Below, in pieces: positions 1-62,042 of a stretch of DNA of 62,042 nucleotides. The translations under genes were made by a program, and so were the position numbers. Source of the stretch: an uncultured Lachnospiraceae bacterium (GTDB taxonomy: Bacteria; Bacillota; Clostridia; Lachnospirales; Lachnospiraceae); the NCBI GenBank assembly GCA_904395885.1, contig CAJFOF010000021.1:1-62042 (forward strand). The letters run 5' to 3'. Every line of letters starts with the position of its first letter. The stretch's first letter is position 1. The notes under the pieces are model-generated. The model worked only from the letters and a program-made list of their open reading frames with translations, searched no databases and had not been told where the DNA came from.

Positions 1-800
1 TCCAGCCGTGGTTCCAGCGGGCGGAAGCAAAGATTGCTGTTTCCAGTAGTATTGGCTATTTTGTCGATGGTTACCGCATAGCCAACGCCTGCCTCAACCA
101 TAATCGCAGCATTATATACGAGGTTAAATGTAGTAACTATGTCCAGCTTCTCGAAATCCTCGCCAAACCACTCAGCAAATTCATTTCCACGCCGTTCCCC
201 GGAAATCACCTGCCGGGAACAGATCAGCGGAACATTTAACAAATCTTCTTTTCGGATCACTTCTTTCACGGCTAAAGGACTGTCACGCCGCATAGCAACG
301 CCCCATGTATCTTTGGCAGGAATATTGATGTAGTCATATTTCGATATATCCGCGGGCTGAATCAAGATTCCGAAATCCAGCAGGCCTTTATCCAATCGTT
401 CTGTTACATCCTCTGAATTTCCGCTGTATAGATGATAATGAATCCCCGGATAATTCATCCGTAACTCACAGGCAATCTGTGCCACCAGTTTCATAGCGTC
501 TGTTTCTCCGCCGCCGATATAAATATCACCGCTAACTACATTTTCCATAGAATTAAATTCTGCTTCTGTTTTATCAACCATAGAGACGATTTCTTCGGCA
601 CGCTTCCGCAAAATCATTCCCTCTGCGGTTAAAGTCATGTGGTGGCTGCTGCGGGTGAAAAGTTTTTGCCCCAGTTCTTCCTCCAAATCGCGAATCTGCC
701 GTGAAAGCGTCGGCTGTGTCACGTGCAGAAAATTGGCCGCATTTGTAATGCTGCCTTCCCTGGCAATCGCCAAAAAATACCGAAGCACTCTGATCTCCAT
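1..800 (-). CDS. LysR-family transcriptional regulator (runs off the left edge)
   Basis: The reading frame is open from an ATG at 798-800 to the window edge, giving about 266 residues of a protein whose family is normally near 300, so only the end is missing. Residues 1-60 form the LysR winged helix-turn-helix (segment NAANFLHVTQPTLSRQ). The rest matches the periplasmic-binding-like effector domain. AGGAG lies just upstream of the ATG. It is divergent from the aldo/keto reductase remnant at 861-1031; LysR genes often control such a divergent neighbour, so its original target may be lost. The ligand is unknown. Confidence 0.9.
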   Translation of the reverse strand, partial: MEIRVLRYFLAIAREGSITNAANFLHVTQPTLSRQIRDLEEELGQKLFTRSSHHMTLTAEGMILRKRAEEIVSMVDKTEAEFNSMENVVSGDIYIGGGETDAMKLVAQIACELRMNYPGIHYHLYSGNSEDVTERLDKGLLDFGILIQPADISKYDYINIPAKDTWGVAMRRDSPLAVKEVIRKEDLLNVPLICSRQVISGERRGNEFAEWFGEDFEKLDIVTTFNLVYNAAIMVEAGVGYAVTIDKIANTTGNSNLCFRPLEPRL

Positions 801-860
801 ATTTCGTACTCCTTACACGCTTATTATGCTTATCATTGTTGCATTTAGAATTTCAATTAA

Positions 861-1031
861 CCTCAAATAATTCTTCGCTGGAATTTGCAAAGAGGGGTAA
901 CCGTCATCCCCGGCTCCAGCAATCCGGAGCATATTCGGGAAAACATTTCCATTTTTGATTTTGCATTATCAAGGCAAGAAATGGAGCAGATTGCTGCATT
1001 GGAGAAGCATGAAAAGCATGATTGGTATTAG
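861..1031 (+). pseudogene. Remnant of an aldo/keto reductase (C-terminal end only)
   Basis: An open frame without a usable start codon encodes about 56 residues ending at TAG 1029-1031. It contains ILRWNLQRGVTVIPGSSN and a tail with HIRENISIFDFAL, the C-terminal NADPH-binding signature of aldo/keto reductases (family LRW-x-RG-x-x-IP-x-S). A stop at 858-860 precedes it and no N-terminal barrel is present, so roughly 220 residues are missing. The deletion joined this end almost directly to the divergent LysR promoter region. The family assignment is firm from the motif; non-function is inferred from the missing body. Confidence 0.75.
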
Positions 1032-1068
1032 AACGTATCCCGCAACAGTGCTCCCTATGGCAACAAAT

Positions 1069-1100
1069 CGGAACCGGCGTGACCTTGCACGTCGGTTCCG
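1069..1100. other. Inverted repeat (hairpin) downstream of the aldolase gene
   Basis: A 13-base arm at 1069-1081 and its near-exact complement at 1088-1100 (one mismatch) enclose a 6-base loop. It sits between the aldo/keto reductase remnant and the end of the aldolase gene. There is no clear T-run on either side, so it may be a weak or factor-assisted terminator. Confidence 0.4.
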
Positions 1101-1143
1101 ACCAAATACTTTCTGATTCCCTATGGGACGCTGCCAATTTGTT

Positions 1144-2298
1144 TTATGCCATCTTTTTATAGCGTTCTGCCATCTCGTCCAGGCTGACCTGCTCTACCAA
1201 AGGCGCCTTTCCGTAGGAGCCGAACTGAACGATCAGGGTCCCTACCACTTCTTTCACGCCCTTCTCAATGCACTCTACAATAGCAGCCACATCGTCGTCC
1301 GGAACAACTCCGTACATAACCGTATTCATAATCGGCGGCAGGAATACTCTCGGGTCAAATTGTTCTTTCTTTGCCTCCAGGATTTCGTAGATCGGCCCGA
1401 TAGACGAGCTGTTTCTCTTCTCCGGATATTTTGCGAACAGCTCTTTCATGTTTCTGGTAACCGCCAGGCGAATGTCCGTGTCAACATTGATCTTATTGAT
1501 TCCGCATGGAATCACGGCCTGCAGTTCCTGAATGGAAATACCGTAAGCATTGGTAATGTTCCCACCCAGGGCATTGATTTCATCTACAATATACTTCGGA
1601 ACTGTGGAGGAGCCGTGGGATACCAGCGCCCCAAAAATTCCCTCATGGTTCAGGCACTCACGGATTGCGATCGCAATCTCTTTTCTCAATTTTACATCCT
1701 TGCCTTTGCTGGCACCATGCATTGTACCATAAGAAATTGCCAGAGCATCCACGCCCGTCTTCTTGAAGAAGTCAATGGCCGTAAGAGGATTCGTATAAGT
1801 AGAATTGGCTGCAAATACATGATCTTCTACTCCTGCCAGAACACCCAGCTCTCCCTCTACGCTGACTCCTCTCGGATGAGCATACTTTACTACCTCTCTG
1901 GTCAACTCTACATTCTCCTCATAAGGAAGGGAAGAACCGTCAATCATGACAGAGGTGTATCCTCCCTCGATAGCTGCCACACAGGAGTCGAAATCCCTCC
2001 CGTGATCCAGATGCAGGACAATGGGAATCTCTGAATTTGCGCCGTATTTTTTTACCGCATTGGCGATGTTTTTCGCTCCGACTTTCTTATCTTCCAGCGT
2101 TGCATGGGTGAAATCCGTGCATCCTCCCATAAAACCATTGGCAAGATCCGCGCCCTGCAGAATTGCTGCAGATCGGAACATCTCGTGTACTTCAATGACA
2201 GCCTTGGCCTGGGCGACCGCATTTACGTTAAACGCGCCCTGTGCAAAACCGTATTTCACAGTTGCCTCCATGAGAGGCCGTAAAGGAATCAATGGCAT
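1144..2298 (-). CDS. Class II (zinc) fructose/tagatose-bisphosphate aldolase-type enzyme
   Basis: This cytoplasmic lyase should split a ketose 1,6-bisphosphate into DHAP and glyceraldehyde 3-phosphate. Zinc-ligand motifs are visible: LHLDHGRD near residue 97, SYGTMHGASKG near 190 and LVSHGSS near 225, followed by the INVDTDIRLA phosphate-binding strand. At 384 residues it is longer than the common 285-310-residue KbaY/GatY/FbaA forms, with extra C-terminal sequence. The start is ATG 2298, seven bases after GGAGG; an upstream TTG at 2304 is too close to that site. It follows the NagB-like gene on the same strand, so a role in amino-sugar or tagatose catabolism is possible. The exact sugar is not determined. 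Confidence 0.88.
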   Translation of the reverse strand: MPLIPLRPLMEATVKYGFAQGAFNVNAVAQAKAVIEVHEMFRSAAILQGADLANGFMGGCTDFTHATLEDKKVGAKNIANAVKKYGANSEIPIVLHLDHGRDFDSCVAAIEGGYTSVMIDGSSLPYEENVELTREVVKYAHPRGVSVEGELGVLAGVEDHVFAANSTYTNPLTAIDFFKKTGVDALAISYGTMHGASKGKDVKLRKEIAIAIRECLNHEGIFGALVSHGSSTVPKYIVDEINALGGNITNAYGISIQELQAVIPCGINKINVDTDIRLAVTRNMKELFAKYPEKRNSSSIGPIYEILEAKKEQFDPRVFLPPIMNTVMYGVVPDDDVAAIVECIEKGVKEVVGTLIVQFGSYGKAPLVEQVSLDEMAERYKKMA

Positions 2299-2366
2299 AG
2301 TCAATCCTCCATAAAATTTATTTAATTTAAATAAATAATATTCTTATTTTTCGAGTTTGTCAACAC

Positions 2367-3188
2367 TTAATCTTCAAGAGCCGCCACATAGTCCGTAAAT
2401 GTCAGTGTAATATCCGGATGGTTCTGGAGAAGGGAGACCGGAAATTCTGAAGTCGGTTCCCCGTAACCTGCACGGCGCACAACAGCTCTATGCCAATTCC
2501 GGAAGCATCCCAGACGAATTTTCCGCGCGTGGGCTATCTCATAAATCCCAATCGTCACACAATAGTGTGGCATGTCTTCCAGCGCTCCATTAAAATCTCC
2601 AATAGCATTAGCAGCTCTGGTTTCCGGAGAAATTTTCAGCACGCGGGTCTTCTGAGCCAGAAACTCTTCGTTCGTCAAAGACGTATCGGCTTCATTGAAG
2701 GCTACGTGGCCATTAATTCCAATGCCTCCAAACGCAATGTCCACTCCTCCCAGTCTCTCAATCAACTCAGGAATATAGGATGGATTCTTTGGATCCGGGA
2801 ACACTCTCTGCTCTGCCGGCATCACCAGCTCAGGGCGGATCTTCGAGTACACAGTCCGTTCCATAAATCCTCTGAAGCTTAAGGGGTGGTCCATCGGTAC
2901 CCATTCTTGATTGTCATCCAGATATTCGTCCATATTGATAAACCAGACGTTTTTCAAAGAAATCTCCTGACTGTTTACCAGATCAACAAAATAGGGATAC
3001 TGGCCTACCGGCCCTACCGGGCAGATAAAGACTGTCTTTTCCCCCTTTTCATTGTGAAGTTTAATCTCTTCTGCCATCTGCCCCGCCATTTCCCGGAAGA
3101 CATGGGCATTGTCCTCCAGACAAACAAGAGGTATCCTGGGATTGGCCAAAAGTTGGGTCTTGTCGTATTGGTAATATTCGTGTCTCAT
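2367..3188 (-). CDS. Glucosamine-6-phosphate deaminase/isomerase family protein (NagB-like)
   Basis: 273 residues of the NagB/RpiA/SugP fold, predicted to isomerise and deaminate an amino-sugar phosphate in the cytoplasm. The NagB motif NMDEY (base Asp72 in E. coli numbering) and the active loop GIGINGHVAFNEA are present. His143 and Glu148 equivalents are kept, but the residue just before Gly-His, Asp141 in E. coli NagB, is Asn here. That change, and moderate divergence elsewhere, suggest a non-canonical substrate such as galactosamine 6-phosphate rather than housekeeping NagB. ATG 3188 follows GGAGGG. The aldolase gene starts 68 bases downstream on the same strand. Confidence 0.88.
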   Translation of the reverse strand: MRHEYYQYDKTQLLANPRIPLVCLEDNAHVFREMAGQMAEEIKLHNEKGEKTVFICPVGPVGQYPYFVDLVNSQEISLKNVWFINMDEYLDDNQEWVPMDHPLSFRGFMERTVYSKIRPELVMPAEQRVFPDPKNPSYIPELIERLGGVDIAFGGIGINGHVAFNEADTSLTNEEFLAQKTRVLKISPETRAANAIGDFNGALEDMPHYCVTIGIYEIAHARKIRLGCFRNWHRAVVRRAGYGEPTSEFPVSLLQNHPDITLTFTDYVAALED

Positions 3189-3202
3189 CTCTCATCCCTC
3201 CA

Positions 3203-3259
3203 TTTTAAAAATGGGAGCACCGCCCATTGTGCAGCCGCAACAACCTGGCACTCCCATTT
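3203..3259 (-). terminator. Probable intrinsic terminator after the ABC-transporter operon
   Basis: On the minus strand AAATGGGAG (3251-3259) pairs with CTCCCATTT (3209-3217), with further pairing inside the loop, and a run of T residues follows at once. It separates the substrate-binding-protein gene from the NagB-like gene, so the two sugar genes may be transcribed partly on their own. Confidence 0.5.
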
Positions 3260-3307
3260 GTACGAAACGTCCCGTTGAATCAAACATACAGAACGTCTGC
3301 AGAATGT

Positions 3308-4411
3308 TTAATTTCCTGCTTCCTCCATAACATCCAGCATCACGTAATCGCTGATCGGAACTTCTCCAGCTACATCACCGGATGCGATCAAATTTTCCTG
3401 CTGAATCTTATAGTAATTCTCGACTGTACCGTCTGCTGCGCCTTCTGCCACTTCTTTTCCTGTCAGCCAGTCAGCATCACCTCTCTGATTATATACGGAA
3501 TCGTAATCTGTCTTGGTCTGGTCAGCAACATACTGAGCAACCTCTTCGTAATTGCCCTCTGCAGCATAGTCCATTCCTTTATACAGTGCCCGCACGAACC
3601 GGACAATATTGTCTCTGTTCTCTTCTGCATAGGTAGGTGTTACGATCCAGCTTGCCAGTGATACACTGGTGTCAGAGAAGGTCATATTATCACAAAGTTC
3701 TGTGGAATCTGCCACCTCTTCCAGAATCTTTAAGCTGTTAGGAGACCATGTAGCGCAGGCATCAACGCCGCCGGACAGCATTGCAGTAACGATGCCGGAT
3801 GCATCCATATCTACTGCCTGAATATCAGACATTGTCAAGCCAGCCTTGCTCAGGCCCATCTCAAGAATGTCTTCACTGGAAGTACCAGAGGAATACGCTA
3901 CCTTTTTGCCCTTTAAGTCCTCCAGGGTCTTAACATTAGGGCCACCGATCACAGCGTCGCCGTTGGAAATGTGAGACAGGGCTACAATCTTTGCCTGGCC
4001 GTTGATGCACAGCTTATGGGCTCCCTGGCCTATGTAGCCGATGTCAATGCTTCCGGATTCCATTGCAGCGATGATCGTGGGGCCATCCTGGAACTCTACG
4101 AAATTAAGAGTAATCCCCTCTTCTTCCATATAACCTTTTGCAGCTGCTGTAGTGACAGACCATAAGCTGCCGTAGTTGGGCATATATGCTACATTAAGAG
4201 TAATCGGCTCCTGTGCCTCCGCTGCTTCCGTTGTTTCCTCTGCTGCACTTTCACTTTCAGCCGCCGTCGTCTCCTCTGCCGCCTCTGTCTCTGCAGCAGC
4301 CGTTGTGGCTGCCGTAGTGGCCGCCGTCGTCTCCGCATCGCCCGAGCCTGAGCATGCAGCCAGAGACAATACCATGGTCGATGCCAATAATACCGATAAA
4401 GCCTTTCTCAT
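3308..4411 (-). CDS. ABC transporter substrate-binding lipoprotein (SsuA/NMT1-like)
   Basis: 367 residues. An N-terminal lipoprotein signal (MRKALSVLLASTMVLSLAAC) with lipobox LAAC anchors it outside the membrane. A low-complexity Thr/Ala/Glu linker follows (about residues 25-65), then an NMT1/THI5-type periplasmic-binding fold beginning ITLNVAYMPN. The family binds nitrate/sulfonate/taurine/thiamine-precursor-type ligands; the ligand here cannot be read off. The start is ATG 4411, seven bases after GGAGG; an upstream in-frame start at 4453 lacks a binding site. It is the last gene of the permease-ATPase-binding-protein operon. Confidence 0.92.
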   Translation of the reverse strand: MRKALSVLLASTMVLSLAACSGSGDAETTAATTAATTAAAETEAAEETTAAESESAAEETTEAAEAQEPITLNVAYMPNYGSLWSVTTAAAKGYMEEEGITLNFVEFQDGPTIIAAMESGSIDIGYIGQGAHKLCINGQAKIVALSHISNGDAVIGGPNVKTLEDLKGKKVAYSSGTSSEDILEMGLSKAGLTMSDIQAVDMDASGIVTAMLSGGVDACATWSPNSLKILEEVADSTELCDNMTFSDTSVSLASWIVTPTYAEENRDNIVRFVRALYKGMDYAAEGNYEEVAQYVADQTKTDYDSVYNQRGDADWLTGKEVAEGAADGTVENYYKIQQENLIASGDVAGEVPISDYVMLDVMEEAGN

Positions 4412-4452
4412 AATAAATCCTCCTTTTAGTTTTGTAATAGAAATAGTTTTCA

Positions 4453-5244
4453 CTATTTTCTGACTTCCAGATACTCTTGATATACCTGACTCCAGATCCG
4501 GTTCTTCAGCGCGATAAACTCCGGTGTCATCTTCGTCTCCTGGGTCCTGGGATACGGAATATCAATATCCACGATATCCCGGATGCGCCCCGGTCTTGCG
4601 CTCATAATCACGACTCTTGTCGCCAGAACGATCGCCTCTTCCACATCGTGAGTAATAAAGAAGCAGGTCTTCTGCTCTTCTTCCCAAGTCTTTAAAAGTT
4701 CCGTCTGGAGCTGAGTCCTGGTCTGAGCATCCAAAGCACCGAACGGCTCGTCCATCAGAAGGACTTCCGGCTGAACAGCATAGGCCCTGGCAATGGCAAC
4801 TCTCTGTTTCATACCGCCGGATAACTCCTTGGGATAGCTGTCCACAAACTCTTCCAGATCAACCATCCTGATGTATTTCATAGCCACTTCTCTGGCCTCT
4901 GCATCACTCATTCCCTTCAGCTTCAGGCCGAACATAACGTTTTTAATAACAGTCAGCCAGGGAAACAAGGCATACTGCTGAAATACCACGCCTCTCTCTG
5001 TCCCGGTTCCCTCCACCTTTTTGCCGTCTACATAAACGGCTCCGGAAGTAGCGTCCAGCAACCCGGCGATAATATTAAGCAGGGTAGATTTTCCGCATCC
5101 AGACGGTCCCACCACACAGATAAATTCGTTTTCTTTAATATCAAGACTGACCCCATTCAAGGCCACCATTCTCCCCTTGCGGCCCTCATAAATTTTCTCT
5201 ACATTGTCGATCTTGACTTTTATTCCTCTCTCTTCTCTTGCCAT
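4453..5244 (-). CDS. ABC transporter ATP-binding protein (SsuB/TauB-like)
   Basis: 263 residues with Walker A GPSGCGKST, Q-loop QQYALFPW, signature LSGGMKQR, Walker B VLLMDEPFGALD and the switch histidine in FITHDVEEA. The FGALDAQTR segment is typical of the nitrate/sulfonate/taurine ATPase subfamily. ATG 5244 is preceded by GGAGG eight bases upstream; an upstream GTG is less likely. The start overlaps the end of the permease gene by 25 bases, which suggests translational coupling. It powers uptake with the adjoining permease and lipoprotein. Confidence 0.95.
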   Translation of the reverse strand: MAREERGIKVKIDNVEKIYEGRKGRMVALNGVSLDIKENEFICVVGPSGCGKSTLLNIIAGLLDATSGAVYVDGKKVEGTGTERGVVFQQYALFPWLTVIKNVMFGLKLKGMSDAEAREVAMKYIRMVDLEEFVDSYPKELSGGMKQRVAIARAYAVQPEVLLMDEPFGALDAQTRTQLQTELLKTWEEEQKTCFFITHDVEEAIVLATRVVIMSARPGRIRDIVDIDIPYPRTQETKMTPEFIALKNRIWSQVYQEYLEVRK

Positions 5245-6020
5245 CTGGTGAACCTCCTCTCCCACATCTTAATCAGTTTTTCACTGGTAATTCCAATAAT
5301 ACCGATGATAATAATATAAAGGAGCATCGGTTCCACTTCAAAACTGTTGTTCAGAGAACGGATCCTCATTCCCAGACCTGCGATAGCCCCGGTAGATTCT
5401 GCCGCAATCAGTGTAGTAAGGGCAACGGAAACACCCAGTCTGACTGCTGTAACAATAAAAGGCGTTGTCGCTGGGAAAATAACTTTCACAAAAATATCCT
5501 TATCTTTCGCTCCAAGCACCCTTGCCGCCTTAATCAGCGTCTCATCCACATTCCGAACGCCCTGATAGATCGTAACGGTCATAATCAGGAAGGTTGCCAG
5601 CCAGATAACAATAACCTGGGGTCTACGGCCTACGCCTGCAGAAATAACAACCAGCGGAACATATGCCAGCGGCGGAATATTACGAATAAACTGAATCCAT
5701 GGCTCCACGATAAACCGAACCGGACGGTACCACGCCATTAAAAACGCCACCGGGACAGCCGTTATGAAGCCCAAAATAAAGCCCAAAATAACTGAAATCA
5801 TACTGCTGGAAAAGTCCTGCCAGAGAACTCCTCTTTCAATCATGGTCTTCAGTGAAGCCAGCACTTTTGGCAGAAATGGGAAACTTCGTGCCGTCTTCGG
5901 ATAAATGGAAAGACAATACCACAACACCATAGCCACCAAAAAGGAAATGCACAGCCATCCCCAATTCGGTATTCTGGAAATCAAATCCTTTTGCTCACCT
6001 TGCTTTTTCTTCTCAGGCAT
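5220..6020 (-). CDS. ABC transporter permease (SsuC/TauC-like)
   Basis: 266 residues with about six hydrophobic membrane segments, from WLCISFLVAMVLWYCL near the N-terminus to MLLYIIIIGIIGI near the C-terminus. The cytoplasmic EAA-type loop is visible as LIKAARVLGAKDKDIFVKV. This is the BPD_transp_1 fold of nitrate/sulfonate-type importers. It is the first gene of the three-gene operon, and its ATG at 6018-6020 follows a GGGGG-rich binding site. A TATAAT -10 lies 53 bases upstream of the start codon, beside a LacI-type palindrome. Confidence 0.93.
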   Translation of the reverse strand: MPEKKKQGEQKDLISRIPNWGWLCISFLVAMVLWYCLSIYPKTARSFPFLPKVLASLKTMIERGVLWQDFSSSMISVILGFILGFITAVPVAFLMAWYRPVRFIVEPWIQFIRNIPPLAYVPLVVISAGVGRRPQVIVIWLATFLIMTVTIYQGVRNVDETLIKAARVLGAKDKDIFVKVIFPATTPFIVTAVRLGVSVALTTLIAAESTGAIAGLGMRIRSLNNSFEVEPMLLYIIIIGIIGITSEKLIKMWERRFTRWQEKREE

Positions 6021-6072
6021 ATAACCCCCTCTTTCTATGCGATTTGCCCAATTTTTCTCACTGGTATATTTT

Positions 6073-6078
6073 ATTATA
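6073..6078 (-). promoter_or_regulatory. Probable -10 element of the ABC-transporter operon
   Basis: A perfect TATAAT on the minus strand in an AT-rich stretch upstream of the permease gene. The matching -35 position reads GTTTTA, a poor fit, so the promoter may be weak or activator-dependent. Confidence 0.5.
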
Positions 6079-6109
6079 TCATATTTTTTACAAATTAAAA
6101 CCTATTTTA

Positions 6110-6125
6110 ACACAAACGTTTGTGT
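6110..6125. promoter_or_regulatory. LacI-family operator (16-bp perfect palindrome)
   Basis: ACACAAACGTTTGTGT is a perfect palindrome with a central CG, the hallmark of LacI/GalR-family operators. It lies between the divergent ABC-transporter operon and the LacI-family gene at 6280, just upstream of the ABC -10/-35 region. It is the obvious binding site for that regulator and could control both directions. Confidence 0.75.
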
Positions 6126-6279
6126 AATTTGATCGACAGTGGGTGTTCACAAACAGGTTGTCCCGTCGCCAGCGTTTTCTTTAATTCCTTCCGTCTTTTC
6201 CGAAAAAACCATAGCTTTTTCCCGCCATTTCCAGTATACTATAAGTCTATAGAAAGCCTTTCCAAATAAGGAGGATCCC

Positions 6280-7299
6280 ATGACACTGAAAGAAATCGCC
6301 AGGGAGGCCGGCGTGTCTATTTCCACCGTTTCCCGGGTCATCAACAATAATTCAAAAGCTGCCAGCAAAGAGGTGCAGGACCGTATCTGGGAGATTGTTC
6401 GCCGCACAGGGTACACGCCTAACTCCGTGGCGCAGCACTTAAAGCAGGGCGGAATTCCGACATCCGAGATGAAATCGCGCTCACTGGCATGCCTCTTTGC
6501 CCGAACCCCGGCTATGATGACCGATATGTTTTTCAGTTCACTGGCCCGCAGCCTGGAGCAGGAGGCTTTTCAGCACAACTATATTTTAAAGTATTCTTTC
6601 AGTTCTTTCGATATCAACAACCCGGCTACTTTCCAGGTGATCGCAGATAATCATGTAAACGGCATTGCCGTACTGGGGCGCTGTGATAAACAGACTCTGA
6701 AATTTCTGAAGCAATATTTCAATCATATTGTCTATGTAGGACTCAACAGTCTGGATGCCAAATACGATCAGATTATCTGTGAAGGAAGGCAGGCAGGTTC
6801 TACCGCCATGGAGCACCTGATCAAATTGGGCCATACCAAAATCGGCTATATCGGCGAAACTGCCTGTGAGGAACGCTATGCCGGTTACTGCGATGCTTTG
6901 TCCAGCCATAAGATTCCTTTGAAAAGAGAATACGTGGCTGATGTCAGGCTCTCTTCCGAGGACGGCTACCGGGGTGCCAAAATGCTGCTGAGCAGGGACG
7001 CGGATATTACGGCAGTCTTCTGCAGCAACGATATTACAGCAATCGGAGCTATGCATGCTTTTCAGGAAAGCGGGATCCGGATTCCCCAGGATATTTCCCT
7101 GATCAGCATTGACGATATCGATACTGCCTCGTATCTGACCCCCATGCTGACCACAATCCATATTCCCACCCAAGAAATGGGACAGATGGCAGCCAAAATT
7201 CTCATCGACCGTATCGACGGCGGTCACAGGCTCCCTATCAAATTAAATCTTCCCTTCTATCTGGCGAATCGGGAAAGCTGTGCCAGATACAATGGATGA
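6280..7299 (+). CDS. LacI/GalR-family transcriptional regulator
   Basis: 339 residues. Residues 1-50 are the LacI helix-turn-helix and hinge start (TLKEIAREAGVSISTVSRV), followed by a periplasmic-binding-like sensor domain that would bind a sugar or sugar phosphate. ATG 6280 follows AAGGAGG. It is divergent from the SsuA-type ABC operon, with a 16-bp palindromic operator between them, and 32 bases upstream of an aldose-epimerase-like gene. The context points to carbohydrate-responsive control. The effector is unknown. Confidence 0.93.
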   Translation: MTLKEIAREAGVSISTVSRVINNNSKAASKEVQDRIWEIVRRTGYTPNSVAQHLKQGGIPTSEMKSRSLACLFARTPAMMTDMFFSSLARSLEQEAFQHNYILKYSFSSFDINNPATFQVIADNHVNGIAVLGRCDKQTLKFLKQYFNHIVYVGLNSLDAKYDQIICEGRQAGSTAMEHLIKLGHTKIGYIGETACEERYAGYCDALSSHKIPLKREYVADVRLSSEDGYRGAKMLLSRDADITAVFCSNDITAIGAMHAFQESGIRIPQDISLISIDDIDTASYLTPMLTTIHIPTQEMGQMAAKILIDRIDGGHRLPIKLNLPFYLANRESCARYNG

Positions 7300-7331
7300 C
7301 ATTAATATTCAAAATTAAAGGAGGATTTACT

Positions 7332-8213
7332 ATGATCATCACTATCCAGGACTCTAAAGCGTCTGCTTCTATTGATTCCGTAGGCGCACAGCTTATTTCT
7401 TATCAGGACCCTTCCGGCCGGGAATACGTCTGGCAGAGAAATCCTGACTACTGGGCTAACTGCTCTCCTCTGCTCTTTCCTATCGTTGGAGCCGTCAGGA
7501 ACGGCCGCACCGCCATCAATGGTTCCTGGTATGAAATTCCCAAACACGGCTTTTTAAAAGTTTCTGATTTTGAAGTTGTAGCGCAGGGACCAGATTCCGT
7601 CACTTTTTCACTTACAGATTCAGAAGAAACCCGGAAAGTCTACCCCTTCCCTTTCCGCTTTGAGGCAATTTATTCCTTGAAAGACGGCGTTCTTATCTTT
7701 GATTGTTGTGTAGAAAATACCGGTTCTTCTCAGATGCCCTACTTTATCGGCACTCATCCGGGATTTAACTGTCCTCTGGATGACGGCGAATCTTTTGAGG
7801 ATTACGTCCTGGAGTTTGATCAGGAAGAGAAGTCCGGGTACCGCTCTTTTGACTTGAAAAATCTCCAGTTTGACATGACACGCCGTACTCCCTTCCCGGG
7901 TGATGGCAAAAAAATTGCCCTCAATTATGAGACATTTATGAATGATGCAATCTGGTTTGACGACCTCAGTTCCCGAAAGGTAGAATTAAAAAATCCCTCA
8001 ACAGGCCACGGGGTAGCAGTCAGCTTTCCGGACTACTCCACAGTCGCATTCTGGACTCCCGCTGAGACCAAAGCCCCCTTCCTGTGCGTTGAGCCGTGGA
8101 ACGGCTCCGCCGCCTGCTCTGACGAGGATGACGAATTTATCCATAAAAATCATCTTCAGACGTTAGAGCCGGGCAAGACTGCTCATTATCTTCTGAAAAT
8201 CCAGTATCTGTAA
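7332..8213 (+). CDS. Aldose 1-epimerase family protein (LacX/GalM-like)
   Basis: 293 residues of the galactose-mutarotase beta-sandwich family, cytoplasmic. Sequences near WQRNPDYWANCSPLLFPIVG (substrate pocket) and YFIGTHPGFNCPL (conserved catalytic-region His) match the LacX-type subgroup. These proteins interconvert sugar anomers, sometimes sugar phosphates. The start is ATG 7332, seven bases after AAAGGAGG; an upstream in-frame ATG overlaps the LacI gene and has no binding site. It is probably cotranscribed with the LacI gene. Confidence 0.88.
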   Translation: MIITIQDSKASASIDSVGAQLISYQDPSGREYVWQRNPDYWANCSPLLFPIVGAVRNGRTAINGSWYEIPKHGFLKVSDFEVVAQGPDSVTFSLTDSEETRKVYPFPFRFEAIYSLKDGVLIFDCCVENTGSSQMPYFIGTHPGFNCPLDDGESFEDYVLEFDQEEKSGYRSFDLKNLQFDMTRRTPFPGDGKKIALNYETFMNDAIWFDDLSSRKVELKNPSTGHGVAVSFPDYSTVAFWTPAETKAPFLCVEPWNGSAACSDEDDEFIHKNHLQTLEPGKTAHYLLKIQYL

Positions 8214-8237
8214 GAGTTTCGCTGCCTCCAAAGACAG

Positions 8238-8288
8238 GAAGCGGCGTGCCGGCTGACCAAATTTCCCGCCGGAGGCGCCGCTTTCATT
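8238..8288. terminator. Intrinsic terminator between convergent genes
   Basis: AAGCGGCG at 8239-8246 pairs with CGCCGCTT at 8276-8283, an inner GCCGGC stem adds stability, and TTTCATTT follows. It ends the epimerase transcript and may serve the convergent LytTR gene. Confidence 0.65.
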
Positions 8289-8338
8289 TGGGGCGCCGGA
8301 ACCGTGCCCCGATCTCACAGGCTGAACCCAAAAACAGG

Positions 8339-8983
8339 CTAACAGATAAACCGTTCCTTTGCAAGGGAGCCTGTCGATTCGCATAGATTTTCGGCCTTTT
8401 CGTTTTCGGCGTATTTCGACATATAGCTGGCCGCCCGCTCTTCCGTCTCTCTCTTTTTCCTGATACTGATTTCCAGCTTCTTCCCATTTCTCAGCACCAC
8501 GTAACTGCCTTCTATCGCTTTTACATGGTTTAAATTTACCAGACAATTCCTGTGAATCCGTACAAATTGTCCCTGCGGCAGTCTCTTTTCCTCCCTGCCA
8601 ATACCGCCGCGTATCTGGTACTCCCTCACACCGTCCGAAACATAGGTCTTCCGGTGATGGGAATACAGATAGACGATTTCCTCCTCTTTCAAAAAAACCG
8701 AATTGCCTCTAAAGTTCCATATGTACATTCTTTTCTTCTTCCCGACACCTTTGCTGACAGCATCCATAATCTGTGCGAAATCCGCGTAAGAGCTTGTCAG
8801 CGCTTCCGGAGGAAGCATGATCATATCATACGCACCGTTTGCCAGCCCTTCCAACAACCCTTTTTTGTCACAGATCCATTCAGCCTGCAGATTCTTCATA
8901 CAGCATTCCTGATAAATCCTCATATACCTGGTCAGCCGTTTATTCCACCCTTCCATCCTTTCACAAAATACAGCCAGTCTCAT
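8339..8983 (-). CDS. LytTR-domain DNA-binding regulator
   Basis: 214 residues. Residues 1-75 resemble a shortened response-regulator receiver without a clear phosphoacceptor. Residues about 88-185 are a LytTR domain: EEIVYLYSHHRKTYV, then GQFVRIHRNCLVNLNHVKAI, ending VVLRNGKKLEISIRKK. LytTR proteins bind direct repeats and often control cell-surface or peptide-signalling genes. No histidine kinase gene is adjacent. ATG 8983 follows a GGGGGG-rich site. The target may be itself or the divergent XRE gene across an AT-rich 165-bp spacer. Confidence 0.85.
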   Translation of the reverse strand: MRLAVFCERMEGWNKRLTRYMRIYQECCMKNLQAEWICDKKGLLEGLANGAYDMIMLPPEALTSSYADFAQIMDAVSKGVGKKKRMYIWNFRGNSVFLKEEEIVYLYSHHRKTYVSDGVREYQIRGGIGREEKRLPQGQFVRIHRNCLVNLNHVKAIEGSYVVLRNGKKLEISIRKKRETEERAASYMSKYAENEKAENLCESTGSLAKERFIC

Positions 8984-9148
8984 CCTGATCCCCCCTTTTC
9001 CGCTTATAAACGTATCTTTCAGCCAAAAGTTACTACTGCTGAAAATATAACTATTTATAATATTCTTTTTCTTAAAATATAAATACTATAAAAAGATTAA
9101 AATGAAATTTTCCTTCTTATACTTTAAGAAAGATAAGGAGGTTTTTAT

Positions 9149-9499
9149 ATGGATATAGACTTTATTCGGAAACGCATTACTGAGTTGCGTTTAGCTAAAG
9201 ACTGCTCGGAGTATCAGGTCAGTCTGGATCTCGGCTACAGCAAGGGATACATTCAGAGCATTACCTCCGGTCATTCACTGCCTTCCATCCGGTCTCTTCT
9301 GGATATCTGCAACTATTTTAATGTTACGCCTTCGGAATTTTTCAATGAAGAAACAACATTAGATTCTCCTCTCCTACTCCAGATCGTGAAAGATTTGCGA
9401 ACGCTCCCTCCAGAAGATCTTCAGACCGTACTGGAAATTACAGAAAGATTTAAATATTACAGGAATCAAAAAAACCGCCCTTGCGAAAAAGGCGGCTGA
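9149..9499 (+). CDS. XRE-family helix-turn-helix regulator
   Basis: 116 residues with a Cro/CI-type HTH at about 8-60 (SEYQVSLDLGYSKGYIQSI) and a short C-terminal helix rich in Leu/Asp that may dimerise. ATG 9149 follows ATAAGGAGG. It stands alone between the divergent LytTR gene and the convergent azlD gene. The AT-rich upstream 165 bp holds a TATAAT at 9056-9061 without a good -35. No target can be named. Confidence 0.85.
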   Translation: MDIDFIRKRITELRLAKDCSEYQVSLDLGYSKGYIQSITSGHSLPSIRSLLDICNYFNVTPSEFFNEETTLDSPLLLQIVKDLRTLPPEDLQTVLEITERFKYYRNQKNRPCEKGG

Positions 9500-9517
9500 T
9501 ATCCTGAATTTTGATTG

Positions 9518-9540
9518 AGCGCCGGTGTATGCTGGCGCTA
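9518..9540. repeat. Palindromic repeat / terminator, copy 1
   Basis: The near-palindrome AGCGCC...GGCGCTA lies between the convergent XRE and azlD genes and covers the azlD stop codon. It matches the palindromes at 27533-27600 and 47778-47801 at most positions, with compensating changes in the arms, so it belongs to a small dispersed family that probably acts as transcription terminators. Confidence 0.55.
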
Positions 9541-9858
9541 AAATATTACCTGTACCAGAAACATATAAAAAATGGTTCCAACGCCAATACTCAAAAGGGA
9601 ATTTCTCTTCCAGCAGTGGAGAGCGGCAACCGCCGCAACCGCCAGAATTTCCGGCAGTCCGTGAGTCGGCCCAAGCAGATCCACTCCCTTTAAACAGTAG
9701 ACCACCAGAAGCCCCATAGCTGCATACGGGAGCGTCTTTCCCAGATATTCCAGATAGCGCGGTTTTTCTTTTCCCGCTGGAAACAGGATAAAAGGCAGGA
9801 AACGCGTAATCAGGGTTCCGGCCACCATAGCCAGTACGATCATCAGTTCTCTTTGCAT
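9538..9858 (-). CDS. azlD: Branched-chain amino acid exporter small subunit AzlD
   Basis: 106 residues with three or four hydrophobic helices, starting MQRELMIVLAMVAGTLITRF. The TRFLPF segment and length match AzlD. AzlC and AzlD together form an inner-membrane exporter of branched-chain amino acids or analogues. The start codon overlaps the end of azlC by 16 bases, so the two are translationally coupled. The stop lies within a palindromic repeat. Confidence 0.92.
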   Translation of the reverse strand: MQRELMIVLAMVAGTLITRFLPFILFPAGKEKPRYLEYLGKTLPYAAMGLLVVYCLKGVDLLGPTHGLPEILAVAAVAALHCWKRNSLLSIGVGTIFYMFLVQVIF

Positions 9859-10559
9859 ACTGTTTCCACCTTCTTTCTATCCACTTTCTCCAATCCCACA
9901 ATGACCGCCAAAATCCCAACCATCGCCGGGATAATAAAAGCATCCGCACCAAAGACTGCCAGGCAGGCGGCAGAAACCAGCAGGCCCGTCAGTGCCGGCC
10001 TGTGGTCCTTTTTTGTAATCCACTGGTCTGTAAAAATCACCACAAACAGTGCTGTCAGGGCAAAATCCAATCCCTCTGTATTAAACGTAAGAATACTGCC
10101 GGCCAGACAGCCGAGCACGCTGCCGGCTACCCAGTAGATTTGATCTAAAAACGAAATCCAAAAATACACCGAAGCCTTATCCATCCCCTCCGGCGGCTCT
10201 TCATTGCAGATAACGGAAAAAGTCTCATCTGTCAGAGCAAAAATCAGATATGGCTTACATCCTTTTATATCCCGGTACTTGTCTAAAACCGAAAGTCCGT
10301 AAAACAGGTGGCGAGCATTGATCATCAGAGACATGGCCAGGGCGTACAGCGGATGCACGGCGGCAGCCAGCAGAGAAACGCCGGCGTACTGAAGACTTCC
10401 GGCATAAACGAACAGGCTGACAGCCACAGTCCAGACCAGTCCAAAGCCATTTACTTTCATTAAGATTCCGTATGCCGCCCCCAAGAACAAATACCCCACC
10501 ATAACAGGAACTGTTTTCGGAAACGCGTATCGCAGCGGAGACTGATAGTTCTTTTCCAT
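9843..10559 (-). CDS. azlC: Branched-chain amino acid exporter large subunit AzlC
   Basis: 238 residues with several membrane helices. Typical AzlC segments are present: PVMVGYLFLGAAYGILM near the start, MSLMINARHLFYGLSVL, and ALTDETFSVIC. It should form the pore of a branched-chain amino acid exporter with AzlD. ATG 10559 follows a GAAGGG site. It is divergent from the radical SAM gene at 10685. No Lrp-type regulator, its common neighbour, is seen here. Confidence 0.93.
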   Translation of the reverse strand: MEKNYQSPLRYAFPKTVPVMVGYLFLGAAYGILMKVNGFGLVWTVAVSLFVYAGSLQYAGVSLLAAAVHPLYALAMSLMINARHLFYGLSVLDKYRDIKGCKPYLIFALTDETFSVICNEEPPEGMDKASVYFWISFLDQIYWVAGSVLGCLAGSILTFNTEGLDFALTALFVVIFTDQWITKKDHRPALTGLLVSAACLAVFGADAFIIPAMVGILAVIVGLEKVDRKKVETVCKEN

Positions 10560-10684
10560 ATCTTTTTCCCTTCCTCTTATAGCGCAAATATCTTCTTTGT
10601 GCTATACTTAGCGTCAGCTCGCCTGCAAACGATTTGGCAGGTACTGCAATCGATTTATTTTAAACGCTTCTGGAGGAAATGTCA

Positions 10685-11599
10685 ATGGATTACACCTGCT
10701 GCACCCTATGTCCCCGCATGTGCCGGATCGACCGCACCCGCCGTACCGGTTACTGCGGCTGCTCCTCTGTCCTGACTGCTGCCAGGGCCGCTCTCCACCA
10801 CTGGGAAGAACCCTGCATCAGCGGAAATGGCTCCGGCGGCAGCGGTACTGTATTTTTTTCCGGATGTACCCTCCGCTGCTGTTTCTGCCAAAATTACCAG
10901 ATCAGCAGCGGCCATTTCGGGAAGCCTCTCACCGCTGAACAGTTGGCTTCCGTCTTTCTCCGTCTGGAAGATCAGGGGGCACTCAATATCAATCTGGTAA
11001 CTCCCACCCAGTATCTTCCGGACATCTTAAATGCTCTTGATCTGGTCCGGCACAGGCTTTCCATCCCGGTTGTCTATAACAGCGGAGGCTACGAGCGAAT
11101 AGAAACTCTCAAAAGGCTGGAGGGCTATGTGGATATCTACCTTCCAGATCTGAAGTACTTTGATCCGTCCCTGTCCTCCCGCTACTCCAACGCATCTGAC
11201 TATTTTGAGTTTGCCGCTCCTGCTATCCAGGAAATGATCCGCCAGACCGGTTCTCCCGTATGGAAATCCGAAGGATCCGATCTGCTGGCCCGGGGAACGG
11301 TCATTCGCCATATGGTACTCCCAGGCTGCCGCCAGGATTCTATCCGCCTGCTTCACTGGATAAAGGACACGCTCCCTCCCCACAGCTTTCTTATCAGTCT
11401 TTTAAGTCAGTATACGCCCTTTTTTCACAGCAGCGATTATCCGGAAATCAACCGGAGAATCACCTCCTACGAGTACGGAAAAGTCGTGGATACTGCCATT
11501 GATCTTGGGCTTAGTGAAGGGTATATGCAGAAAAAAAGCAGTGCAAAAGAAGAATATACCCCTCCGTTCAATCTGGAGGGGCTGCAAGATTTCAATTAA
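10685..11599 (+). CDS. PflA/PflX-like radical SAM protein
   Basis: 304 residues. A Cys-rich N-terminus (CCTLCPRMC, GYCGC) precedes the radical SAM CX3CX2C motif in GCTLRCCFCQNYQ near residue 63, which would bind the [4Fe-4S] cluster cleaving S-adenosylmethionine. It belongs to the COG1313-type family related to pyruvate formate-lyase activases; its substrate is not known. ATG 10685 sits eight bases from GGAGG, while ATG 10679 is only two bases away, so 10685 is preferred. No glycyl-radical enzyme gene is adjacent. Confidence 0.85.
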   Translation: MDYTCCTLCPRMCRIDRTRRTGYCGCSSVLTAARAALHHWEEPCISGNGSGGSGTVFFSGCTLRCCFCQNYQISSGHFGKPLTAEQLASVFLRLEDQGALNINLVTPTQYLPDILNALDLVRHRLSIPVVYNSGGYERIETLKRLEGYVDIYLPDLKYFDPSLSSRYSNASDYFEFAAPAIQEMIRQTGSPVWKSEGSDLLARGTVIRHMVLPGCRQDSIRLLHWIKDTLPPHSFLISLLSQYTPFFHSSDYPEINRRITSYEYGKVVDTAIDLGLSEGYMQKKSSAKEEYTPPFNLEGLQDFN

Positions 11600-11608
11600 T
11601 ATCTGTAT

Positions 11609-12253
11609 TTAATCCTTCATCGTTTTCTCGGCTGAAGTTTGCTGAAGAATCCCAAACAGGGTCATATCCAGCAATTCTTCCGCCGCTTCCAACATGGAGT
11701 GGATATCGTAATAAGGTTCCTCTGATCCGCAATGAGCTGCTATTGACCAGAAATGTTCCCCCATACCTTCCAGGTAGTGGGTCACTTTTTCCGGATCCAG
11801 GCCCGGACGCAGAGTCATACGGGATACAATCCGGCTCAGAAATTTACGGTTTGTTTCCCGAATCGGTTTTCTCATGGCCCTGATCTGATCTGCCAGATCT
11901 TTCGGCGGGCGGATCAGAGCATTTTCAAAAATCAGTTTTTGCTCCGGATGAAGCTGAAAATAGTACTCACGAATCATAAAAAAATTCTTAATGGTATCAA
12001 TTGTGCTCTGATCTGCCAGATCTGCCGCCTGCTGATCCACGTAAATTTTCAACTCCTGAAATGTCTTCTGAACACACAGCAAGAACAGTTCATCTTTATT
12101 GGAATAATAATGGTACATCATTCCTTTGGAAATCCCATGTCTGCTGCAGATACTCTCAACCGTTACCTTCTCGTAACCATAATTCCCGAATTCCTCCATC
12201 GCGGCCTGCAGAATTTCCCGCTTACTACGCTCCTGCCGTTCTTTCTGTGTCAT
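11609..12253 (-). CDS. TetR-family transcriptional repressor
   Basis: 214 residues with an N-terminal TetR HTH (IEFGNYGY-type region then TVESICSRHGISKGMMYHYY at residues 30-50) and a helical ligand domain. Its start overlaps the end of the antiporter gene by 29 bases, so it is the second gene of that operon. Two matching palindromes in the operon promoter (13534-13593) are the likely operators, giving autoregulation and control of the antiporter. The inducer is unknown. Confidence 0.92.
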   Translation of the reverse strand: MTQKERQERSKREILQAAMEEFGNYGYEKVTVESICSRHGISKGMMYHYYSNKDELFLLCVQKTFQELKIYVDQQAADLADQSTIDTIKNFFMIREYYFQLHPEQKLIFENALIRPPKDLADQIRAMRKPIRETNRKFLSRIVSRMTLRPGLDPEKVTHYLEGMGEHFWSIAAHCGSEEPYYDIHSMLEAAEELLDMTLFGILQQTSAEKTMKD

Positions 12254-13508
12254 ACCTTACCTTCCTTTGTTTCCTATTCTCTGTCTGTCCGTCCGGAAGC
12301 TCTCCGGCCCACTCAAAGCCCTTCTTTGCCATATAGACTGCAATAATTTCATTGATAACCGCAGCAGCAGCGATTGTTCCTTGAATGATAGCAGCGCACT
12401 CAGGAGCCGCGCCGTCCAGAACAGATACCGCTATCCCTGTAAAGACCAGAGATACGCCGGAATGCGGCAAGAGAGTAAATCCCAGGTACTTCTTTACGGT
12501 TTCAGGCGAATGGGTGATGGCCGCGCCAAAATAGGCGCCGCTGTACTTGCCGATAGCCCTGGCAATAATATAGATTACTGTGTAAAGCCCTGCACCGAAA
12601 ATCAGATGGTAATCAAGGGGGGCTGCCAGATTCAGAATAGCCACGATCAATGAAAAACCGATAACCGGATTCATTACTTTCATCATCCCGTTAAGCTGTT
12701 CCTCTGTAACCATATTAGCAAAAACGGTTGAATATGCCATACCGATCAGCATAAAGTTTAGCACATGCACAGGCAGCATACTGTTGATCGCAAAGCCGAT
12801 CCCTGCAGACACCAAAAGCATTAAAATCATAACTGTCAGAGTGCTCTCTGCAGTTTTCGTATGACGAAGCAATTTTCCTGCGATAAAACCTGTAATACCG
12901 CCAATCACAACAGGAAGAAAGACCAGCAGCAGCACAATCGGCACCGGAACCCCTGCGGTGGAAATATGGGCAGATACAAAGGCGATTACCAAAAAGAATA
13001 CCAGGGCGCCTACCAGATCATCCAGGGCAGCCATGGGAATCAGCGTCTTTGTCACCGGCCCGGAAGTCTTCAGCTCACTGACGATAGATAAAGACGGAGC
13101 CGGAGCTGTGGCTAAAGCAATGCCGCCGAACATAAAGGCCAGGTAAATGGGAACATCCGTTATCCAGAAGATAACGCCAAACACCAGGCTGACCACAAAA
13201 AAAGTTCCCAGTGATTCCGTAATAGTAGTAATCAAAATCTGTGAACCTGCTTTTTTCATCTGTGACCAGATCAGCTCTGTGCCAATCATCAGGCCCACCG
13301 TGCACTCCAGAAGGCTTTCTGTCGTTTCAAACCACGGTGCTTCCAAAAGAGCATTATTCAAAAGTCCCAGCGCATGAGGTCCCAGAATCATACCAGCAAT
13401 CAGCCAGCCCAGAATCGCCGGCAGTTTTAGTCTGGAAATCAGCTTGCCTGAGATAAATGCAATGACGATCGCTGCAAACAGCCTCAATAAACCAATCAGA
13501 ATCTCCAT
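12225..13508 (-). CDS. Cation:proton antiporter of the CPA2/Kef type
   Basis: 427 residues with about 12 membrane helices. It begins MEILIGLLRLFAAIVIAF and includes GWLIAGMILGPHALGLL, typical of Na+/H+ or K+/H+ exchangers, and an Asp pair in MAALDDLVGAL at the ion-binding region. It ends with a short charged tail and no RCK/TrkA domain. It is first in an operon with a TetR repressor, an arrangement more typical of drug or stress transporters, so the exchanger may be induced by a small molecule. Ion specificity cannot be told. Confidence 0.88.
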   Translation of the reverse strand: MEILIGLLRLFAAIVIAFISGKLISRLKLPAILGWLIAGMILGPHALGLLNNALLEAPWFETTESLLECTVGLMIGTELIWSQMKKAGSQILITTITESLGTFFVVSLVFGVIFWITDVPIYLAFMFGGIALATAPAPSLSIVSELKTSGPVTKTLIPMAALDDLVGALVFFLVIAFVSAHISTAGVPVPIVLLLVFLPVVIGGITGFIAGKLLRHTKTAESTLTVMILMLLVSAGIGFAINSMLPVHVLNFMLIGMAYSTVFANMVTEEQLNGMMKVMNPVIGFSLIVAILNLAAPLDYHLIFGAGLYTVIYIIARAIGKYSGAYFGAAITHSPETVKKYLGFTLLPHSGVSLVFTGIAVSVLDGAAPECAAIIQGTIAAAAVINEIIAVYMAKKGFEWAGELPDGQTENRKQRKVRYDTERTAGA

Positions 13509-13533
13509 ATTTCAGTCTCCTTCCAAGCACACT

Positions 13534-13593
13534 TACAGACGATTCCGTCTGTATTTTGAAGTATAGCACTTATAGACGCATTCGTCTATAAGT
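13534..13593 (-). promoter_or_regulatory. Promoter with two TetR-type operators
   Basis: Operator 1 (13534-13553) has 8-base arms around ATTC; operator 2 (13568-13593) has 11-base arms around CATT. Both share the core AGACG-4 bases-CGTCT and their centres are 37 bp apart. A minus-strand promoter threads them: -35 TAGACG (13583-13588) lies inside operator 2 and -10 TATACT (13560-13565) lies between them, with a 17-bp spacer. Repressor binding would block polymerase. Confidence 0.82.
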
Positions 13594-13655
13594 TATCTAT
13601 AAAAAATTTATAAAAACTGTTCCGTCTCTGCAATAGAGATAATCCTTACTACAAT

Positions 13656-13687
13656 AAAAGGCGCGGAGAAGATTCCCCCGCACCTTT
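13656..13687 (-). terminator. Intrinsic terminator of the SigV-lipoprotein operon
   Basis: On the minus strand AAAGGTGCGG pairs with CCGCGCCTTT (one mismatch) and is followed by TTATT. It lies just past the short open frame that follows the last lipoprotein gene. Confidence 0.6.
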
Positions 13688-13769
13688 CATTACTCCATGA
13701 TGATTTTTGCCGACCGACCTTTCAGATCGTCGCGGCTCAAACGCTCATACAGCTTATTTACATATTTTC

Positions 13770-14315
13770 TTAATAGTTGATGCCCACGATTGCCAGATCC
13801 CCATCGCTTACAGCGAAAATAATATTGGTTTTTCCTCCATCAGACAGTACAAATCCGGCCATGCTGGGAATCAAAGCAGTTTCATCTGCTGCCCCAACGG
13901 AATCTATCAGCTCCTGCGTAAAGATCTTTTCCGCTCCCTGAGCAATCATGTCTTCACGGCTTTCGATGGTCATGCTTCCTTCCGGAAATCCTACATAAAC
14001 AGGATATGCCGTAAGATCTGCCAGCTTTTCCAGATCTTTTTCCGCAACAGCGGCCTTCACCTGGCTGCCAAATTCAGCAGCAGCTTCGGTGCTGACTGCA
14101 AAATTGTCCTCATATTTTCCCGATGCGTTTTCTGCCTCCACCTGCTCGGTCTCTGCCTGCTCGGTTTCCGTTTCTGCCTCAGCACTGGTCTGAGCAGCTT
14201 CCGTCGCTGTCGTTTCTGTTTCCTGAGCCTCAGTCTCCTGCTGCCCATCTGAACTGCATCCGGTCACTAAAACCATCGCGGTCACTGCTGCTAACATTAC
14301 TTTTCTCATTTTCAT
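13770..14315 (-). CDS. Putative lipoprotein with a small alpha/beta domain
   Basis: 181 residues. The N-terminus MKMRKVMLAAVTAMVLVTGC carries a lipobox VTGC. A Glu/Thr/Ala-rich linker (about 25-60) follows, then a domain of about 110 residues (AAVAEKDLEKLADLTAYPVY ... IIFAVSDGDLAIVGINY) resembling SnoaL/NTF2-type folds. The function is not recognised. The start is ATG 14315 after AGGTGAGG; an upstream GTG at 14330 is less well placed. It is the last gene downstream of the ECF sigma/anti-sigma pair and may belong to its regulon. Confidence 0.75.
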   Translation of the reverse strand: MKMRKVMLAAVTAMVLVTGCSSDGQQETEAQETETTATEAAQTSAEAETETEQAETEQVEAENASGKYEDNFAVSTEAAAEFGSQVKAAVAEKDLEKLADLTAYPVYVGFPEGSMTIESREDMIAQGAEKIFTQELIDSVGAADETALIPSMAGFVLSDGGKTNIIFAVSDGDLAIVGINY

Positions 14316-14385
14316 AATTCTTTTCCTCACCTTCTGTTTTTTATGTTAACACGCCATTTATGCTGACGCAAACATCGCAATTATA

Positions 14386-14952
14386 TTACTTTAATTCTCC
14401 TTTTGCTATCTGGAAATTAATTGTCAAAATATCTTTCATCTGATTCATACTGACATTCTTCCCATCTGCAATCCAGCGTCGGTTTTTGCTCCCTCCTTCA
14501 GAGACCCCTTCGGCATTGATAGGTTCTGTTCCCATCATATCCGTGATTCGGCCTGTCCATTCTTCTGCCTCCTCTTCCGTCACATCGCGCTCTCCGCTGA
14601 CGATCCAAAGGGCAACTGACTCTACGGTTCCATCCTCCCCGCAGGTGGTATACATCTGGTAATTTTCTCCGTATAATCCTACTTCAAAAATTCTCCCAAT
14701 ATAGAAGGAATGATCCGCTGTCCAGTTTTCTTCTCCTCCGCCAAACATCTCCGCTGTCTCTTCATCCTTCATTCCCGGCAGATCCGCCAGATCTTTCAGA
14801 CCGATGACTTCTTCAGTATTTTCTGTTTCTCCTGTATTCTCTGTTTCTTCTGCAGTACTGGCCTGTACCGTCTCAGTCTGCACAGCCGAACTGCATCCCG
14901 TCAGCAAACTCATTGTTGCCGCTGCCATCAGTATTGCCTTCTTTATTTTCAT
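14386..14952 (-). CDS. Putative lipoprotein of unknown function
   Basis: 188 residues. A lipoprotein signal with lipobox LTGC (MKIKKAILMAAATMSLLTGC) is followed by an acidic Thr/Glu linker and a soluble domain with GLYGENYQMYTTCGEDGTV and a run of Glu residues. No family was recognised. It starts 35 bases after the anti-sigma gene and probably shares its transcript. An extracytoplasmic role linked to envelope stress is inferred from position only. Confidence 0.75.
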   Translation of the reverse strand: MKIKKAILMAAATMSLLTGCSSAVQTETVQASTAEETENTGETENTEEVIGLKDLADLPGMKDEETAEMFGGGEENWTADHSFYIGRIFEVGLYGENYQMYTTCGEDGTVESVALWIVSGERDVTEEEAEEWTGRITDMMGTEPINAEGVSEGGSKNRRWIADGKNVSMNQMKDILTINFQIAKGELK

Positions 14953-14987
14953 AGTCGTATCATCCTTTATATGTTACTGGAATTCTC

Positions 14988-15833
14988 CTAACGCTTGATT
15001 TCAAATTCCTGCTGTCCCTCGCTTCCAGGGGCAATCTCATACTTTTCAAATACAATCACCGGATTTCCTGATTCATTCAGATAAAACGGCGTATCCTCCT
15101 GAATGCCTTCAAAATCATCCCAGTAAATCTCACTGTTTTCCTTCATTTGATTTTGAATGCTTTCGTTGGCGATCTGCTGGTATTCATCTCCCAGGATATC
15201 CTGCAGCGTCACCAGTTTTCCTTCTTTTAAATCGAAATTATAGTACTTGGTTTCGCTGTAGGCGCTGCTCCAGTTCTCTGTCCCCATGATAGCCAGTGAC
15301 AGGTATTCATCCGTCTGGGATTTCACCTCGTACCAGACCTTAATTTCAATATTGTGGGCCGCCCATTCTTCCTCTGTTCCTCCAGTGTCCAGAAATGCCT
15401 GCCTGTACTCTTCTGCTCTGGTCTTGGCTGCCTGGGCATACTGCTCACACAAAGCCAGGATTTCTTCATTGACAGATTGTTCCAGACCATTCATATCTTC
15501 TGAAATCATCTCTATTGTTGGAATCTCTACCGAGATTTTCAAATCTTCCTCTTCAGTCTGGTAAGAGCGGAATGTCAGAACCCTTGCTACCGGTCCGATT
15601 ACCGGCAGTTGCCCTGCGGTTTCCGCAAAGGCTGTATTCGTATTCAATGCTGCAGTAAACAGCACCACCACGGCGGCGGCGGCAGCCGTCCCTTTCTGGA
15701 CTCTTCTCCGAAAGACCAGGATCTTTTTCCTCTTCATATTTGCCTTTTCGATCTCCTTTCCTACCCGCTTTGACAATTCGCTTGGAATGGGGATTTCATC
15801 ATATTTTCTTTTTGCTTCCTCCATCGACTTCAT
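14988..15833 (-). CDS. rsiV: Anti-sigma factor, RsiV-like (DUF3298-type)
   Basis: 281 residues. A cytoplasmic N-terminus (1-45) would hold the sigma factor, one membrane segment lies near 50-70 (GTAAAAAVVVLFTAALNT), and an outer domain contains the DUF3298-type region (YSETKYYNFDLKEGKLVTLQ). In Bacillus subtilis RsiV (similar length) this outer domain binds lysozyme and is then cleaved to free SigV. The gene overlaps sigV by four bases (ATGA). Orthology rests on domain order and pairing with the sigma gene. Confidence 0.85.
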   Translation of the reverse strand: MKSMEEAKRKYDEIPIPSELSKRVGKEIEKANMKRKKILVFRRRVQKGTAAAAAVVVLFTAALNTNTAFAETAGQLPVIGPVARVLTFRSYQTEEEDLKISVEIPTIEMISEDMNGLEQSVNEEILALCEQYAQAAKTRAEEYRQAFLDTGGTEEEWAAHNIEIKVWYEVKSQTDEYLSLAIMGTENWSSAYSETKYYNFDLKEGKLVTLQDILGDEYQQIANESIQNQMKENSEIYWDDFEGIQEDTPFYLNESGNPVIVFEKYEIAPGSEGQQEFEIKR

Positions 15834-16318
15834 ATTTCTACCTCCTGAATCTCCACTTTCAACAGTTTCAGGCCGCGGTAAAGCTTTGCCTTTACCGTGT
15901 TCAGATTCAATTCTGTAATCTGAGCAATTTCTTTTAGTGACAGTTCTTCAAAAAAACGCAGTTTTATGATTTTCTGTGTATCCTCATCCAGCCTGTTAAT
16001 ATGAGAATGCAGGTCGTCCTGAATCTCAAATCCCTTTTCCTCATAAGAAAGAGACGCCATCTCTTCTTCATTTCCCGAAATCTTTTTTCTCTCTTTTAAG
16101 ATTTTCAGGCTTTCATTAACCAGAATCCGATAGAACCAGGTCTTTATCACCTCCTCATTCCTAATCTGACTATAATGCTCTAATGCCTTGCAGACCGAAT
16201 TCTGGACTGCATCCAGAGCATCCTCCTGATTCTGAACATAACTGAATGCCAGGCGGTAAAACTTATTCTGATTTTCAACAATATAAGCTACTATCCTATC
16301 GTACAGGTCCCGCTTCAT
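15830..16318 (-). CDS. sigV: ECF RNA polymerase sigma factor, SigV-like
   Basis: 162 residues with sigma region 2 (FYRLAFSYVQNQEDALDAVQ) and region 4 (LRFFEELSLKEIAQITELN), and no region 1 or 3, as in ECF sigma factors. It overlaps the RsiV-like gene, and in Bacillus and Clostridioides such pairs respond to lysozyme. It probably drives its own operon from a promoter-like element at 16355-16387. ATG at 16316-16318; no strong Shine-Dalgarno beyond GAGAGGA upstream. Confidence 0.88.
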   Translation of the reverse strand: MKRDLYDRIVAYIVENQNKFYRLAFSYVQNQEDALDAVQNSVCKALEHYSQIRNEEVIKTWFYRILVNESLKILKERKKISGNEEEMASLSYEEKGFEIQDDLHSHINRLDEDTQKIIKLRFFEELSLKEIAQITELNLNTVKAKLYRGLKLLKVEIQEVEI

Positions 16319-16354
16319 TCCGTTTTCCTCTCAAGCTTTGTTTTTTCTTTCTAA

Positions 16355-16387
16355 CTTATAGATTATTTAGGTTCTCAGAAAGTTGCA
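16355..16387 (-). promoter_or_regulatory. Candidate ECF-type autoregulatory promoter of sigV
   Basis: On the minus strand TGCAACTTTC (16378-16387) resembles the AAC-containing -35 of ECF sigma factors, and ATCTATAAG (16355-16363) could serve as the -10. No close match to a housekeeping promoter is seen in the same stretch. Confidence 0.35.
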
Positions 16388-16428
16388 AAAACGAATAAAA
16401 ATTTTTAATCCTATCCTTCTAAAAAAAG

Positions 16429-16457
16429 TTGGCAAAGTTTTCATTATGTGGTATAAT
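16429..16457 (+). promoter_or_regulatory. Housekeeping promoter of the tRNA-Val gene
   Basis: TTGGCA (16429-16434), a 17-base spacer and a perfect TATAAT (16452-16457). A second TATAAT lies at 16471-16476. The tRNA begins about 90 bases downstream. Confidence 0.8.
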
Positions 16458-16553
16458 AACCGGGACGTGATATAATGAGCCTTATAGAGTTTCTGGGTTT
16501 GCAGAGGAAACTTTATAAGTCAAGATTGTTATCATGCTCTAGCATTGTAATTC

Positions 16554-16626
16554 GGAGATATAGCTCAGTTGGGAGAGCATTTGCTTGACGTGCAAAGGGT
16601 CACAGGTTCGAGTCCTGCTATCTCCA
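16554..16626 (+). tRNA. tRNA-Val (anticodon GAC)
   Basis: A 73-base cloverleaf. The acceptor stem GGAGATA pairs with TATCTCC, the D arm is GCTCAGTTGGGAGAGC, the anticodon loop TTGACGT gives GAC, and the T loop is TTCGAGT. One A-C mismatch closes the T stem. CCA is not encoded. A promoter lies upstream and a terminator directly after. Confidence 0.95.
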
Positions 16627-16634
16627 GTTTTTAG

Positions 16635-16680
16635 AAACCTTGTAAATGGGAGATCCCATTTTACAGGTTTTTTATTTTTT
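16635..16680 (+). terminator. Intrinsic terminator of tRNA-Val
   Basis: AAACCTTGTAAATGGG pairs (with small bulges) with CCCATTTTACAGGTTT and is followed by a long T-rich run. It also lies past the end of the SpoIID-like gene on the other strand. Confidence 0.75.
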
Positions 16681-16695
16681 CATGAAAGAAGCGGC

Positions 16696-18972
16696 TTATT
16701 CAGCCGCCTCTCTGATTTCTGCTCCTTCATAAAAGAATTCCAGAATCTCTTTATAATCTTTTCCTTCTTTCGCCATTCCCTGGGCGCCGTTTTGGCTCAT
16801 CCCTACGCCATGACCGTAACCTCCGCCATAAATATGAAACCTCAAAACTCCGTCCGGACCCGTCCGGGGTTCAATGGCAATATAGGCACTGGGCAGAATT
16901 GAAAATCCGCTCTGGGTCTGCCCGTCTTTTCTGGTGATCTCCATATCTGCGCTCCCCAGAACATTCCGAATCTCTGTCTGGCCGTTCAGTTCCCTTTTAC
17001 CGCTTGTTCCGGTGATTGTCACCACCTTTGCTATGCCTCCCGGCCCCCGTTCATTTACTTCCAGGTTCGTAACGGTTCCGATATCGCTGACCCTTGCTGT
17101 CAGCTCCTCCGCTGTAATCTCTGCTTCCCACCGATACATGGGATAGCTTTGGTCATAGGCAGGGTAATCTTTATTTTTGATAAATTCTGAAAAAGCCTCG
17201 TTGCTGGAGAGATCCAGTGTCTCTTTCCGGTCTCTCAGTTCTGTTGCTCTCAGGTAGGGCGTCGAGGAGCCATCGGTTCCCCAGGCGCTTCCATCAGTAG
17301 TGTGGCCGCAGGAAGTGGAAAAATAAAATGCTTCGATTGCATTTCCATCGTAAAACATCATCTGACCATAGGTCGCATTTACCGCCTCAGATGCCCGGGA
17401 AGATTCTTCCGTATTGTTATATACCTGAAAGCTGGTACTGTCGTCTACGTGGGCACCGTATTGGCTGTAGCTGTTGCTTAAAATCTGCCGGTAAGCATAT
17501 GTCCGGGCACAGACTGCCTGAGCTTTCAGCGCTTCCAGCTCATAACTTCCCGGCATTTCGCTGGGAACCACCTTTTTCAGATAGTCCTCCAGATACAGGT
17601 CGTTTACTATAGTCAGCCCGCCTTCTTCCTCCTTGATTTCTAAGGTGCCGGAATAAGAAGGCGTCCCCTGTGAGCGGGAAACAGATGAAAGCAGAATCGT
17701 CCCATTCTCGTCTTTTGGTGTCACCGACATGCGCCCATCTTTCAGGTAGCGGTTTCCCGGCTCAATTGTCAGACTTTCCCCGCTTTTTATTTCGTCCTGC
17801 TTTTCTCCGGTTTCACCGTAAGTAATCACAGCGTCCCCCTGGACAGTCAGGGTCACAGAAGAATGAAAAACTGATTGAAATCCTGTGGTCATTAACAGGA
17901 CCCGAATCCGTTTGGCATCAAAAGCTCGGGTGGTAAGAGCCGCACACAGTTTTCCCTCGGCTGTCACAAATTCCTGCAGATCATATCCGACCAGAATGTC
18001 CGACAGATCCTGTTCTTCAAATTCTCCGTAAACCTTATATACACGGAAATTCCTATCCAGTGGAATTTCCCCGTATCCCTCAATCTCAATGGCGTCTTCT
18101 TTGACTGCCAGCACCTTGCCCGAAATCGTATCGGTCTTTAACGAAATTTTTACCAGTTCTCCCTGATCAACCTGGAGATCTACCAGATGATTCTGAAAAC
18201 TATCGGCATCTTCCACTCCATCAGAAGAGAACGTGCGGGTGACAGAGCCCAGATGTACTTCAAAGACGCCATTCTCGCTGGCATCCAACCAGACATTCTC
18301 ATACACTACATTTTCAGAAACAAGCTCCCGGACCGTAATAATCTCATCCTGACGAACCATGATCTCGATCTCGCAGTCAATATACTGATCCAGAGCCAGC
18401 CCCTCAAATCGAAAATCGCCTTCGCTGGTGTACGCTGTCCAGCTCTCAGAGGGGCGGATATTCGACGGCGTTCCGTACAGCAGCACATTCAGCGTCTGAA
18501 CTCCGTCCGGATTTCCTACTGCCTCCACCATCTGGTCGTAGAGAAGCCACCAATCGTCCTGCGGATAAGTATCCTTCCTGTTTCTCTGCACCATACCTGC
18601 GGCAGAGGACAGACGTTTTGAGATTGCTCCGGCTATGTAATCCGCCTCTTCATAAGTCAGTTCCTGCTGGGCTGCCTTCGCCGTAGGGGAAGTGAGTTCT
18701 TCCGAAAGAATTCCCTTGTCATAAAGGTAATCCATATACGGAACATACCAGTTATTCTGTTCCTTCTGTGAGAAATGCGACGTTCCCGCCTCATTCTCAT
18801 ATTCCTGTATCGCCTCTCTGGAATCCAGAAGGAGGGCCACTGCTTTCGCCGCCCTTGCTCTGGTAAGTCCCTCTGCGTTCCGATCCGGCTCCAGCACCAC
18901 AATAATCACCATTAATATAAGGATAAGGGCAAGAATCCCGACTACCCTGATCACGAATGCTTTCTTGCTCAT
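16696..18972 (-). CDS. SpoIID/LytB-domain protein with N-terminal SLH-like region
   Basis: 758 residues. A single membrane anchor lies at about 7-28 (VIRVVGILALILILMVIIVV). An SLH-like repeat region (about 35-120) follows, then beta-rich segments, and a SpoIID domain from about 420 onward. The domain carries KKVVPSEMP, LKAQAVCARTYAYRQI and the C-terminal GYGHGVGMSQNGAQGMA. SpoIID is a lytic transglycosylase acting on peptidoglycan; this longer protein is not the sporulation spoIID itself and may act in wall remodelling. The canonical MSQWG reads MSQNG here. It starts six bases after the AI-2E permease gene. Confidence 0.85.
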   Translation of the reverse strand: MSKKAFVIRVVGILALILILMVIIVVLEPDRNAEGLTRARAAKAVALLLDSREAIQEYENEAGTSHFSQKEQNNWYVPYMDYLYDKGILSEELTSPTAKAAQQELTYEEADYIAGAISKRLSSAAGMVQRNRKDTYPQDDWWLLYDQMVEAVGNPDGVQTLNVLLYGTPSNIRPSESWTAYTSEGDFRFEGLALDQYIDCEIEIMVRQDEIITVRELVSENVVYENVWLDASENGVFEVHLGSVTRTFSSDGVEDADSFQNHLVDLQVDQGELVKISLKTDTISGKVLAVKEDAIEIEGYGEIPLDRNFRVYKVYGEFEEQDLSDILVGYDLQEFVTAEGKLCAALTTRAFDAKRIRVLLMTTGFQSVFHSSVTLTVQGDAVITYGETGEKQDEIKSGESLTIEPGNRYLKDGRMSVTPKDENGTILLSSVSRSQGTPSYSGTLEIKEEEGGLTIVNDLYLEDYLKKVVPSEMPGSYELEALKAQAVCARTYAYRQILSNSYSQYGAHVDDSTSFQVYNNTEESSRASEAVNATYGQMMFYDGNAIEAFYFSTSCGHTTDGSAWGTDGSSTPYLRATELRDRKETLDLSSNEAFSEFIKNKDYPAYDQSYPMYRWEAEITAEELTARVSDIGTVTNLEVNERGPGGIAKVVTITGTSGKRELNGQTEIRNVLGSADMEITRKDGQTQSGFSILPSAYIAIEPRTGPDGVLRFHIYGGGYGHGVGMSQNGAQGMAKEGKDYKEILEFFYEGAEIREAAE

Positions 18973-18978
18973 AAAACC

Positions 18979-20229
18979 TCACTGTGTCTGTTTACTTTTT
19001 AGTCTGCGAAAACTTTTGTCCTTCTCCTCCACTGTCTCCAGATTGTCGTACTGGCTGGTCTGAACAGGAAGGTCTTTTTTCTCCAAAAGGCCGTTGATGA
19101 AATCACCCAACAGACGATAGAATACAGCAAAAATCGGAACACCCACGATCATCCCGACAAACCCCAGAAGACCGCCGAAAAGCAGGATGGAAAAAAGCAC
19201 CCAAAAGCTGGAAATACCGGTAGTGTCCCCCAGTATTTTGGGTCCCAGAATGTTTCCGTCGAACTGCTGAAGCACCAGAATAAAAATAAGGAAATACAGA
19301 CATTGAATCGGGCTGACCAGCAAAATAAGCAATGCACTTGGAATTGCCCCAATAAAAGGGCCAAAAAACGGAATAACGTTTGTGACACCCACAATCACAC
19401 TGACCAAAAGAGTGTAGGGCATATTCATAACAGACAATCCCAAAAAGCAAAGGATACCGATAATAATGGAATCTACAATCTTTCCAATGATAAAGCCCCC
19501 GAAAACCTTGTGGATATACCGCGCTTCTTTCACAATGCGGTTCGCCCACTTCAGAGAGAAAATCCCATAAACAATCTTCTTTGCCAGGGAAACGAATTGA
19601 TCTTTGATATTCAGAAGGTAGATCATTACAATAACGCCGATCAGAATATTCTTCATCCAGACCAGCACTCCGATAACGCCGCTGGACAGGCCGCCGAGAA
19701 AGGTCAGAATTTTATCCATATTCAGCTCCAATACTCCCTGGGCCCACTCATACAGCCGGTTCAACGCATCGATGGCAATTGTGCTGGCTTCCGAGTTTCC
19801 GCTGAGTACCTGTGTAAGCCAGATAGAAAAATTGCTGATGTTCTGAGGCAGAGCATTGATGGCATTCTCAGCACTTGCAAGGAGCTCTGGTATCAGCATG
19901 GAAAAAAGGCCTGCCACTATAACAATCAGAACGATTGTGCTGACAACCGTCGCCAAAGCCTTAGCCAGAGACATACCTTTCTTTTCATTCTTAATCCAGG
20001 CGCTAAATCTGGGGGCCATCCATGCCACGCACCTGTTATAGATCGGTGTGAGCAAATATGCCATAACCGCCCCGTAGATCACTGGAGCCATAATCTCCAG
20101 CACCAGCGAAATAGCTTCTTTGATCGTGTTTAATTTCAGCAAAATATACGCAAAAGCAATACTGGCGGCAATAACGAAAAATGCAGTTACCCCCCAGCAA
20201 ATAAAACGGTTAAATTTCTCGCCTCTCAT
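18979..20229 (-). CDS. AI-2E family transporter (PerM/YtvI-like)
   Basis: 416 residues with about eight membrane helices. Conserved stretches FFGPFIGAIPSALLILLVSP and QQFDGNILGPKILGDTTGIS are diagnostic of the UPF0118/AI-2E exporter family. Members include sporulation protein YtvI and sodium/proton exporters; substrate here is unknown. The C-terminal tail is charged (residues 390-416). It is the first gene before the SpoIID-like gene, and a 6S RNA gene lies upstream on the same strand. Confidence 0.9.
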   Translation of the reverse strand: MRGEKFNRFICWGVTAFFVIAASIAFAYILLKLNTIKEAISLVLEIMAPVIYGAVMAYLLTPIYNRCVAWMAPRFSAWIKNEKKGMSLAKALATVVSTIVLIVIVAGLFSMLIPELLASAENAINALPQNISNFSIWLTQVLSGNSEASTIAIDALNRLYEWAQGVLELNMDKILTFLGGLSSGVIGVLVWMKNILIGVIVMIYLLNIKDQFVSLAKKIVYGIFSLKWANRIVKEARYIHKVFGGFIIGKIVDSIIIGILCFLGLSVMNMPYTLLVSVIVGVTNVIPFFGPFIGAIPSALLILLVSPIQCLYFLIFILVLQQFDGNILGPKILGDTTGISSFWVLFSILLFGGLLGFVGMIVGVPIFAVFYRLLGDFINGLLEKKDLPVQTSQYDNLETVEEKDKSFRRLKSKQTQ

Positions 20230-20252
20230 GAACCCTCCGAAGTTGTAGTTAA

Positions 20253-20278
20253 GATGCCGTCATTTATGCTCCGGCATT
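20253..20278. other. Small hairpin upstream of the AI-2E transporter gene
   Basis: ATGCCG and CGGCAT arms enclose a 12-base loop 24 bases upstream of the start codon. No T-run. It could shape the leader of the transporter mRNA. Confidence 0.3.
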
Positions 20279-20293
20279 CATCTGTATGTAGAT

Positions 20294-20317
20294 AAAGCAG
20301 CGATTACTCGCTGCTTT
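20294..20317 (-). terminator. ssrS: Intrinsic terminator of the 6S RNA gene
   Basis: AAAGCAGCGA and TCGCTGCTTT form a perfect 10-bp stem with a 4-base loop directly after the RNA's closing stem. T residues follow on both strands. Confidence 0.65.
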
Positions 20318-20323
20318 TCTCTT

Positions 20324-20522
20324 CTGTAACCCCAAAATGCCGTTTCTTACTAATTGACCCCTAGCAAAGCTAGGTGGGCAACCTCACTCAGGTTTCTGCC
20401 ATCCACTCAAAGGAGGCCCGGCATCCGCCTGAAAATATTGGAATCCCGATGTCATAGTGTAGGTTCAAATAAAGTAAGAGTGTCGAACATTCCAGGTGTC
20501 ACAGGTTCACATAATTTTTACA
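20324..20522 (-). ncRNA. ssrS: 6S RNA (candidate)
   Basis: This 407-bp gap between genes holds no ORF but folds on the minus strand into one long rod of about 190 nt, the size of 6S RNA. CTGTGACACC (20495-20504) pairs with GGGGTTACAG (20324-20333). CTTACT then pairs with AGTAAG and TTGA with TCAA. A central bubble follows whose 3' side forms its own hairpin CCTAGC-TTT-GCTAGG, and an apical stem comes last. A bubble with a 3'-side hairpin is the 6S signature; it mimics an open promoter and binds housekeeping RNA polymerase in stationary phase. A strong promoter and a terminator frame it. Confidence 0.75.
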
Positions 20523-20528
20523 TATGTA

Positions 20529-20557
20529 AGTATACAATAAAAGCACTCTAATTTCAA
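20529..20557 (-). promoter_or_regulatory. Promoter of the 6S RNA gene
   Basis: On the minus strand TTGAAA (20552-20557), a 17-base spacer and TATACT (20529-20534), placed right before the long hairpin RNA. Confidence 0.75.
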
Positions 20558-20636
20558 GAGACTTTTTTTGCCAGACAAGCTGAATTTTTTATGATATACT
20601 AACCGTAAGAGAATTTTTATCCCAGGAGGTCTTATT

Positions 20637-21026
20637 ATGACATTTGAAGAAGCAAAGGTTTTTTTTGAAAAAGACCGGTTTGCCACCAAAGCGGCAGGCA
20701 TTGTGTTGGAAGAGCTGGACGAAAGCCATTGTCTCTGCACCATGAAGATCACGCCGGATCATCTCAACGCCGTCGGCTCTGTCATGGGAGGAGCGCTGTT
20801 TACTCTTGCAGATTTCGGCTTTGCAGCCGCTTCTAATTTCTGCCATCCGGGAACTGTGACCCTGTCCAGCCAGATTCAGTATCTGTCTGCCGCCAAAGGC
20901 ACATTTCTTACGGCCATCACCCGCCCTGTCAAAGAAGGGCGCCACGCCTGCTTTTACGAAACCATTATCACAGATGAGCTGGGTACCAAAGTGGCTATTG
21001 TCAATGCCACCGGATATCGGAAATAG
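20637..21026 (+). CDS. Hotdog-fold thioesterase (PaaI-like)
   Basis: 129 residues of the 4HBT/PaaI hotdog family. DHLNAVGSVMGGALFTLADF is the characteristic HxNxxGxxHGG-type motif with its Asp, and SSQIQYLSAAKG follows. Such enzymes hydrolyse acyl-CoA thioesters, often phenylacetyl-CoA or its hydroxylated forms. It faces the ACT-iorB-iorA-paaK operon, in which aryl-CoA thioesters may be formed, so a link is plausible. ATG 20637 follows AGGAGG. Confidence 0.85.
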   Translation: MTFEEAKVFFEKDRFATKAAGIVLEELDESHCLCTMKITPDHLNAVGSVMGGALFTLADFGFAAASNFCHPGTVTLSSQIQYLSAAKGTFLTAITRPVKEGRHACFYETIITDELGTKVAIVNATGYRK

Positions 21027-21049
21027 GCGGAACCCCCTCGCATTCCGGA

Positions 21050-21481
21050 TCAGCCAACGCTGTCCAGCCTGTAAATCTCTTCCCCGGCAAGTTCGACTCC
21101 TGCAGCCTTCATAGCCGCAGCCGCCCTTTCCGGTTCCGATACTTTCAGCACAAGAGACGCCGCCGGAGTGTTGACAATATAAAGGTATTCCACATTGACG
21201 GCGCCTGTATTCAGAATCTCCAAAAGGCGCTCCAGCTCTCCAACTTTTCTTTCCAGCTTGACAGCCAGCACCTCTGTCATAAGGGCGGAAAATCCCTTCC
21301 CCTTCAGAATCTCAAGAGCCCTTTCCGGATTAGATACCACAGCCCTCAGCAGACCGTAATCACTGGTATCTGCCACACAGAGGGAGAGGATATTGATCCC
21401 CTCCTCCGACAATGCCCTGGATACCTCCAGCATTCTTCCCGGACGGTTCTCCAGAAAAATTGACAACTGCTTTATGTACAT
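21050..21481 (-). CDS. Tandem ACT-domain protein
   Basis: 143 residues made of two ACT domains (about 1-70 and 72-140). They begin YIKQLSIFLENRPGRMLEVS and EYLYIVNTPAASLVLKVSEP. ACT domains bind amino acids and regulate metabolism. This stand-alone form commonly sits next to indolepyruvate oxidoreductase and phenylacetate-CoA ligase genes, as here (12 bases from iorB), and probably senses aromatic amino acids or their keto acids. Confidence 0.88.
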   Translation of the reverse strand: MYIKQLSIFLENRPGRMLEVSRALSEEGINILSLCVADTSDYGLLRAVVSNPERALEILKGKGFSALMTEVLAVKLERKVGELERLLEILNTGAVNVEYLYIVNTPAASLVLKVSEPERAAAAMKAAGVELAGEEIYRLDSVG

Positions 21482-21492
21482 AGAGTTTCCTC

Positions 21493-22059
21493 CTACTGCT
21501 CATATCCCAGTAAAAACGCTTTTTTATTCAGTTCCACGGTCTTGGGCGGAACGGTTTTTTCAATCACTTCCAACCACAGTTCTTTCGGAAAATCCATATG
21601 CTTTGCGGCCACGCCCAGGACAATCACATTGAATGTCCTGCTGTTTCCCAGCTCCGCTGCCTTTTTCCCCGCCTCAACGGAATATACCGTATGGCCGGCT
21701 CTCAGGGTGTCAAGAATCCCCTCCGGGTACTTTGCCGCTCCGGTCACAACCGTGATCGGATCGATCCGCTCATCATTGACCACGATGACGCCGTCCGGCT
21801 TTAAAAACTGGATATAGCGCAGGGCCTCCAGGCGCTCAAAGGCAATCAGCACATCCGCCTGTCCTTCCTCAACGATGGGCTCCGCCACCTGGTCGCCGTA
21901 ACGGACAAAGGTGACGACGCTCCCTCCTCTCTGAGCCATTCCGTGAACCTCTGAAAGTTTTACGTCATATCCGCCTGCTGTGGCGATTCCGCCTAAGATG
22001 CGGCTGGTAAGCAGAGTTCCCTGGCCGCCTACCCCTACGATCATAATATTCTTCGTCAT
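21493..22059 (-). CDS. iorB: Indolepyruvate:ferredoxin oxidoreductase beta subunit
   Basis: 188 residues of the pyruvate-ferredoxin oxidoreductase gamma-type domain (GVGGQGTLLTSRILG at the N-terminus). It pairs with IorA to decarboxylate aromatic 2-keto acids (from Trp, Phe, Tyr) to aryl-acyl-CoA, with reduction of ferredoxin. The stop and start codons of iorA and iorB meet at 22059, which indicates tight coupling. Cytoplasmic. Confidence 0.93.
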   Translation of the reverse strand: MTKNIMIVGVGGQGTLLTSRILGGIATAGGYDVKLSEVHGMAQRGGSVVTFVRYGDQVAEPIVEEGQADVLIAFERLEALRYIQFLKPDGVIVVNDERIDPITVVTGAAKYPEGILDTLRAGHTVYSVEAGKKAAELGNSRTFNVIVLGVAAKHMDFPKELWLEVIEKTVPPKTVELNKKAFLLGYEQ

Positions 22060-23798
22060 TACGCTTCTACCTCCTCAATCGCACCGAACTTGCACAGCTT
22101 CATGCACAGGCCGCAGCCGTTGCACATGGTCGCATTGATCTTGACGGTGCCGTCCTCGTTCCTGGTAAGGGCCGGGCATCCCGGTTTCAGGCAGGCCCCG
22201 CACTTTTTGCACTTATCGCTCAGTTCCCGGCATTTCGTCTTAAAGGTCACACCCTTTAAGAGAACGCAGGGGGATTTGGTAATAATGACAGATACTTCAT
22301 CTCTGGCGGTCTCTCTCTTTACCACCTCTGCCAGCTCGTCAATATCAAAGGCGTTGACTTCATATACGTGCTCGATCCCCATGGCCTTGCACAGGTTATA
22401 AATGCTGATCGCCCTGACGGTCTCCCCCTTCAGGGTCTTTCCCGTAGCGGCGTGATCCTGGTGTCCGGTCATAGCAGTGGTGGAATTGTCCAGGATGATG
22501 ACGGTTCCCGCCGACTGGTTGTAAACCATGTTCATCAGGGAATTAACGCCTGTATGTAAGAAAGTAGAGTCGCCGATGACGGCCACCCAGTTTTTGATAT
22601 AATCTTTCCCTTTTGCCTTCTCCATGCCATGGAGGGAGGAGATGCTTGCGCCCATACAGATGGTGGTATCGATCACATTCAGCGGAGCCACCGCGCCCAG
22701 GGTGTAGCAGCCGATGTCGCCGGCTCCGTGGATCTTCAGCCGGTTCAGAACGGAGAACACGCTTCTGTGGGGACATCCCGGACACAGGATAGGCGGTCTG
22801 GCCGGAACCTGAGCGGGCGCTGCGGCCTCGATGGTCTCTCCCAGGACTCTGGTGCGAATCATATTGGCGCTGTACTCTCCCTGAAGGGTGAAAAGCTCTT
22901 TTCCGATGACCTCAATTCCCCAGGAGCGGATCTGCTCCTCAAACACCGGTTCCAGTTCCTCAAATACGTATAATTTCTTTACCTTGGATGCAAATTCTTC
23001 GATCAGTTTTTTGGGCAGCGGATGGACCATTCCCAGCTTCAGCACTGACGCCTGGGGCATCGCCTCTTTCACATACTGATATGGAATGCCGCTGGTGATA
23101 AATCCCACTGACAGGTCGCCGTATTCCGCCCGGTTGATCTCCAGGCCGGAGGCGTCCTCCGCCAGCCGCTTCATCCTCGCCTCCACCACAACGTGGCGGC
23201 CCTTGGCATTGCCCGGCATCATTACGTACTTGGCGGGATCTCTTTTGTACTCCTTATCTTCCGGCACGACCCGGTCCTCCAGCTCCACGATTCCCTGAGA
23301 ATGGGACAGTCTGGTGGTACTCCTTACGATAACCGGGGTATCATACTTCTCGCTGATCTCATAGGCCAGCTTTACAAAATCCTTTGCCTCCTGGCTGTCC
23401 GACGGCTCCAGCACGGGGACATTGGCTGCTCTGGCAATCATCCTGGTATCCTGCTCGTTCTGGGAGCTGTACATGCCGGGATCGTCGGCCACAATCAGAA
23501 CCATACCGCCGCCTACGCCGGTGTAAGCCGCTGTGTACAGCGGGTCAGCCGCCACATTCAGCCCAACGTGCTTCATACAGGCCAGAGAACGGACTCCGCT
23601 GATGGAAGCCCCTGCAGCCACCTCAGTTGCCACCTTCTCATTGGGAGACCACTCTGCGTAAACTTCGTCATATTTTGCCAGATTCTCGCTTATTTCTGTG
23701 CTGGGTGTTCCCGGATAAGCTGCGGATACCTTTACTCCCGCTTCCCAGGCGCCTCTTGCGAAGGCTTCATTCCCTAACATGATCTTTTTTTCACTCAC
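22059..23798 (-). CDS. iorA: Indolepyruvate:ferredoxin oxidoreductase alpha subunit
   Basis: 579 residues. The N-terminal PFOR-type pyrimidine-binding domain begins MLGNEAFARGAWEAGV. The thiamine-pyrophosphate domain has CPGCPHRSVFSVL and GDSTFLHTGVNSL. Two C-terminal [4Fe-4S] motifs, CKKCGACLKPGCP and CNGCGLCMKLC, feed electrons to ferredoxin. Start taken as GTG 23798, nine bases after GGAGG; an internal ATG at M7 is an alternative. It follows paaK by 18 bases. Length matches IorA of archaea and clostridia. Confidence 0.95.
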   Translation of the reverse strand: MSEKKIMLGNEAFARGAWEAGVKVSAAYPGTPSTEISENLAKYDEVYAEWSPNEKVATEVAAGASISGVRSLACMKHVGLNVAADPLYTAAYTGVGGGMVLIVADDPGMYSSQNEQDTRMIARAANVPVLEPSDSQEAKDFVKLAYEISEKYDTPVIVRSTTRLSHSQGIVELEDRVVPEDKEYKRDPAKYVMMPGNAKGRHVVVEARMKRLAEDASGLEINRAEYGDLSVGFITSGIPYQYVKEAMPQASVLKLGMVHPLPKKLIEEFASKVKKLYVFEELEPVFEEQIRSWGIEVIGKELFTLQGEYSANMIRTRVLGETIEAAAPAQVPARPPILCPGCPHRSVFSVLNRLKIHGAGDIGCYTLGAVAPLNVIDTTICMGASISSLHGMEKAKGKDYIKNWVAVIGDSTFLHTGVNSLMNMVYNQSAGTVIILDNSTTAMTGHQDHAATGKTLKGETVRAISIYNLCKAMGIEHVYEVNAFDIDELAEVVKRETARDEVSVIITKSPCVLLKGVTFKTKCRELSDKCKKCGACLKPGCPALTRNEDGTVKINATMCNGCGLCMKLCKFGAIEEVEA

Positions 23799-23816
23799 CT
23801 TGTATTTCCTCCTTTG

Positions 23817-25157
23817 CTAACACGGCCGGCTTCCACCGCTGCCGCCGGAATTATGTTCTTTTCTCATATCAATAACCCGTTTCGCCTTTCCCTCAAAACG
23901 CTGCAGGGTATTGGGGGACACAAGCTTTACATCAGCGTCCAGTCCCAGCACCGTGTGGAGTTTAGAACGGATCTCTTTTTCCAGATTTTCCAATGCCCGG
24001 TATGAGTCCATCAGCATATCTGCAGCCACTTCCACTCTGACCTCAAGGGTATCGCTGTGACCTTTTCTTCCCACCACAATCTCATAGTGAGGCCCACAGG
24101 CGCTGATGTTTAAAAGCACCTCTTCGATCTGGCTGGGGAAGACATTTACACCTCGAATTTTCAGCATATCATCGCTGCGCCCGGTCAGATTTTCCATTCT
24201 GGCCGTCGTCCTTCCGCAGGGGCAGGGTTCATACATCAGTCTGGTCAGGTCTCTGGTACGGTACCTTATCAGCGGCAGCGCCTCCTTGGTCAGGCAGGTC
24301 ACTACCAGCTCTCCCCTCTCTCCTGGCGGGAGAACTTCCCCTGTATCCGGATCAATGACTTCTGCCAGGAAGTGGTCCTCATTGATATGCATGCCATTCA
24401 GCTCCAGACATTCCCCGGAGACGCCAGGGCCGATCAGCTCACTCATACCGTAATTCTGGGTCAGATTGATTCCTCTTCCCCAGACCTTGTACATCTCCTG
24501 GCGCATGGCTTCCGTCATCAGTTCGCTCCCTACAAGGGCGGTCCGGATCGTCAGATCCTTCTTCGGGTCAATGCCCATCTCCAGAGCTACCTCCGCGATC
24601 CTCAAAGCGTAGGACGGTGTGGCCACCAGCAGGGTACTGCCGAAGTCCTTCATATAAAGAATCTGTTTCTGTGTGTTTCCCGACGAAGACGGAATGATAG
24701 CCGCACCGACTTTCTCCAGACCCTTGTGAAGCCCCAGCGCTCCGGTAAACATGCCATAGCCGAAGCAGATCTGGGCCACATCGTCCTCCGTTGCCCCGCC
24801 CTGGCAGGCAATCCTTGCCACGCATTCTGACCACGTATCCAAATCGTTCCTTGTATAACCCACAACAGTAGGTTTCCCTGTGGTTCCGCTGGACGCATGG
24901 ATACGGATCAGCTCTTTCTTCGGCACCGCGAACAGACCGAATGGATAATTGTCTCTCATATCCTGCTTCGTCGTAAATGGCAGCTTCTCTACATCCTTCA
25001 ACGTCCGGATGTCCCCAGGCTTTACATGGGCCTCTTCCATTTTTGCCCGATAAGCTGGAACTTTTTCATAGACCCTGGCTACCACTTCTTTCAGCCTCTC
25101 TGTCTGAAGCGCCTCAATCTCTCCCCTGGTCCAGGTCTCCTCCTTTGCCCATATCAT
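23817..25157 (-). CDS. paaK: Phenylacetate-CoA ligase
   Basis: 446 residues of the adenylate-forming family. P-loop SSGTTGKPTVVGYT near 90, motif QNYGMSELIGPG near 235 and hinge DMLKIRGVNVFPSQIEE near 335. It would activate aryl acetates to CoA thioesters with ATP. Cotranscribed with iorA, iorB and the ACT gene, the set can run aromatic amino acid fermentation, with PaaK working in the ATP-yielding or -consuming direction. ATG 25157 follows AAGGAG. The Gly/Ser-rich end SGGSGG is a short extra tail. Confidence 0.94.
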   Translation of the reverse strand: MIWAKEETWTRGEIEALQTERLKEVVARVYEKVPAYRAKMEEAHVKPGDIRTLKDVEKLPFTTKQDMRDNYPFGLFAVPKKELIRIHASSGTTGKPTVVGYTRNDLDTWSECVARIACQGGATEDDVAQICFGYGMFTGALGLHKGLEKVGAAIIPSSSGNTQKQILYMKDFGSTLLVATPSYALRIAEVALEMGIDPKKDLTIRTALVGSELMTEAMRQEMYKVWGRGINLTQNYGMSELIGPGVSGECLELNGMHINEDHFLAEVIDPDTGEVLPPGERGELVVTCLTKEALPLIRYRTRDLTRLMYEPCPCGRTTARMENLTGRSDDMLKIRGVNVFPSQIEEVLLNISACGPHYEIVVGRKGHSDTLEVRVEVAADMLMDSYRALENLEKEIRSKLHTVLGLDADVKLVSPNTLQRFEGKAKRVIDMRKEHNSGGSGGSRPC

Positions 25158-25248
25158 CGCAGTTTTTCTCCTTTTTATCTGACGCTATTTTTTTAGTATA
25201 TCACATCAACGCGCTAAATGCTACCAAAAAACTCTATTAATATGATTG

Positions 25249-25288
25249 AAAAAAGAGAACCCTCTGTCCTGCAGAAACGTTCTCTTTC
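25249..25288 (-). terminator. Intrinsic terminator of the hflKC operon
   Basis: AGAGAAC (25279-side, minus strand) pairs with GTTCTCT near 25254-25260 and is followed by a T-run. It separates hflC from the paaK promoter region. Confidence 0.65.
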
Positions 25289-25306
25289 TTTTCATGCTAA
25301 AGTATT

Positions 25307-26185
25307 TTACTGAATATTTCCGCTGAGAATCCTCGCCAGCTCGCTGTCGGAATCCAGCACTACCGTCTTGTTGCTGCCGGTCATAGAAGCCTTCAGTGCG
25401 TCCAGAGAACGGACATAGTTGTAGAAATCTGCCTTCTGCTCATCGTTGTAAGCTTCTGACAGGATCCTCATATACTCTGCTTCCCCTTCAGCCTTGATCT
25501 TTTCGGCGTCGGCATTTGCCTTTGCGATCGTCTCCCGGACGGTGCGGTCTGTCTCGTTTTTGATCAACTGAGACTCGTACTCTCCGTCTGCCTGATATCC
25601 TGCCGCAATGTTGTTCCGCTCTGAAATCATCCGGGTATAAACGCTCTCTTTGTTGGAATCCGGCAGATCCAGTTTTTTCGTCTCCACAGCGTAGATGCGG
25701 ATGCCGTAACTGTCCAGAGCTGAACCGATATTCTCCGTAATATTCTGGGACAGTTCTCCGTCCCGGCCGGTAATGATGTCCTCCTGGTCCGTGGATGCTA
25801 AGACGTTTTTGATAGAATTATACACCACATTTCCGATGCGGATCTCTGCATTTTCCCTATTTGCATTTAACGTGGTCAGGTATTTCAGCGGATCCTGGAT
25901 ATCCCACAGAACAAAACTGTCCACTGTCATAACCTTTTTGTCCTTAGTGGTCACGTCGCTGGGCACCAGATCCGAAATCATTTTATACTTCGGAACGCTC
26001 TGCACTTCCTGAATAAAGGGAATCTTAAAGCTGAGTCCGGGCTGGGAAACGACTTTTACGACCCTTCCGAACTGGGTGACCAGATTATACTCTTTTACAG
26101 TGGTCGTCACGATACTGGAGGCCAGCACCACCACCGCCGCAATCAGTACCAGCGGGATCAATGTCCATTTGATTGTCTTTTTCAT
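25307..26185 (-). CDS. hflC: HflC-type SPFH membrane protein
   Basis: 292 residues. One N-terminal membrane helix (KWTLIPLVLIAAVVVLASSI) is followed by an SPFH/prohibitin domain (QFGRVVKVVSQPGLSFKIPF) and a coiled region rich in Ala/Lys/Glu (KANADAEKIKAEGEAEYMR). With HflK it forms cage-like assemblies that in E. coli restrain the FtsH protease. Its start overlaps the hflK stop by four bases (ATGA). Confidence 0.92.
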   Translation of the reverse strand: MKKTIKWTLIPLVLIAAVVVLASSIVTTTVKEYNLVTQFGRVVKVVSQPGLSFKIPFIQEVQSVPKYKMISDLVPSDVTTKDKKVMTVDSFVLWDIQDPLKYLTTLNANRENAEIRIGNVVYNSIKNVLASTDQEDIITGRDGELSQNITENIGSALDSYGIRIYAVETKKLDLPDSNKESVYTRMISERNNIAAGYQADGEYESQLIKNETDRTVRETIAKANADAEKIKAEGEAEYMRILSEAYNDEQKADFYNYVRSLDALKASMTGSNKTVVLDSDSELARILSGNIQ

Positions 26186-27516
26186 TGTCCGTTCCCTCCA
26201 TTCTGGCTGTCGGTATTCTGTGTCTGGGACTGGCCTTCCTGGGCAGCTCCCGATGTGCCGGAAGAATCAGCCGTTCCCGATGAGGCTGTAGCCGCCGACG
26301 TCCCCACAAAGGGTTCCAAGGGCAGTACGGTCTGAGTCCCGTCGGAAGAATTAATGATCACTTTCAGATCCGGAAGAACTTCCTCCATAGCTTCATAGAA
26401 CATCCTCTTTTTCGTAATCAACGGATATTTGCTGTACTCTTCATACAGATCGTTAAATCTGGCCGCCTGGCCGGTGGCCTCGCTGATCTTTTCCTGTTTA
26501 TACGCCTCTGCGTCCTGAATTAGCTGGTCGGCTTTGGCGTTTGCCGTCGGAATCTGCTCAGACTGATATTTTTTCGCCTCATTGATGGCCGTGTCCATAC
26601 CCTGCTTGGCATCCTCCACCGCCTTAAAGGCATCTGTGACTTCAGCCGTGGGGGGCTGTGCATCCTGGATGGTCACATTGTAAATACCGTAGCCGATATT
26701 CTCCGCTTCCAGGCGGTTGGACAGTTTTTCCTTTACCTGGGCCTGTATCTCACTTTTTCCGGTCGTGATTACATCGTCCACATTGTAAGTGCCTACTGTG
26801 TCCCGGATATAGGACTGAGCCAGGTTCTTAATAATCTCCTGGTACGTATCAGCGTGGGTAAATGCCTGTATCGGATCCGTCACCTGGTATTCAATATAAA
26901 AATCCACATTAACAAAATTGAAATCCTTGGTGATCATCTCAGACTCGCTGGTCACACTCTGGGGATTATTCTCATCAACCTCCGGGTTGGATTCGTCCGA
27001 CACCGTATAGCCAATCGGCATTCCCATAATGTTTTTCGTAATCTTGTGAACCCTCTGGATAAATGGCAGCTTAAAATGCAAACCTGCCGATTTTTCCACA
27101 GAAGGGCTTCCAAAAGTCGTTACAACTGCGTAAGTATTCTCATTCAGCATATAAAATGAGTCCAGTGCACAGACTGCGATCACTGCCAGAGCCAGAACAA
27201 CTCCCACAATCTTGCCGATTTTTACCGCCGATTTTTTCAGATTTCTGTCCCCTCTGTCCACGTTCTTTCTCCTTTTTGACTTTTTCTCCGTCTGATGTTC
27301 AAACTGCTCTCCTCCCTGGAAGGCCTCTGATTCCGGAGTGCTTTCTTTTTTCTCCTCTGCCGTTCCCTCGGGATGAATGTTTCCGTAATCTGCGTCCGGG
27401 CGCATACCTCCTGTTTCTTTTGGCTGGAAAAATTCTCTGATGCGGCCTTTCAGATCCAGGCTGTCATTCTGCAAAAGAAACGCCAGCAGAATGATCATGA
27501 CAATTAGCAGATCCAT
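26182..27516 (-). CDS. hflK: HflK-type SPFH membrane protein
   Basis: 444 residues, longer than typical HflK because of an N-terminal hydrophobic start (MDLLIVMIILLAFLL) and a charged linker to about residue 95. A membrane helix (IGKIVGVVLALAVIAVCAL), an SPFH domain (TFGSPSVEKSAGLHFKLPFI), a coiled stretch and a Ser/Gly/Thr/Gln-rich tail follow. First gene of the hflKC operon; ATG 27516 follows GAGGAG. A long inverted repeat lies directly upstream. Confidence 0.9.
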   Translation of the reverse strand: MDLLIVMIILLAFLLQNDSLDLKGRIREFFQPKETGGMRPDADYGNIHPEGTAEEKKESTPESEAFQGGEQFEHQTEKKSKRRKNVDRGDRNLKKSAVKIGKIVGVVLALAVIAVCALDSFYMLNENTYAVVTTFGSPSVEKSAGLHFKLPFIQRVHKITKNIMGMPIGYTVSDESNPEVDENNPQSVTSESEMITKDFNFVNVDFYIEYQVTDPIQAFTHADTYQEIIKNLAQSYIRDTVGTYNVDDVITTGKSEIQAQVKEKLSNRLEAENIGYGIYNVTIQDAQPPTAEVTDAFKAVEDAKQGMDTAINEAKKYQSEQIPTANAKADQLIQDAEAYKQEKISEATGQAARFNDLYEEYSKYPLITKKRMFYEAMEEVLPDLKVIINSSDGTQTVLPLEPFVGTSAATASSGTADSSGTSGAAQEGQSQTQNTDSQNGGNGQ

Positions 27517-27532
27517 AGTCTTCTCCTCTCTT

Positions 27533-27600
27533 TAGCGTCAGTGTACAAGGGGACAATACGGTCGATGAAGGGCTAATTTGTCCCTTGTACACTGACGCTA
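27533..27600. repeat. Long inverted repeat, copy 2 of the TAGCGTCAGTGTACA family
   Basis: Arms of about 24 bases (27533-27556 and 27577-27600) are complementary except for one bulged G, around a 20-base centre. The outer part TAGCGTCAGTGTACA recurs as palindromes at 47778-47801 and, altered, at 9518-9540. It lies between the lipoprotein gene and hflK, so it probably ends the former's transcript. Confidence 0.65.
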
Positions 27601-27649
27601 TCCTTAACGATGATCCCAGTGTACCACATTCTGGGCTTAAAGTAAAAGA

Positions 27650-28318
27650 CTATTCCGTCAGAACTGCGTACTCGGCTTCCCCGGAGAAGCCTCTCTCCTG
27701 GGCCTTGCTTTCCTCCCAGACTGCCGAAATCCGGTAGACCTTATCCGGCTCCATCTCGGCCTCCCACATCTCCCCAGTCTCATATTCGCTCTCGGACACG
27801 GGCTCTGCCTCCGGATTTCCTATCTGGTCCCGATCCCATTCTGTCAAAGTATACCGGTCCGGAAGAACCGGGCAGGATATCCAGTACAGTGTCTTCTCCA
27901 TTTTCTGATAGGACGGTACATCCAACATCTCTGCCTTTTCCATTGCGCCATCCAGCGGATGGCTCCCGCAGGCCAGGACGGTACTGTCCACCCCCGCCTC
28001 AGAATCATTCCACATCGTCCAGGAATAATTTCCCGAAGAGACCTCAAAAGAACTCATCGCGCTGGAGAGCGGATCTGTCAAAACGATGGCTGGAGGCCCC
28101 GTCAAGGCAGCAGACACCTCCGAAGTTTCTGTCTCTGCAGTCACCTCTGCCTGAGAAGTCTCTTCGCAGTTCTCTGTCTCCGTCTCACTGGTACTCTCCT
28201 CCGACGCACTGGTGATGACACTCACCTGTGCCATCCCTTTCTCCTCCTGAGAGGAACAGCCCGCCAGAAACAGTACGGCGGCTGCCAGCCATACGCAAGA
28301 TAGTTTCCTTCTTTTCAT
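27650..28318 (-). CDS. Putative lipoprotein of unknown function
   Basis: 222 residues. Lipoprotein signal MKRRKLSCVWLAAAVLFLAG with Cys following, then a Ser/Glu/Thr-rich linker to about residue 75 and a soluble domain with a Trp-rich segment (NYSWTMWNDSEAG) and a Glu-rich end. No family recognised. Monocistronic, between the deo-operon terminator and the inverted repeat before hflK. An extracellular sensor or binding role is possible but not shown. Confidence 0.75.
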   Translation of the reverse strand: MKRRKLSCVWLAAAVLFLAGCSSQEEKGMAQVSVITSASEESTSETETENCEETSQAEVTAETETSEVSAALTGPPAIVLTDPLSSAMSSFEVSSGNYSWTMWNDSEAGVDSTVLACGSHPLDGAMEKAEMLDVPSYQKMEKTLYWISCPVLPDRYTLTEWDRDQIGNPEAEPVSESEYETGEMWEAEMEPDKVYRISAVWEESKAQERGFSGEAEYAVLTE

Positions 28319-28449
28319 CTCTGTCCCATCCTCCTTCTCTCCGGCCGCGGCCGCAACCGTACCGCAGCCCCAGGATCGATTAAAATCTGTGAGCTAATCT
28401 TACCACACGGCCCTTAACTCCCTCTTACTTTTCTTTTACAGATTTCTTA

Positions 28450-28482
28450 AGAAAAAGGTGCAGAGATTCTTCCCTGCACCTT
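28450..28482 (-). terminator. Intrinsic terminator of the acyP-deoB-deoC-pdp operon
   Basis: AAGGTGCAG and CTGCACCTT form a perfect 9-bp stem, followed on the minus strand by TTTTTC. Confidence 0.75.
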
Positions 28483-28536
28483 CCTCCGCCGGCCGCAGAC
28501 ATGTTGTCTTTCCTGCAGACCGGCCCTGTATCCATA

Positions 28537-29859
28537 TTAAAATCGCTCTATCCCATCTCTGGTCACACGGGCATAGACCAGCTTCTTTTCCGGACCCTTT
28601 TCCCCTCCGATCTGGTATGCCGCCCTCAGCTTCTCTGCAGCTCCGGACAACAATTTCTGATCCGAGGTCCTGAGGACAGCCAGCACATCTCCAGGCTGTA
28701 CCGGATCTCCATACTTTTTTCTGAGGATCAGACCGGCGCTGTGATCGATAGGGTCTTCCTTCCTGCTGCGCCCCGCCCCCAGCATCACCGACGCGATCCC
28801 GACAGCTTCCGTGTCCATATGGGAGACGTAGCCTTCCTTATCCGCCTTAACTTCCATAGAATAGGGCGCCTGAGAAAATTTTTCCGGATGATCAATATAG
28901 CTGCCGTCCCCGCCCTGGCTCTCCACCATGGCCTTCAGGGCTTGCAGCCCCCGGCCGTCAGCGATGGAATCCTCAGCCAGTTTCCTGCACTCTTCGATGG
29001 TTCCCGCCTTGGCCATGTACAGCATATTTGCGGCAAGATCGACGCACACCTCTGTCAGGTCAGCAGGCCCCCGGCCTTGCAGCACCTCAATAGACTCCTG
29101 CATCTCCAGAGAATTTCCCACCGCATGTCCCAGAGGAACATCCATATCTGTGATCAGGGCACAGCAGTCACGGCCCGCATGGGTTCCGATGGCCACCATC
29201 TTCTCTGCCAGCCGGATGGAATCCTCAAGAGTCTTCATAAATGCCCCGCTTCCGGTCTTGACGTCCAGCACGATAGCGTTGCTCCCGGCAGCGATCTTTT
29301 TGCTCATAATCGAGGAGGCGATAAGAGGAATGCTGTCCACTGTGGCCGTGACATCCCGCAAGGCATACAGCTTTTTATCCGCCGGAACCAGATTGCCGGA
29401 CTGGCCGATGACAGCGGCTCCCGTCTGGTTGACGATGCGGAAAAATTCTTCCCTGGGAATCGCCGTCTGAAAGCCCGGAATGCTCTCCAGCTTGTCGATA
29501 GTCCCTCCCGTATGTCCCAGCCCGCGGCCGGACATTTTTGCCACCTTCACACCGTTGGCTGCGACAATGGGGACAATCACCAGAGTCGTCTTATCTCCCA
29601 CGCCCCCGGTACTGTGCTTATCAGCCTTAACCCCCTGGATCGGCGACAGGTCCACCATGTCCCCGGATCCTGCCATCTCCATGGTCAGCTCCGCCGTCTC
29701 CCTGTCCGTCATCCCTCGAAAGTAAATCGCCATCAGCATGGCCGCCATCTGGTAGTCCGGAACCTGGCCGTCCACAAATCCCCGAATCATATAGGCAATC
29801 TCTTCCCTTGAAAGTTCCTGCCCGTGTTTCTTCTTTTCAATCAGATCGTACATCCTCAT
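28537..29859 (-). CDS. pdp: Pyrimidine-nucleoside phosphorylase
   Basis: 440 residues of the thymidine/pyrimidine phosphorylase family. Signature SGRGLGHTGGTIDKLES near 110 and KADKHSTGGVGDKTTL near 80 mark the substrate and phosphate sites. It cleaves uridine, thymidine or deoxyuridine with phosphate to base plus (deoxy)ribose 1-phosphate. Last gene of the deo operon; its product feeds DeoB and DeoC. ATG 29859, eight bases after GGGAG. Confidence 0.95.
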   Translation of the reverse strand: MRMYDLIEKKKHGQELSREEIAYMIRGFVDGQVPDYQMAAMLMAIYFRGMTDRETAELTMEMAGSGDMVDLSPIQGVKADKHSTGGVGDKTTLVIVPIVAANGVKVAKMSGRGLGHTGGTIDKLESIPGFQTAIPREEFFRIVNQTGAAVIGQSGNLVPADKKLYALRDVTATVDSIPLIASSIMSKKIAAGSNAIVLDVKTGSGAFMKTLEDSIRLAEKMVAIGTHAGRDCCALITDMDVPLGHAVGNSLEMQESIEVLQGRGPADLTEVCVDLAANMLYMAKAGTIEECRKLAEDSIADGRGLQALKAMVESQGGDGSYIDHPEKFSQAPYSMEVKADKEGYVSHMDTEAVGIASVMLGAGRSRKEDPIDHSAGLILRKKYGDPVQPGDVLAVLRTSDQKLLSGAAEKLRAAYQIGGEKGPEKKLVYARVTRDGIERF

Positions 29860-29898
29860 AGGCCTGTCTCCCTTCTCGTCCCGGCATGGACCAGCGGC

Positions 29899-30570
29899 TT
29901 AGTAGCTGCCCTCTTCGATTTTTTCTGCCTTCGCCAGCTTCACGATACGGCTGGTTCCAAGTCTGGACGCCCCCAGGCGCAAGAACTCCTCCGCATCTTC
30001 AAAGGACTTGATGCCCCCTGCGGCTTTCATCTTTATGCCAGGTCCCACATGCTCTGCAAACAGGGCGATATCCGCAAAAGTGGCTCCGCCTGTGGAGAAA
30101 CCGGTGGAAGTCTTAATAAAATCCGCCCCAGCCTCGGTGACGATCTGGCACATCTTAATCTTCTCTTCCTCTGTCAACAGGCAGGTCTCAATAATTACCT
30201 TTAAGATCCTGTCGCCGCAGGCTGCTTTGATCTCCTGGATTTCTTCTTTTATCTTGTCATAATTCTGATCCTTCAGATCGCCGATATTGATCACCATATC
30301 GATCTCATCGGCGCCGTTTTCAATGGCGTCTTTTGTCTCAAACACTTTTACTTTTGTGGTCTGGTATCCGTTGGGGAAGCCGATCACCGTACACACCGGC
30401 ATCTTTCCTGCCAGATACTTGCTGGCCCTCTCCACATAAGAAGGGGGAATACACACAGACGCAGTCCCGTAAGCCACAGCGTCATCGCAAATCTCTTTGA
30501 TCTCCTCCCAGGTAGCCCCCTGGGTGAGAAGGGTGTGGTCAACTGCTTTAAAAATCTCTTTCTTTTCCAT
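29899..30570 (-). CDS. deoC: Deoxyribose-phosphate aldolase
   Basis: 223 residues, TIM-barrel class I aldolase. Catalytic lysines sit in [13 protein letters not shown] (region) and [14 protein letters not shown] (Schiff-base Lys), plus [12 protein letters not shown]. It splits deoxyribose 5-phosphate into acetaldehyde and glyceraldehyde 3-phosphate. Placed between deoB and pdp, matching the order of the nucleoside catabolic pathway. Confidence 0.96.
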
Positions 30571-30624
30571 ATATCTGCTCTCTCTCCTTTTCTCTCCTGA
30601 TCAAATGTTATTTGCCCCTGCGCC

Positions 30625-31794
30625 TCAGCACTGCCCAAGGATCTGGCCCAGAAAGCTGGTGCCCGCGATGTCTCCCTTCGCCCCCAGATAGTCCAGAATC
30701 GTGGCCGCGGTATCGGCAAAGGAGGACCGTGTACCCAGGTTGACGCCTGGCCTGATCCCCGGCCCTGCAATCACCAGGGGGGTGTACTCTCTGGAATGGT
30801 CCGTGGACGGCGTGCTGGGATCGCAGCCATGATCGGCCGTGATCATCAAAATGTCCTCATCTCTCAGGGCTGCCAGCAGCTCCGGAAGCCTCTCATCAAA
30901 GTAGGTCAGAGCCTTTGCATATCCGTCCACATCGTTGCGGTGGCCGTAGAGCATGTCGTAATCCACCAGATTGGTGAAACAGAGCCCCTCAAAATCCCTG
31001 GCCATGTACTCCAGGGTTCGGTCAATCCCCTCCGCGTTTCCGGAGGTTCTTACCATGTCTGTGATCCCCTGGCCGGCAAAAATATCATTGATCTTTCCCA
31101 CAGCCAGCACTTCCATGCCAGCCTCTTTTATCACATCCAGCATGGTAGCTTTCGGCGGCTTCAGAGAGTAATCGTGTCGGCGGGAAGTCCTCTGATAGGG
31201 CCACTCCCCCTCAAAGGGCCTGGCAATAACCCGGCCGACACCGTATTTTCCCGTGCACAGACGCCTTGCAATCTCGCAATAGCGGTACAGCTCGTCAATG
31301 GGGACCACAGATTCATGGGCTGCAATCTGGAACACGCTGTCTGCAGACGTATAGACAATCAGGTTTCCGGTCTCCACGTGCTCCCTGCCGTAGTCTTTGA
31401 TCACCTCTGTCCCTGAGTAAGGCAGGTTGCAGAGAACCCCTCTCCCAGTCTCTCTCTCAAAGGCGTCCAGAAGCTCCCTGGGAAATCCCTCCGGAAATGT
31501 AGGGAGTGGCTCCGGAGATATGACTCCGGCAATCTCCCAGTGGCCAATGGTGGTATCCTTTCCTTTTGATACCTCCGTCATCCTGCCCACTGCCCCGGCA
31601 GGAGCTTCCTCCTCCGGCCTGCAGGACACTCCGTCAATATTAAAAAGTCCCAATTTTTTCATATTCGGCATGGAAAAATACGGGCTGGCCGCCGCTGCCG
31701 CCAGGGTATCGCTCCCCTCATCTCCAAAATCCGCCGCATCCGGCATCTCGCCGATCCCTACGCTGTCCAGAACAATCAGAAATACTCTTTTCAC
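30625..31794 (-). CDS. deoB: Phosphopentomutase
   Basis: 389 residues of the alkaline-phosphatase-like metalloenzyme family. N-terminal VLDSVGIGEMPDA gives metal Asp, KDTTIGHWE the phosphothreonine site, and ITADHGCDPS the C-terminal metal ligands. Converts (deoxy)ribose 1-phosphate to 5-phosphate. Start chosen as GTG 31794 (VKRVFLIVLD), because AAGGAG lies ten bases upstream and DeoB proteins start here; an in-frame ATG at 31818 has no binding site. Confidence 0.95.
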   Translation of the reverse strand: MKRVFLIVLDSVGIGEMPDAADFGDEGSDTLAAAAASPYFSMPNMKKLGLFNIDGVSCRPEEEAPAGAVGRMTEVSKGKDTTIGHWEIAGVISPEPLPTFPEGFPRELLDAFERETGRGVLCNLPYSGTEVIKDYGREHVETGNLIVYTSADSVFQIAAHESVVPIDELYRYCEIARRLCTGKYGVGRVIARPFEGEWPYQRTSRRHDYSLKPPKATMLDVIKEAGMEVLAVGKINDIFAGQGITDMVRTSGNAEGIDRTLEYMARDFEGLCFTNLVDYDMLYGHRNDVDGYAKALTYFDERLPELLAALRDEDILMITADHGCDPSTPSTDHSREYTPLVIAGPGIRPGVNLGTRSSFADTAATILDYLGAKGDIAGTSFLGQILGQC

Positions 31795-31834
31795 TCTGCA
31801 GCCGCTCCTTTCTGTCATTTTATATGTTTCAGAC

Positions 31835-32113
31835 TCAATTCATCTTAAAGCCCTTCTCTTCTGGTTCTACCGGGATTTCCTGAATCTCCAGGTCGTCCAC
31901 CCGCATAAATCCATTTCCTTTTCTGATCTTCATCAGAAGGGCTGCCACTGTGGAAGTTCTGCCCTGAAGCTCAAGTTCTACAGAGCCATCGTACTGATTG
32001 TAGGCGTACCCGGTCACCCCCAAATGAGTTGCCTCCATATAAGCAAAATAGCGAAAACCTACGCCCTGGACACGGCCTGTGGCCCGGACGCGGTAGCGAA
32101 CCAGATTTTCCAT
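31835..32113 (-). CDS. acyP: Acylphosphatase
   Basis: 92 residues with the acylphosphatase signature GRVQGVGFRYF near 13 and GYAYNQYDGSVELELQG (NxxDGSVE) near 35. Hydrolyses acyl phosphates such as acetyl or 1,3-bisphosphoglycerate. First gene of the operon with deoB, 40 bases before it. Preceded by hairpins in its leader. Confidence 0.92.
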   Translation of the reverse strand: MENLVRYRVRATGRVQGVGFRYFAYMEATHLGVTGYAYNQYDGSVELELQGRTSTVAALLMKIRKGNGFMRVDDLEIQEIPVEPEEKGFKMN

Positions 32114-32157
32114 AAAGCACCTCCCTGCAGCAAATGTAACTTTCGTTTACCATCTCG

Positions 32158-32214
32158 CCTATCGGCTCGATGAGGCATTCGCCTTATAGAGCTCCCTGTG
32201 CAAGCACGGAGCTC
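32158..32214 (-). other. Paired hairpins in the acyP-deo operon leader
   Basis: On the minus strand AGAGCTCC...GGAGCTCT with an inner GTGC/GCAC pair is followed by GCCT-C-ATCG...CGAT-AGGC. Both lie between the presumed promoter and the acyP start. No known riboswitch is recognised. A leader attenuator or simple terminator of an upstream transcript is possible. Confidence 0.35.
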
Positions 32215-32251
32215 TGCAAGGCTCATTTTACCATATTTCCCAAAATTAGTG

Positions 32252-32281
32252 AAGACATTTCCTGGCAGGCCCCGTTATAAT
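32252..32281 (+). promoter_or_regulatory. Candidate promoter of the second ECF module
   Basis: TATAAT at 32276-32281 with AAGACA (4 of 6 matches to TTGACA) 18 bases upstream, 24 bases before the TTG start of the sigma gene. Confidence 0.45.
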
Positions 32282-32304
32282 AAGTGAGAAAGGGGGGAAG
32301 CTGC

Positions 32305-32817
32305 TTGACCGATGAAGAAATCCTGGAACGTCTGATCCACCAGTATCAGAATCTGATCTACTCGATCTGTTACCGTCTGACCGGCGACTATTTCGACGCC
32401 GAAGATCTTGCCCAAGATACCTTTCTCTCTGCTTATAAAAATCTATCCCGGTTTGATGGGAACAATGAGCGGGCCTGGCTGTGCCGGATCGCCACGAACA
32501 AATGTATCGATTATCTGAAGCGGGCCGGAAGGCGCAGCGTCCCCACAGAGGATGAATACTTTTCTTCCATCCCTGACAGCGGCTCCTCTCCGGAACAGAC
32601 CTGCCTGGAGGCCGACGTAAAGAGACGTCTCTACGACTGCTGCTGCCAGCTCTCCCCACCCTACCGGGAGGTGGCTTTGGACTACTATTATCACGAGATG
32701 GAGATCGGTGAGATTGTCGCCAAAACTGGAAAAAATATTAAGACCCTTCAAACCCAGATCTACCGGGCCAAAGGGATGCTTCGAAAACTATATCGAAAGG
32801 AGGACCTGAAAGGATGA
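32305..32817 (+). CDS. ECF-type RNA polymerase sigma factor
   Basis: 170 residues. Region 2 (LIYSICYRLTGDYFDAEDLAQDTF) and region 4 (LSPPYREVALDYYYHEMEIGEIVAKTGKNIKTL) are clear. Start taken as TTG 32305, seven bases after GGGGG; an upstream GTG at 32284 lacks a binding site. The next gene overlaps it by four bases and encodes a one-helix membrane protein, the usual position of an anti-sigma factor. Confidence 0.88.
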   Translation: MTDEEILERLIHQYQNLIYSICYRLTGDYFDAEDLAQDTFLSAYKNLSRFDGNNERAWLCRIATNKCIDYLKRAGRRSVPTEDEYFSSIPDSGSSPEQTCLEADVKRRLYDCCCQLSPPYREVALDYYYHEMEIGEIVAKTGKNIKTLQTQIYRAKGMLRKLYRKEDLKG

Positions 32818-33212
32818 AACAGCCCAACACCCGTATCTATATAGAAACCCTGGAGGAAATTGCAGGATCAGATGATCTGATGAACGCTTTTGCCGATGAG
32901 ACGGAACGGTACTATTACGTACCGGCCCCGCGGGACTTTGCCTCATCGCTGAAGAAGAGGAGTCAGGCTCTGGATATCCAGGCCGTCGCCAAGACCCATC
33001 AGGCCTCCCGAAAACTGCAGCTTTTTATCTATAGTCTGCGGGTCGGCACGGCGGTGGCCGGCGCCCTGCTGCTCCTGTTTGCCCTTCCTTCTCTAGACAG
33101 ACCAGGGCTACGGGAGCCGGAGCACCGCTTTGAGCTGCAGGATTCCCTTAATACCCGTTCCCTTTCTGACTCTTTGTCGGAATTTTCTTATGAAATTTTT
33201 GATTGGAGGTAA
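32814..33212 (+). CDS. Small membrane protein, probable anti-sigma factor
   Basis: 132 residues. A soluble acidic N-terminal part (1-70), one membrane segment near 75-95 (VGTAVAGALLLLFALP), then a short outer tail. It has no zinc-finger motif. Overlap by ATGA with the sigma gene and the single-span layout suggest an anti-sigma factor; sequence alone does not prove this. Confidence 0.65.
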   Translation: MKQPNTRIYIETLEEIAGSDDLMNAFADETERYYYVPAPRDFASSLKKRSQALDIQAVAKTHQASRKLQLFIYSLRVGTAVAGALLLLFALPSLDRPGLREPEHRFELQDSLNTRSLSDSLSEFSYEIFDWR

Positions 33213-33216
33213 TCTT

Positions 33217-33801
33217 ATGACAAAGAAAAAAAATCGGCTGTTCACATTCTGCTGCTCACTCCTGCCGGGAGCCGGAGAAATGTATCTGGGGTTTTTTAAG
33301 CACGGCGTCAGCACTATGGCCCTGTTCTTCCTCCTGCTGACTCTCAGCAGTTCTCTGTTTCCGCCACTGATTTATATGGCTCCAGTGGTCTGGTTCTACA
33401 GCTTTTTCCACTCCAACCATCTGGCTTCCCTTGCCGACGATGAATTTTACATGCTGGAAGACGACTATCTTTTCCATATTCATAACCTTGCCCAGACCAA
33501 AGACCTGCTGTTGACCCGATACCGCAAGCCATTCTCCTTTTGTCTGATCTTTTTAGGAGCCGCTGTTCTCTGGCAGAATGCCAGTGAATTTATCCGGGTA
33601 TTTTTCTCCGGTCTGCTGTCGATTCCGGAACCGCTTCAGGAAATGCTGTTCTGGTTTAACCGTCGGCTTCCCCAGATGCTGGTGGCCGTTGGAATCATCT
33701 TATTAGGCATTTGGCTGATTAAAGAGAAGCGAAGTGATTTATTTTTCCCAAATGGTGCCGGGGGGGGTATTGGGGGCGCTTCGGATAAAGAAATTCTATA
33801 A
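33217..33801 (+). CDS. Membrane protein of unknown function
   Basis: 194 residues. Start ATG 33217 after TTGGAGG; longer in-frame forms begin inside the previous gene. At least three hydrophobic segments (TMALFFLLLTLSSSLFPPLI, FCLIFLGAAVL, LVAVGIILLGIWLI) separate cytoplasmic loops. The N-terminal CCSLLPGAGEMYLGFFKHG resembles TM2-type proteins. A run of eight G at 33760-33767 lies in the C-terminal GAGGGIGG codons and could vary by slippage. Third gene of the ECF cluster. Confidence 0.75.
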   Translation: MTKKKNRLFTFCCSLLPGAGEMYLGFFKHGVSTMALFFLLLTLSSSLFPPLIYMAPVVWFYSFFHSNHLASLADDEFYMLEDDYLFHIHNLAQTKDLLLTRYRKPFSFCLIFLGAAVLWQNASEFIRVFFSGLLSIPEPLQEMLFWFNRRLPQMLVAVGIILLGIWLIKEKRSDLFFPNGAGGGIGGASDKEIL

Positions 33802-33816
33802 AGAAAGGTTATCACT

Positions 33817-34812
33817 ATGACCATTTTTAATGTAAATCCCACAGGATCCGATTCATTTTTCACCTTTACCGGTGCTCTGGAAGCGGCGGCCCAGACAGAC
33901 GACCAGGCAGAAATCCGACTTTCCCCCGGAACCTACTGGGGGCAGATCACAATCTCCGTTCCCGGCATCACAGTGACCGGCATGGGATCATCGCCGGCCG
34001 ATACAGTCATCAAGGGAAATCTTTCCTCCAGAGAGATCATGCCTGACCAAAAAAAGCGCGGAACCTTCCGCACCTATACCTTGATGGTTGATGCCCCTTA
34101 TGTCACTCTGAAAAACCTTACCGTAGAAAACACAGCAGGGCCTGGTGAGGCTGCTGGCCAGGCTATTGCCCTGTATGTGGACGGCAATGGCTTTCACGGA
34201 AAAGGCTGCCGTTTTCTTGGCCACCAGGACACTTTATTCACCGCCCCTCTCCCGCCAAAAGAAATCGAACCGGACGGATTTATCGGCCCCAAGCAGGCAG
34301 CTCCCCGCATCAATGGAACCCACTATTATGAGAACTGTTATATAGAGGGAGGAGTTGATTTTATTTTCGGCGGCGCCGCCGCCTACTTTGAAGGGTGCAC
34401 CTTCTGCTCCAACGAGCCCGGCTTTGTCTTTGCCCCGTCTACCCCCCAGGGACGGCCTTACGGCTATGTATGCCGGGACTGCCGCTTCACCGCTTCCTGG
34501 CTGCCTGCAGCCGGCGTCTCATCTCTGCCTGACAGCAATCCTGACGGCCCGGTCTATCTGGGACGCCCCTGGAGAAACTATGCAAAAACTGTCCTCATCT
34601 CCTGCTGGATTGACAGGCACATCCATCCCTCAGGCTGGGACGACTGGGGCAAAATCGAGGCCCAAAAAACTGTCCTCTTCGCCCAGTATGGCTGCCTCGG
34701 CCCCGGCGCTTCCACAGTTTCCTGGCCCTCCTGGTGCACATCTCTGTCAAAAAAAGACCTGCCCTTCTATGAAAAAGAGCAGGTACTTTCAGAAGCCATT
34801 AATCTTCTTTAA
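33817..34812 (+). CDS. Pectinesterase family protein (cytoplasmic)
   Basis: 331 residues of the right-handed beta-helix pectin methylesterase family. GHQDTLF holds one conserved Gln/Asp pair, GGVDFIFGGAAAYFEGC the second catalytic Asp, and YLGRPWRNYAKTV the conserved Arg/Trp. No signal peptide is visible, so it probably acts on imported methylated oligogalacturonides. ATG 33817 after AAAGG. It overlaps the YhcH gene tail to tail by 14 bases. Cotranscription with the ECF cluster is possible (15-base gap). Confidence 0.9.
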   Translation: MTIFNVNPTGSDSFFTFTGALEAAAQTDDQAEIRLSPGTYWGQITISVPGITVTGMGSSPADTVIKGNLSSREIMPDQKKRGTFRTYTLMVDAPYVTLKNLTVENTAGPGEAAGQAIALYVDGNGFHGKGCRFLGHQDTLFTAPLPPKEIEPDGFIGPKQAAPRINGTHYYENCYIEGGVDFIFGGAAAYFEGCTFCSNEPGFVFAPSTPQGRPYGYVCRDCRFTASWLPAAGVSSLPDSNPDGPVYLGRPWRNYAKTVLISCWIDRHIHPSGWDDWGKIEAQKTVLFAQYGCLGPGASTVSWPSWCTSLSKKDLPFYEKEQVLSEAINLL

Positions 34813-35263
34813 TTTTTACGACAACTTTTTTGATAGGTGCCGGCTCTCCATTGGCAGCCTTCGGCTTGTGGGCGTCCCAGGGGAAGAAGATCAGATACTG
34901 GTCGTCCTTAGCCGGCATCTGGATGCCCGGGTTGGAGTTATCAAAGATCACCACATCTTTATCCGGATTGTAAGGCGTCTTTACCGTCATTTCAGCTACA
35001 GGGGCATAGGTCATAACCTCGCTTCCCTTAATAACGTACTGTATGTCCGTATAGTGCTCATGCGCCTCAAATTTGGCTTCTTCCCACGGGATGGTGGTGT
35101 ATTCCATTACATTGGCGTACACATCTTTCCCGTCGATCTCATACTTGCCCGGTTCCAGAGCTGCCAGATCCGTGTTCAGCAGGAAGTCTACTGCCTTCTG
35201 GTATCTGTCGCCAATTCCCAGCTTTGCATAAAATCCCAAATTTTTCTTTTCATCAAAAATCAT
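34799..35263 (-). CDS. YhcH/YjgK/YiaL family protein (TabA-like)
   Basis: 154 residues of a cupin-like family (EbgC, YhcH, TabA). HEHYTDIQYVIKGSEVM and FFPWDAHKPKAANG carry the conserved His/Glu metal ligands. Members take part in sugar or sialic acid metabolism, but exact activities vary. ATG 35263 follows AAGGAG. Convergent with the pectinesterase gene, which may point to uronate or oligosaccharide metabolism. Confidence 0.88.
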   Translation of the reverse strand: MIFDEKKNLGFYAKLGIGDRYQKAVDFLLNTDLAALEPGKYEIDGKDVYANVMEYTTIPWEEAKFEAHEHYTDIQYVIKGSEVMTYAPVAEMTVKTPYNPDKDVVIFDNSNPGIQMPAKDDQYLIFFPWDAHKPKAANGEPAPIKKVVVKIKED

Positions 35264-35364
35264 ATTTCATTCTCCTTTGCTATGTAATCACTAATCTGAT
35301 AGTAGTATACACCCAAAGGGCGGGAAAACTCAATCCCTATTCTGACAATTGCTGTTATTTTATA

Positions 35365-36234
35365 CTATTTAAAAAATTCATGCCCGTCGTGGGAAAAGAG
35401 GTACGTCAGTTTTCCGTCAAAGAAGCTGATGGCCCCAGACTCCGACCGTCCACGGTTCATAAAATACAGGGCGCCCTGGGAATAATCCTCCCCGGAAAGC
35501 GCACGGTTCACACATTCTACCGTCGTGTCCGTTACCTGCACCCGGTCTATAGAACCGTCCAGTACCGGTGAAAACTGGTTCTTCTGGTATACAACTTCCG
35601 TAATGCTGTCCGGGAATTCGTCATCCCTCACCCGGTTCATAATGACATTTGCTACCAGAATCTTTCCCTTTTCATCGCAGATCCCCGCTTCAGCCTGGAC
35701 AATTTTTAACATCACCTGGTAATCCTGAGGTGTGTAAGGAATCCGTAAAGCGGCTCGTCTCTCTTCCTCCGCCTTTTTCCTAGCCTCCTCTTCTGCCCTG
35801 GCTCGCGCTTCGGCCTCTTTTTCTTCCTGTATTTTCTGCTTTTTTGCCTTAAGCTCTGCTTTCGCTTCCTCTGATGCTTTCTGCTGTCTGACAGTATTTT
35901 CAACCAGCCGTTCTCCTACTAGTCGGCTCTCCTGTCTTAACGAAGTAAGTTCGGCTTGTATTTTTGCTTCTGTAATCAAATCCAGTCCTTCAGCTTCCGG
36001 TTCTTCCAGCGCTTCTTCGCTTTCTTCAAACCTTCCTTCCGCAAATGCAGTCAGAGCGCTTTTTCCTCCCGCTCCAAATCCACTGGCAGTAAAAACGACT
36101 ACTGCTACCACCGTGCATCCCGCCGTTATAACGGTAGTAGAACGATACATCTGTTTCGTCACTTTTACTACCGGCATCACCAGACCACGGAGCACCTGCA
36201 TCACTGTCTGAAGAAAAGAATAGAATGGAAACAT
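35365..36234 (-). CDS. SleB/CwlJ-type cell wall hydrolase
   Basis: 289 residues. Start taken as ATG 36234 after GAGGAG; upstream in-frame ATGs lack a site. A membrane segment lies near 30-50 (TTVITAGCTVVAVVVFTASG). A Lys/Glu/Ala-rich coiled-coil (about 100-165) separates it from the C-terminal Hydrolase_2 domain (LKIVQAEAGICDEKGKILVANVIMNRV with catalytic Glu; later ALYFMNRGRSES). This family includes the cortex lytic enzymes SleB and CwlJ, but the coiled-coil form also occurs in growing cells. It may offset the interrupted sleC. Confidence 0.87.
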   Translation of the reverse strand: MFPFYSFLQTVMQVLRGLVMPVVKVTKQMYRSTTVITAGCTVVAVVVFTASGFGAGGKSALTAFAEGRFEESEEALEEPEAEGLDLITEAKIQAELTSLRQESRLVGERLVENTVRQQKASEEAKAELKAKKQKIQEEKEAEARARAEEEARKKAEEERRAALRIPYTPQDYQVMLKIVQAEAGICDEKGKILVANVIMNRVRDDEFPDSITEVVYQKNQFSPVLDGSIDRVQVTDTTVECVNRALSGEDYSQGALYFMNRGRSESGAISFFDGKLTYLFSHDGHEFFK

Positions 36235-36650
36235 CGATACTCTCCTCTTTCCTGTTATTTTTCTGTAACGTTCAGCACGGCTGAACTGATACATTTTTCG
36301 TCTGCAGTCAATCTTTTTTCTAATCTTCTTTATCGACAAACTGCGACATTTTAGGGGCATTTATTGGGCACAGCCCCCACTTTTAGTTCGATTTCAGGGG
36401 TGGTATGGCACATTATATGGGAACCGATGTGCAAATGTCAATGCAGGAAGAACATTTTTGTAACATTCTCCAAGGGCGAAAAAATGCGCTACCTGCTTTT
36501 TTGTACAGATAGCGCATTTTTACTCAAAAAATATTCTATTTTTTATGCTATATGTCTCTACTATTTTTACAAAAATGTTACATTTTTGTTAATTTTCCCA
36601 TGGCACAACTTCTGTCGAATTCCGCCGTCGATAGTTTATGTCAACTTTTT
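36235..36650. other. AT-rich intergenic region with inverted repeats
   Basis: No gene is seen in these 416 bases. An imperfect 15-base palindrome TTCAGC-ACG-GCTGAA lies at 36271-36285, upstream of the SleB-like gene. ACATTTTTGTAACATT near 36453 recurs in reverse near 36569-36584. These could be regulator sites. A terminator at 36479-36522 sits between them. Confidence 0.45.
36479..36522. terminator. Bidirectional intrinsic terminator
   Basis: AAAAATGCGCTA and TAGCGCATTTTT form a 12-bp stem, with T-runs on both strands. It lies between the ybaK end (130 bases away) and the sleB-like promoter region. Confidence 0.65.
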
Positions 36651-37118
36651 TCAAACCAGCGAGGCAAATGTCCCCTCCACATATCTGCACAAATCTTCCG
36701 GTTTCAGTATAATCTGAATCCCTCTCTGGCCGGCACTGACTGCAACCTGTTCACAAAGCTGAGCCATCTCTTCAATATAAGTGGGGAATTTCTTTTTCAT
36801 CCCCACAGGCGAACAACCGCCCCGAATGTAGCCTGTCAGCGGCAGCAGATCCTTCATGGGAATCATTTCCACCTTTTTATCCTTTGCAGCTTTTGCCACC
36901 TTTTTTAAGTCCAGCTCCTCGTCTACCGGGATACAGCAGACCAGAAATCCGGTCTTTTCTCCTTTCAGAACCAGCGTTTTATAGACACTGTCATGGTCTG
37001 CCCCCATCATATCCGCCGCGTGGCTTCCAGACAAATCATTCTCATCCACCTGGTACTCTCTGGCCTCATAAGGAATTCCTGCTTTGTCCAGCAGGCGCAT
37101 CACATTCGTCTTTACCAT
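36651..37118 (-). CDS. ybaK: Cys-tRNA(Pro)/Cys-tRNA(Cys) deacylase, YbaK/EbsC family
   Basis: 155 residues of the YbaK/ProX deacylase fold. HAADMMGADHDSVYKTLVL and IRGGCSPVGMKKKFPTYI are the conserved binding segments, with the Lys in VYKTLV matching the family active-site Lys. It clears Cys mischarged onto tRNA-Pro. Twelve bases after the rhodanese gene, so the two share a transcript. The sulfur theme (rhodanese, Cys-tRNA) may be meaningful. Confidence 0.92.
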   Translation of the reverse strand: MVKTNVMRLLDKAGIPYEAREYQVDENDLSGSHAADMMGADHDSVYKTLVLKGEKTGFLVCCIPVDEELDLKKVAKAAKDKKVEMIPMKDLLPLTGYIRGGCSPVGMKKKFPTYIEEMAQLCEQVAVSAGQRGIQIILKPEDLCRYVEGTFASLV

Positions 37119-37130
37119 TGCCGTACCTCC

Positions 37131-37442
37131 CTATGAACGCTCCAGAGGTCCATCGTAGCCAAGAACCCCGCCGATATTGACAGCTTTCTCATAGCCTCTC
37201 TTTTTTAACGCTTCTACGGCGCGGCCACTGCGGGCTCCGCTCCTACAGTAGACAAACAGCGGCGTCTCCTTCCCGTAGGAAATCTTATCCAATTCATCCA
37301 GTGGCAGATTTACGCTGTCTGGCAGATGGCCGCCTCTGTATTCCTCTGGGGTACGGACATCCAGCAGGACGGCGCCTTCTGTCTCCTTGGCCCGGCAAAC
37401 GCCTTCCGCCAGGTTTTTCGGTTCTTTATGAAACAGGAACAT
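37131..37442 (-). CDS. Single-domain rhodanese
   Basis: 103 residues of the rhodanese-like fold. DVRTPEEYRGGHLPDSVNLP (N-terminal signature) and LFVYCRSGARSGRAVEALKK with the active-site Cys. Transfers sulfane sulfur or removes reactive sulfur. Cotranscribed with ybaK from a TATAAT -10 at 37497-37502 (minus strand). Confidence 0.93.
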   Translation of the reverse strand: MFLFHKEPKNLAEGVCRAKETEGAVLLDVRTPEEYRGGHLPDSVNLPLDELDKISYGKETPLFVYCRSGARSGRAVEALKKRGYEKAVNIGGVLGYDGPLERS

Positions 37443-37496
37443 TAGTCACTCTCTCCTTTCTCTCAAAGCACAGAGGCACCGGAATGCCTCACCATT

Positions 37497-37519
37497 ATTA
37501 TATACAGCTCTGTGAGAAA
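37497..37519 (-). promoter_or_regulatory. Candidate promoter of the rhodanese-ybaK operon
   Basis: TATAAT at 37497-37502 with TTGTTT about 16 bases upstream on the minus strand. It begins inside the glycogen phosphorylase terminator. Confidence 0.45.
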
Positions 37520-37540
37520 AACAAGGAGATTCTGAATCTC
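37517..37540 (-). terminator. Intrinsic terminator of the glycogen phosphorylase gene
   Basis: GAGATTC-A-GAATCTC followed by CTTGTTTTT on the minus strand, just past the stop codon. Confidence 0.6.
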
Positions 37541-37543
37541 AGC

Positions 37544-39826
37544 TTATTGCTCCTCCAGCTTCCAGATATCGCGGTTGTACTCTCTGATGGTGCGGTCTGA
37601 GGAAAAATAGCCGGCTTTGCTGATATTGACCAGCATCTTCTTGGCCCACTCTTCCTGTTTTTCATAGTCCTTGTACGCCCTCTCTCTGGCCTTACAGTAC
37701 TCATCAAAATCAGGGAAGGTCATAAACCAGTCTTTATTTAACAGCTCATGGTAAAGCCGCTCCAGATTTTCTCTGGAACCCACTGCCATCATAGCGTCTC
37801 CCACCAGAAAATCCACAGCCTCCCTCAACGCCGGATCCTTTTCGTAATACTCGGCCGACCTGTAAGTGCCGTCCTGGTAGCGCCTAATGACCGTCTCGCT
37901 GGAATCTCCGAAAATGTAGATGTTCTCATCTCCCACCAACTGGTGGATCTCAACATTCGCCCCGTCCTCAGTACCCAGTGTCACAGCTCCATTGAGCATG
38001 AATTTCATATTTCCCGTGCCGCTGGCCTCCTTGGATGCCAGGGAAATCTGCTGGGAAATATCGCAGGCGGGAATCAGCTTTTCTGCCAGGCTGACATTAT
38101 AGTTTTCAGCCATTACAATATTGAGATACGGCCTTACCTCTGGATCGTTTTTAATAATCTCCGCCAGGCACAGAATCCCATGGATAATGTCTTTTGCTAT
38201 GGTGTAGGCAGGCGCCGCCTTGGCGCCAAAGATAGCTGTAATAGGCGTCTGCGGCTTTTTCCCGGCCTTGATCTCCAGATACTTGCGGATCAGGTACAGA
38301 AGATTCATCTGCTGCCTCTTATACTCGTGGAGACGCTTGATCTGGATGTCAAAAATAGACTCCGGATTGACAGAAAGTCCTTTCTCCTCCTTCAGGTAGG
38401 CTGCCAGCTCCCTCTTGTTTGCATCTTTGATCTCCAGAAGGCGCTTCAGCACAGCCGGATCTTCCAGAAATTCTGGTTGGCCTAATCTTTCCAGCTCGCC
38501 GGCATCTTTCTTATAGCCCTCCCCTATGAGGGATGTGATAAATTCTGTCAGCTCCGGGTTGCAGTGCAGAAGCCATCTGCGGAAGGTGATCCCGTTGGTC
38601 TTGTTGTTGAATTTTTCCGGGTACAGCCGGTAAAAACGGTTCAGCTCTGTCTCCTTGAGAATCTCCGTGTGGAGGGCAGCCACGCCGTTGATGCTGAATC
38701 CGTAATGGATGTCGATGTGCGCCATATGAACCCGGTCATCCCTGTCTATGATGGCCACTCCCTCATCGTCAAATTTCCGCCTTACCTTGTCGTCCAGCAC
38801 CTCGATAATGGGGATCAGCTGAGGCACTGCCTCCTTCAGATAATCCACAGGCCATTTCTCCAGCGCCTCAGCCAGAATCGTGTGGTTTGTGTAGGCGCAG
38901 GTGCGGCTGACCACATCGATGGCATCGTCCATATCCATCCCGTGCTCCTGGGTCAGAAGCCGGATCAGCTCCGGAATGACCATGGTCGGATGGGTATCAT
39001 TGATCTGGATCACCGCGTATTCCGGCAGGTCGTACAGAGTCGAACCCTTGGCCAGGGCCTCATCCAGGATCAGCCTTGCTCCGTTGCTGACCATAAAATA
39101 CTGCTGATAAATTCTCAGAATCTGTCCTGCCCGGTCGCTGTCGTCCGGGTACAAAAACAGCGTCAGATTCTTTGGGATATCCGTTTTGTCGAAATGAATC
39201 CCGTCTTTGACCAGGGATTCATCCACAGTCTTAACGTCAAACAGGTGCAGCTTGTTGGTGCGGTTTCCATACCCTGTCACCTGGATATCGTACATTACCG
39301 ACTGAAGAGTAAAATTCTTAAAAGACACCTGGTAGGACACCCCCGTCTCCTTCAGCCAGGAGCGATCCGTGATCCACGGATCGGGCTGTTCCTCCTGCTT
39401 TAAGTCCTTAAAGCACTGGCGGAAGAGCCCGAAATGGTAATTCAGACCAATGCCGTCCCCGTTCAGCCCCAGGGTAGCAATGGAATCCAAAAAGCAGGCC
39501 GCCAGTCTTCCAAGGCCGCCGTTTCCCAGGGAAGGCTCCGGCTCCACTTCTTCCACCTGGCTCAGAGATTTTCCATTACCTTTCAGAATCTCTTTTATAT
39601 CCTGGTATATCCCCAGATTGATCAGGTTGTTGGACAGCAGCTTGCCGATCAAAAATTCTGCCGAAATATAGTACAGTTTCTTTTTCCCTTTTCCGTTCTC
39701 TCTTCCCTGGGCCATATTCTCTGCCAGGGACAGCAATGCCGTATATAATTCCTCATTGGTACAGTCCTTAACCGGCTTTGGGCACAGCCGCTGCAAGTGT
39801 TTTTCCAATTCTTTTCTTTCCATCAT
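37544..39826 (-). CDS. glgP: Glycogen/maltodextrin phosphorylase
   Basis: 760 residues of GT35. [20 protein letters not shown] near the N-terminus is the conserved glucan-site region, and [16 protein letters not shown] holds the pyridoxal-phosphate Lys. Releases glucose 1-phosphate from alpha-1,4-glucans. Start taken as ATG 39826, six bases after GGAG; an upstream in-frame ATG at 39832 abuts the binding site. It stands alone between the rhodanese gene and the divergent AraC regulator. Confidence 0.93.
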
Positions 39827-40028
39827 TTCCATCTCCTTTAATGGTCCACAGCCGCAAACCTTTACCGGCTCGCTTCTGTTCCTTTATATCTAAGCTAATA
39901 TCCATTATAATCTCCTGTGTGAATCAATTCTTGCAATATTAGGCGCAATTATTGTACAATACTATCATCTTCACATATGGCGGCTGATTTCAGCCTTCCA
40001 TTCCATTATCTTTCTTGGAGGTGTTTTT

Positions 40029-40916
40029 ATGAATGTTCCGGAGCAAAAAGGAAGGCGGGATTACCATGAGACAAAGGAACATGCCGGGAAATCCTTTCCT
40101 TTTAATATTTATCCCTGCTCCATTCCACTGGATTTCAGTCAGGTTCCTGTCCACTGGCATGAAGAGATGGAAATCATTTCAGTAAAAAAAGGCCGCGGAA
40201 CCGTGACGGTAGATATGAAGCCTTTTCCCGTCAGTGCCGGCGATGCCATCGCCGTCTTTCCAGGACAGCTTCACGGCATCAGCCGGCGGGGAGCGGATGC
40301 CTTCGAGTACGAAAATATCATTTTCCTCCCGGACATGCTGAAAGGTCCCGGCTCCGATTTCTGCAACACTGCTTTTTTAGACCCTATCGTGGCGGAAACC
40401 ATTTCCGGTCCCATTCACTTTTCTTCCGCTTCCCCAGAAGGCGCGCTCTTTTCCGGCCATATCGAACAGCTCGATACAATATGCGAACAGAGGCCTTACG
40501 GCTATCAGCTGGCCGTCAAATCCCTTTTGTTTCAGCTTCTCTACGATATCTCCTGCCATGAGCTGTGGAAAGAAAGAAAAAAGCCCAGCGCTTCCCGGGA
40601 TCGGATGAAGCAATTGCTGGGCTATATCGAAGAACATTACGGGGAGAAAATCACCATCCAGCAGGCAGCCAGCCTCTGCGGCTACAGTTCTTCCCATTTT
40701 ATGAAGTATTTTAAAAAGTATACCGGCATGGCTTTTATTGAATATCTTAACGACTACCGGCTGACGGCTGCAGGCCATAAGCTGTTAAACGCCAAGGCTT
40801 CCGTCACCTCCATCGCGCAGGGCTGTGGCTTCGACAATCTGTCTTACTTTAACCGACTCTTCCGCCAAAAATACGGCCTCTCTCCGAGGCAGTACAGGCG
40901 GCAGGAGAAGGGGTGA
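40029..40916 (+). CDS. AraC-family regulator with cupin sensor domain
   Basis: 295 residues. The N-terminal cupin (about 30-110; VHWHEEMEIISVKKGRGTV) would bind a small ligand. A C-terminal AraC double HTH spans 195-290 (ITIQQAASLCGYSSSHFMKYF and VTSIAQGCGFDNLSYFNRLFRQ). ATG 40029 follows TTGGAGG. Divergent from glycogen phosphorylase, so a role in carbohydrate control is likely but not proven. Confidence 0.92.
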   Translation: MNVPEQKGRRDYHETKEHAGKSFPFNIYPCSIPLDFSQVPVHWHEEMEIISVKKGRGTVTVDMKPFPVSAGDAIAVFPGQLHGISRRGADAFEYENIIFLPDMLKGPGSDFCNTAFLDPIVAETISGPIHFSSASPEGALFSGHIEQLDTICEQRPYGYQLAVKSLLFQLLYDISCHELWKERKKPSASRDRMKQLLGYIEEHYGEKITIQQAASLCGYSSSHFMKYFKKYTGMAFIEYLNDYRLTAAGHKLLNAKASVTSIAQGCGFDNLSYFNRLFRQKYGLSPRQYRRQEKG

Positions 40917-40954
40917 CTGGGGTGCTCAAACCTTCTGCAATTTTGCGGCCTGTG

Positions 40955-40983
40955 TTGAAGGCTGCGCGCTGATATGCTATACT
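40955..40983 (+). promoter_or_regulatory. Promoter before the small ORF at 41019
   Basis: TTGAAG (40955-40960), a 17-base spacer and TATACT (40978-40983), 36 bases before the ATG. Confidence 0.65.
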
Positions 40984-41018
40984 TATCTCAGTGATAAAAA
41001 AAAACGGAGGTTCTGGCT

Positions 41019-41141
41019 ATGAAGACAATAAATGTAAAAATCCCCCTGCAGTCGGCTGCTTTATGGAAAAGATATTATCAGCTGATGCACAGGGATCATA
41101 AAGTCGCAATGATCGATCATGCTATGAATTCTCATCTGTAG
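41019..41141 (+). CDS. Small protein of 40 residues, unknown
   Basis: ATG 41019 lies eight bases after GGAGG and 36 bases past a good promoter. The protein is MKTINVKIPL... with QSAALWKRYYQLMHRDHK, basic and helix-prone. No family recognised. It may be a small regulator, a leader peptide, or the remains of a larger gene. The zinc-ribbon gene follows 25 bases later and may share the transcript. Confidence 0.55.
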   Translation: MKTINVKIPLQSAALWKRYYQLMHRDHKVAMIDHAMNSHL

Positions 41142-41166
41142 GATAACAATAAAACCAGAAGGGCAT

Positions 41167-41424
41167 ATGAGTATAAAAAAATTATTGTTAAAACACGCGC
41201 GCGCCATCGGCTATCTTTTGTATGTACTGGGGATTCTGCTAATTCTATTGGGCTGTTGGCTGAGTGTGTTCTGGCTGATTGTTGCCGCACTCTTTCCATT
41301 GCTGGCAGCAATTATTTTTCTCGCTGTTTCTAACCGCTGTCCCCACTGCGGCCGCTTTTTAGGCCACGCCGGCGGCGCCTTGTACTGCCCCTATTGCGGC
41401 AGACCGCTGAAGGGCCAGCCCTGA
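41167..41424 (+). CDS. Small membrane protein with zinc ribbon
   Basis: 85 residues. Two adjacent hydrophobic helices (YLLYVLGILLILLGCWLSVF and IVAALFPLLAAIIFLAV) are followed by a zinc ribbon CPHCGRF...LYCPYCGRPL with two CPxCG knuckles. Function unknown. ATG 41167 after AGAAGG. A strong terminator follows at 41442. Confidence 0.78.
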   Translation: MSIKKLLLKHARAIGYLLYVLGILLILLGCWLSVFWLIVAALFPLLAAIIFLAVSNRCPHCGRFLGHAGGALYCPYCGRPLKGQP

Positions 41425-41441
41425 TCCGCGAAATACTGCAG

Positions 41442-41500
41442 AAATAGTGCCATCCAGATCCAGGCGGCAAACACGCCTGTGATCTGGATGGCACTATTTT
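41442..41500. terminator. Very long intrinsic terminator (19-bp perfect outer stem)
   Basis: A 19-base arm (41442-41460) is exactly complementary to 41481-41499, with a further CAGGCG/CGCCTG stem inside. Such a long perfect stem is unusual. It lies between the zinc-ribbon gene and the convergent methyltransferase gene. Confidence 0.75.
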
Positions 41501-41518
41501 GGGGATGTTAAGCTTTGT

Positions 41519-42160
41519 TTATGTGTGCGCTGGCATTTCTTCCATTTCCAGGGCAAAAAACTGCTTTATCCAATTTGCCAGGCCTCGCTCACAATCCTTC
41601 AGCACCGTCGGCCTGTCATAGTCGTCAATCCTGTCGATTACAAAGCCGTTTTCCTTCAGCCTCCTGCCAAAGGTCTCTATCTTAGGAAAATAAAACTTGG
41701 ATTTGTAGTCATATCCCAATTCCCTGCATGCCTTTGCAAAAGCCTTTTCGATAGCTGCAATATTACCGTGTGCACCGAACTCGCATACCAGGAAACCATG
41801 AGGCTTTAATACCCTGTATACATTTTTCAGCAGCAGATCATGGTCGCTAATCCAATGAAACACAGCATTAGAAAACACGATGTCAAACTCATTTGCAAAC
41901 GGCAAATCAAGTGCATCGCACAGTCTGAATTCAATATTGCCAAACTGTGCTCTGGCCTTGTCCAACATCTCTTGGGAGCTGTCAACACCTGTTACTTTGT
42001 CATACCGTCCGGCCAGTTGTGCCGTCAGTGTGGCAGTTCCACACCCCAGATCCAGTACAGCCAGATGCCTATGATCTGGCAGCAGTTCTAACAGTTCCTT
42101 CCCATATTCAGCCACAAAATCGTGCTTATTATCATACAATGCTGAATTCCATTTCATCAT
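41519..42160 (-). CDS. Class I SAM-dependent methyltransferase (Tam/UbiE-like), short C-terminus
   Basis: 213 residues. Motif [18 protein letters not shown] near 36, acidic end TGVDSS, motif [15 protein letters not shown] near 95. The family (trans-aconitate methyltransferase-like) normally has about 250 residues; this one ends at EEMPAHT, so about 35 C-terminal residues seem lost. Its start overlaps leuD by four bases (ATGA), so it is coupled to leuCD. Trans-aconitate or 3-isopropylmalate methylation is a speculative link, as these enzymes act on aconitase-type acids. Confidence 0.85.
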
Positions 42161-42645
42161 TTCTTTTCGTTGATGTAATTCACCAGACCGCCGGCCTCAA
42201 TGATCTTCTGCATGAAAGGCGGGAAGGCCTGCCCCTGGAAACTCTGGCCTGTTGTCTTGTCTGTAATCACACCGCTGTCAAAATCGATCTCCACCTGGTC
42301 CCCATTGCTGATGGCTTTGGCTGCCTCCGGACACTCGATGATGGGCATTCCGATGTTGATGGCATTGCGGTAAAAAATCCGGGCAAAGGTCTCAGCGATG
42401 ACGCAGCTTACGCCGGCGCATTTGATTGCCAGAGGCGCATGCTCTCTGGAGGAACCGCATCCGAAGTTTTTGTTGGCCACGATAATGTCGCCCTTCTGGA
42501 CCTTCTTGACAAAATCCTTGTCAATATCCTCCATACAGTGCTTTGCCAGCTCTTCCCCCTTTGTCGCATTGAGATAGCGGGCAGGGATGATAACGTCCGT
42601 ATCTACATTGTCTCCGTATTTAAAAACTCTTCCACATGCTTTCAT
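42157..42645 (-). CDS. leuD: 3-isopropylmalate dehydratase small subunit
   Basis: 162 residues of the aconitase swivel-domain family, of the short bacterial/archaeal type. [14 protein letters not shown] at 15-28 and [16 protein letters not shown] near 65 are the substrate-binding segments. ATG 42645, six bases after GGAGG; the ORF reads further upstream but has no site. Forms the leucine-pathway isomerase with LeuC, 11 bases apart. Confidence 0.93.
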
Positions 42646-42655
42646 GATCTGCCTC

Positions 42656-43921
42656 CTATAAACCAAGTTCGCTGGGACTTGAAATCTTTCCCGTCACCGC
42701 GCTGGCAGCGGCTATGGCCGGGCTTGCCAGATATACTTCTGATTCTACATGGCCCATACGGCCTACAAAATTCCGGTTGGTAGTGGAGATGCATCTCTCG
42801 CCTGCCGCTAGAATTCCCATATATCCGCCCAGACACGGACCACAGGTCGGTGTGCTGACGACGGCTCCGGCCTCGATAAAGATCTCCAGCAGGCCTTCCC
42901 GCATCGCCTGAAGGTAGATGGCCTGAGTCGCCGGGATCACGATGCAGCGAACGCCCTTTGCCACCTTTCTTCCCTTCATGATCTGCGCCGCGATCCGCAT
43001 ATCGTCGATGCGCCCGTTGGTGCAGGAACCGATCACGGACTGCTGGATCTTCACCTCGCCCACCTCATCGATGGTTCTGGTGTTCTCAGGAAGGTGAGGG
43101 AAAGCCACAGTGGGGTTTAACTGGGCAAGGTCAATAGTATAGACAGCCTCGTACTCCGCATCCGGGTCGGCCTCGTATGTCTTATAATCTCTCTTGGAAT
43201 GTTCTTTCATGTATTGCTTCGCCAGGTCATCCACCGGGAAGATTCCGTTCTTTCCCCCGGCTTCAATGGCCATATTGCAGATGGTGAAACGGTCGTCCAT
43301 AGACAGGTTGGCGATGCCGTCCCCCACAAATTCCATGGATTTATACAGTGCTCCGTCCACGCCGATCATACCGATAATATGCAGGATCACATCTTTTCCG
43401 CTGACCCATTTCCCCGGTTTTCCTGTCAGGACAAACTTAATGGCTGACGGCACCTTAAACCAGGCCTTTCCGGTGACCATCCCGGCGGCCATATCCGTGC
43501 TCCCCACGCCCGTAGAAAATGCGCCGAGAGCGCCGTAAGTGCAGGTATGGGAATCCGCTCCGATCACAGCATCCCCGGCAACCACCAGGCCTTTTTCCGG
43601 CAGAAGAGCATGTTCAATGCCCATCTCCCCTACGTCGAAGTAGTTGGTAATTTCATGACGGCAGGCAAAATCCCTGCAGCATTTACAGTTTTCTGCTGAT
43701 TTTATATCTTTATTGGGGATAAAGTGATCCATGACCAAAGCAATTTTGTCCTTGTCAAACACGGTCTGGTTATTCATCTTTTCCATCTCATTGATCGCCA
43801 CCGGCGATGTGATATCATTTCCCAGCACAAGGTCTAAATCCGCCTCAATTAGTTGGCCCGCCTTCACTTCCTCTAACCCTGCATGGGCTGCCAAAATCTT
43901 TTGGGTCATTGTCATTCCCAT
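42656..43921 (-). CDS. leuC: 3-isopropylmalate dehydratase large subunit
   Basis: 421 residues of the aconitase superfamily. [4Fe-4S] ligands lie in [14 protein letters not shown] near 302 and [12 protein letters not shown] near 360, and [20 protein letters not shown] is the signature. A Cys cluster in [12 protein letters not shown] (about 78) replaces the usual less Cys-rich segment. ATG 43921, seven bases after GGAGG. First gene of leuC-leuD-methyltransferase, divergent from a LysR regulator. Confidence 0.94.
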
Positions 43922-44003
43922 CTTGAATCCTCCTTATCCATTGCAGCTACTCTGATTCTTCTTTACATTTTAACACACGATTTGGTATAATAACAATACA
44001 TAT

Positions 44004-44028
44004 AATGCATGTTTGCCATAATGCATAG
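44004..44028. promoter_or_regulatory. Direct repeats in the leuC-lysR divergent region
   Basis: ATAATGCAT occurs at 44004-44012 and 44020-44028, 16 bases apart, and each holds the palindrome ATGCAT. They lie just upstream of the LysR gene start. This is a plausible binding site for that regulator, which would control both leuC and itself. Confidence 0.5.
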
Positions 44029-44044
44029 TTATGGAGGTCTTCTA

Positions 44045-44938
44045 ATGGAACAGCATCTTTCCCAATATAAAATCTTTTACGAGGTGGCAAGGACAGGAAA
44101 CATCTCCAAAGCCGCCAAAGAACTCTTTATCAGCCAACCGGCTATCAGCAAGGCTATCAGTAAACTGGAAGAGAGCCTGAACACGACTCTGTTTCTGCGG
44201 AGTTCCAGAGGGGTCTCCCTGACAGAAGAGGGCGAGTTATTATTTGAATACGTACGCACTGCTTTTGAATCCCTGTCTCGAGGAGAGGAAGAGTTAAAAC
44301 GTATCCGGGAATTTCAGATCGGTCACCTGCGGATCGGGGTCAGCAATACTCTGTGCAAACACATCCTCCTTCCCTATTTAAAGGGCTTTGTGGAACAATA
44401 TCCCCATATCCGGATCACCATTGAAAGTCAGGACAGCATCCAGACTCTGTCCATGCTGGATCAGGGGCGGATCGACATTGGCCTGGTAGCGGAACCAAAA
44501 AGCAAAAAAGGCCTTTCCTTTACCCCGCTTCTGGATATCAAAGACGCCTTTGTGGCCACGCCCCAGTATCTGAAAAATCTCCGCCTGCGGGAAGGTGAGG
44601 ACACCAATGTATTTCAAACTGGAACGGTCATGCTGTTAGACGGTCAGAATATGACCCGCCATTACATCGATCAGTATCTGTCCTCCCACGAAATCGAACC
44701 GCTCCAGATTCTCGAAGTCACTACCATGGATCTGATCATTGAGTTTTCAAAGATTGGTTTAGGCATAGGCTGTGTCATCCGCGATTTTATCCAGGAAGAA
44801 TTATCTGAAGGTTCCCTGGTGGAGCTTCCCTTAAGCGTCCCCATTCCCAAACGGACCATTGGCTTTGCCTGCAGCCTGAATAATCATTCCCGCGCCCTCG
44901 CTCTGTTCCTGCAATTCTGCCGGGCAATGGATGGCTGA
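44045..44938 (+). CDS. LysR-family transcriptional regulator
   Basis: 297 residues. HTH at 15-60 (GNISKAAKELFISQPAISKAIS) and an effector domain from about 90. ATG 44045, nine bases after GGAGG; an upstream in-frame ATG at 44009 is less likely. It is divergent from leuC, so it probably controls leucine biosynthesis, perhaps with isopropylmalate as inducer as in other LysR systems; that ligand is inferred. Confidence 0.92.
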   Translation: MEQHLSQYKIFYEVARTGNISKAAKELFISQPAISKAISKLEESLNTTLFLRSSRGVSLTEEGELLFEYVRTAFESLSRGEEELKRIREFQIGHLRIGVSNTLCKHILLPYLKGFVEQYPHIRITIESQDSIQTLSMLDQGRIDIGLVAEPKSKKGLSFTPLLDIKDAFVATPQYLKNLRLREGEDTNVFQTGTVMLLDGQNMTRHYIDQYLSSHEIEPLQILEVTTMDLIIEFSKIGLGIGCVIRDFIQEELSEGSLVELPLSVPIPKRTIGFACSLNNHSRALALFLQFCRAMDG

Positions 44939-45049
44939 TTCATCCGCTGGAAAATGTTGACTTTTTAACAAACCAGTGAGATAATAGAGACAAGTTTTGG
45001 GCTTTTTGACCCTACAAACTATACACTTACTATACTAGGAGGTAGAATA

Positions 45050-46648
45050 ATGGAAACATATGGTCTGGAAAAATTAGGAATCATTAATCCGACAGCCGTT
45101 TACCGTAACCTGACCCCTGCTCAGCTTACTGAAGCTGCTTTACGCAGAGGAGAAGGTACTCTGAGCAAAACCGGTGCACTGGTAGTAACGACAGGAAAGT
45201 ATACGGGCCGTTCCCCAGAGGATAAATTTATTGTTGACACACCTGCTATCCACGATCAGATCGCATGGGGCAAGGTAAACCGTCCAATCACAAAGGAGAA
45301 ATTCGACGCTATCAAAGCAAAGATGGTCGCTTACCTCCAGAACCGCGAAATCTTTATCTTTGACGGTATGGCTGGGGCCGATCCAGCCTGCACGAAAAAA
45401 TTCCGTGTTGTAAACGAGCTGGCAAGCCAGAATCTGTTTATTCATCAGCTTTTGATCCGTCCCACCGCAGAGGAGCTGGCTTCCTACGGCGAAGCCGATT
45501 TCGTTCTGATTGTTGCACCCGGCTTTAAGTGCATTCCTGAAATTGACGGCGTACATTCTGAGGCAGCCATCATCGTAGACTACGAGGCAAAGATGGTTTT
45601 GATTGCCGGAAGCCAGTATTCCGGTGAGATCAAGAAGAGCGTATTCTCTGTTATGAACTTCCTGATGCCTCAGGAGAATGTTCTGCCCATGCACTGCTCC
45701 GCAAATATGGATCCTGTTACCGGCGATACCGCTGTATTTTTCGGCCTGTCCGGAACCGGAAAGACCACTCTTTCTGCTGATCCCAACCGCCGCCTGATCG
45801 GTGACGACGAGCACGGCTGGTCTGACCATGGCATCTTCAACTTCGAGGGCGGATGCTATGCAAAATGTATCAACCTGGATCCTGAAGGAGAGCCGGAGAT
45901 CTACAACGCCATCAAGTTCGGCAGCTTAGTAGAAAATGTTGTTATGGATCCCGAAACCAGAGATTTCGATTTCTTCGATGGCAGCCTGACCGAAAATACC
46001 CGCGTAGGCTACCCCATTGATTTTATCTCCAACGCCCAGATTCCTGGCGTAGGCGGTATCCCCAAGGTTGTTATTTTCCTGACTGCTGACGCATTCGGCG
46101 TACTTCCGCCAATCAGCCGTCTGGACGAAAATGCCGCTATGTACCATTTTGTAACCGGATTTACCTCCAAACTGGCCGGAACTGAGCGCGGTGTCAAAGA
46201 GCCTCAGCCTACTTTCTCCACTCTGTTCGGCGAGCCGTTTATGCCAATGGATCCTTCCGTTTACGCTAACATGTTAGGCGAGAAGATCGAGAAGTACAAC
46301 ACCAAGGTTTATCTGGTAAATACCGGCTGGACCGGCGGACCGGCTTCCGGTGAAGGCAAGCTGGGAAGCCGTATGAAACTGAAATTCACCCGCGCTATGG
46401 TTACCGCTGCTTTAAACGGTGATCTGGACAATGTCGAGTACAAGCATGACGACATCTTTAACCTGGATGTTCCGCAGACCTGCCCCAACGTTCCGGATGA
46501 GATCATGAATCCCCGCGACACCTGGGAGGACAAGGCAGCTTACGATGTTCAGGCTAAGAAGCTGGCCAACATGTTTGCTGAGAACTTCGCAAAGAAGTAT
46601 CCCAACATGCCAAAGAACATCGCTGAAGCTGGTCCCAAAGCTCAGTAA
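45050..46648 (+). CDS. pckA: ATP-dependent phosphoenolpyruvate carboxykinase
   Basis: 532 residues of the ATP-type PEPCK. P-loop FFGLSGTGKTTLSADP near 232, GDDEHGW metal site, and RDFDFFDGSLTENTRVGYP. Interconverts oxaloacetate and phosphoenolpyruvate; in anaerobes it often works toward oxaloacetate to make ATP. ATG 45050 after AGGAGG. Monocistronic, with its own terminator. Clean codon use suggests strong expression. Confidence 0.97.
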   Translation: METYGLEKLGIINPTAVYRNLTPAQLTEAALRRGEGTLSKTGALVVTTGKYTGRSPEDKFIVDTPAIHDQIAWGKVNRPITKEKFDAIKAKMVAYLQNREIFIFDGMAGADPACTKKFRVVNELASQNLFIHQLLIRPTAEELASYGEADFVLIVAPGFKCIPEIDGVHSEAAIIVDYEAKMVLIAGSQYSGEIKKSVFSVMNFLMPQENVLPMHCSANMDPVTGDTAVFFGLSGTGKTTLSADPNRRLIGDDEHGWSDHGIFNFEGGCYAKCINLDPEGEPEIYNAIKFGSLVENVVMDPETRDFDFFDGSLTENTRVGYPIDFISNAQIPGVGGIPKVVIFLTADAFGVLPPISRLDENAAMYHFVTGFTSKLAGTERGVKEPQPTFSTLFGEPFMPMDPSVYANMLGEKIEKYNTKVYLVNTGWTGGPASGEGKLGSRMKLKFTRAMVTAALNGDLDNVEYKHDDIFNLDVPQTCPNVPDEIMNPRDTWEDKAAYDVQAKKLANMFAENFAKKYPNMPKNIAEAGPKAQ

Positions 46649-46671
46649 AAATTTTCAAAAATTGTCATTTC

Positions 46672-46707
46672 AAAATGGTGCTGGAGTTAACCTCCGGCAC
46701 CATTTTT
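46672..46707 (+). terminator. Intrinsic terminator of pckA
   Basis: AAAATGGTGCTGGAG pairs with CTCCGGCACCATTTT around TTAAC, followed by T residues. Confidence 0.85.
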
Positions 46708-46719
46708 CTATATCCGATA

Positions 46720-46748
46720 TTGAAATTTCGTCCTCTCTTATATATACT
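46720..46748 (+). promoter_or_regulatory. Promoter of the hydrolase gene
   Basis: TTGAAA (46720-46725), a 17-base spacer and TATACT (46743-46748), 73 bases before the ATG. Confidence 0.75.
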
Positions 46749-46820
46749 TAACTTATACGGGGTAACAACGGGCTCTTTCAGCGCCCGAAAACAAATACAT
46801 GATCTACAGGAGGGGTTTTT

Positions 46821-47624
46821 ATGGGAGAAATGTTTTCATCGTTTGACGGTACAAAGCTGTACCTGAGCAAAGAGGTTCCGGAAGGGGCACGGGCCGCCGC
46901 CGTGATTGTCCACGGTCTCTGCGAACACCAGGGAAGGTACGATTACTTTGCAGAGCGGTTCCACAAGGCCGGAATCGCCACCTACCGGTTTGACCACCGG
47001 GGCCACGGGCGCTCCGAGGGGGAACGGACCTATTACACCGATTTTAACGAACTTCTGGATGACACCAACGTGGTGGTGGACATGGCGCTTCAGGAAAATC
47101 CCGACATTCCGGTATTTCTCATCGGCCACAGTATGGGAGGTTTTACCGTTTCCCTCTATGGTATCAAATATCCGGACAAAAATCTGAGAGGAATCATTAC
47201 CAGCGGAGCACTGACCCACGACAACGGCAAACTGATCACCGGCATCCCAAAAGGGATGGATCCCCATGAGAAGCTGCCCAATGAGCTGGGTTCCGGTGTC
47301 TGCTCTGTGGCGGAAGTGGTGGACTGGTATGGAAAAGACCCATACAACACCCAGACGTTTACCGCCGGACTGGTCTACGCCCTGTGCGATGGGCTGGAGT
47401 GGTTCCAGGATAAAGTCTCATCCTTCTCCTTCCCGGTTCTTATGCTTCACGGCGAGAATGACGGGCTGGTCAGCAAGGAAGATACCTATGCATTCTTTGC
47501 AGCTGCCGCATCCAAGGACAAGCAGATGAAGATATACGGCAATCTTTTCCACGAAATCTTTAACGAATACTGCAAGGACGAAGTCATTGACGATGTTCTC
47601 GCCTGGATTGATCGCCGGATTTAA
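46821..47624 (+). CDS. Alpha/beta hydrolase, monoacylglycerol-lipase-like
   Basis: 267 residues. The nucleophile elbow FLIGHSMGGF (Ser near 97), acid in LMLHGENDGLVS and His in NLFHEIFNE make a complete triad. FDHRGHGRSEG is typical of monoacylglycerol lipases. No signal peptide. ATG 46821 after GGAGGGG. Monocistronic with a housekeeping promoter. Confidence 0.9.
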   Translation: MGEMFSSFDGTKLYLSKEVPEGARAAAVIVHGLCEHQGRYDYFAERFHKAGIATYRFDHRGHGRSEGERTYYTDFNELLDDTNVVVDMALQENPDIPVFLIGHSMGGFTVSLYGIKYPDKNLRGIITSGALTHDNGKLITGIPKGMDPHEKLPNELGSGVCSVAEVVDWYGKDPYNTQTFTAGLVYALCDGLEWFQDKVSSFSFPVLMLHGENDGLVSKEDTYAFFAAAASKDKQMKIYGNLFHEIFNEYCKDEVIDDVLAWIDRRI

Positions 47625-47655
47625 GTTTTAAGAATAAGCGGCAAATTTCCATTTC

Positions 47656-47770
47656 GCGCGAGCGCGCATCCCGCGGAGTATTTTTCTTTCATGGGGAACT
47701 CCGTTTCCTATGAAAGAAAAAGCAGATCTTCTCCGCAGGAATCTACCTGCTGGGGAGATCTGCCTTTTCG
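47656..47770 (-). repeat. Composite repeat with two hairpins (copy A) including a terminator
   Basis: GCGCGCATCC followed by CGCGGAGT (47662-47679) leads into a hairpin with TTTTTCTTTCAT/ATGAAAGAAAAA arms, then a second hairpin GCAGATCT...AGATCTGC with an inner GCAGG/CCTGC stem and T-run. The same order (mirror of terminator, hairpin, CGGAGT, GCGCGC header) is seen at 50505-50618. Part of a dispersed intergenic repeat family. Confidence 0.6.
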
Positions 47771-47777
47771 TTTTTCG

Positions 47778-47801
47778 TAGCGTCAGTGTACACTGGCGCT
47801 A
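47778..47801. repeat. Palindromic repeat, copy 3 of the TAGCGTCAGTGTACA family
   Basis: TAGCGTCAGTGTACACTGGCGCTA is a 24-base palindrome with one mismatch. Related sequences are at 27533-27600 and 9518-9540. It is followed by TTTTCTT and lies between convergent genes, so it probably terminates transcription. Confidence 0.6.
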
Positions 47802-47818
47802 TCTTTTCTTCCTTAGAC

Positions 47819-50428
47819 TTACTTTCTTAACTGTTTTCCAATCCATTTCAAAATCTGAATAATGGGAAGGTTCAGAAGAGCCAGGCCATAAACAGTCAGA
47901 ATCTGTTCTGCATTCAGAGTCTGTACCTGGAAAAAGCCTTCCATAAGGGGAACCAGCAGTACCAGGTTGATCAGCAGGAAACCGATTACAAAGGCGCCCT
48001 GCATATAAATGTTATTGAAAAATCCCTTCTTGAAAATCACCGGATCTGTGGACTTACAGTTGTATCCATGCACCAGTCTGGACATACACAGAGTGCCGAA
48101 TGCCATTGTGCTCCCCAGCAGCTCACCGCCGCTGTTCAGACCGATCCGGAAAGCAATAAATGTCATAATGGCAATGCAGAGTCCTTCCAGGCCGATTCTC
48201 TTTAAAAATGGAGCCGTCAGCAGAGACTGGCCGGCTGGCCTGGGCTTCTCCTCCATTACGGACGCCCGATGGGGTTCCAGTCCAAGGGCAATCGCCGGAA
48301 GGCTGTCGGTCAGCAGGTTAATAAACAGCAGATGGACAGGCGCAAAGGGAACCGGAAGGCTCAGCAGGGAAGCCGCCAAAACTACCAGAATTCCACCAAA
48401 GTTTCCGGACAGCAGGAACTGAATAGAGTTTTGAATATTCGCGTAAACGTTTCTTCCGTTTTCCACGGCCTTTACAATCGTAGCAAAATTGTCGTCTGTC
48501 AGCACCATTGCCGCAGCATCTTTGGAAACCTCGCTTCCTGTGATGCCCATGGCCACACCGATATCTGCCTGTTTTAATGCAGGGGCGTCATTGACACCAT
48601 CACCGGTCATTGCAACAACATTTCCTTTTTCCTGCCAAGCCCGGACGATACGGATCTTGTGCTCCGGTGAAACCCTGGCGTATACCGATATCCCTTCTAC
48701 GAATTCCTGCAGTTCTTCATCATCCATGGAATCGATGACAGAACCCTCGCAGGCCTCCTTCTCATCCTCCAGGATACCGATTCTTTTTGCAATAGCAGCC
48801 GCTGTCACTTTGTGGTCACCAGTTATCATAATGGGACGAATGCCGGCTTTTTTACACTCTTCCACTGCTTTCTGGCTCTCCGGTCTGGGCGGATCCATCA
48901 TAGCGATAAGGCCAAAGAAAACCATATGGTTTTCATCCTCAAGCTGAAGTTCTCTGGATTCATCAAACTTTCTGTATGCCACTGCAAGGACACGGAGACC
49001 ATTCTCTGAATAATGGCGGTTGACAGCCTCGATCTCCTTCCGGTCTTCCGGAGTGATCGGGACAATCTGGCCGTTTTTCTGAATCTGATCCACCCGATCC
49101 AGCATGACGTCCACAGCACCTTTTGTAATCATGGTGTATCCGTCCTTCAGCAGATGGAAGGTGGACATCATCTTTCTGTCGCTGTCAAAAGGAATTTCAC
49201 TGAGTCTGGGATATGCCTTCCGGACTCTGGAAGCCGGCACGCCCACCGCTGCGCTGATATCCACCAGCGCCACTTCTGTAGGATCTCCCAGGCGCTCTCC
49301 GTTTTCATTTGATGAATCGTTACACAATACGGACAGACGGATCATTTCTTTGTGAAGAGGATTCAGCGGGTCCACTTCTGTGCTGTCTACATTTTTTCCT
49401 TCCATGTAGTAGTGTTCCACTGTCATCTTGTTCTGAGTCAAAGTACCGGTCTTGTCTGAGCAGATGACCGATACGCTTCCCAGACCTTCAACCGCCTGCA
49501 GCTTGCGGATGATAGCTCCCGCTTTTGCCATCTTGGAAGTACCGAATGCAAGAACGATGGTGACAATAGAGCTTAAAGCCTCCGGGATCGCCGCGACTGC
49601 CAGAGCCACTGCAAACAGGAAAGCATCTCCCACAGAACCGCCCCGCAGAACTTGAACTGCAAACAGCAGGCCGCAGAAGATCAGAATCAAGATAGAAAGA
49701 TTTTTTCCAAACTGATCCAGGCTGACCTGAAGAGGGGTCTTCTTATCCCCTGCGTTCTTCAGAAGTCCTGCGATCTTTCCTACTTCCGTGTTCATTCCCA
49801 CATCTGTTACCAGGAAGGAACCGCGGCCATAGGTAATGAAACTGCCGGAATAGACCATATTTTTCCGATCGCCTAAAGCCAGTTCCCCCGGAAGAGCCTC
49901 CACTGTCTTTTCAACTCCCAGGCTCTCTCCTGTCAGCGCGCTCTCGTCAGCTTTCAGGCTGGCGCACTCCATAATACGTCCGTCAGCAGGAACACAGTCC
50001 CCGGCTTCCAAAAACACCAGATCTCCCACAGTCAATTCTTTGCTGGGGATTTCCGTCATTTTCCCGTTTCGGAACGCCTTACAGACCGGTGCTGACAGTG
50101 ACTTTAAACTGTCCAGAGACTGCTCTGCCTTTACAGTCTGCACGGTTCCTAAAATCGCATTCATTGTAATAACAATCAGGATTACGGCAGCACTCTCCGT
50201 TTCTCCCAAAAATAAAGATACGATTGCCGCAGCAATCAAGATCAGCACCAGGAAATCTGTAAACTGCTCCAGAAAGATCTGAAAGGGCGTCTTTTTCTTG
50301 CCTTCTGACAATTCGTTGGGGCCGTATTTTTCCTGATTCTTTTTGATCTGTTCTGCAGTCAGCGGCTCTGTTCCGCCATTGACCGCCTTCCTTACGTCCT
50401 GAGCTTCCATTCCATAATACTTGCTCAT
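47819..50428 (-). CDS. P-type cation-transporting ATPase (Ca2+/Mn2+ type)
   Basis: 869 residues of the P2 ATPase family. N-terminal cation-ATPase domain (LTAEQIKKNQEKYGPNEL), TGES actuator loop, phosphorylation motif SDKTGTLTQNK, hinge MTGDGVNDAPALKQADIG and ten membrane helices. A Mn2+-sensing yybP-ykoY riboswitch precedes it, so manganese export is more likely than calcium. Start ATG 50428, eight bases after AAGGAG; the frame reads further but that part is the riboswitch region. Confidence 0.92.
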   Translation of the reverse strand: MSKYYGMEAQDVRKAVNGGTEPLTAEQIKKNQEKYGPNELSEGKKKTPFQIFLEQFTDFLVLILIAAAIVSLFLGETESAAVILIVITMNAILGTVQTVKAEQSLDSLKSLSAPVCKAFRNGKMTEIPSKELTVGDLVFLEAGDCVPADGRIMECASLKADESALTGESLGVEKTVEALPGELALGDRKNMVYSGSFITYGRGSFLVTDVGMNTEVGKIAGLLKNAGDKKTPLQVSLDQFGKNLSILILIFCGLLFAVQVLRGGSVGDAFLFAVALAVAAIPEALSSIVTIVLAFGTSKMAKAGAIIRKLQAVEGLGSVSVICSDKTGTLTQNKMTVEHYYMEGKNVDSTEVDPLNPLHKEMIRLSVLCNDSSNENGERLGDPTEVALVDISAAVGVPASRVRKAYPRLSEIPFDSDRKMMSTFHLLKDGYTMITKGAVDVMLDRVDQIQKNGQIVPITPEDRKEIEAVNRHYSENGLRVLAVAYRKFDESRELQLEDENHMVFFGLIAMMDPPRPESQKAVEECKKAGIRPIMITGDHKVTAAAIAKRIGILEDEKEACEGSVIDSMDDEELQEFVEGISVYARVSPEHKIRIVRAWQEKGNVVAMTGDGVNDAPALKQADIGVAMGITGSEVSKDAAAMVLTDDNFATIVKAVENGRNVYANIQNSIQFLLSGNFGGILVVLAASLLSLPVPFAPVHLLFINLLTDSLPAIALGLEPHRASVMEEKPRPAGQSLLTAPFLKRIGLEGLCIAIMTFIAFRIGLNSGGELLGSTMAFGTLCMSRLVHGYNCKSTDPVIFKKGFFNNIYMQGAFVIGFLLINLVLLVPLMEGFFQVQTLNAEQILTVYGLALLNLPIIQILKWIGKQLRK

Positions 50429-50509
50429 CCTCTTTTCTCCTTTCCGCATCTGTCCTCTGCCTTTATGCTTCCCAAAAAGCAGCGGCAATATCAAAAAGTA
50501 TGCGCTGCA

Positions 50510-50573
50510 GCGCGCATCCACAGCGGAGTGCGTTTTGTACCACAGGAAACCTATCTTTCTATGATACAAAAAA
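50510..50573 (-). repeat. Composite repeat (copy B) behind the riboswitch terminator
   Basis: GCGCGCATCC (50510-50519), then CAGCGGAGTGC, then a hairpin with TTTTGTA... and TACAAAA arms (about 50533-50570). Its header and order match copy A at 47656-47770. It lies between the riboswitch terminator and the ATPase start. Confidence 0.55.
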
Positions 50574-50722
50574 GGCGAGACTTTTACTGCATACAAAATA
50601 TGCAATAAAAGTCTCGCCATTTCATTACGATACGGATGAATTCCTTCATCGTGCTGACATACCGTAAACACCAAACCGGTTCTCATTTCCTCCGCCTTTG
50701 GTGTCAGCTACTCCCTTTTATC
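50566..50722 (-). promoter_or_regulatory. yybP-ykoY (manganese) riboswitch with terminator
   Basis: The leader of the P-type ATPase gene. Conserved yybP-ykoY parts in order on the minus strand: AAAGGGAGTAGCTGACA, then TATGTCAGCACGATG, then ATGAAATGGCGAGACTTTT. The last part opens the terminator hairpin GGCGAGACTTTTA...TAAAAGTCTCGCC (50574-50618), followed by TTTTTT. This RNA class binds Mn2+ and lets transcription continue when metal is high. It matches a gene class it often controls. Confidence 0.82.
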
Positions 50723-50729
50723 ACGGAAT

Positions 50730-50758
50730 ACTATACGTGATTTTGGAAAATTTGTCAA
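50730..50758 (-). promoter_or_regulatory. Promoter of the riboswitch-ATPase transcript
   Basis: A full TTGACA (50753-50758), a 17-base spacer and TATAGT (50730-50735) on the minus strand, about 8 bases before the riboswitch. Confidence 0.88.
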
Positions 50759-50840
50759 GCAATTTTCTGATTAACGGACAGCAGCTCTCGACCAAACAGG
50801 CGTCTTTTTGTTGAATGCAGCCCGGAAAAGGCTATTACAA

Positions 50841-51863
<1,023 letters not shown>

Positions 51864-51894
51864 CTATCCTCTGTTTCAGCCCTACTGCCATTGG

Positions 51895-52395
51895 TCAGGG
51901 CAGATAACGGACGTCGTTAATTCCTCTGGAAAGACCTGTCAGGCCGGTCCTTGCCACCTCTAAGATCTCATAATCTTCCAAAAGGTTCAAGAGGGCCTCC
52001 AGCTTGGACTGGTCCCCTGTCAGCATAACAGTCAGGGACTCTTTTCCCACATCTACGATGGTAGCGCGGAAAATATCGGAGATCGCACTGACCGCCTGAC
52101 GGTCTGCCGCGTTTGCCCGGACCTTCACCATGATCAGCTCCCGGTATACAGAATGGCCCATCTTCAATTCCTTGATATCACGGACATCTTCCAGTTTGCT
52201 GAGCTGCTTTTCAATCTGTTCCAACACCTGCTGGTCTCCGTAGGAAACCACCGTCATTCTGGAATACCTCTCATCAGCCGTCACACCGACAGTAAGGCTT
52301 TCGATATTGTATCCCCTTCGGCTGAACAGCCCCGCTACACGGGCCAGAACGCCGGCCGTATTGTCCACCAGCAGCGATAATACAATCCTATCCAT
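51895..52395 (-). CDS. ilvN: Acetolactate synthase small (regulatory) subunit
   Basis: 166 residues. An ACT domain starts MDRIVLSLLVDNTAGVLARV and the second half (residues 78-160) matches the ALS small-subunit C-terminal domain. Gives valine feedback control to the large subunit, which must be elsewhere. Start ATG 52395 after GGGGG; an upstream in-frame start is weaker. Directly upstream is a strong promoter with no visible leader. Confidence 0.94.
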   Translation of the reverse strand: MDRIVLSLLVDNTAGVLARVAGLFSRRGYNIESLTVGVTADERYSRMTVVSYGDQQVLEQIEKQLSKLEDVRDIKELKMGHSVYRELIMVKVRANAADRQAVSAISDIFRATIVDVGKESLTVMLTGDQSKLEALLNLLEDYEILEVARTGLTGLSRGINDVRYLP

Positions 52396-52424
52396 AGCGT
52401 CCCCCTTTTTATATATTAACATTA

Positions 52425-52453
52425 ATCATAGCAACCTATCCCGGCTTTGTCAA
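52425..52453 (-). promoter_or_regulatory. Promoter of ilvN-ilvC
   Basis: TTGACA (52448-52453), a 17-base spacer and TATGAT (52425-52430) on the minus strand. No T-box or peptide attenuator is seen between it and the gene. Confidence 0.85.
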
Positions 52454-52486
52454 TTAGTTATATGGAATGGTTTCTATGACCCCTGG

Positions 52487-53080
52487 TTATAGGTTGTCTT
52501 CCACAAAATGGATCTCATACTGCTCCCAGTATTTTTTGTAGACACGGTCGCTATCCCCGTCCAGATTCAGCTGATACATCCGGAAAAAGACCGGAATATC
52601 TTTCGGCTGCCACTGTTCTTTATAGGTATAGCAGTATTTCATGCCAAGACGCCTCAGCACGGCTCCGCTTTTTGAATTCTCAATGTCGTGGGTTGCTGTG
52701 ACAAAAGGAAGACCGTCCCTTTTGGCCTGTTCCAGGGCCGCTATCCCCGCCTCTGTAATGATTCCCTGTCCCCAGAATTCTTTCAACAGCCCGTAGCCAA
52801 AATCCCGGCTGTCGTCTCCGCTGACATTGACATAGCCAATCGGAATATTATCTGTTTTCAGGCATACAGCGTAGTGGCGGCCATTCCCGCCGGCGTATTG
52901 ACTGGCATAACGTTCCTGGAAAAATGCCTCCGCCTCTTTTCTGTTCTTTACCGGGAACCATGGGAGAAAACGGTTAATCTCCTCATCCCCAAAAATTCTT
53001 TCAATCGCTTCTATATCATTTTCTGTAAAATTTCTGAGAACCAGCCGCTCTGTTTCCAGCATAACCTCTTTATTTTTCAT
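52487..53080 (-). CDS. GNAT-family N-acetyltransferase (RimJ/RimL-like)
   Basis: 197 residues. TERLVLRNFTENDIEAIERIF at the N-terminus and FGYGLLKEFWGQGIITEAGI hold the acetyl-CoA loop, with GAVLRRLGMKYC after it. Substrate unknown. ATG 53080, five bases after AAGGAG. It lies just past carB on the same strand. Confidence 0.87.
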   Translation of the reverse strand: MKNKEVMLETERLVLRNFTENDIEAIERIFGDEEINRFLPWFPVKNRKEAEAFFQERYASQYAGGNGRHYAVCLKTDNIPIGYVNVSGDDSRDFGYGLLKEFWGQGIITEAGIAALEQAKRDGLPFVTATHDIENSKSGAVLRRLGMKYCYTYKEQWQPKDIPVFFRMYQLNLDGDSDRVYKKYWEQYEIHFVEDNL

Positions 53081-53103
53081 ATTTGCTCCTTTTTTGCAGC
53101 GAA

Positions 53104-53128
53104 GGATGCTGCCTATTATGCAGCATCC
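53104..53128. terminator. Hairpin after carB
   Basis: GGATGCTGC and GCAGCATCC form a 9-bp perfect stem with a 7-base loop between carB and the acetyltransferase gene. No full T-run, so termination may be partial. Confidence 0.4.
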
Positions 53129-53139
53129 CCCGTCAGGTC

Positions 53140-56100
53140 TCATATCTCAGCAATATTAATCAGTGTCAGCTTGGCCGCACGGTTCTCCATGGAGGTCGCC
53201 AGAGCTGCCGCCGTATCCAGGGAAGTCAGGACGTTGACTCCGGTTTCCACAGCATTCCTTCTGATGACAAATCCATCTCGGCTGTGCTCTGCTCCCTGAG
53301 GCGGTGTATCAATGATCAGATCCACCTCGTGTCCCAGAACCAAATCCAGAATATTAGGCGACTCCTGCTCCAGCTTTCTCACCTGGAGAGCCTTGATACC
53401 ACGGGCCTTCAGCGCTTTTGCCGTTCCTCTTGTGGCAAAGATTCGGTATCCCAATGCCTCGAACCGCTTCGCAATGGGAATGATTTCCTCTTTGTCGCTG
53501 TCTCGAACCGTGATAATCATATTTTTGTATTTGGGCAGGCGGATGCCTGCTCCCTGAAACGCCTTATAAAGCGCCTCATTAAAGGTTTTTGCAATTCCCA
53601 GGCACTCTCCGGTGGACTTCATCTCCGGCCCCAGGCTCACATCCGCCCCGCGAATCTTCTCAAAGGAGAATACCGGCATCTTGATGGCAATGTAGTCAGC
53701 CTCAGGCTGAAGCCCCGGTTCATAGCCCATCTCCCGGATAGTGTGGCCGCAGATGATCTGAGTCGCCAGCGGCACAATAGGGATACCGGTAACTTTACTG
53801 ATGTACGGCACCGTACGGGAAGATCTGGGGTTGACCTCAATGATGTAGACTCTGTCTCCGTCCACAATAAACTGGATGTTAATCATTCCCTTTACGTGAA
53901 GGGCCTTTGCCAGCCGCCTGGTGTAGTCTACGATGGTCTCTTTATTTTTCTCTGAAATGCTCTGGGCCGGATAAACAGAGATACTGTCGCCGGAATGAAC
54001 ACCGGTTCTCTCAATATGTTCCATAATTCCGGGAATCAGGATATCCTGACCGTCGCAGATGGCGTCCACCTCAATCTCTTTTCCCATAATGTACTTATCC
54101 ACCAAAATCGGATGTTCCTGGGTAATCTGATTGATAATGCCGATGAACTCGTCAATGTCTTCATCATTGATGGCAATCTGCATTCCCTGGCCGCCCAGTA
54201 CATAGGAAGGACGCACCAGCACCGGGTATCCCAACTCTTTAGCCGCTTTTTTGGCCTCCTCCGCCGTAAAGACGGTGTGGCCTGCAGGCCTGGGGATCTG
54301 GCACTGCTCCAGGATCTCGTCAAACAACTCCCGATCCTCCGCCGCGTCTACATCCTCCGCCGCAGTTCCCAGAATCGGGACACCCATCTTCATCAGGGCT
54401 TCTGTCAGCTTAATCGCTGTCTGTCCACCGAACTGAACCACTGCCCCGTCTGGCTTTTCAATATCTACAATACTCTCCACATCCTCCGGGGTAAGAGGCT
54501 CAAAGTACAGCTTATCCGCAATATCAAAGTCTGTGGAAACCGTCTCCGGGTTATTGTTGATAATAATCGTCTCGTAGCCTTCCTTTTTAAATGCCCATGT
54601 GCTGTGGACAGAGCAAAAGTCAAACTCAATACCCTGACCGATGCGGATGGGGCCGGATCCGAGAACCAGAACTTTCTTTCTGTCATGGGTCGCCTCCGCC
54701 TCGTTCTCGCTGCCGAAGCAGGAATAGTAATACGGCGTTGCAGCCGCAAATTCTGCCGCACAGGTATCTACCATCTTATAGGCTGCCCGGATTCCTCCGC
54801 TGTAGCGCATACGTTTGATCTCGTCCTGGGGAATATGGGTCAGCCGGGAAATCACCGTATCCGGATACTCGATCCGCTTTGCCTCCCGAAGAAGCTCTTC
54901 CGGAAAGGCCAGCTCTACAGGCATACCGGACCGGATTTTTCTCCCCGCTTCTTTTAAAGCGTTCTCCATCTCGATGAGAATTTCCAGCTTATCAATAAAC
55001 CACAGATCTACCTTTGTCACCTCATGAATATGTCTGGCTGCCACGCCCCGGCGAAGGGCCTCTGCGATCACCCAGATCCGCCTGTCGTCCACCTGGCGGA
55101 GCATATCTTCCAGCTCGTCATCATTCATATAAGAAAAATCGTAGGACATCAGGCAATCTACATGCTGCTCCAGAGAACGGATCGCCTTCATCAGCGCCCC
55201 TTCAAAATTGGTGCAGATACTCATAACCTCGCCGGTGGCCTTCATCTGGGTTCCCAGGCTTCTCTTAGCGCTGATGAACTTGTCAAAAGGCAGTCGGGGC
55301 ATCTTTACCACACAGTAATCCAGCATCGGTTCAAAGCTGGCGTAAGTCTTCTGAGTCACCGCATTCTTGATCTCATCCAGGGTGTAGCCCAGGGCGATCT
55401 TTGCCGCCACCTTGGCGATGGGGTAGCCGGTCGCCTTGGAAGCCAGGGCGGATGACCGGCTGACACGGGGATTCACCTCGATGACGCAGTATTCAAAGCT
55501 GTCCGGATGAAGAGCGTACTGGACATTGCAGCCGCCGGTGATCCCAAGCTCCGTAATGATATTTAACGCCGAGGTTCTCAGCATCTGGTACTCCTTGTCC
55601 CCAAGGGTCTGTGACGGCGCCACTACGATACTGTCGCCAGTGTGAACGCCTACCGGGTCAATATTTTCCATATTGCAGACCGTGATCACATTGCCTGCAC
55701 CGTCCCGCATAACCTCGTATTCAATCTCTTTCCATCCGGCAATGCACCGCTCCACCAGAACCTGACCCACACGGGACAGCCTGAGGCCATTTCCCAGAAT
55801 CTCGATCAGCTCTTCTTCATTGTGGGCAATGCCGCCGCCGCTTCCGCCCAAAGTATAAGCCGGGCGCAGAACCACCGGATAGCCAATGGTATTGGTAAAC
55901 GCGATGCCGTCCTCAATAGACTCCACCACTTTGGAAGGCGCCACCGGCTCCCCGATCTTCTCCATGGTTTCTTTAAATTCCAGGCGATCCTCCGCCTTCT
56001 TGATCGTCTGGGCCGTCGTACCGATAAGCCGCACATTGTTGGCCTTTAAAAATCCAGCCTCTTCCAGCTCCATAGCCAGGTTCAGGCCAGCCTGTCCTCC

Positions 56101-56370
56101 CAAAGTCGGAAGAACACTGTCCGGCTTCTCCTTTAATATTAACTGTTCTACCACCTCGACAGTCAGAGGCTCAATGTAGACTTTATCAGCAATATCCTTG
56201 TCCGTCATGATGGTGGCGGGGTTGGAATTTAGCAGAACAACTTCCACGCCTTCTTCCTTCAGCGAACGGCATGCCTGGGTCCCCGCATAGTCGAACTCTG
56301 CGGCCTGGCCGATTACAATCGGACCAGAGCCAATCACCAAAACCTTCTTAATTTCCGGATTCTTCGGCAT
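53140..56370 (-). CDS. carB: Carbamoyl-phosphate synthase large subunit
   Basis: 1076 residues with the two duplicated ATP-grasp halves (each beginning KKVLVIGSGPI or KKVLVLGSGPIRIGQG) and a C-terminal MGS-like allosteric domain (about 940-1070). Makes carbamoyl phosphate for pyrimidines and arginine. Start codon overlaps the carA stop (TAATG). Length equals the E. coli protein's. Confidence 0.97.
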   Translation of the reverse strand: MPKNPEIKKVLVIGSGPIVIGQAAEFDYAGTQACRSLKEEGVEVVLLNSNPATIMTDKDIADKVYIEPLTVEVVEQLILKEKPDSVLPTLGGQAGLNLAMELEEAGFLKANNVRLIGTTAQTIKKAEDRLEFKETMEKIGEPVAPSKVVESIEDGIAFTNTIGYPVVLRPAYTLGGSGGGIAHNEEELIEILGNGLRLSRVGQVLVERCIAGWKEIEYEVMRDGAGNVITVCNMENIDPVGVHTGDSIVVAPSQTLGDKEYQMLRTSALNIITELGITGGCNVQYALHPDSFEYCVIEVNPRVSRSSALASKATGYPIAKVAAKIALGYTLDEIKNAVTQKTYASFEPMLDYCVVKMPRLPFDKFISAKRSLGTQMKATGEVMSICTNFEGALMKAIRSLEQHVDCLMSYDFSYMNDDELEDMLRQVDDRRIWVIAEALRRGVAARHIHEVTKVDLWFIDKLEILIEMENALKEAGRKIRSGMPVELAFPEELLREAKRIEYPDTVISRLTHIPQDEIKRMRYSGGIRAAYKMVDTCAAEFAAATPYYYSCFGSENEAEATHDRKKVLVLGSGPIRIGQGIEFDFCSVHSTWAFKKEGYETIIINNNPETVSTDFDIADKLYFEPLTPEDVESIVDIEKPDGAVVQFGGQTAIKLTEALMKMGVPILGTAAEDVDAAEDRELFDEILEQCQIPRPAGHTVFTAEEAKKAAKELGYPVLVRPSYVLGGQGMQIAINDEDIDEFIGIINQITQEHPILVDKYIMGKEIEVDAICDGQDILIPGIMEHIERTGVHSGDSISVYPAQSISEKNKETIVDYTRRLAKALHVKGMINIQFIVDGDRVYIIEVNPRSSRTVPYISKVTGIPIVPLATQIICGHTIREMGYEPGLQPEADYIAIKMPVFSFEKIRGADVSLGPEMKSTGECLGIAKTFNEALYKAFQGAGIRLPKYKNMIITVRDSDKEEIIPIAKRFEALGYRIFATRGTAKALKARGIKALQVRKLEQESPNILDLVLGHEVDLIIDTPPQGAEHSRDGFVIRRNAVETGVNVLTSLDTAAALATSMENRAAKLTLINIAEI

Positions 56371-57461
56371 TATCTCTCCACCTCCATCATCTTAATAAAA
56401 CGGTCAAACAGATAACCGGAATCCTGGGGTCCTGGACACGCCTCCGGATGGTACTGTACCGTAAAAATTTTCTTTCCTGTGTATTTCAGTCCTTCATTGG
56501 TCCCGTCATTTACATTGACAAAGGCTGGAACCGCCACCTTTTCATCCAGGCTGGCTGTATCCACCGCGTAACCGTGGTTTTGGGAAGAAATGTAGACCCG
56601 TCCAGTCTCCAGATCCTTCACCGGATGGTTGCCTCCTCTGTGGCCGTATTTCAGCTTATACGTATCCGCCCCGGTAGCCAGAGCCATAAGCTGGTGTCCC
56701 AGGCAGATAGCAAAAATCGGGACGTCTGACTGGTAGAGCTTTTTAATCTCTTCGATCACCTCCACGTTCTCCTTGGGGTCTCCGGGGCCATTGCTCAACA
56801 TAATCCCATCCGGCTTAGATGCCAGAATCGTTTCCGCCGACGTGTGAGCCGGATATACGGTAACTTCACATCCCCTTTTATTCAGGGATCTGGCAATATT
56901 TCTCTTCGCTCCCAGATCCAAAAGAGCCACATGCTTCATACCGCCTTCCATCTCAGGATCTCCCGGCAGCGTGTAAACCTCTTTCGTCGTAGTCGCGTTC
57001 ACTACGCCAGTCACCTGGTAAGCCTTGATCCGCTGGCAGACGTCGGAAAGAGAGGCATACTCTTTTGTGGTGATCATACCGTTCATAGTTCCTTTTTCTC
57101 TTAACAATTTGGTAAGCGCTCTGGTGTCAATACCGCTGATACCCGGAATATCATGGGATTTTAAGAAATGCTGTAAGGTATCCTCGCATCGGAAATTGCT
57201 GGGGATTCTAGAAAGTTCGCGAACAATGTATCCGTCAGGCCAGGGGCGGCTGGATTCCATATCGTCCCGGCAGATTCCATAATTACCGATCAAAGGATAT
57301 GTCATGACAACGGCCTGCCCGGCGTAAGAGGGATCTGTAAGGACTTCCAGATAACCAGTCATAGAAGTGTTAAATACAATCTCACTGATTACTTCCCGTT
57401 CAGAGCCGATACTGGTTCCCGTAAATACGGTTCCGTCTTCTAATATCAGGTATGCTTTCAT
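56370..57461 (-). CDS. carA: Carbamoyl-phosphate synthase small subunit
   Basis: 363 residues. N-terminal CPSase domain (KAYLILEDGTVFTGTSIG) and class I glutaminase with PIFAICLGHQLMALATG (nucleophile Cys) and VQYHPEACPGPQD (His, Glu). ATG 57461, nine bases after GGAAGG; longer frames lack a site. Driven by a strong promoter at 57574-57602. No clear PyrR site was recognised in the leader. Confidence 0.96.
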   Translation of the reverse strand: MKAYLILEDGTVFTGTSIGSEREVISEIVFNTSMTGYLEVLTDPSYAGQAVVMTYPLIGNYGICRDDMESSRPWPDGYIVRELSRIPSNFRCEDTLQHFLKSHDIPGISGIDTRALTKLLREKGTMNGMITTKEYASLSDVCQRIKAYQVTGVVNATTTKEVYTLPGDPEMEGGMKHVALLDLGAKRNIARSLNKRGCEVTVYPAHTSAETILASKPDGIMLSNGPGDPKENVEVIEEIKKLYQSDVPIFAICLGHQLMALATGADTYKLKYGHRGGNHPVKDLETGRVYISSQNHGYAVDTASLDEKVAVPAFVNVNDGTNEGLKYTGKKIFTVQYHPEACPGPQDSGYLFDRFIKMMEVER

Positions 57462-57573
57462 GTGGGGGTACCTTCCTTTCTGTGTCGTAAGTGCGAGCAA
57501 CCCAGCAGCGTCCGGATGGCAGCTTTTTCCTGCTCTCCGGCAGTTCTTCCGGAATTTTGCCCAAATTGACAAG

Positions 57574-57602
57574 ATTATACCGCAAACTCAAATTTTTTTC
57601 AA
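57574..57602 (-). promoter_or_regulatory. Promoter of carAB
   Basis: TTGAAA (57597-57602), a 17-base spacer and TATAAT (57574-57579) on the minus strand. A leader of about 105 bases with a small CCGG hairpin follows. Confidence 0.82.
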
Positions 57603-57741
57603 CTAGTTTTTGCTATAAGATTCTTTATGGCATTTTTTCTATAAGAGACACTGAAAATACAGAGGGCTTTCCCGAACGGACTGGCATCATTCTGATCGGG
57701 GTCAATATATTAATAGTAATCATGAAAAAAGGAGATTTCCC

Positions 57742-58656
57742 ATGAATCTTCTACGAGCTGCACAAACTGCAAACGCCGATTCCTCCCGTGGACTTTTGCA
57801 GGTTAATGTGGTATCGATCCAGAATAATTTTCCTATATCAGGCGCCTCCGTCACCATCGCCTCAAAAGCAAATCCAGAACAGATCATAGAACGGATCTCC
57901 ACCAATTCCTCCGGCCAGACCCAGCAGGTCTCTCTCCCGGCCCCGCCTCTGGAATACAGCTTTGATCCAGGCGGCCCTGTCCCTTACTCTGAATATGTGG
58001 TCTCTGTCGAAGCCGAGGGGTTCCAGCCCTTTACGGTCACTGGCACAGAAATTCTTCCGGACTCCACCGCCATCCAGCCGATCCGCCTGACCCCGGAAAA
58101 TCAGCCGGAGGCATCCGACACTGCAAACATTCCGGATCATACGCTGGTCGGAGATTATCCCCCGAAAATCGCTGAAGCGGAGATCAAGCCAGTCAATGAG
58201 AGCGGAGAGATCGTGCTGAGCCGCGTCGTTGTCCCCCAAACCATCGTTGTCCACGACGGGCTTCCCAGCAATTCCAATGCTCCCAACTATTTTGTTCCTT
58301 ATCGGGATTACATTAAAAATGTGGCCTGCAGCGAAATCTATTCCACCTGGCCCCAATCCACTATTGTTGCCAACGTCCTGGCTATTATGTCGTTCACCTT
58401 AAACCGCGTCTATACAGAATGGTACCGAAACCAGGGATACGATTTTACCATTACATCCTCCACCGCCTTTGACCACAAGTGGATCCATGACCGGAATATT
58501 TTCGAGAGTATTTCCGTTATTGTAGATGAAATCTTTGACAGCTATCTCTCCCGCCCTGGCGTCAAACAGCCCATTCTCACCCAATACTGCGATGGGAAGC
58601 GGGTGCAGTGCCCGGATTGGATGGCCTTATGGCAGATAGTTATAACGTTTGCTTGA
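57742..58656 (+). CDS. sleC: SleC-type spore cortex-lytic enzyme, N-terminal part (interrupted gene)
   Basis: 304 codons, of which the first 293 are native. The N-terminal pre/pro region (RGLLQVNVVSIQNN) leads to the SleC core (YFVPYRDYIKNVACSEIYS, MSFTLNRVYTEWYRNQGYDF, FDSYLSRPGVKQP, LTQYCDGKRVQCPDW). Clostridial SleC (about 440 residues) should continue with a (L/M)(S/T)QWG segment and a peptidoglycan-binding domain. Instead ten unrelated residues end in a stop. The missing part is in frame at 61043-61429. ATG 57742 after AAGGAG. SleC degrades spore cortex during germination. No clear sporulation promoter was identified upstream. Confidence 0.88.
   Translation: MNLLRAAQTANADSSRGLLQVNVVSIQNNFPISGASVTIASKANPEQIIERISTNSSGQTQQVSLPAPPLEYSFDPGGPVPYSEYVVSVEAEGFQPFTVTGTEILPDSTAIQPIRLTPENQPEASDTANIPDHTLVGDYPPKIAEAEIKPVNESGEIVLSRVVVPQTIVVHDGLPSNSNAPNYFVPYRDYIKNVACSEIYSTWPQSTIVANVLAIMSFTLNRVYTEWYRNQGYDFTITSSTAFDHKWIHDRNIFESISVIVDEIFDSYLSRPGVKQPILTQYCDGKRVQCPDWMALWQIVITFA
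58611..58632 (+). repeat. Left attachment junction (attL) of the sleC element
   Basis: Positions 58613-58632 match 61035-61054 at 14 of 20 bases in one register (offset 2,422), with shared TTGG at 58617-58620 and ATGG at 58629-58632. The core cannot be fixed further: TTGG, TG and CC all give the same excised length and an open frame. Confidence 0.7.
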
Positions 58657-58689
58657 TCATACTTCTCGCCTGTCAAATGCCGATTACAC

Positions 58690-58763
58690 AAAAAATGCCT
58701 GAAAGCGTCAGTCCTCTTCTGACTCTCCCAGGCCCCATTGCCTCTGCATCAAATTTGCACACT
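58690..58763 (-). ncRNA. Putative small RNA in the sleC element
   Basis: A minus-strand promoter (58770-58798) is followed 70 bases later by a terminator hairpin GCCTGGGAGAGTCAG...CTGACGCTTTCAGGC (58697-58733) with ATTTTTT. No real ORF fits. A transcript of about 74 nt is predicted. It might act in the element's control, or against its plus strand. Confidence 0.5.
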
Positions 58764-58769
58764 GATATT

Positions 58770-58798
58770 ATTATGCACACTTTTCCCTTATCTGACAA
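58770..58798 (-). promoter_or_regulatory. Promoter of the putative small RNA
   Basis: TTGTCA (58793-58798), a 17-base spacer and CATAAT (58770-58775) on the minus strand. Confidence 0.6.
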
Positions 58799-58942
58799 GA
58801 GATTTTCTTAGTTTTTTCAAAATTCCTTAATTTCCTTTAGAAAAAGTTTAGCCCAAGTCCATATTTTCGTCACACATGGCTGGTAATATATGTATCAACA
58901 CCAAGGCAGAAGCCTTTTCACATAGACTTTTTCATACTCATA

Positions 58943-58975
58943 GCCGGCAGGAAACTGCCGGCACCTCCTTTTTTA
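58943..58975 (+). terminator. Intrinsic terminator inside the element
   Basis: GCCGGCAG-GAAA-CTGCCGGC, a perfect 8-bp stem with a GAAA loop, then CTCCTTTTTT. It would stop a transcript that reads from the interrupted sleC part before the tRNA gene. Confidence 0.82.
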
Positions 58976-59028
58976 TGGCGTCTTTCATTCCATTCTTTTT
59001 TCAATCGCAAAAAAATTTAAAATTCCCC

Positions 59029-59057
59029 TTGCTTTTTCAAAAAAACTATGGTAATAT
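59029..59057 (+). promoter_or_regulatory. Candidate promoter of tRNA-Glu
   Basis: TTGCTT (59029-59034), a 17-base spacer and TAATAT (59052-59057), 16 bases before the tRNA. Confidence 0.5.
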
Positions 59058-59073
59058 AACCAAGCTTGCTTAT

Positions 59074-59145
59074 GGCCTCATGGTCAAGCGGTCAAGACGA
59101 CGCCCTCTCACGGCGTAAACCCGGGTTCGATTCCCGGTGAGGTCA
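59074..59145 (+). tRNA. tRNA-Glu (anticodon CTC), inside the sleC element
   Basis: A 72-base cloverleaf. GGCCTCA pairs with TGAGGTC, the anticodon arm is ACGCC-CTCTCAC-GGCGT (anticodon CTC, reads GAG) and the T arm is CCGGG-TTCGATT-CCCGG. CCA is not encoded. It lies in the intervening element and would be lost from sleC's chromosome when the element is excised. GAG can also be read by a UUC tRNA, so loss in a dying mother cell would be tolerable. Confidence 0.93.
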
Positions 59146-59150
59146 TTTTT

Positions 59151-59181
59151 AAAGAATCCTGAAAAACAGGATTCTTTTTTT
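59151..59181. terminator. Terminator of tRNA-Glu
   Basis: AAGAATCCTG-AAAAA-CAGGATTCTT, a perfect 10-bp stem, with T-runs. It overlaps the stop codon of the minus-strand small gene, so it may work both ways. Confidence 0.85.
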
Positions 59182-59431
59182 ATTGCGAAAGCTCTGTCAA
59201 ATGCCGCTGGCCATCTGTCTCTTTTTTCATGCAATCGAGAGCTTCCAGAAGCTGAATCTCCAGCCAGCTTTCCACTTCCTTCCTCTCCATCTCCCTCATT
59301 CCTTCCACCTCAATCTCCTTACCTTCCGTTCCAATCAAAATCCGAAATGACCATTCCCCCACATTCAACATCCCCTTTTCGGCTTCTCTAAAACATATTC
59401 TCTGCCCTAAGAAAAAAACCTTTTCTTTCAT
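59180..59431 (-). CDS. Small charged protein in the sleC element (candidate directionality factor)
   Basis: 83 residues from ATG 59431 (MKEKVFFLGQRICF...), rich in Glu/Lys, ending KKETDGQRHLTELSQ. A GAAGGA lies upstream; in-frame ATGs farther upstream run into the recombinase start region. It is divergent from the recombinase gene, 58 bases apart, and ends at a shared terminator. No family recognised. Serine recombinases need a small accessory protein for excision, often encoded nearby, which makes this a candidate; that role is inferred. Confidence 0.5.
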   Translation of the reverse strand: MKEKVFFLGQRICFREAEKGMLNVGEWSFRILIGTEGKEIEVEGMREMERKEVESWLEIQLLEALDCMKKETDGQRHLTELSQ

Positions 59432-59456
59432 TCTTTTTTTCTTTCCTTCATAAACT
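59428..59456 (+). promoter_or_regulatory. Sigma-E-like promoter candidate of the recombinase gene
   Basis: TCATTCT (59428-59434; 5 of 7 to the sigma-E -35 KMATATT), 14 bases, then CATAAACT (59449-59456; 7 of 8 to CATACAMT). The ATG follows 33 bases after. The match suggests mother-cell expression, as for spoIVCA of B. subtilis, but such short motifs can occur by chance. Confidence 0.45.
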
Positions 59457-59489
59457 CTGGTAATGTCACCCATTGGGAGGATTCTCAAA

Positions 59490-61028
59490 ATGTCCATCTG
59501 TGAAAGTAGGATGCCGGCCATCAGGACTGCCGCTCTCTACATTCGCGTTTCCACCCACGAACAGGAAGAGCTGTCCCCTGACTCTCAGAAACGGCTTCTT
59601 TTAGATTACGCAAATGCCCATCAAATCTCTGTGCCGGAGCAGTGGATCTTTCAGGAAAATGGTGTGTCCGGCCGCAAAGCAGACAAACGTCCCCAATTTC
59701 AGCAGATGATCGCCCAGGCCAAATCCGCCTCTCACCCCTTTGACGCCATTCTGGTGTGGAAATTTTCCCGTTTCGCCAGAAACCAGGAAGAAAGCATCGT
59801 CTATAAATCCATGCTGAAAAATAAATACCAGGTCTATGTCATCAGCATTTCAGAGCCGATTATCGACGGTCCTTTCGGCAGTCTGATCGAGCGCATCATC
59901 GAGTGGATGGATGAATTCTATTCCATCCGCCTGTCAGGGGATGTGGTCAGAGGAATGACAGAAAAAGCTCTGAGAGGCGGCTGCCAGTGCCGCCCGCCTC
60001 TGGGTTACTGTCTCCCTTTCCCCAAATCTCCTCTTCAGCCTGTGCCGGAAGAGGCCCAGATCATTGGTCAGATTTTCCACTGGTACTGCAGCGACCATTT
60101 AAGTCTGGCCTCTATCGCCCGGCGGCTCAATGATTCCGGGGCCAGAACCCGCCAGGGAAACCTTTTTGACAAACGTTCCCTCTCCTACATCCTTCAAAAC
60201 CCTGTCTACACGGGAAAAATCCGCTGGAACCGAACCGACAGCTCCTCCAGAACCGTTCGCGATCCCTCCCAGTGGATCATATCCCAGGGAACTCACCCGC
60301 CTATAATATCAGAAGAAATCTTCCAGCAAGCCGCTCGCAGACTGGCTTCTGATAAGATCCCTGTCCCTGGATCCGGCGTTTCTCAAACGTTCAGGTCTCC
60401 CGGTCTGCCGAAGCACTGGCTCAGCGGCCTTCTGAAATGTCCGGCCTGCGGTCAAAGTCTCTCCGCCTGCACCCGGCACCGGAAAACGCTCCCTGACACC
60501 CTCTACTTTCAATGTACCAATTACATTAAAGGACAATGTTCCTGCAACTGTTATCTTCCGGAGGCCGCCATAACCGCCGCTGTCCTCAACACCCTCCAAG
60601 TCATGTTCCCTTCCGATAGCCGTCCCACTGCAGACTGCCAGGAAACTCTGCGGCAGGCAGATCATTCTGTCAGACCGCCTCTCCCAGAACACAGAGGTCA
60701 GCTTCTCCGGCGCCGCCAACAAATTTGTCAGCAGATATACCGGGCCAGAAGTGCGTATCTGGCCGGAACCGACACCCTGGAGGAATACACGCAAACCAAG
60801 TCATCCCTCCGGACAGCTCTTACCCAGGCCGAAGCCGCCCTGAAGGCCCTTGACTCTCTCCCCGAAAAATCCTTACACAGAACGCCTTCAGACGCCCTTT
60901 GCGCTTTCCTCGCCTCCACTTCCTATACCAATGTTCAAAAATCTGCTGTCTTAAAGCGCATCGTTCGCAAAATTGTCTGTCACAAAGCAAGAAGATGTAT
61001 CGATATTTATCTTCATTTTTCTTTGTAA
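59490..61028 (+). CDS. Large serine recombinase (SpoIVCA-like)
   Basis: 512 residues. Resolvase domain 15-160: AALYIRVSTHEQEEL with the nucleophile Ser, GVSGRKADKRPQFQQMI, and ILVWKFSRFARN with catalytic Arg. Recombinase domain about 180-290 (ARRLNDSGARTRQGN ... YILQNPVYTGKIRW). Zinc ribbon 320-365 (LLKCPACGQSLSAC ... FQCTNYIKGQCSCNC). Coiled-coil tail 400-460. SpoIVCA of B. subtilis is of similar size. ATG 59490, nine bases after GGGAGG. The stop is 11 bases from the right att core, and the gene lies in the split sleC. Confidence 0.93.
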   Translation: MSICESRMPAIRTAALYIRVSTHEQEELSPDSQKRLLLDYANAHQISVPEQWIFQENGVSGRKADKRPQFQQMIAQAKSASHPFDAILVWKFSRFARNQEESIVYKSMLKNKYQVYVISISEPIIDGPFGSLIERIIEWMDEFYSIRLSGDVVRGMTEKALRGGCQCRPPLGYCLPFPKSPLQPVPEEAQIIGQIFHWYCSDHLSLASIARRLNDSGARTRQGNLFDKRSLSYILQNPVYTGKIRWNRTDSSSRTVRDPSQWIISQGTHPPIISEEIFQQAARRLASDKIPVPGSGVSQTFRSPGLPKHWLSGLLKCPACGQSLSACTRHRKTLPDTLYFQCTNYIKGQCSCNCYLPEAAITAAVLNTLQVMFPSDSRPTADCQETLRQADHSVRPPLPEHRGQLLRRRQQICQQIYRARSAYLAGTDTLEEYTQTKSSLRTALTQAEAALKALDSLPEKSLHRTPSDALCAFLASTSYTNVQKSAVLKRIVRKIVCHKARRCIDIYLHFSL

Positions 61029-61032
61029 CCCC

Positions 61033-61054
61033 TGCCGTTTGGCTGACCCAATGG
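61033..61054 (+). repeat. Right attachment junction (attR) of the sleC element
   Basis: Matches attL at 14 of 20 positions in register, with TTGG at 61039-61042 and ATGG at 61051-61054. To its right the sleC frame resumes. Confidence 0.7.
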
Positions 61055-61429
61055 GGTTCGATGGCTCTGGGCGAAGAAGGATACAGTCCTATAGAGATTC
61101 TCCGCCACTTCTACGGCGACAGTATCTATATAAACAACGCAGATGAAATCGCCGGAATTCCGGCATCCTGGCCAGGCTATAACCTGACAATCGGCTCCAC
61201 TGGCGACAAAGTCAGGCAGGTTCAGGAGCAGTTGGACTCCATCGCCACAATTTACACCGCCATTCCCCGGGTAAACCCTGACGGTATCTTCGGCCCCGCA
61301 ACCCAGAGAGCAGTCAGAGAATTTCAATCTGTCTTCGGCCTTCCTCAGTCCGGCGTAATCGATTTCCCTACATGGTACAAAATCTCCCATATCTATGTGG
61401 CCGTCACCCAGATTGCAGAATTAACGTAA
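61043..61429 (+). CDS. sleC: SleC-type spore cortex-lytic enzyme, C-terminal part (interrupted gene)
   Basis: 128 codons that continue the 57742 frame after excision: (L)TQWGSMALGEEGYSPIEILR, then a peptidoglycan-binding domain (YNLTIGSTGDKVRQVQEQLD, DGIFGPATQRAVREFQSVFG) and WYKISHIYVAVTQIAEL. It lacks its own start codon and binding site and is silent unless the element is removed. In SpoIID/SleC-type enzymes the TQWG segment is conserved near the active region, so the split form is almost surely inactive. Confidence 0.88.
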   Translation: MTQWGSMALGEEGYSPIEILRHFYGDSIYINNADEIAGIPASWPGYNLTIGSTGDKVRQVQEQLDSIATIYTAIPRVNPDGIFGPATQRAVREFQSVFGLPQSGVIDFPTWYKISHIYVAVTQIAELT

Positions 61430-61468
61430 CTTTCCCATCCCGTCACAAATTCTTCCTACCAGACACAA

Positions 61469-61512
61469 GAGGCCAGGGAATCCACACTTTTCTGTGTTCC
61501 CTGGCCTTTTTC
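61469..61512. terminator. Intrinsic terminator after sleC
   Basis: AGGCCAGGGAA and TTCCCTGGCCT form an 11-bp perfect stem with an inner CACA/TGTG pair and T-runs. It serves sleC and the convergent phosphatase gene. Confidence 0.85.
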
Positions 61513-61520
61513 AAGTATCG

Positions 61521-61997
61521 TCACACCAATTTTCCCCAGCCCTGCTCTTTCGCTATCGTTTTCAGCAGGCCTTGGCACCCTTCCAGAATATCCTGGTATG
61601 TTTTTTCAAAATCTCCCGTGTACCACGGATCCGCGATATCCCCGCCACGGCCTGCAAACTCCAGCAGCAGGCGAATCTTGTGCTCCGGATCCTGCCCCAC
61701 GATCCTTTCTATATTTCTGATATTCCATCGATCCATCCCTATGAGATAGTCATAGTTCTCATAATCCTTCTTCGTCATCTGAACCGCATACTTGCCTGCC
61801 GTGGAAATCCCCAGCCTCCTCAGCACCTCCCTGGTCCCCCTGTGGACCGGATTGCCGATCTCTTCTGTACTGGTGGCCGCTGAAGCGATCACAAACTCAT
61901 CGGCCAACCCCTGCTTCCGAACTATATCTTTTAAAACGAATTCTGCCATGGGGGAGCGGCAGATATTGCCGTGGCAAATAAATAAGATTTTTATCAT
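61521..61997 (-). CDS. Low-molecular-weight protein-tyrosine phosphatase
   Basis: 158 residues. The P-loop FICHGNICRSPMAEF at 7-21 has the nucleophile Cys and Arg (C-x5-R), and DPWYTGDFEKTY holds the general-acid Asp. Dephosphorylates tyrosine (or arginine) residues of cytoplasmic proteins. The CHGN start of the P-loop differs slightly from the usual CxGN. ATG at 61995-61997. The gene ends beside the sleC terminator. Confidence 0.92.
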   Translation of the reverse strand: MIKILFICHGNICRSPMAEFVLKDIVRKQGLADEFVIASAATSTEEIGNPVHRGTREVLRRLGISTAGKYAVQMTKKDYENYDYLIGMDRWNIRNIERIVGQDPEHKIRLLLEFAGRGGDIADPWYTGDFEKTYQDILEGCQGLLKTIAKEQGWGKLV

Positions 61998-62042
61998 CTA
62001 TCCTAAACTCCTTGATTTTGCTGGTTTTCCTTGATATTTCAA

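Follow-up and report, generated by a model that had tools for sequence, protein, structure and literature searches.

The window analyzed here, 62,042 nucleotides from an uncultured Lachnospiraceae bacterium, raises the question of whether its spore-germination enzyme gene sleC, which lies in two pieces with a cut after codon 293, is broken or is rebuilt by DNA excision. Developmental DNA excision in spore formers is so far known from a handful of genes; skin-type elements in sigK and similar sporulation genes are excised by serine recombinases in the mother cell, a cell that is not passed on. Our analysis favors excision, at a probability of roughly 0.8: the 2.4-kb element that splits sleC appears to be of the skin type, and the recombinase it encodes is predicted to excise it, rebuilding a 421-codon SleC. 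The target gene and the minimal size are new; the class of mechanism is already known. To our knowledge, the sleC element is the smallest of its kind. The features of the locus are as follows.

57742..58621, + strand: 5' part of sleC, 293 codons and the first base of joined codon 294
58622..61043, no strand given: intervening element, 2,422 bp
58622..58623, + strand: core dinucleotide TG of attL, predicted crossover, centre of the symmetry of the set
58624..58650, + strand: element-side arm of attL (P' arm), predicted recombinase binding
59073..59146, + strand: tRNA-Glu (CTC) gene inside the element (ARAGORN)
59180..59371, - strand: divergent ORF of 63 aa, acidic (pI 4.6), predicted as a candidate recombination directionality factor (RDF)
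59463..61028, + strand: large serine recombinase, 521 aa (Resolvase, Recombinase and Zn ribbon; PHROG 95 integrase, E 4e-101)
61018..61043, + strand: element-side arm of attR (P arm), predicted
61044..61045, + strand: core dinucleotide TG of attR
61044..61429, + strand: 3' part of sleC, peptidoglycan-binding domain (PF01471, E 1.2e-14)

The sequence-only reading of this DNA had given an N half at 57742-58620, a C half from 61043 to 61429 and a serine-recombinase element between them; both halves are present, and an open recombinase frame does lie at 59463-61028. The edge similarity that it reported (14 of 20 bases at an offset of 2,422) came out the same on recounting. Rejoining in frame to about 421 codons also held, but codon 294 is ATG (Met) and not the CTG of the right edge: since the shared TG is the centre of the junction symmetry, we place the element at 58622-61043, with ATG as the joined codon. 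The predicted joined sleC reads QYCDGKRVQCPDW-M-TQWGSMALGEEG at the join and comprises 421 codons and a stop. One N half of sleC was found in genome G000. Five further genomes with a split gene were searched: four have a single N half as well, and G305 gave only a weak partial match.

The rebuilt protein was assigned to SleC on its near full-length homology to a solved SleC and on the peptidoglycan-binding tail (PF01471) in the C half; a profile of 11 intact relatives matched the spore cortex-lytic enzyme in its pre-pro-form (PDB 9h68) with an E-value of 1e-156 over positions 13-420 of 421. At the join, W(M/L)(T/S)QWG occurs in 182 of the 183 listed intact homologues, and (M/L)(T/S)QWG in 20 of 21 uninterrupted loci (the long-frame loci of the series L051-L078 together with L152, which has MRQWE). 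At W293, where the earlier reading expected relatives to agree with the rebuilt protein, the intact homologues do match it. SpoIVA was found in this genome, and in C. difficile sleC has been described as a sigma-K-dependent, mother-cell gene (PMC3789822).

Taken alone, the edge similarity is weak, and the identity of the TG is also fixed by the Met/Leu codon. We consider the edge match to lie beyond chance because the identical cut is found in independent genomes and the junction symmetry falls far outside that of shuffled sequences. Across 15 elements, TG stands at both edges and the halves rejoin in frame without exception, with element lengths that are mixed modulo 3. Symmetric pairs numbered 177 of 315 against a shuffle mean of 102.7 (sd 7.0), none of 2000 shuffles being as good, and the mean per element was 11.8 at the TG centre versus 3.9-7.9 at all other centres tried. 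As a set, the 15 junctions form attP-like inverted repeats around one TG; the symmetry of single elements is modest (11/25 in the window, 9/25 in L010, 5/25 in An14), so that the case rests on the set.

The identical cut was found in all four genomes of the genus examined and in many other Lachnospiraceae. Among 41 recombinase loci from named genomes, 15 carry sleC halves (nine both, four the C half only and two the N half only). All 13 further interrupted N halves end in W followed directly by ATG(A/G)C(C/T); these came from 14 stretches hand-picked for a short open frame among the matches listed, with L092 dropped at a contig edge. As the open frame was counted from stop to stop and the stretches were picked among the matches listed, split genes with long upstream frames were missed and no frequency follows; L017 and L013 have frames of 495 and 430 aa despite a split sleC. 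A recombinase relative lies in the stretch covered for 9 of the 13; in G062 and G031 the recombinase and the C half are on other contigs, and in G213 and G169 none was found. Both halves could be read in seven (L079, L083, L084, L086, L088, L089 and L090). In Lachnoclostridium sp. An14 (L017) the element measures 2,416 bp; in Anaerostipes butyraticus JCM 17466 (L048) the stretch covered contains the N half and the recombinase and stops short of the C half. The compact members of the group measure 2.1-3.6 kb, related elements reach 24 kb, and predicted proviruses of about 37-38 kb, with a sleC half at their edge, occupy the same site. On the SleC tree the split state is scattered and needs 13 changes, at least 6 of them forced, which led us to reject a single origin. 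The element has accordingly been gained and lost, and some lineages may simply tolerate it.

The concern that the recombinase of the window element might be catalytically dead is not borne out by its sequence, which carries the catalytic motif YIRVST in an open frame; the frame is open in all four genomes of the genus, although in L019 it spans 415 aa and no ATG was found for it. Prophage structural or lysis genes were not found in the window element, where no frame outside the recombinase exceeds 113 aa; the Pfam check for such genes covered the recombinase and the 113-aa frame, which had no Pfam match. Amidase genes occur at the edge of some larger relatives (L085, L087, L090). The sequence-only reading had mentioned neither the tRNA-Glu gene nor the small divergent ORF. 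A tRNA-Glu gene also lies within the elements of L010, L011 and L019, and of the 15 elements whose size was determined, 8 contain tRNA genes. The tRNA-Glu(CTC) gene is not the sole copy in the window genome, another being present on contig C46; in the draft assembly of An14 (Lachnoclostridium sp.), a single tRNA-Val(GAC) was found among four similarity matches, and it lies inside the element. The small ORF would be the directionality factor. Candidates were found in 19 of 48 loci, nine being the training set and ten weak matches, and none in L015-L017 or L019; the candidate has no family in Pfam or PHROG. A phylogenetic footprint for a sigma-E or sigma-K promoter yielded a CATAAA-like box 5' of the recombinase (window, L010, L011), with no ATA -35; it was rejected and left out of the evidence.

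A broken sleC would mean that a prophage remnant has disrupted the gene, that sleC is decaying and that the host either needs no SleC for germination or forms no spores. The small elements do resemble prophage remnants, predicted 37-38-kb proviruses share the identical site, split genes turn up in scattered positions of the SleC tree and no joined form appears among the matches listed. We nevertheless give this explanation little credence, since purifying selection acts on the orphan C half as it does on the N half. Between the window and L010, dN/dS was 0.027 for the N half, 0.134 for the recombinase and 0.033 for the orphan C half; among pairs with finite dS, the ranges were 0.028-0.076 (C half, pairs of split species), 0.021-0.174 (N half) and 0.128-0.274 (recombinase), without stops and with dS approaching or exceeding saturation in the majority of pairs compared. 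The selection values speak strongly against decay; the open recombinase frames of the genus and the rejoining in frame of all 15 elements also count against it. Selection on both halves would also suit two separate polypeptides that assemble, and in the window an in-frame ATG lies 16 codons 5' of the C half. Such a split protein is, in our judgment, very improbable: in 7 of the 15 elements (L011, L019, L013, L015, L016, L017, L022) the open frame 5' of the C half contains no ATG, GTG or TTG, the N half carries 3-66 codons of element sequence at its end, and the recombinase and symmetric junctions would be left unexplained.

The element could also be a phage or mobile element that is still active and excises randomly in a small number of vegetative cells, the rebuilt sleC being a by-product without developmental control. 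Its relationship to elements of up to 24 kb and to predicted proviruses fits this, and for C. botulinum V73 uninterrupted yabG and the yin circle were reported at every time point (PMC10747680). Against it stand the contents of the window element (no frame above 113 aa besides the recombinase, and the 113-aa frame without a Pfam match), the tRNA genes within 8 of the 15 sized elements and the absence of the joined protein among the matches listed; we regard it as unlikely. Searches of 5.8 billion proteins gave no joined sleC of the window's genus (best 76%) and none of An14 (best 88%), in each case among the 120 top-ranking matches listed, out of about 7,993 proteins scored.

The skin-type reading is supported wherever the sequence can speak to it, namely in the join, the selection on the C half, the catalytic motif and the symmetry of the set, and it gains from the candidate directionality factor and from a split sigK in the same genome. 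As in skin-type elements, the halves of a sporulation gene rejoin in frame, the element has its own recombinase, and the att sites have a common core. The recombinase would recombine the two edges at the shared TG, most likely assisted by the small acidic protein encoded alongside; the element would be released in circular form, after which the halves would be read as one 421-codon SleC. We infer that excision occurs and is confined to the mother cell; as this cell is not inherited, the germ line would keep the element. Its likely origin is in prophages and smaller elements that used sleC as attachment site (attB) and were worn down to a recombinase and att sites, which would be kept because sleC needs them.

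The earlier reading knew of no such case for sleC, and none appears among the matches listed for the open-licence PMC literature. Skin, in sigK of C. difficile and B. subtilis, is likewise a serine-recombinase element in a mother-cell spore gene; the sleC element differs in its target and in its 2.4 kb. In C. difficile, skin is reported to require the recombinase and an acidic RDF, CD1234, under sigma-E (PMC5025042). The element gin, in gerE of B. cereus ATCC10987, uses the serine recombinase GirC and a 6.5-kDa factor, GirX; it is similarly described as non-phage, with att inverted repeats around a central dinucleotide, whereas it measures 28.6 kb, has three serine recombinase genes and belongs to a Bacillus with gerE as target (PMC5595907). 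SP-beta in spsM, vfbin in spoVFB and vrin in spoVR are likewise described as prophage-derived and sit in mother-cell spore genes, but they have phage-related genes and other targets (PMC4191935). For yin, in yabG of C. botulinum V73, excision and a circle were reported by PCR; it too sits in a spore gene and has a recombinase and an RDF candidate, but its target is yabG and it is described as unique to one strain, whereas sleC is split across genera (PMC10747680).

Sister recombinases split cotJC at 21 of the 41 loci and at 20 of 40 further ones (40 of the best 48 matches, eight being skipped: the window, G027, which had already been covered, and six others), and sleC and cotJC are both split in at least five genomes. 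The clade would have further targets in another break point within cotJC and in a PdaB-like deacetylase. In the window's genome sigK is itself split, and the recombinase that lies between its two pieces is only distantly similar to that of the sleC element (25% over residues 62-329). The recombinase tree, from which recombinases below 380 aa were excluded (among them L157, 336 aa), sorts by target with 2 changes versus a shuffled mean of 15.6; support is weak (86/74 and 93/65) for the branch that parts the sleC side from the cotJC side. We lean, with less assurance than for the window itself, towards a Clostridia-wide family of DNA "introns", in which one serine recombinase clade has specialized in splitting mother-cell spore genes, so that spore building would require a programme of DNA splicing within a cell destined to die. 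Many of these recombinases would have a small partner encoded divergently. The targets would be sleC and cotJC, frequently with two split genes in one genome and, in the present one, with sigK split as well; captured host tRNA genes would help to lock the element into the germ line.

If this is true, many genera of Lachnospiraceae and Oscillospiraceae rebuild both a germination enzyme and a coat enzyme by this route, and organisms able to germinate would have their sleC miscalled as broken. At about 2 kb, the element would be a minimal natural system (a recombinase, a partner and two sites) for linking excision to cell fate, and the related proviruses at the identical site would illustrate how a phage can turn into a developmental switch.

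In the window, the sleC frame runs for 293 codons from its start at 57742 to a Trp codon at 58620, continues into 11 element-derived codons and then stops. It is taken up again at 61043 for 128 codons, with the stop at 61429, and this C half contains a peptidoglycan-binding domain (Pfam PF01471). The intervening element carries the following features:

59073-59146: tRNA-Glu(CTC) gene
59180-59371, strand opposite to sleC: ORF for an acidic protein of 63 aa, pI 4.6
59463-61028: large serine recombinase of 521 aa

The sequence-only reading had proposed that a recombinase element splits sleC and that its removal would rejoin the frame to about 421 codons. The window sequence confirms the split, and joining the halves at their common TG gives 421 codons, reading ..QYCDGKRVQCPDWMTQWGSMALGEEG.. 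across the junction. The recombinase matched a PHROG integrase family (E 4e-101) and has the three expected domains; its catalytic YIRVST motif argues against a dead enzyme.

The rebuilt protein agrees with uninterrupted relatives. A profile of 11 intact relatives matched PDB 9h68, labelled as a spore cortex-lytic enzyme pre-pro-form, with an E value of 1e-156 over profile positions 13-420 of 421; its junction sequence is QMTQWGS. The expected match of relatives at W293 was borne out, with W(M/L)(T/S)QWG at the join in 182/183 homologues among the matches listed. Among 21 uninterrupted loci read directly, 20 carry (M/L)(T/S)QWG, L056 and L058 with an alignment that ended three residues early, and the exception is L152 with MRQWE. 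The rebuilt SleC of Lachnoclostridium sp. An14 has 420 aa, as do its nearest element-free relatives among the matches listed. Since the opening 26 residues of the C half show a weak, sub-threshold match to the final part of the SpoIID/LytB domain (TIGR02669, E 0.0018), either half by itself is unlikely to be active. The excised, joined form was not found among the matches listed in homologue searches of protein databases.

The cut recurs at a fixed position; the genomes compared throughout are mostly MAGs. All four genus genomes examined (the window loci, L007, L008 and L009) have the N half with the recombinase and the C half behind it. Scanning of named species genomes yielded 41 loci with the recombinase; 15 have sleC halves (both in nine, only C in four, only N in two), and every N half seen there ends at residue 293 and every C half starts at 294. 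Of 299 Lachnospiraceae genomes sampled at roughly one per genus, 190 have the N half, and all 13 readable short-frame N halves end in W|ATG(A/G)C(C/T). Elements with both edges known range from 2,074 to 6,571 bp (n=15), with two more of about 14.6 and 24.3 kb.

Both halves are under selection. Between the window and the related split locus L010, dN/dS was 0.027 for the N half, 0.134 for the recombinase and 0.033 for the C half; dS was close to 1, and no stops were present. In the split-species pairs with finite dS, the values were 0.021-0.174, 0.128-0.274 and 0.028-0.076, respectively, dS being near or past saturation in most pairs. The low values of the C half are not the pattern of a half that is never expressed. 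Yet the frame leading into it lacks a start codon in 7/15 elements, and modulo 3 the element lengths fall into every class. The simple way for the C half to be expressed is for the element to be removed.

The joined ends of 15 elements are symmetric about the same TG: 177/315 pairs were symmetric, against 102.7 (SD 7.0) with shuffled arms, and none of 2000 shuffles scored as high. Per element, symmetry was 11.8 at the TG centre vs 3.9-7.9 at every other centre tried. Individual junctions scored 11/25 (window), 9 (L010) and 5 (An14), so the symmetry argument stands on the whole set; the identity of the TG is weak proof because a Met/Leu codon forces it. According to PMC5595907, phage serine recombinases use attP sites with symmetry around the central dinucleotides. 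A profile built from nine small ORFs that neighbour recombinases was searched against 645 frames lying upstream of 48 recombinases and ranked 19 divergent frames at the top, comprising the nine training ORFs and ten others (E 5e-7 to 0.18; three in sleC and seven in cotJC elements); the best other-strand frame followed at E 2.3. No Pfam or PHROG family was found for this ORF. Acidic recombination directionality factors (RDFs) act for C. difficile skin and SP-beta (PMC5025042), and GirX is a protein of 6.5 kDa (PMC5595907). The small acidic ORF is a candidate RDF.

The site also appears to be used for phage attachment, because in viral contigs, predicted proviruses among them, the N half is cut at the same place. 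A scan found 11 viral contigs with the N half: it is cut there in seven (L145-L151) and uncut at the join in four (L152-L155). Three of the seven (L145, L146, L150) are predicted IMG/VR proviruses of 37-38 kb whose very edge is formed by the N half. No C half was observed in these seven.

Related recombinases adjoin a second gene. At 21/41 loci (L024-L030, L032-L036, L038, L039, L041-L046 and L049) the neighbour is instead a manganese catalase (ManCat model, E 8e-23), which we take to be CotJC, broken near ..ISQYGG|PDGELGA.., with both halves seen in four; L031, L037, L040, L047 and L050 fall in neither count. An apparent second break near ..LLTDIGTEE|LGHLEM.. lies in L026, L036, L164 and L232, with an additional recombinase nearby in the first three, and such cotJC genes appear to be in three pieces. 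At the order level, 70/392 genomes have a family recombinase, and 40 further loci from the best 48 matches have a sleC half (11), a cotJC half (20) or neither (9) beside it. The recombinase tree (26 sleC and 21 cotJC rows) requires two target changes vs a shuffled mean of 15.6, its deep branch being weakly supported. The cotJC locus L029 is an exception, placed inside the sleC side, and likely reflects retargeting; it shares a MAG with the sleC locus L020. This MAG and G031, G062, G318 and G581, the last four with one recombinase at each gene, make five genomes with both targets. In L223, one of the nine with neither, the recombinase adjoins a PdaB-like polysaccharide deacetylase cut near RPLYG (best NCBIfam model sporulation PdaB, below its cut-off). 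Family recombinases at L211, L212, L220, L222, L228 and L231 adjoin unnamed proteins, several with cysteines, which are possible further targets; the flanks of L220, L222, L228 and L231 had no Pfam or NCBIfam match. Next to the cotJC-side recombinase of L031 is a gene with weak similarity to the SleC N half (22%) that may be a further target. Paired family recombinases in opposite orientation lie about 12-17 kb apart on single contigs in G465 (C26), G435 (C42) and G398 (C1).

Spore-gene elements are described in sigK, spsM, spoVFB, spoVR, gerE and yabG (PMC3789822, PMC5025042, PMC5595907, PMC10747680, PMC4191935). The view that a split sleC had not been described agrees with searches of the open-licence PMC literature, in which the listings and the papers cited here showed no intervening element in sleC or cotJC.

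The genome of the window also has SpoIVA, and its sigK is split into two pieces separated by about 10 kb (contig C64):

1357-1722, minus strand: sigK piece
11875-12156, minus strand: sigK piece

The protein sequence at the break reads ..CVENAIL | ..EILMLLR.. Between the two pieces lie a 499-aa serine recombinase, different from that of the sleC element, and genes that are host-like by eye (ABC transporter, two-component); this is probably a classical skin. An uninterrupted sigma-factor gene on contig C34 (251 bits, below cut-off) is probably sigE. In C. difficile, sleC and the cotD (manganese catalase) operon depend on sigma-K (PMC3789822). Host tRNA genes lie inside 8/15 elements: Glu in the window, L010, L011 and L019, Val in L015-L017, and Ala in L083. 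The tRNA-Val(GAC) of the An14 element (L017, 5515-5587) is the only one among four similarity hits in that genome. From the sigma-K dependence in C. difficile we infer that excision would be confined to the mother cell, in which case the spore chromosome would retain the element; the tRNA genes within elements are consistent with an element that is ordinarily kept.
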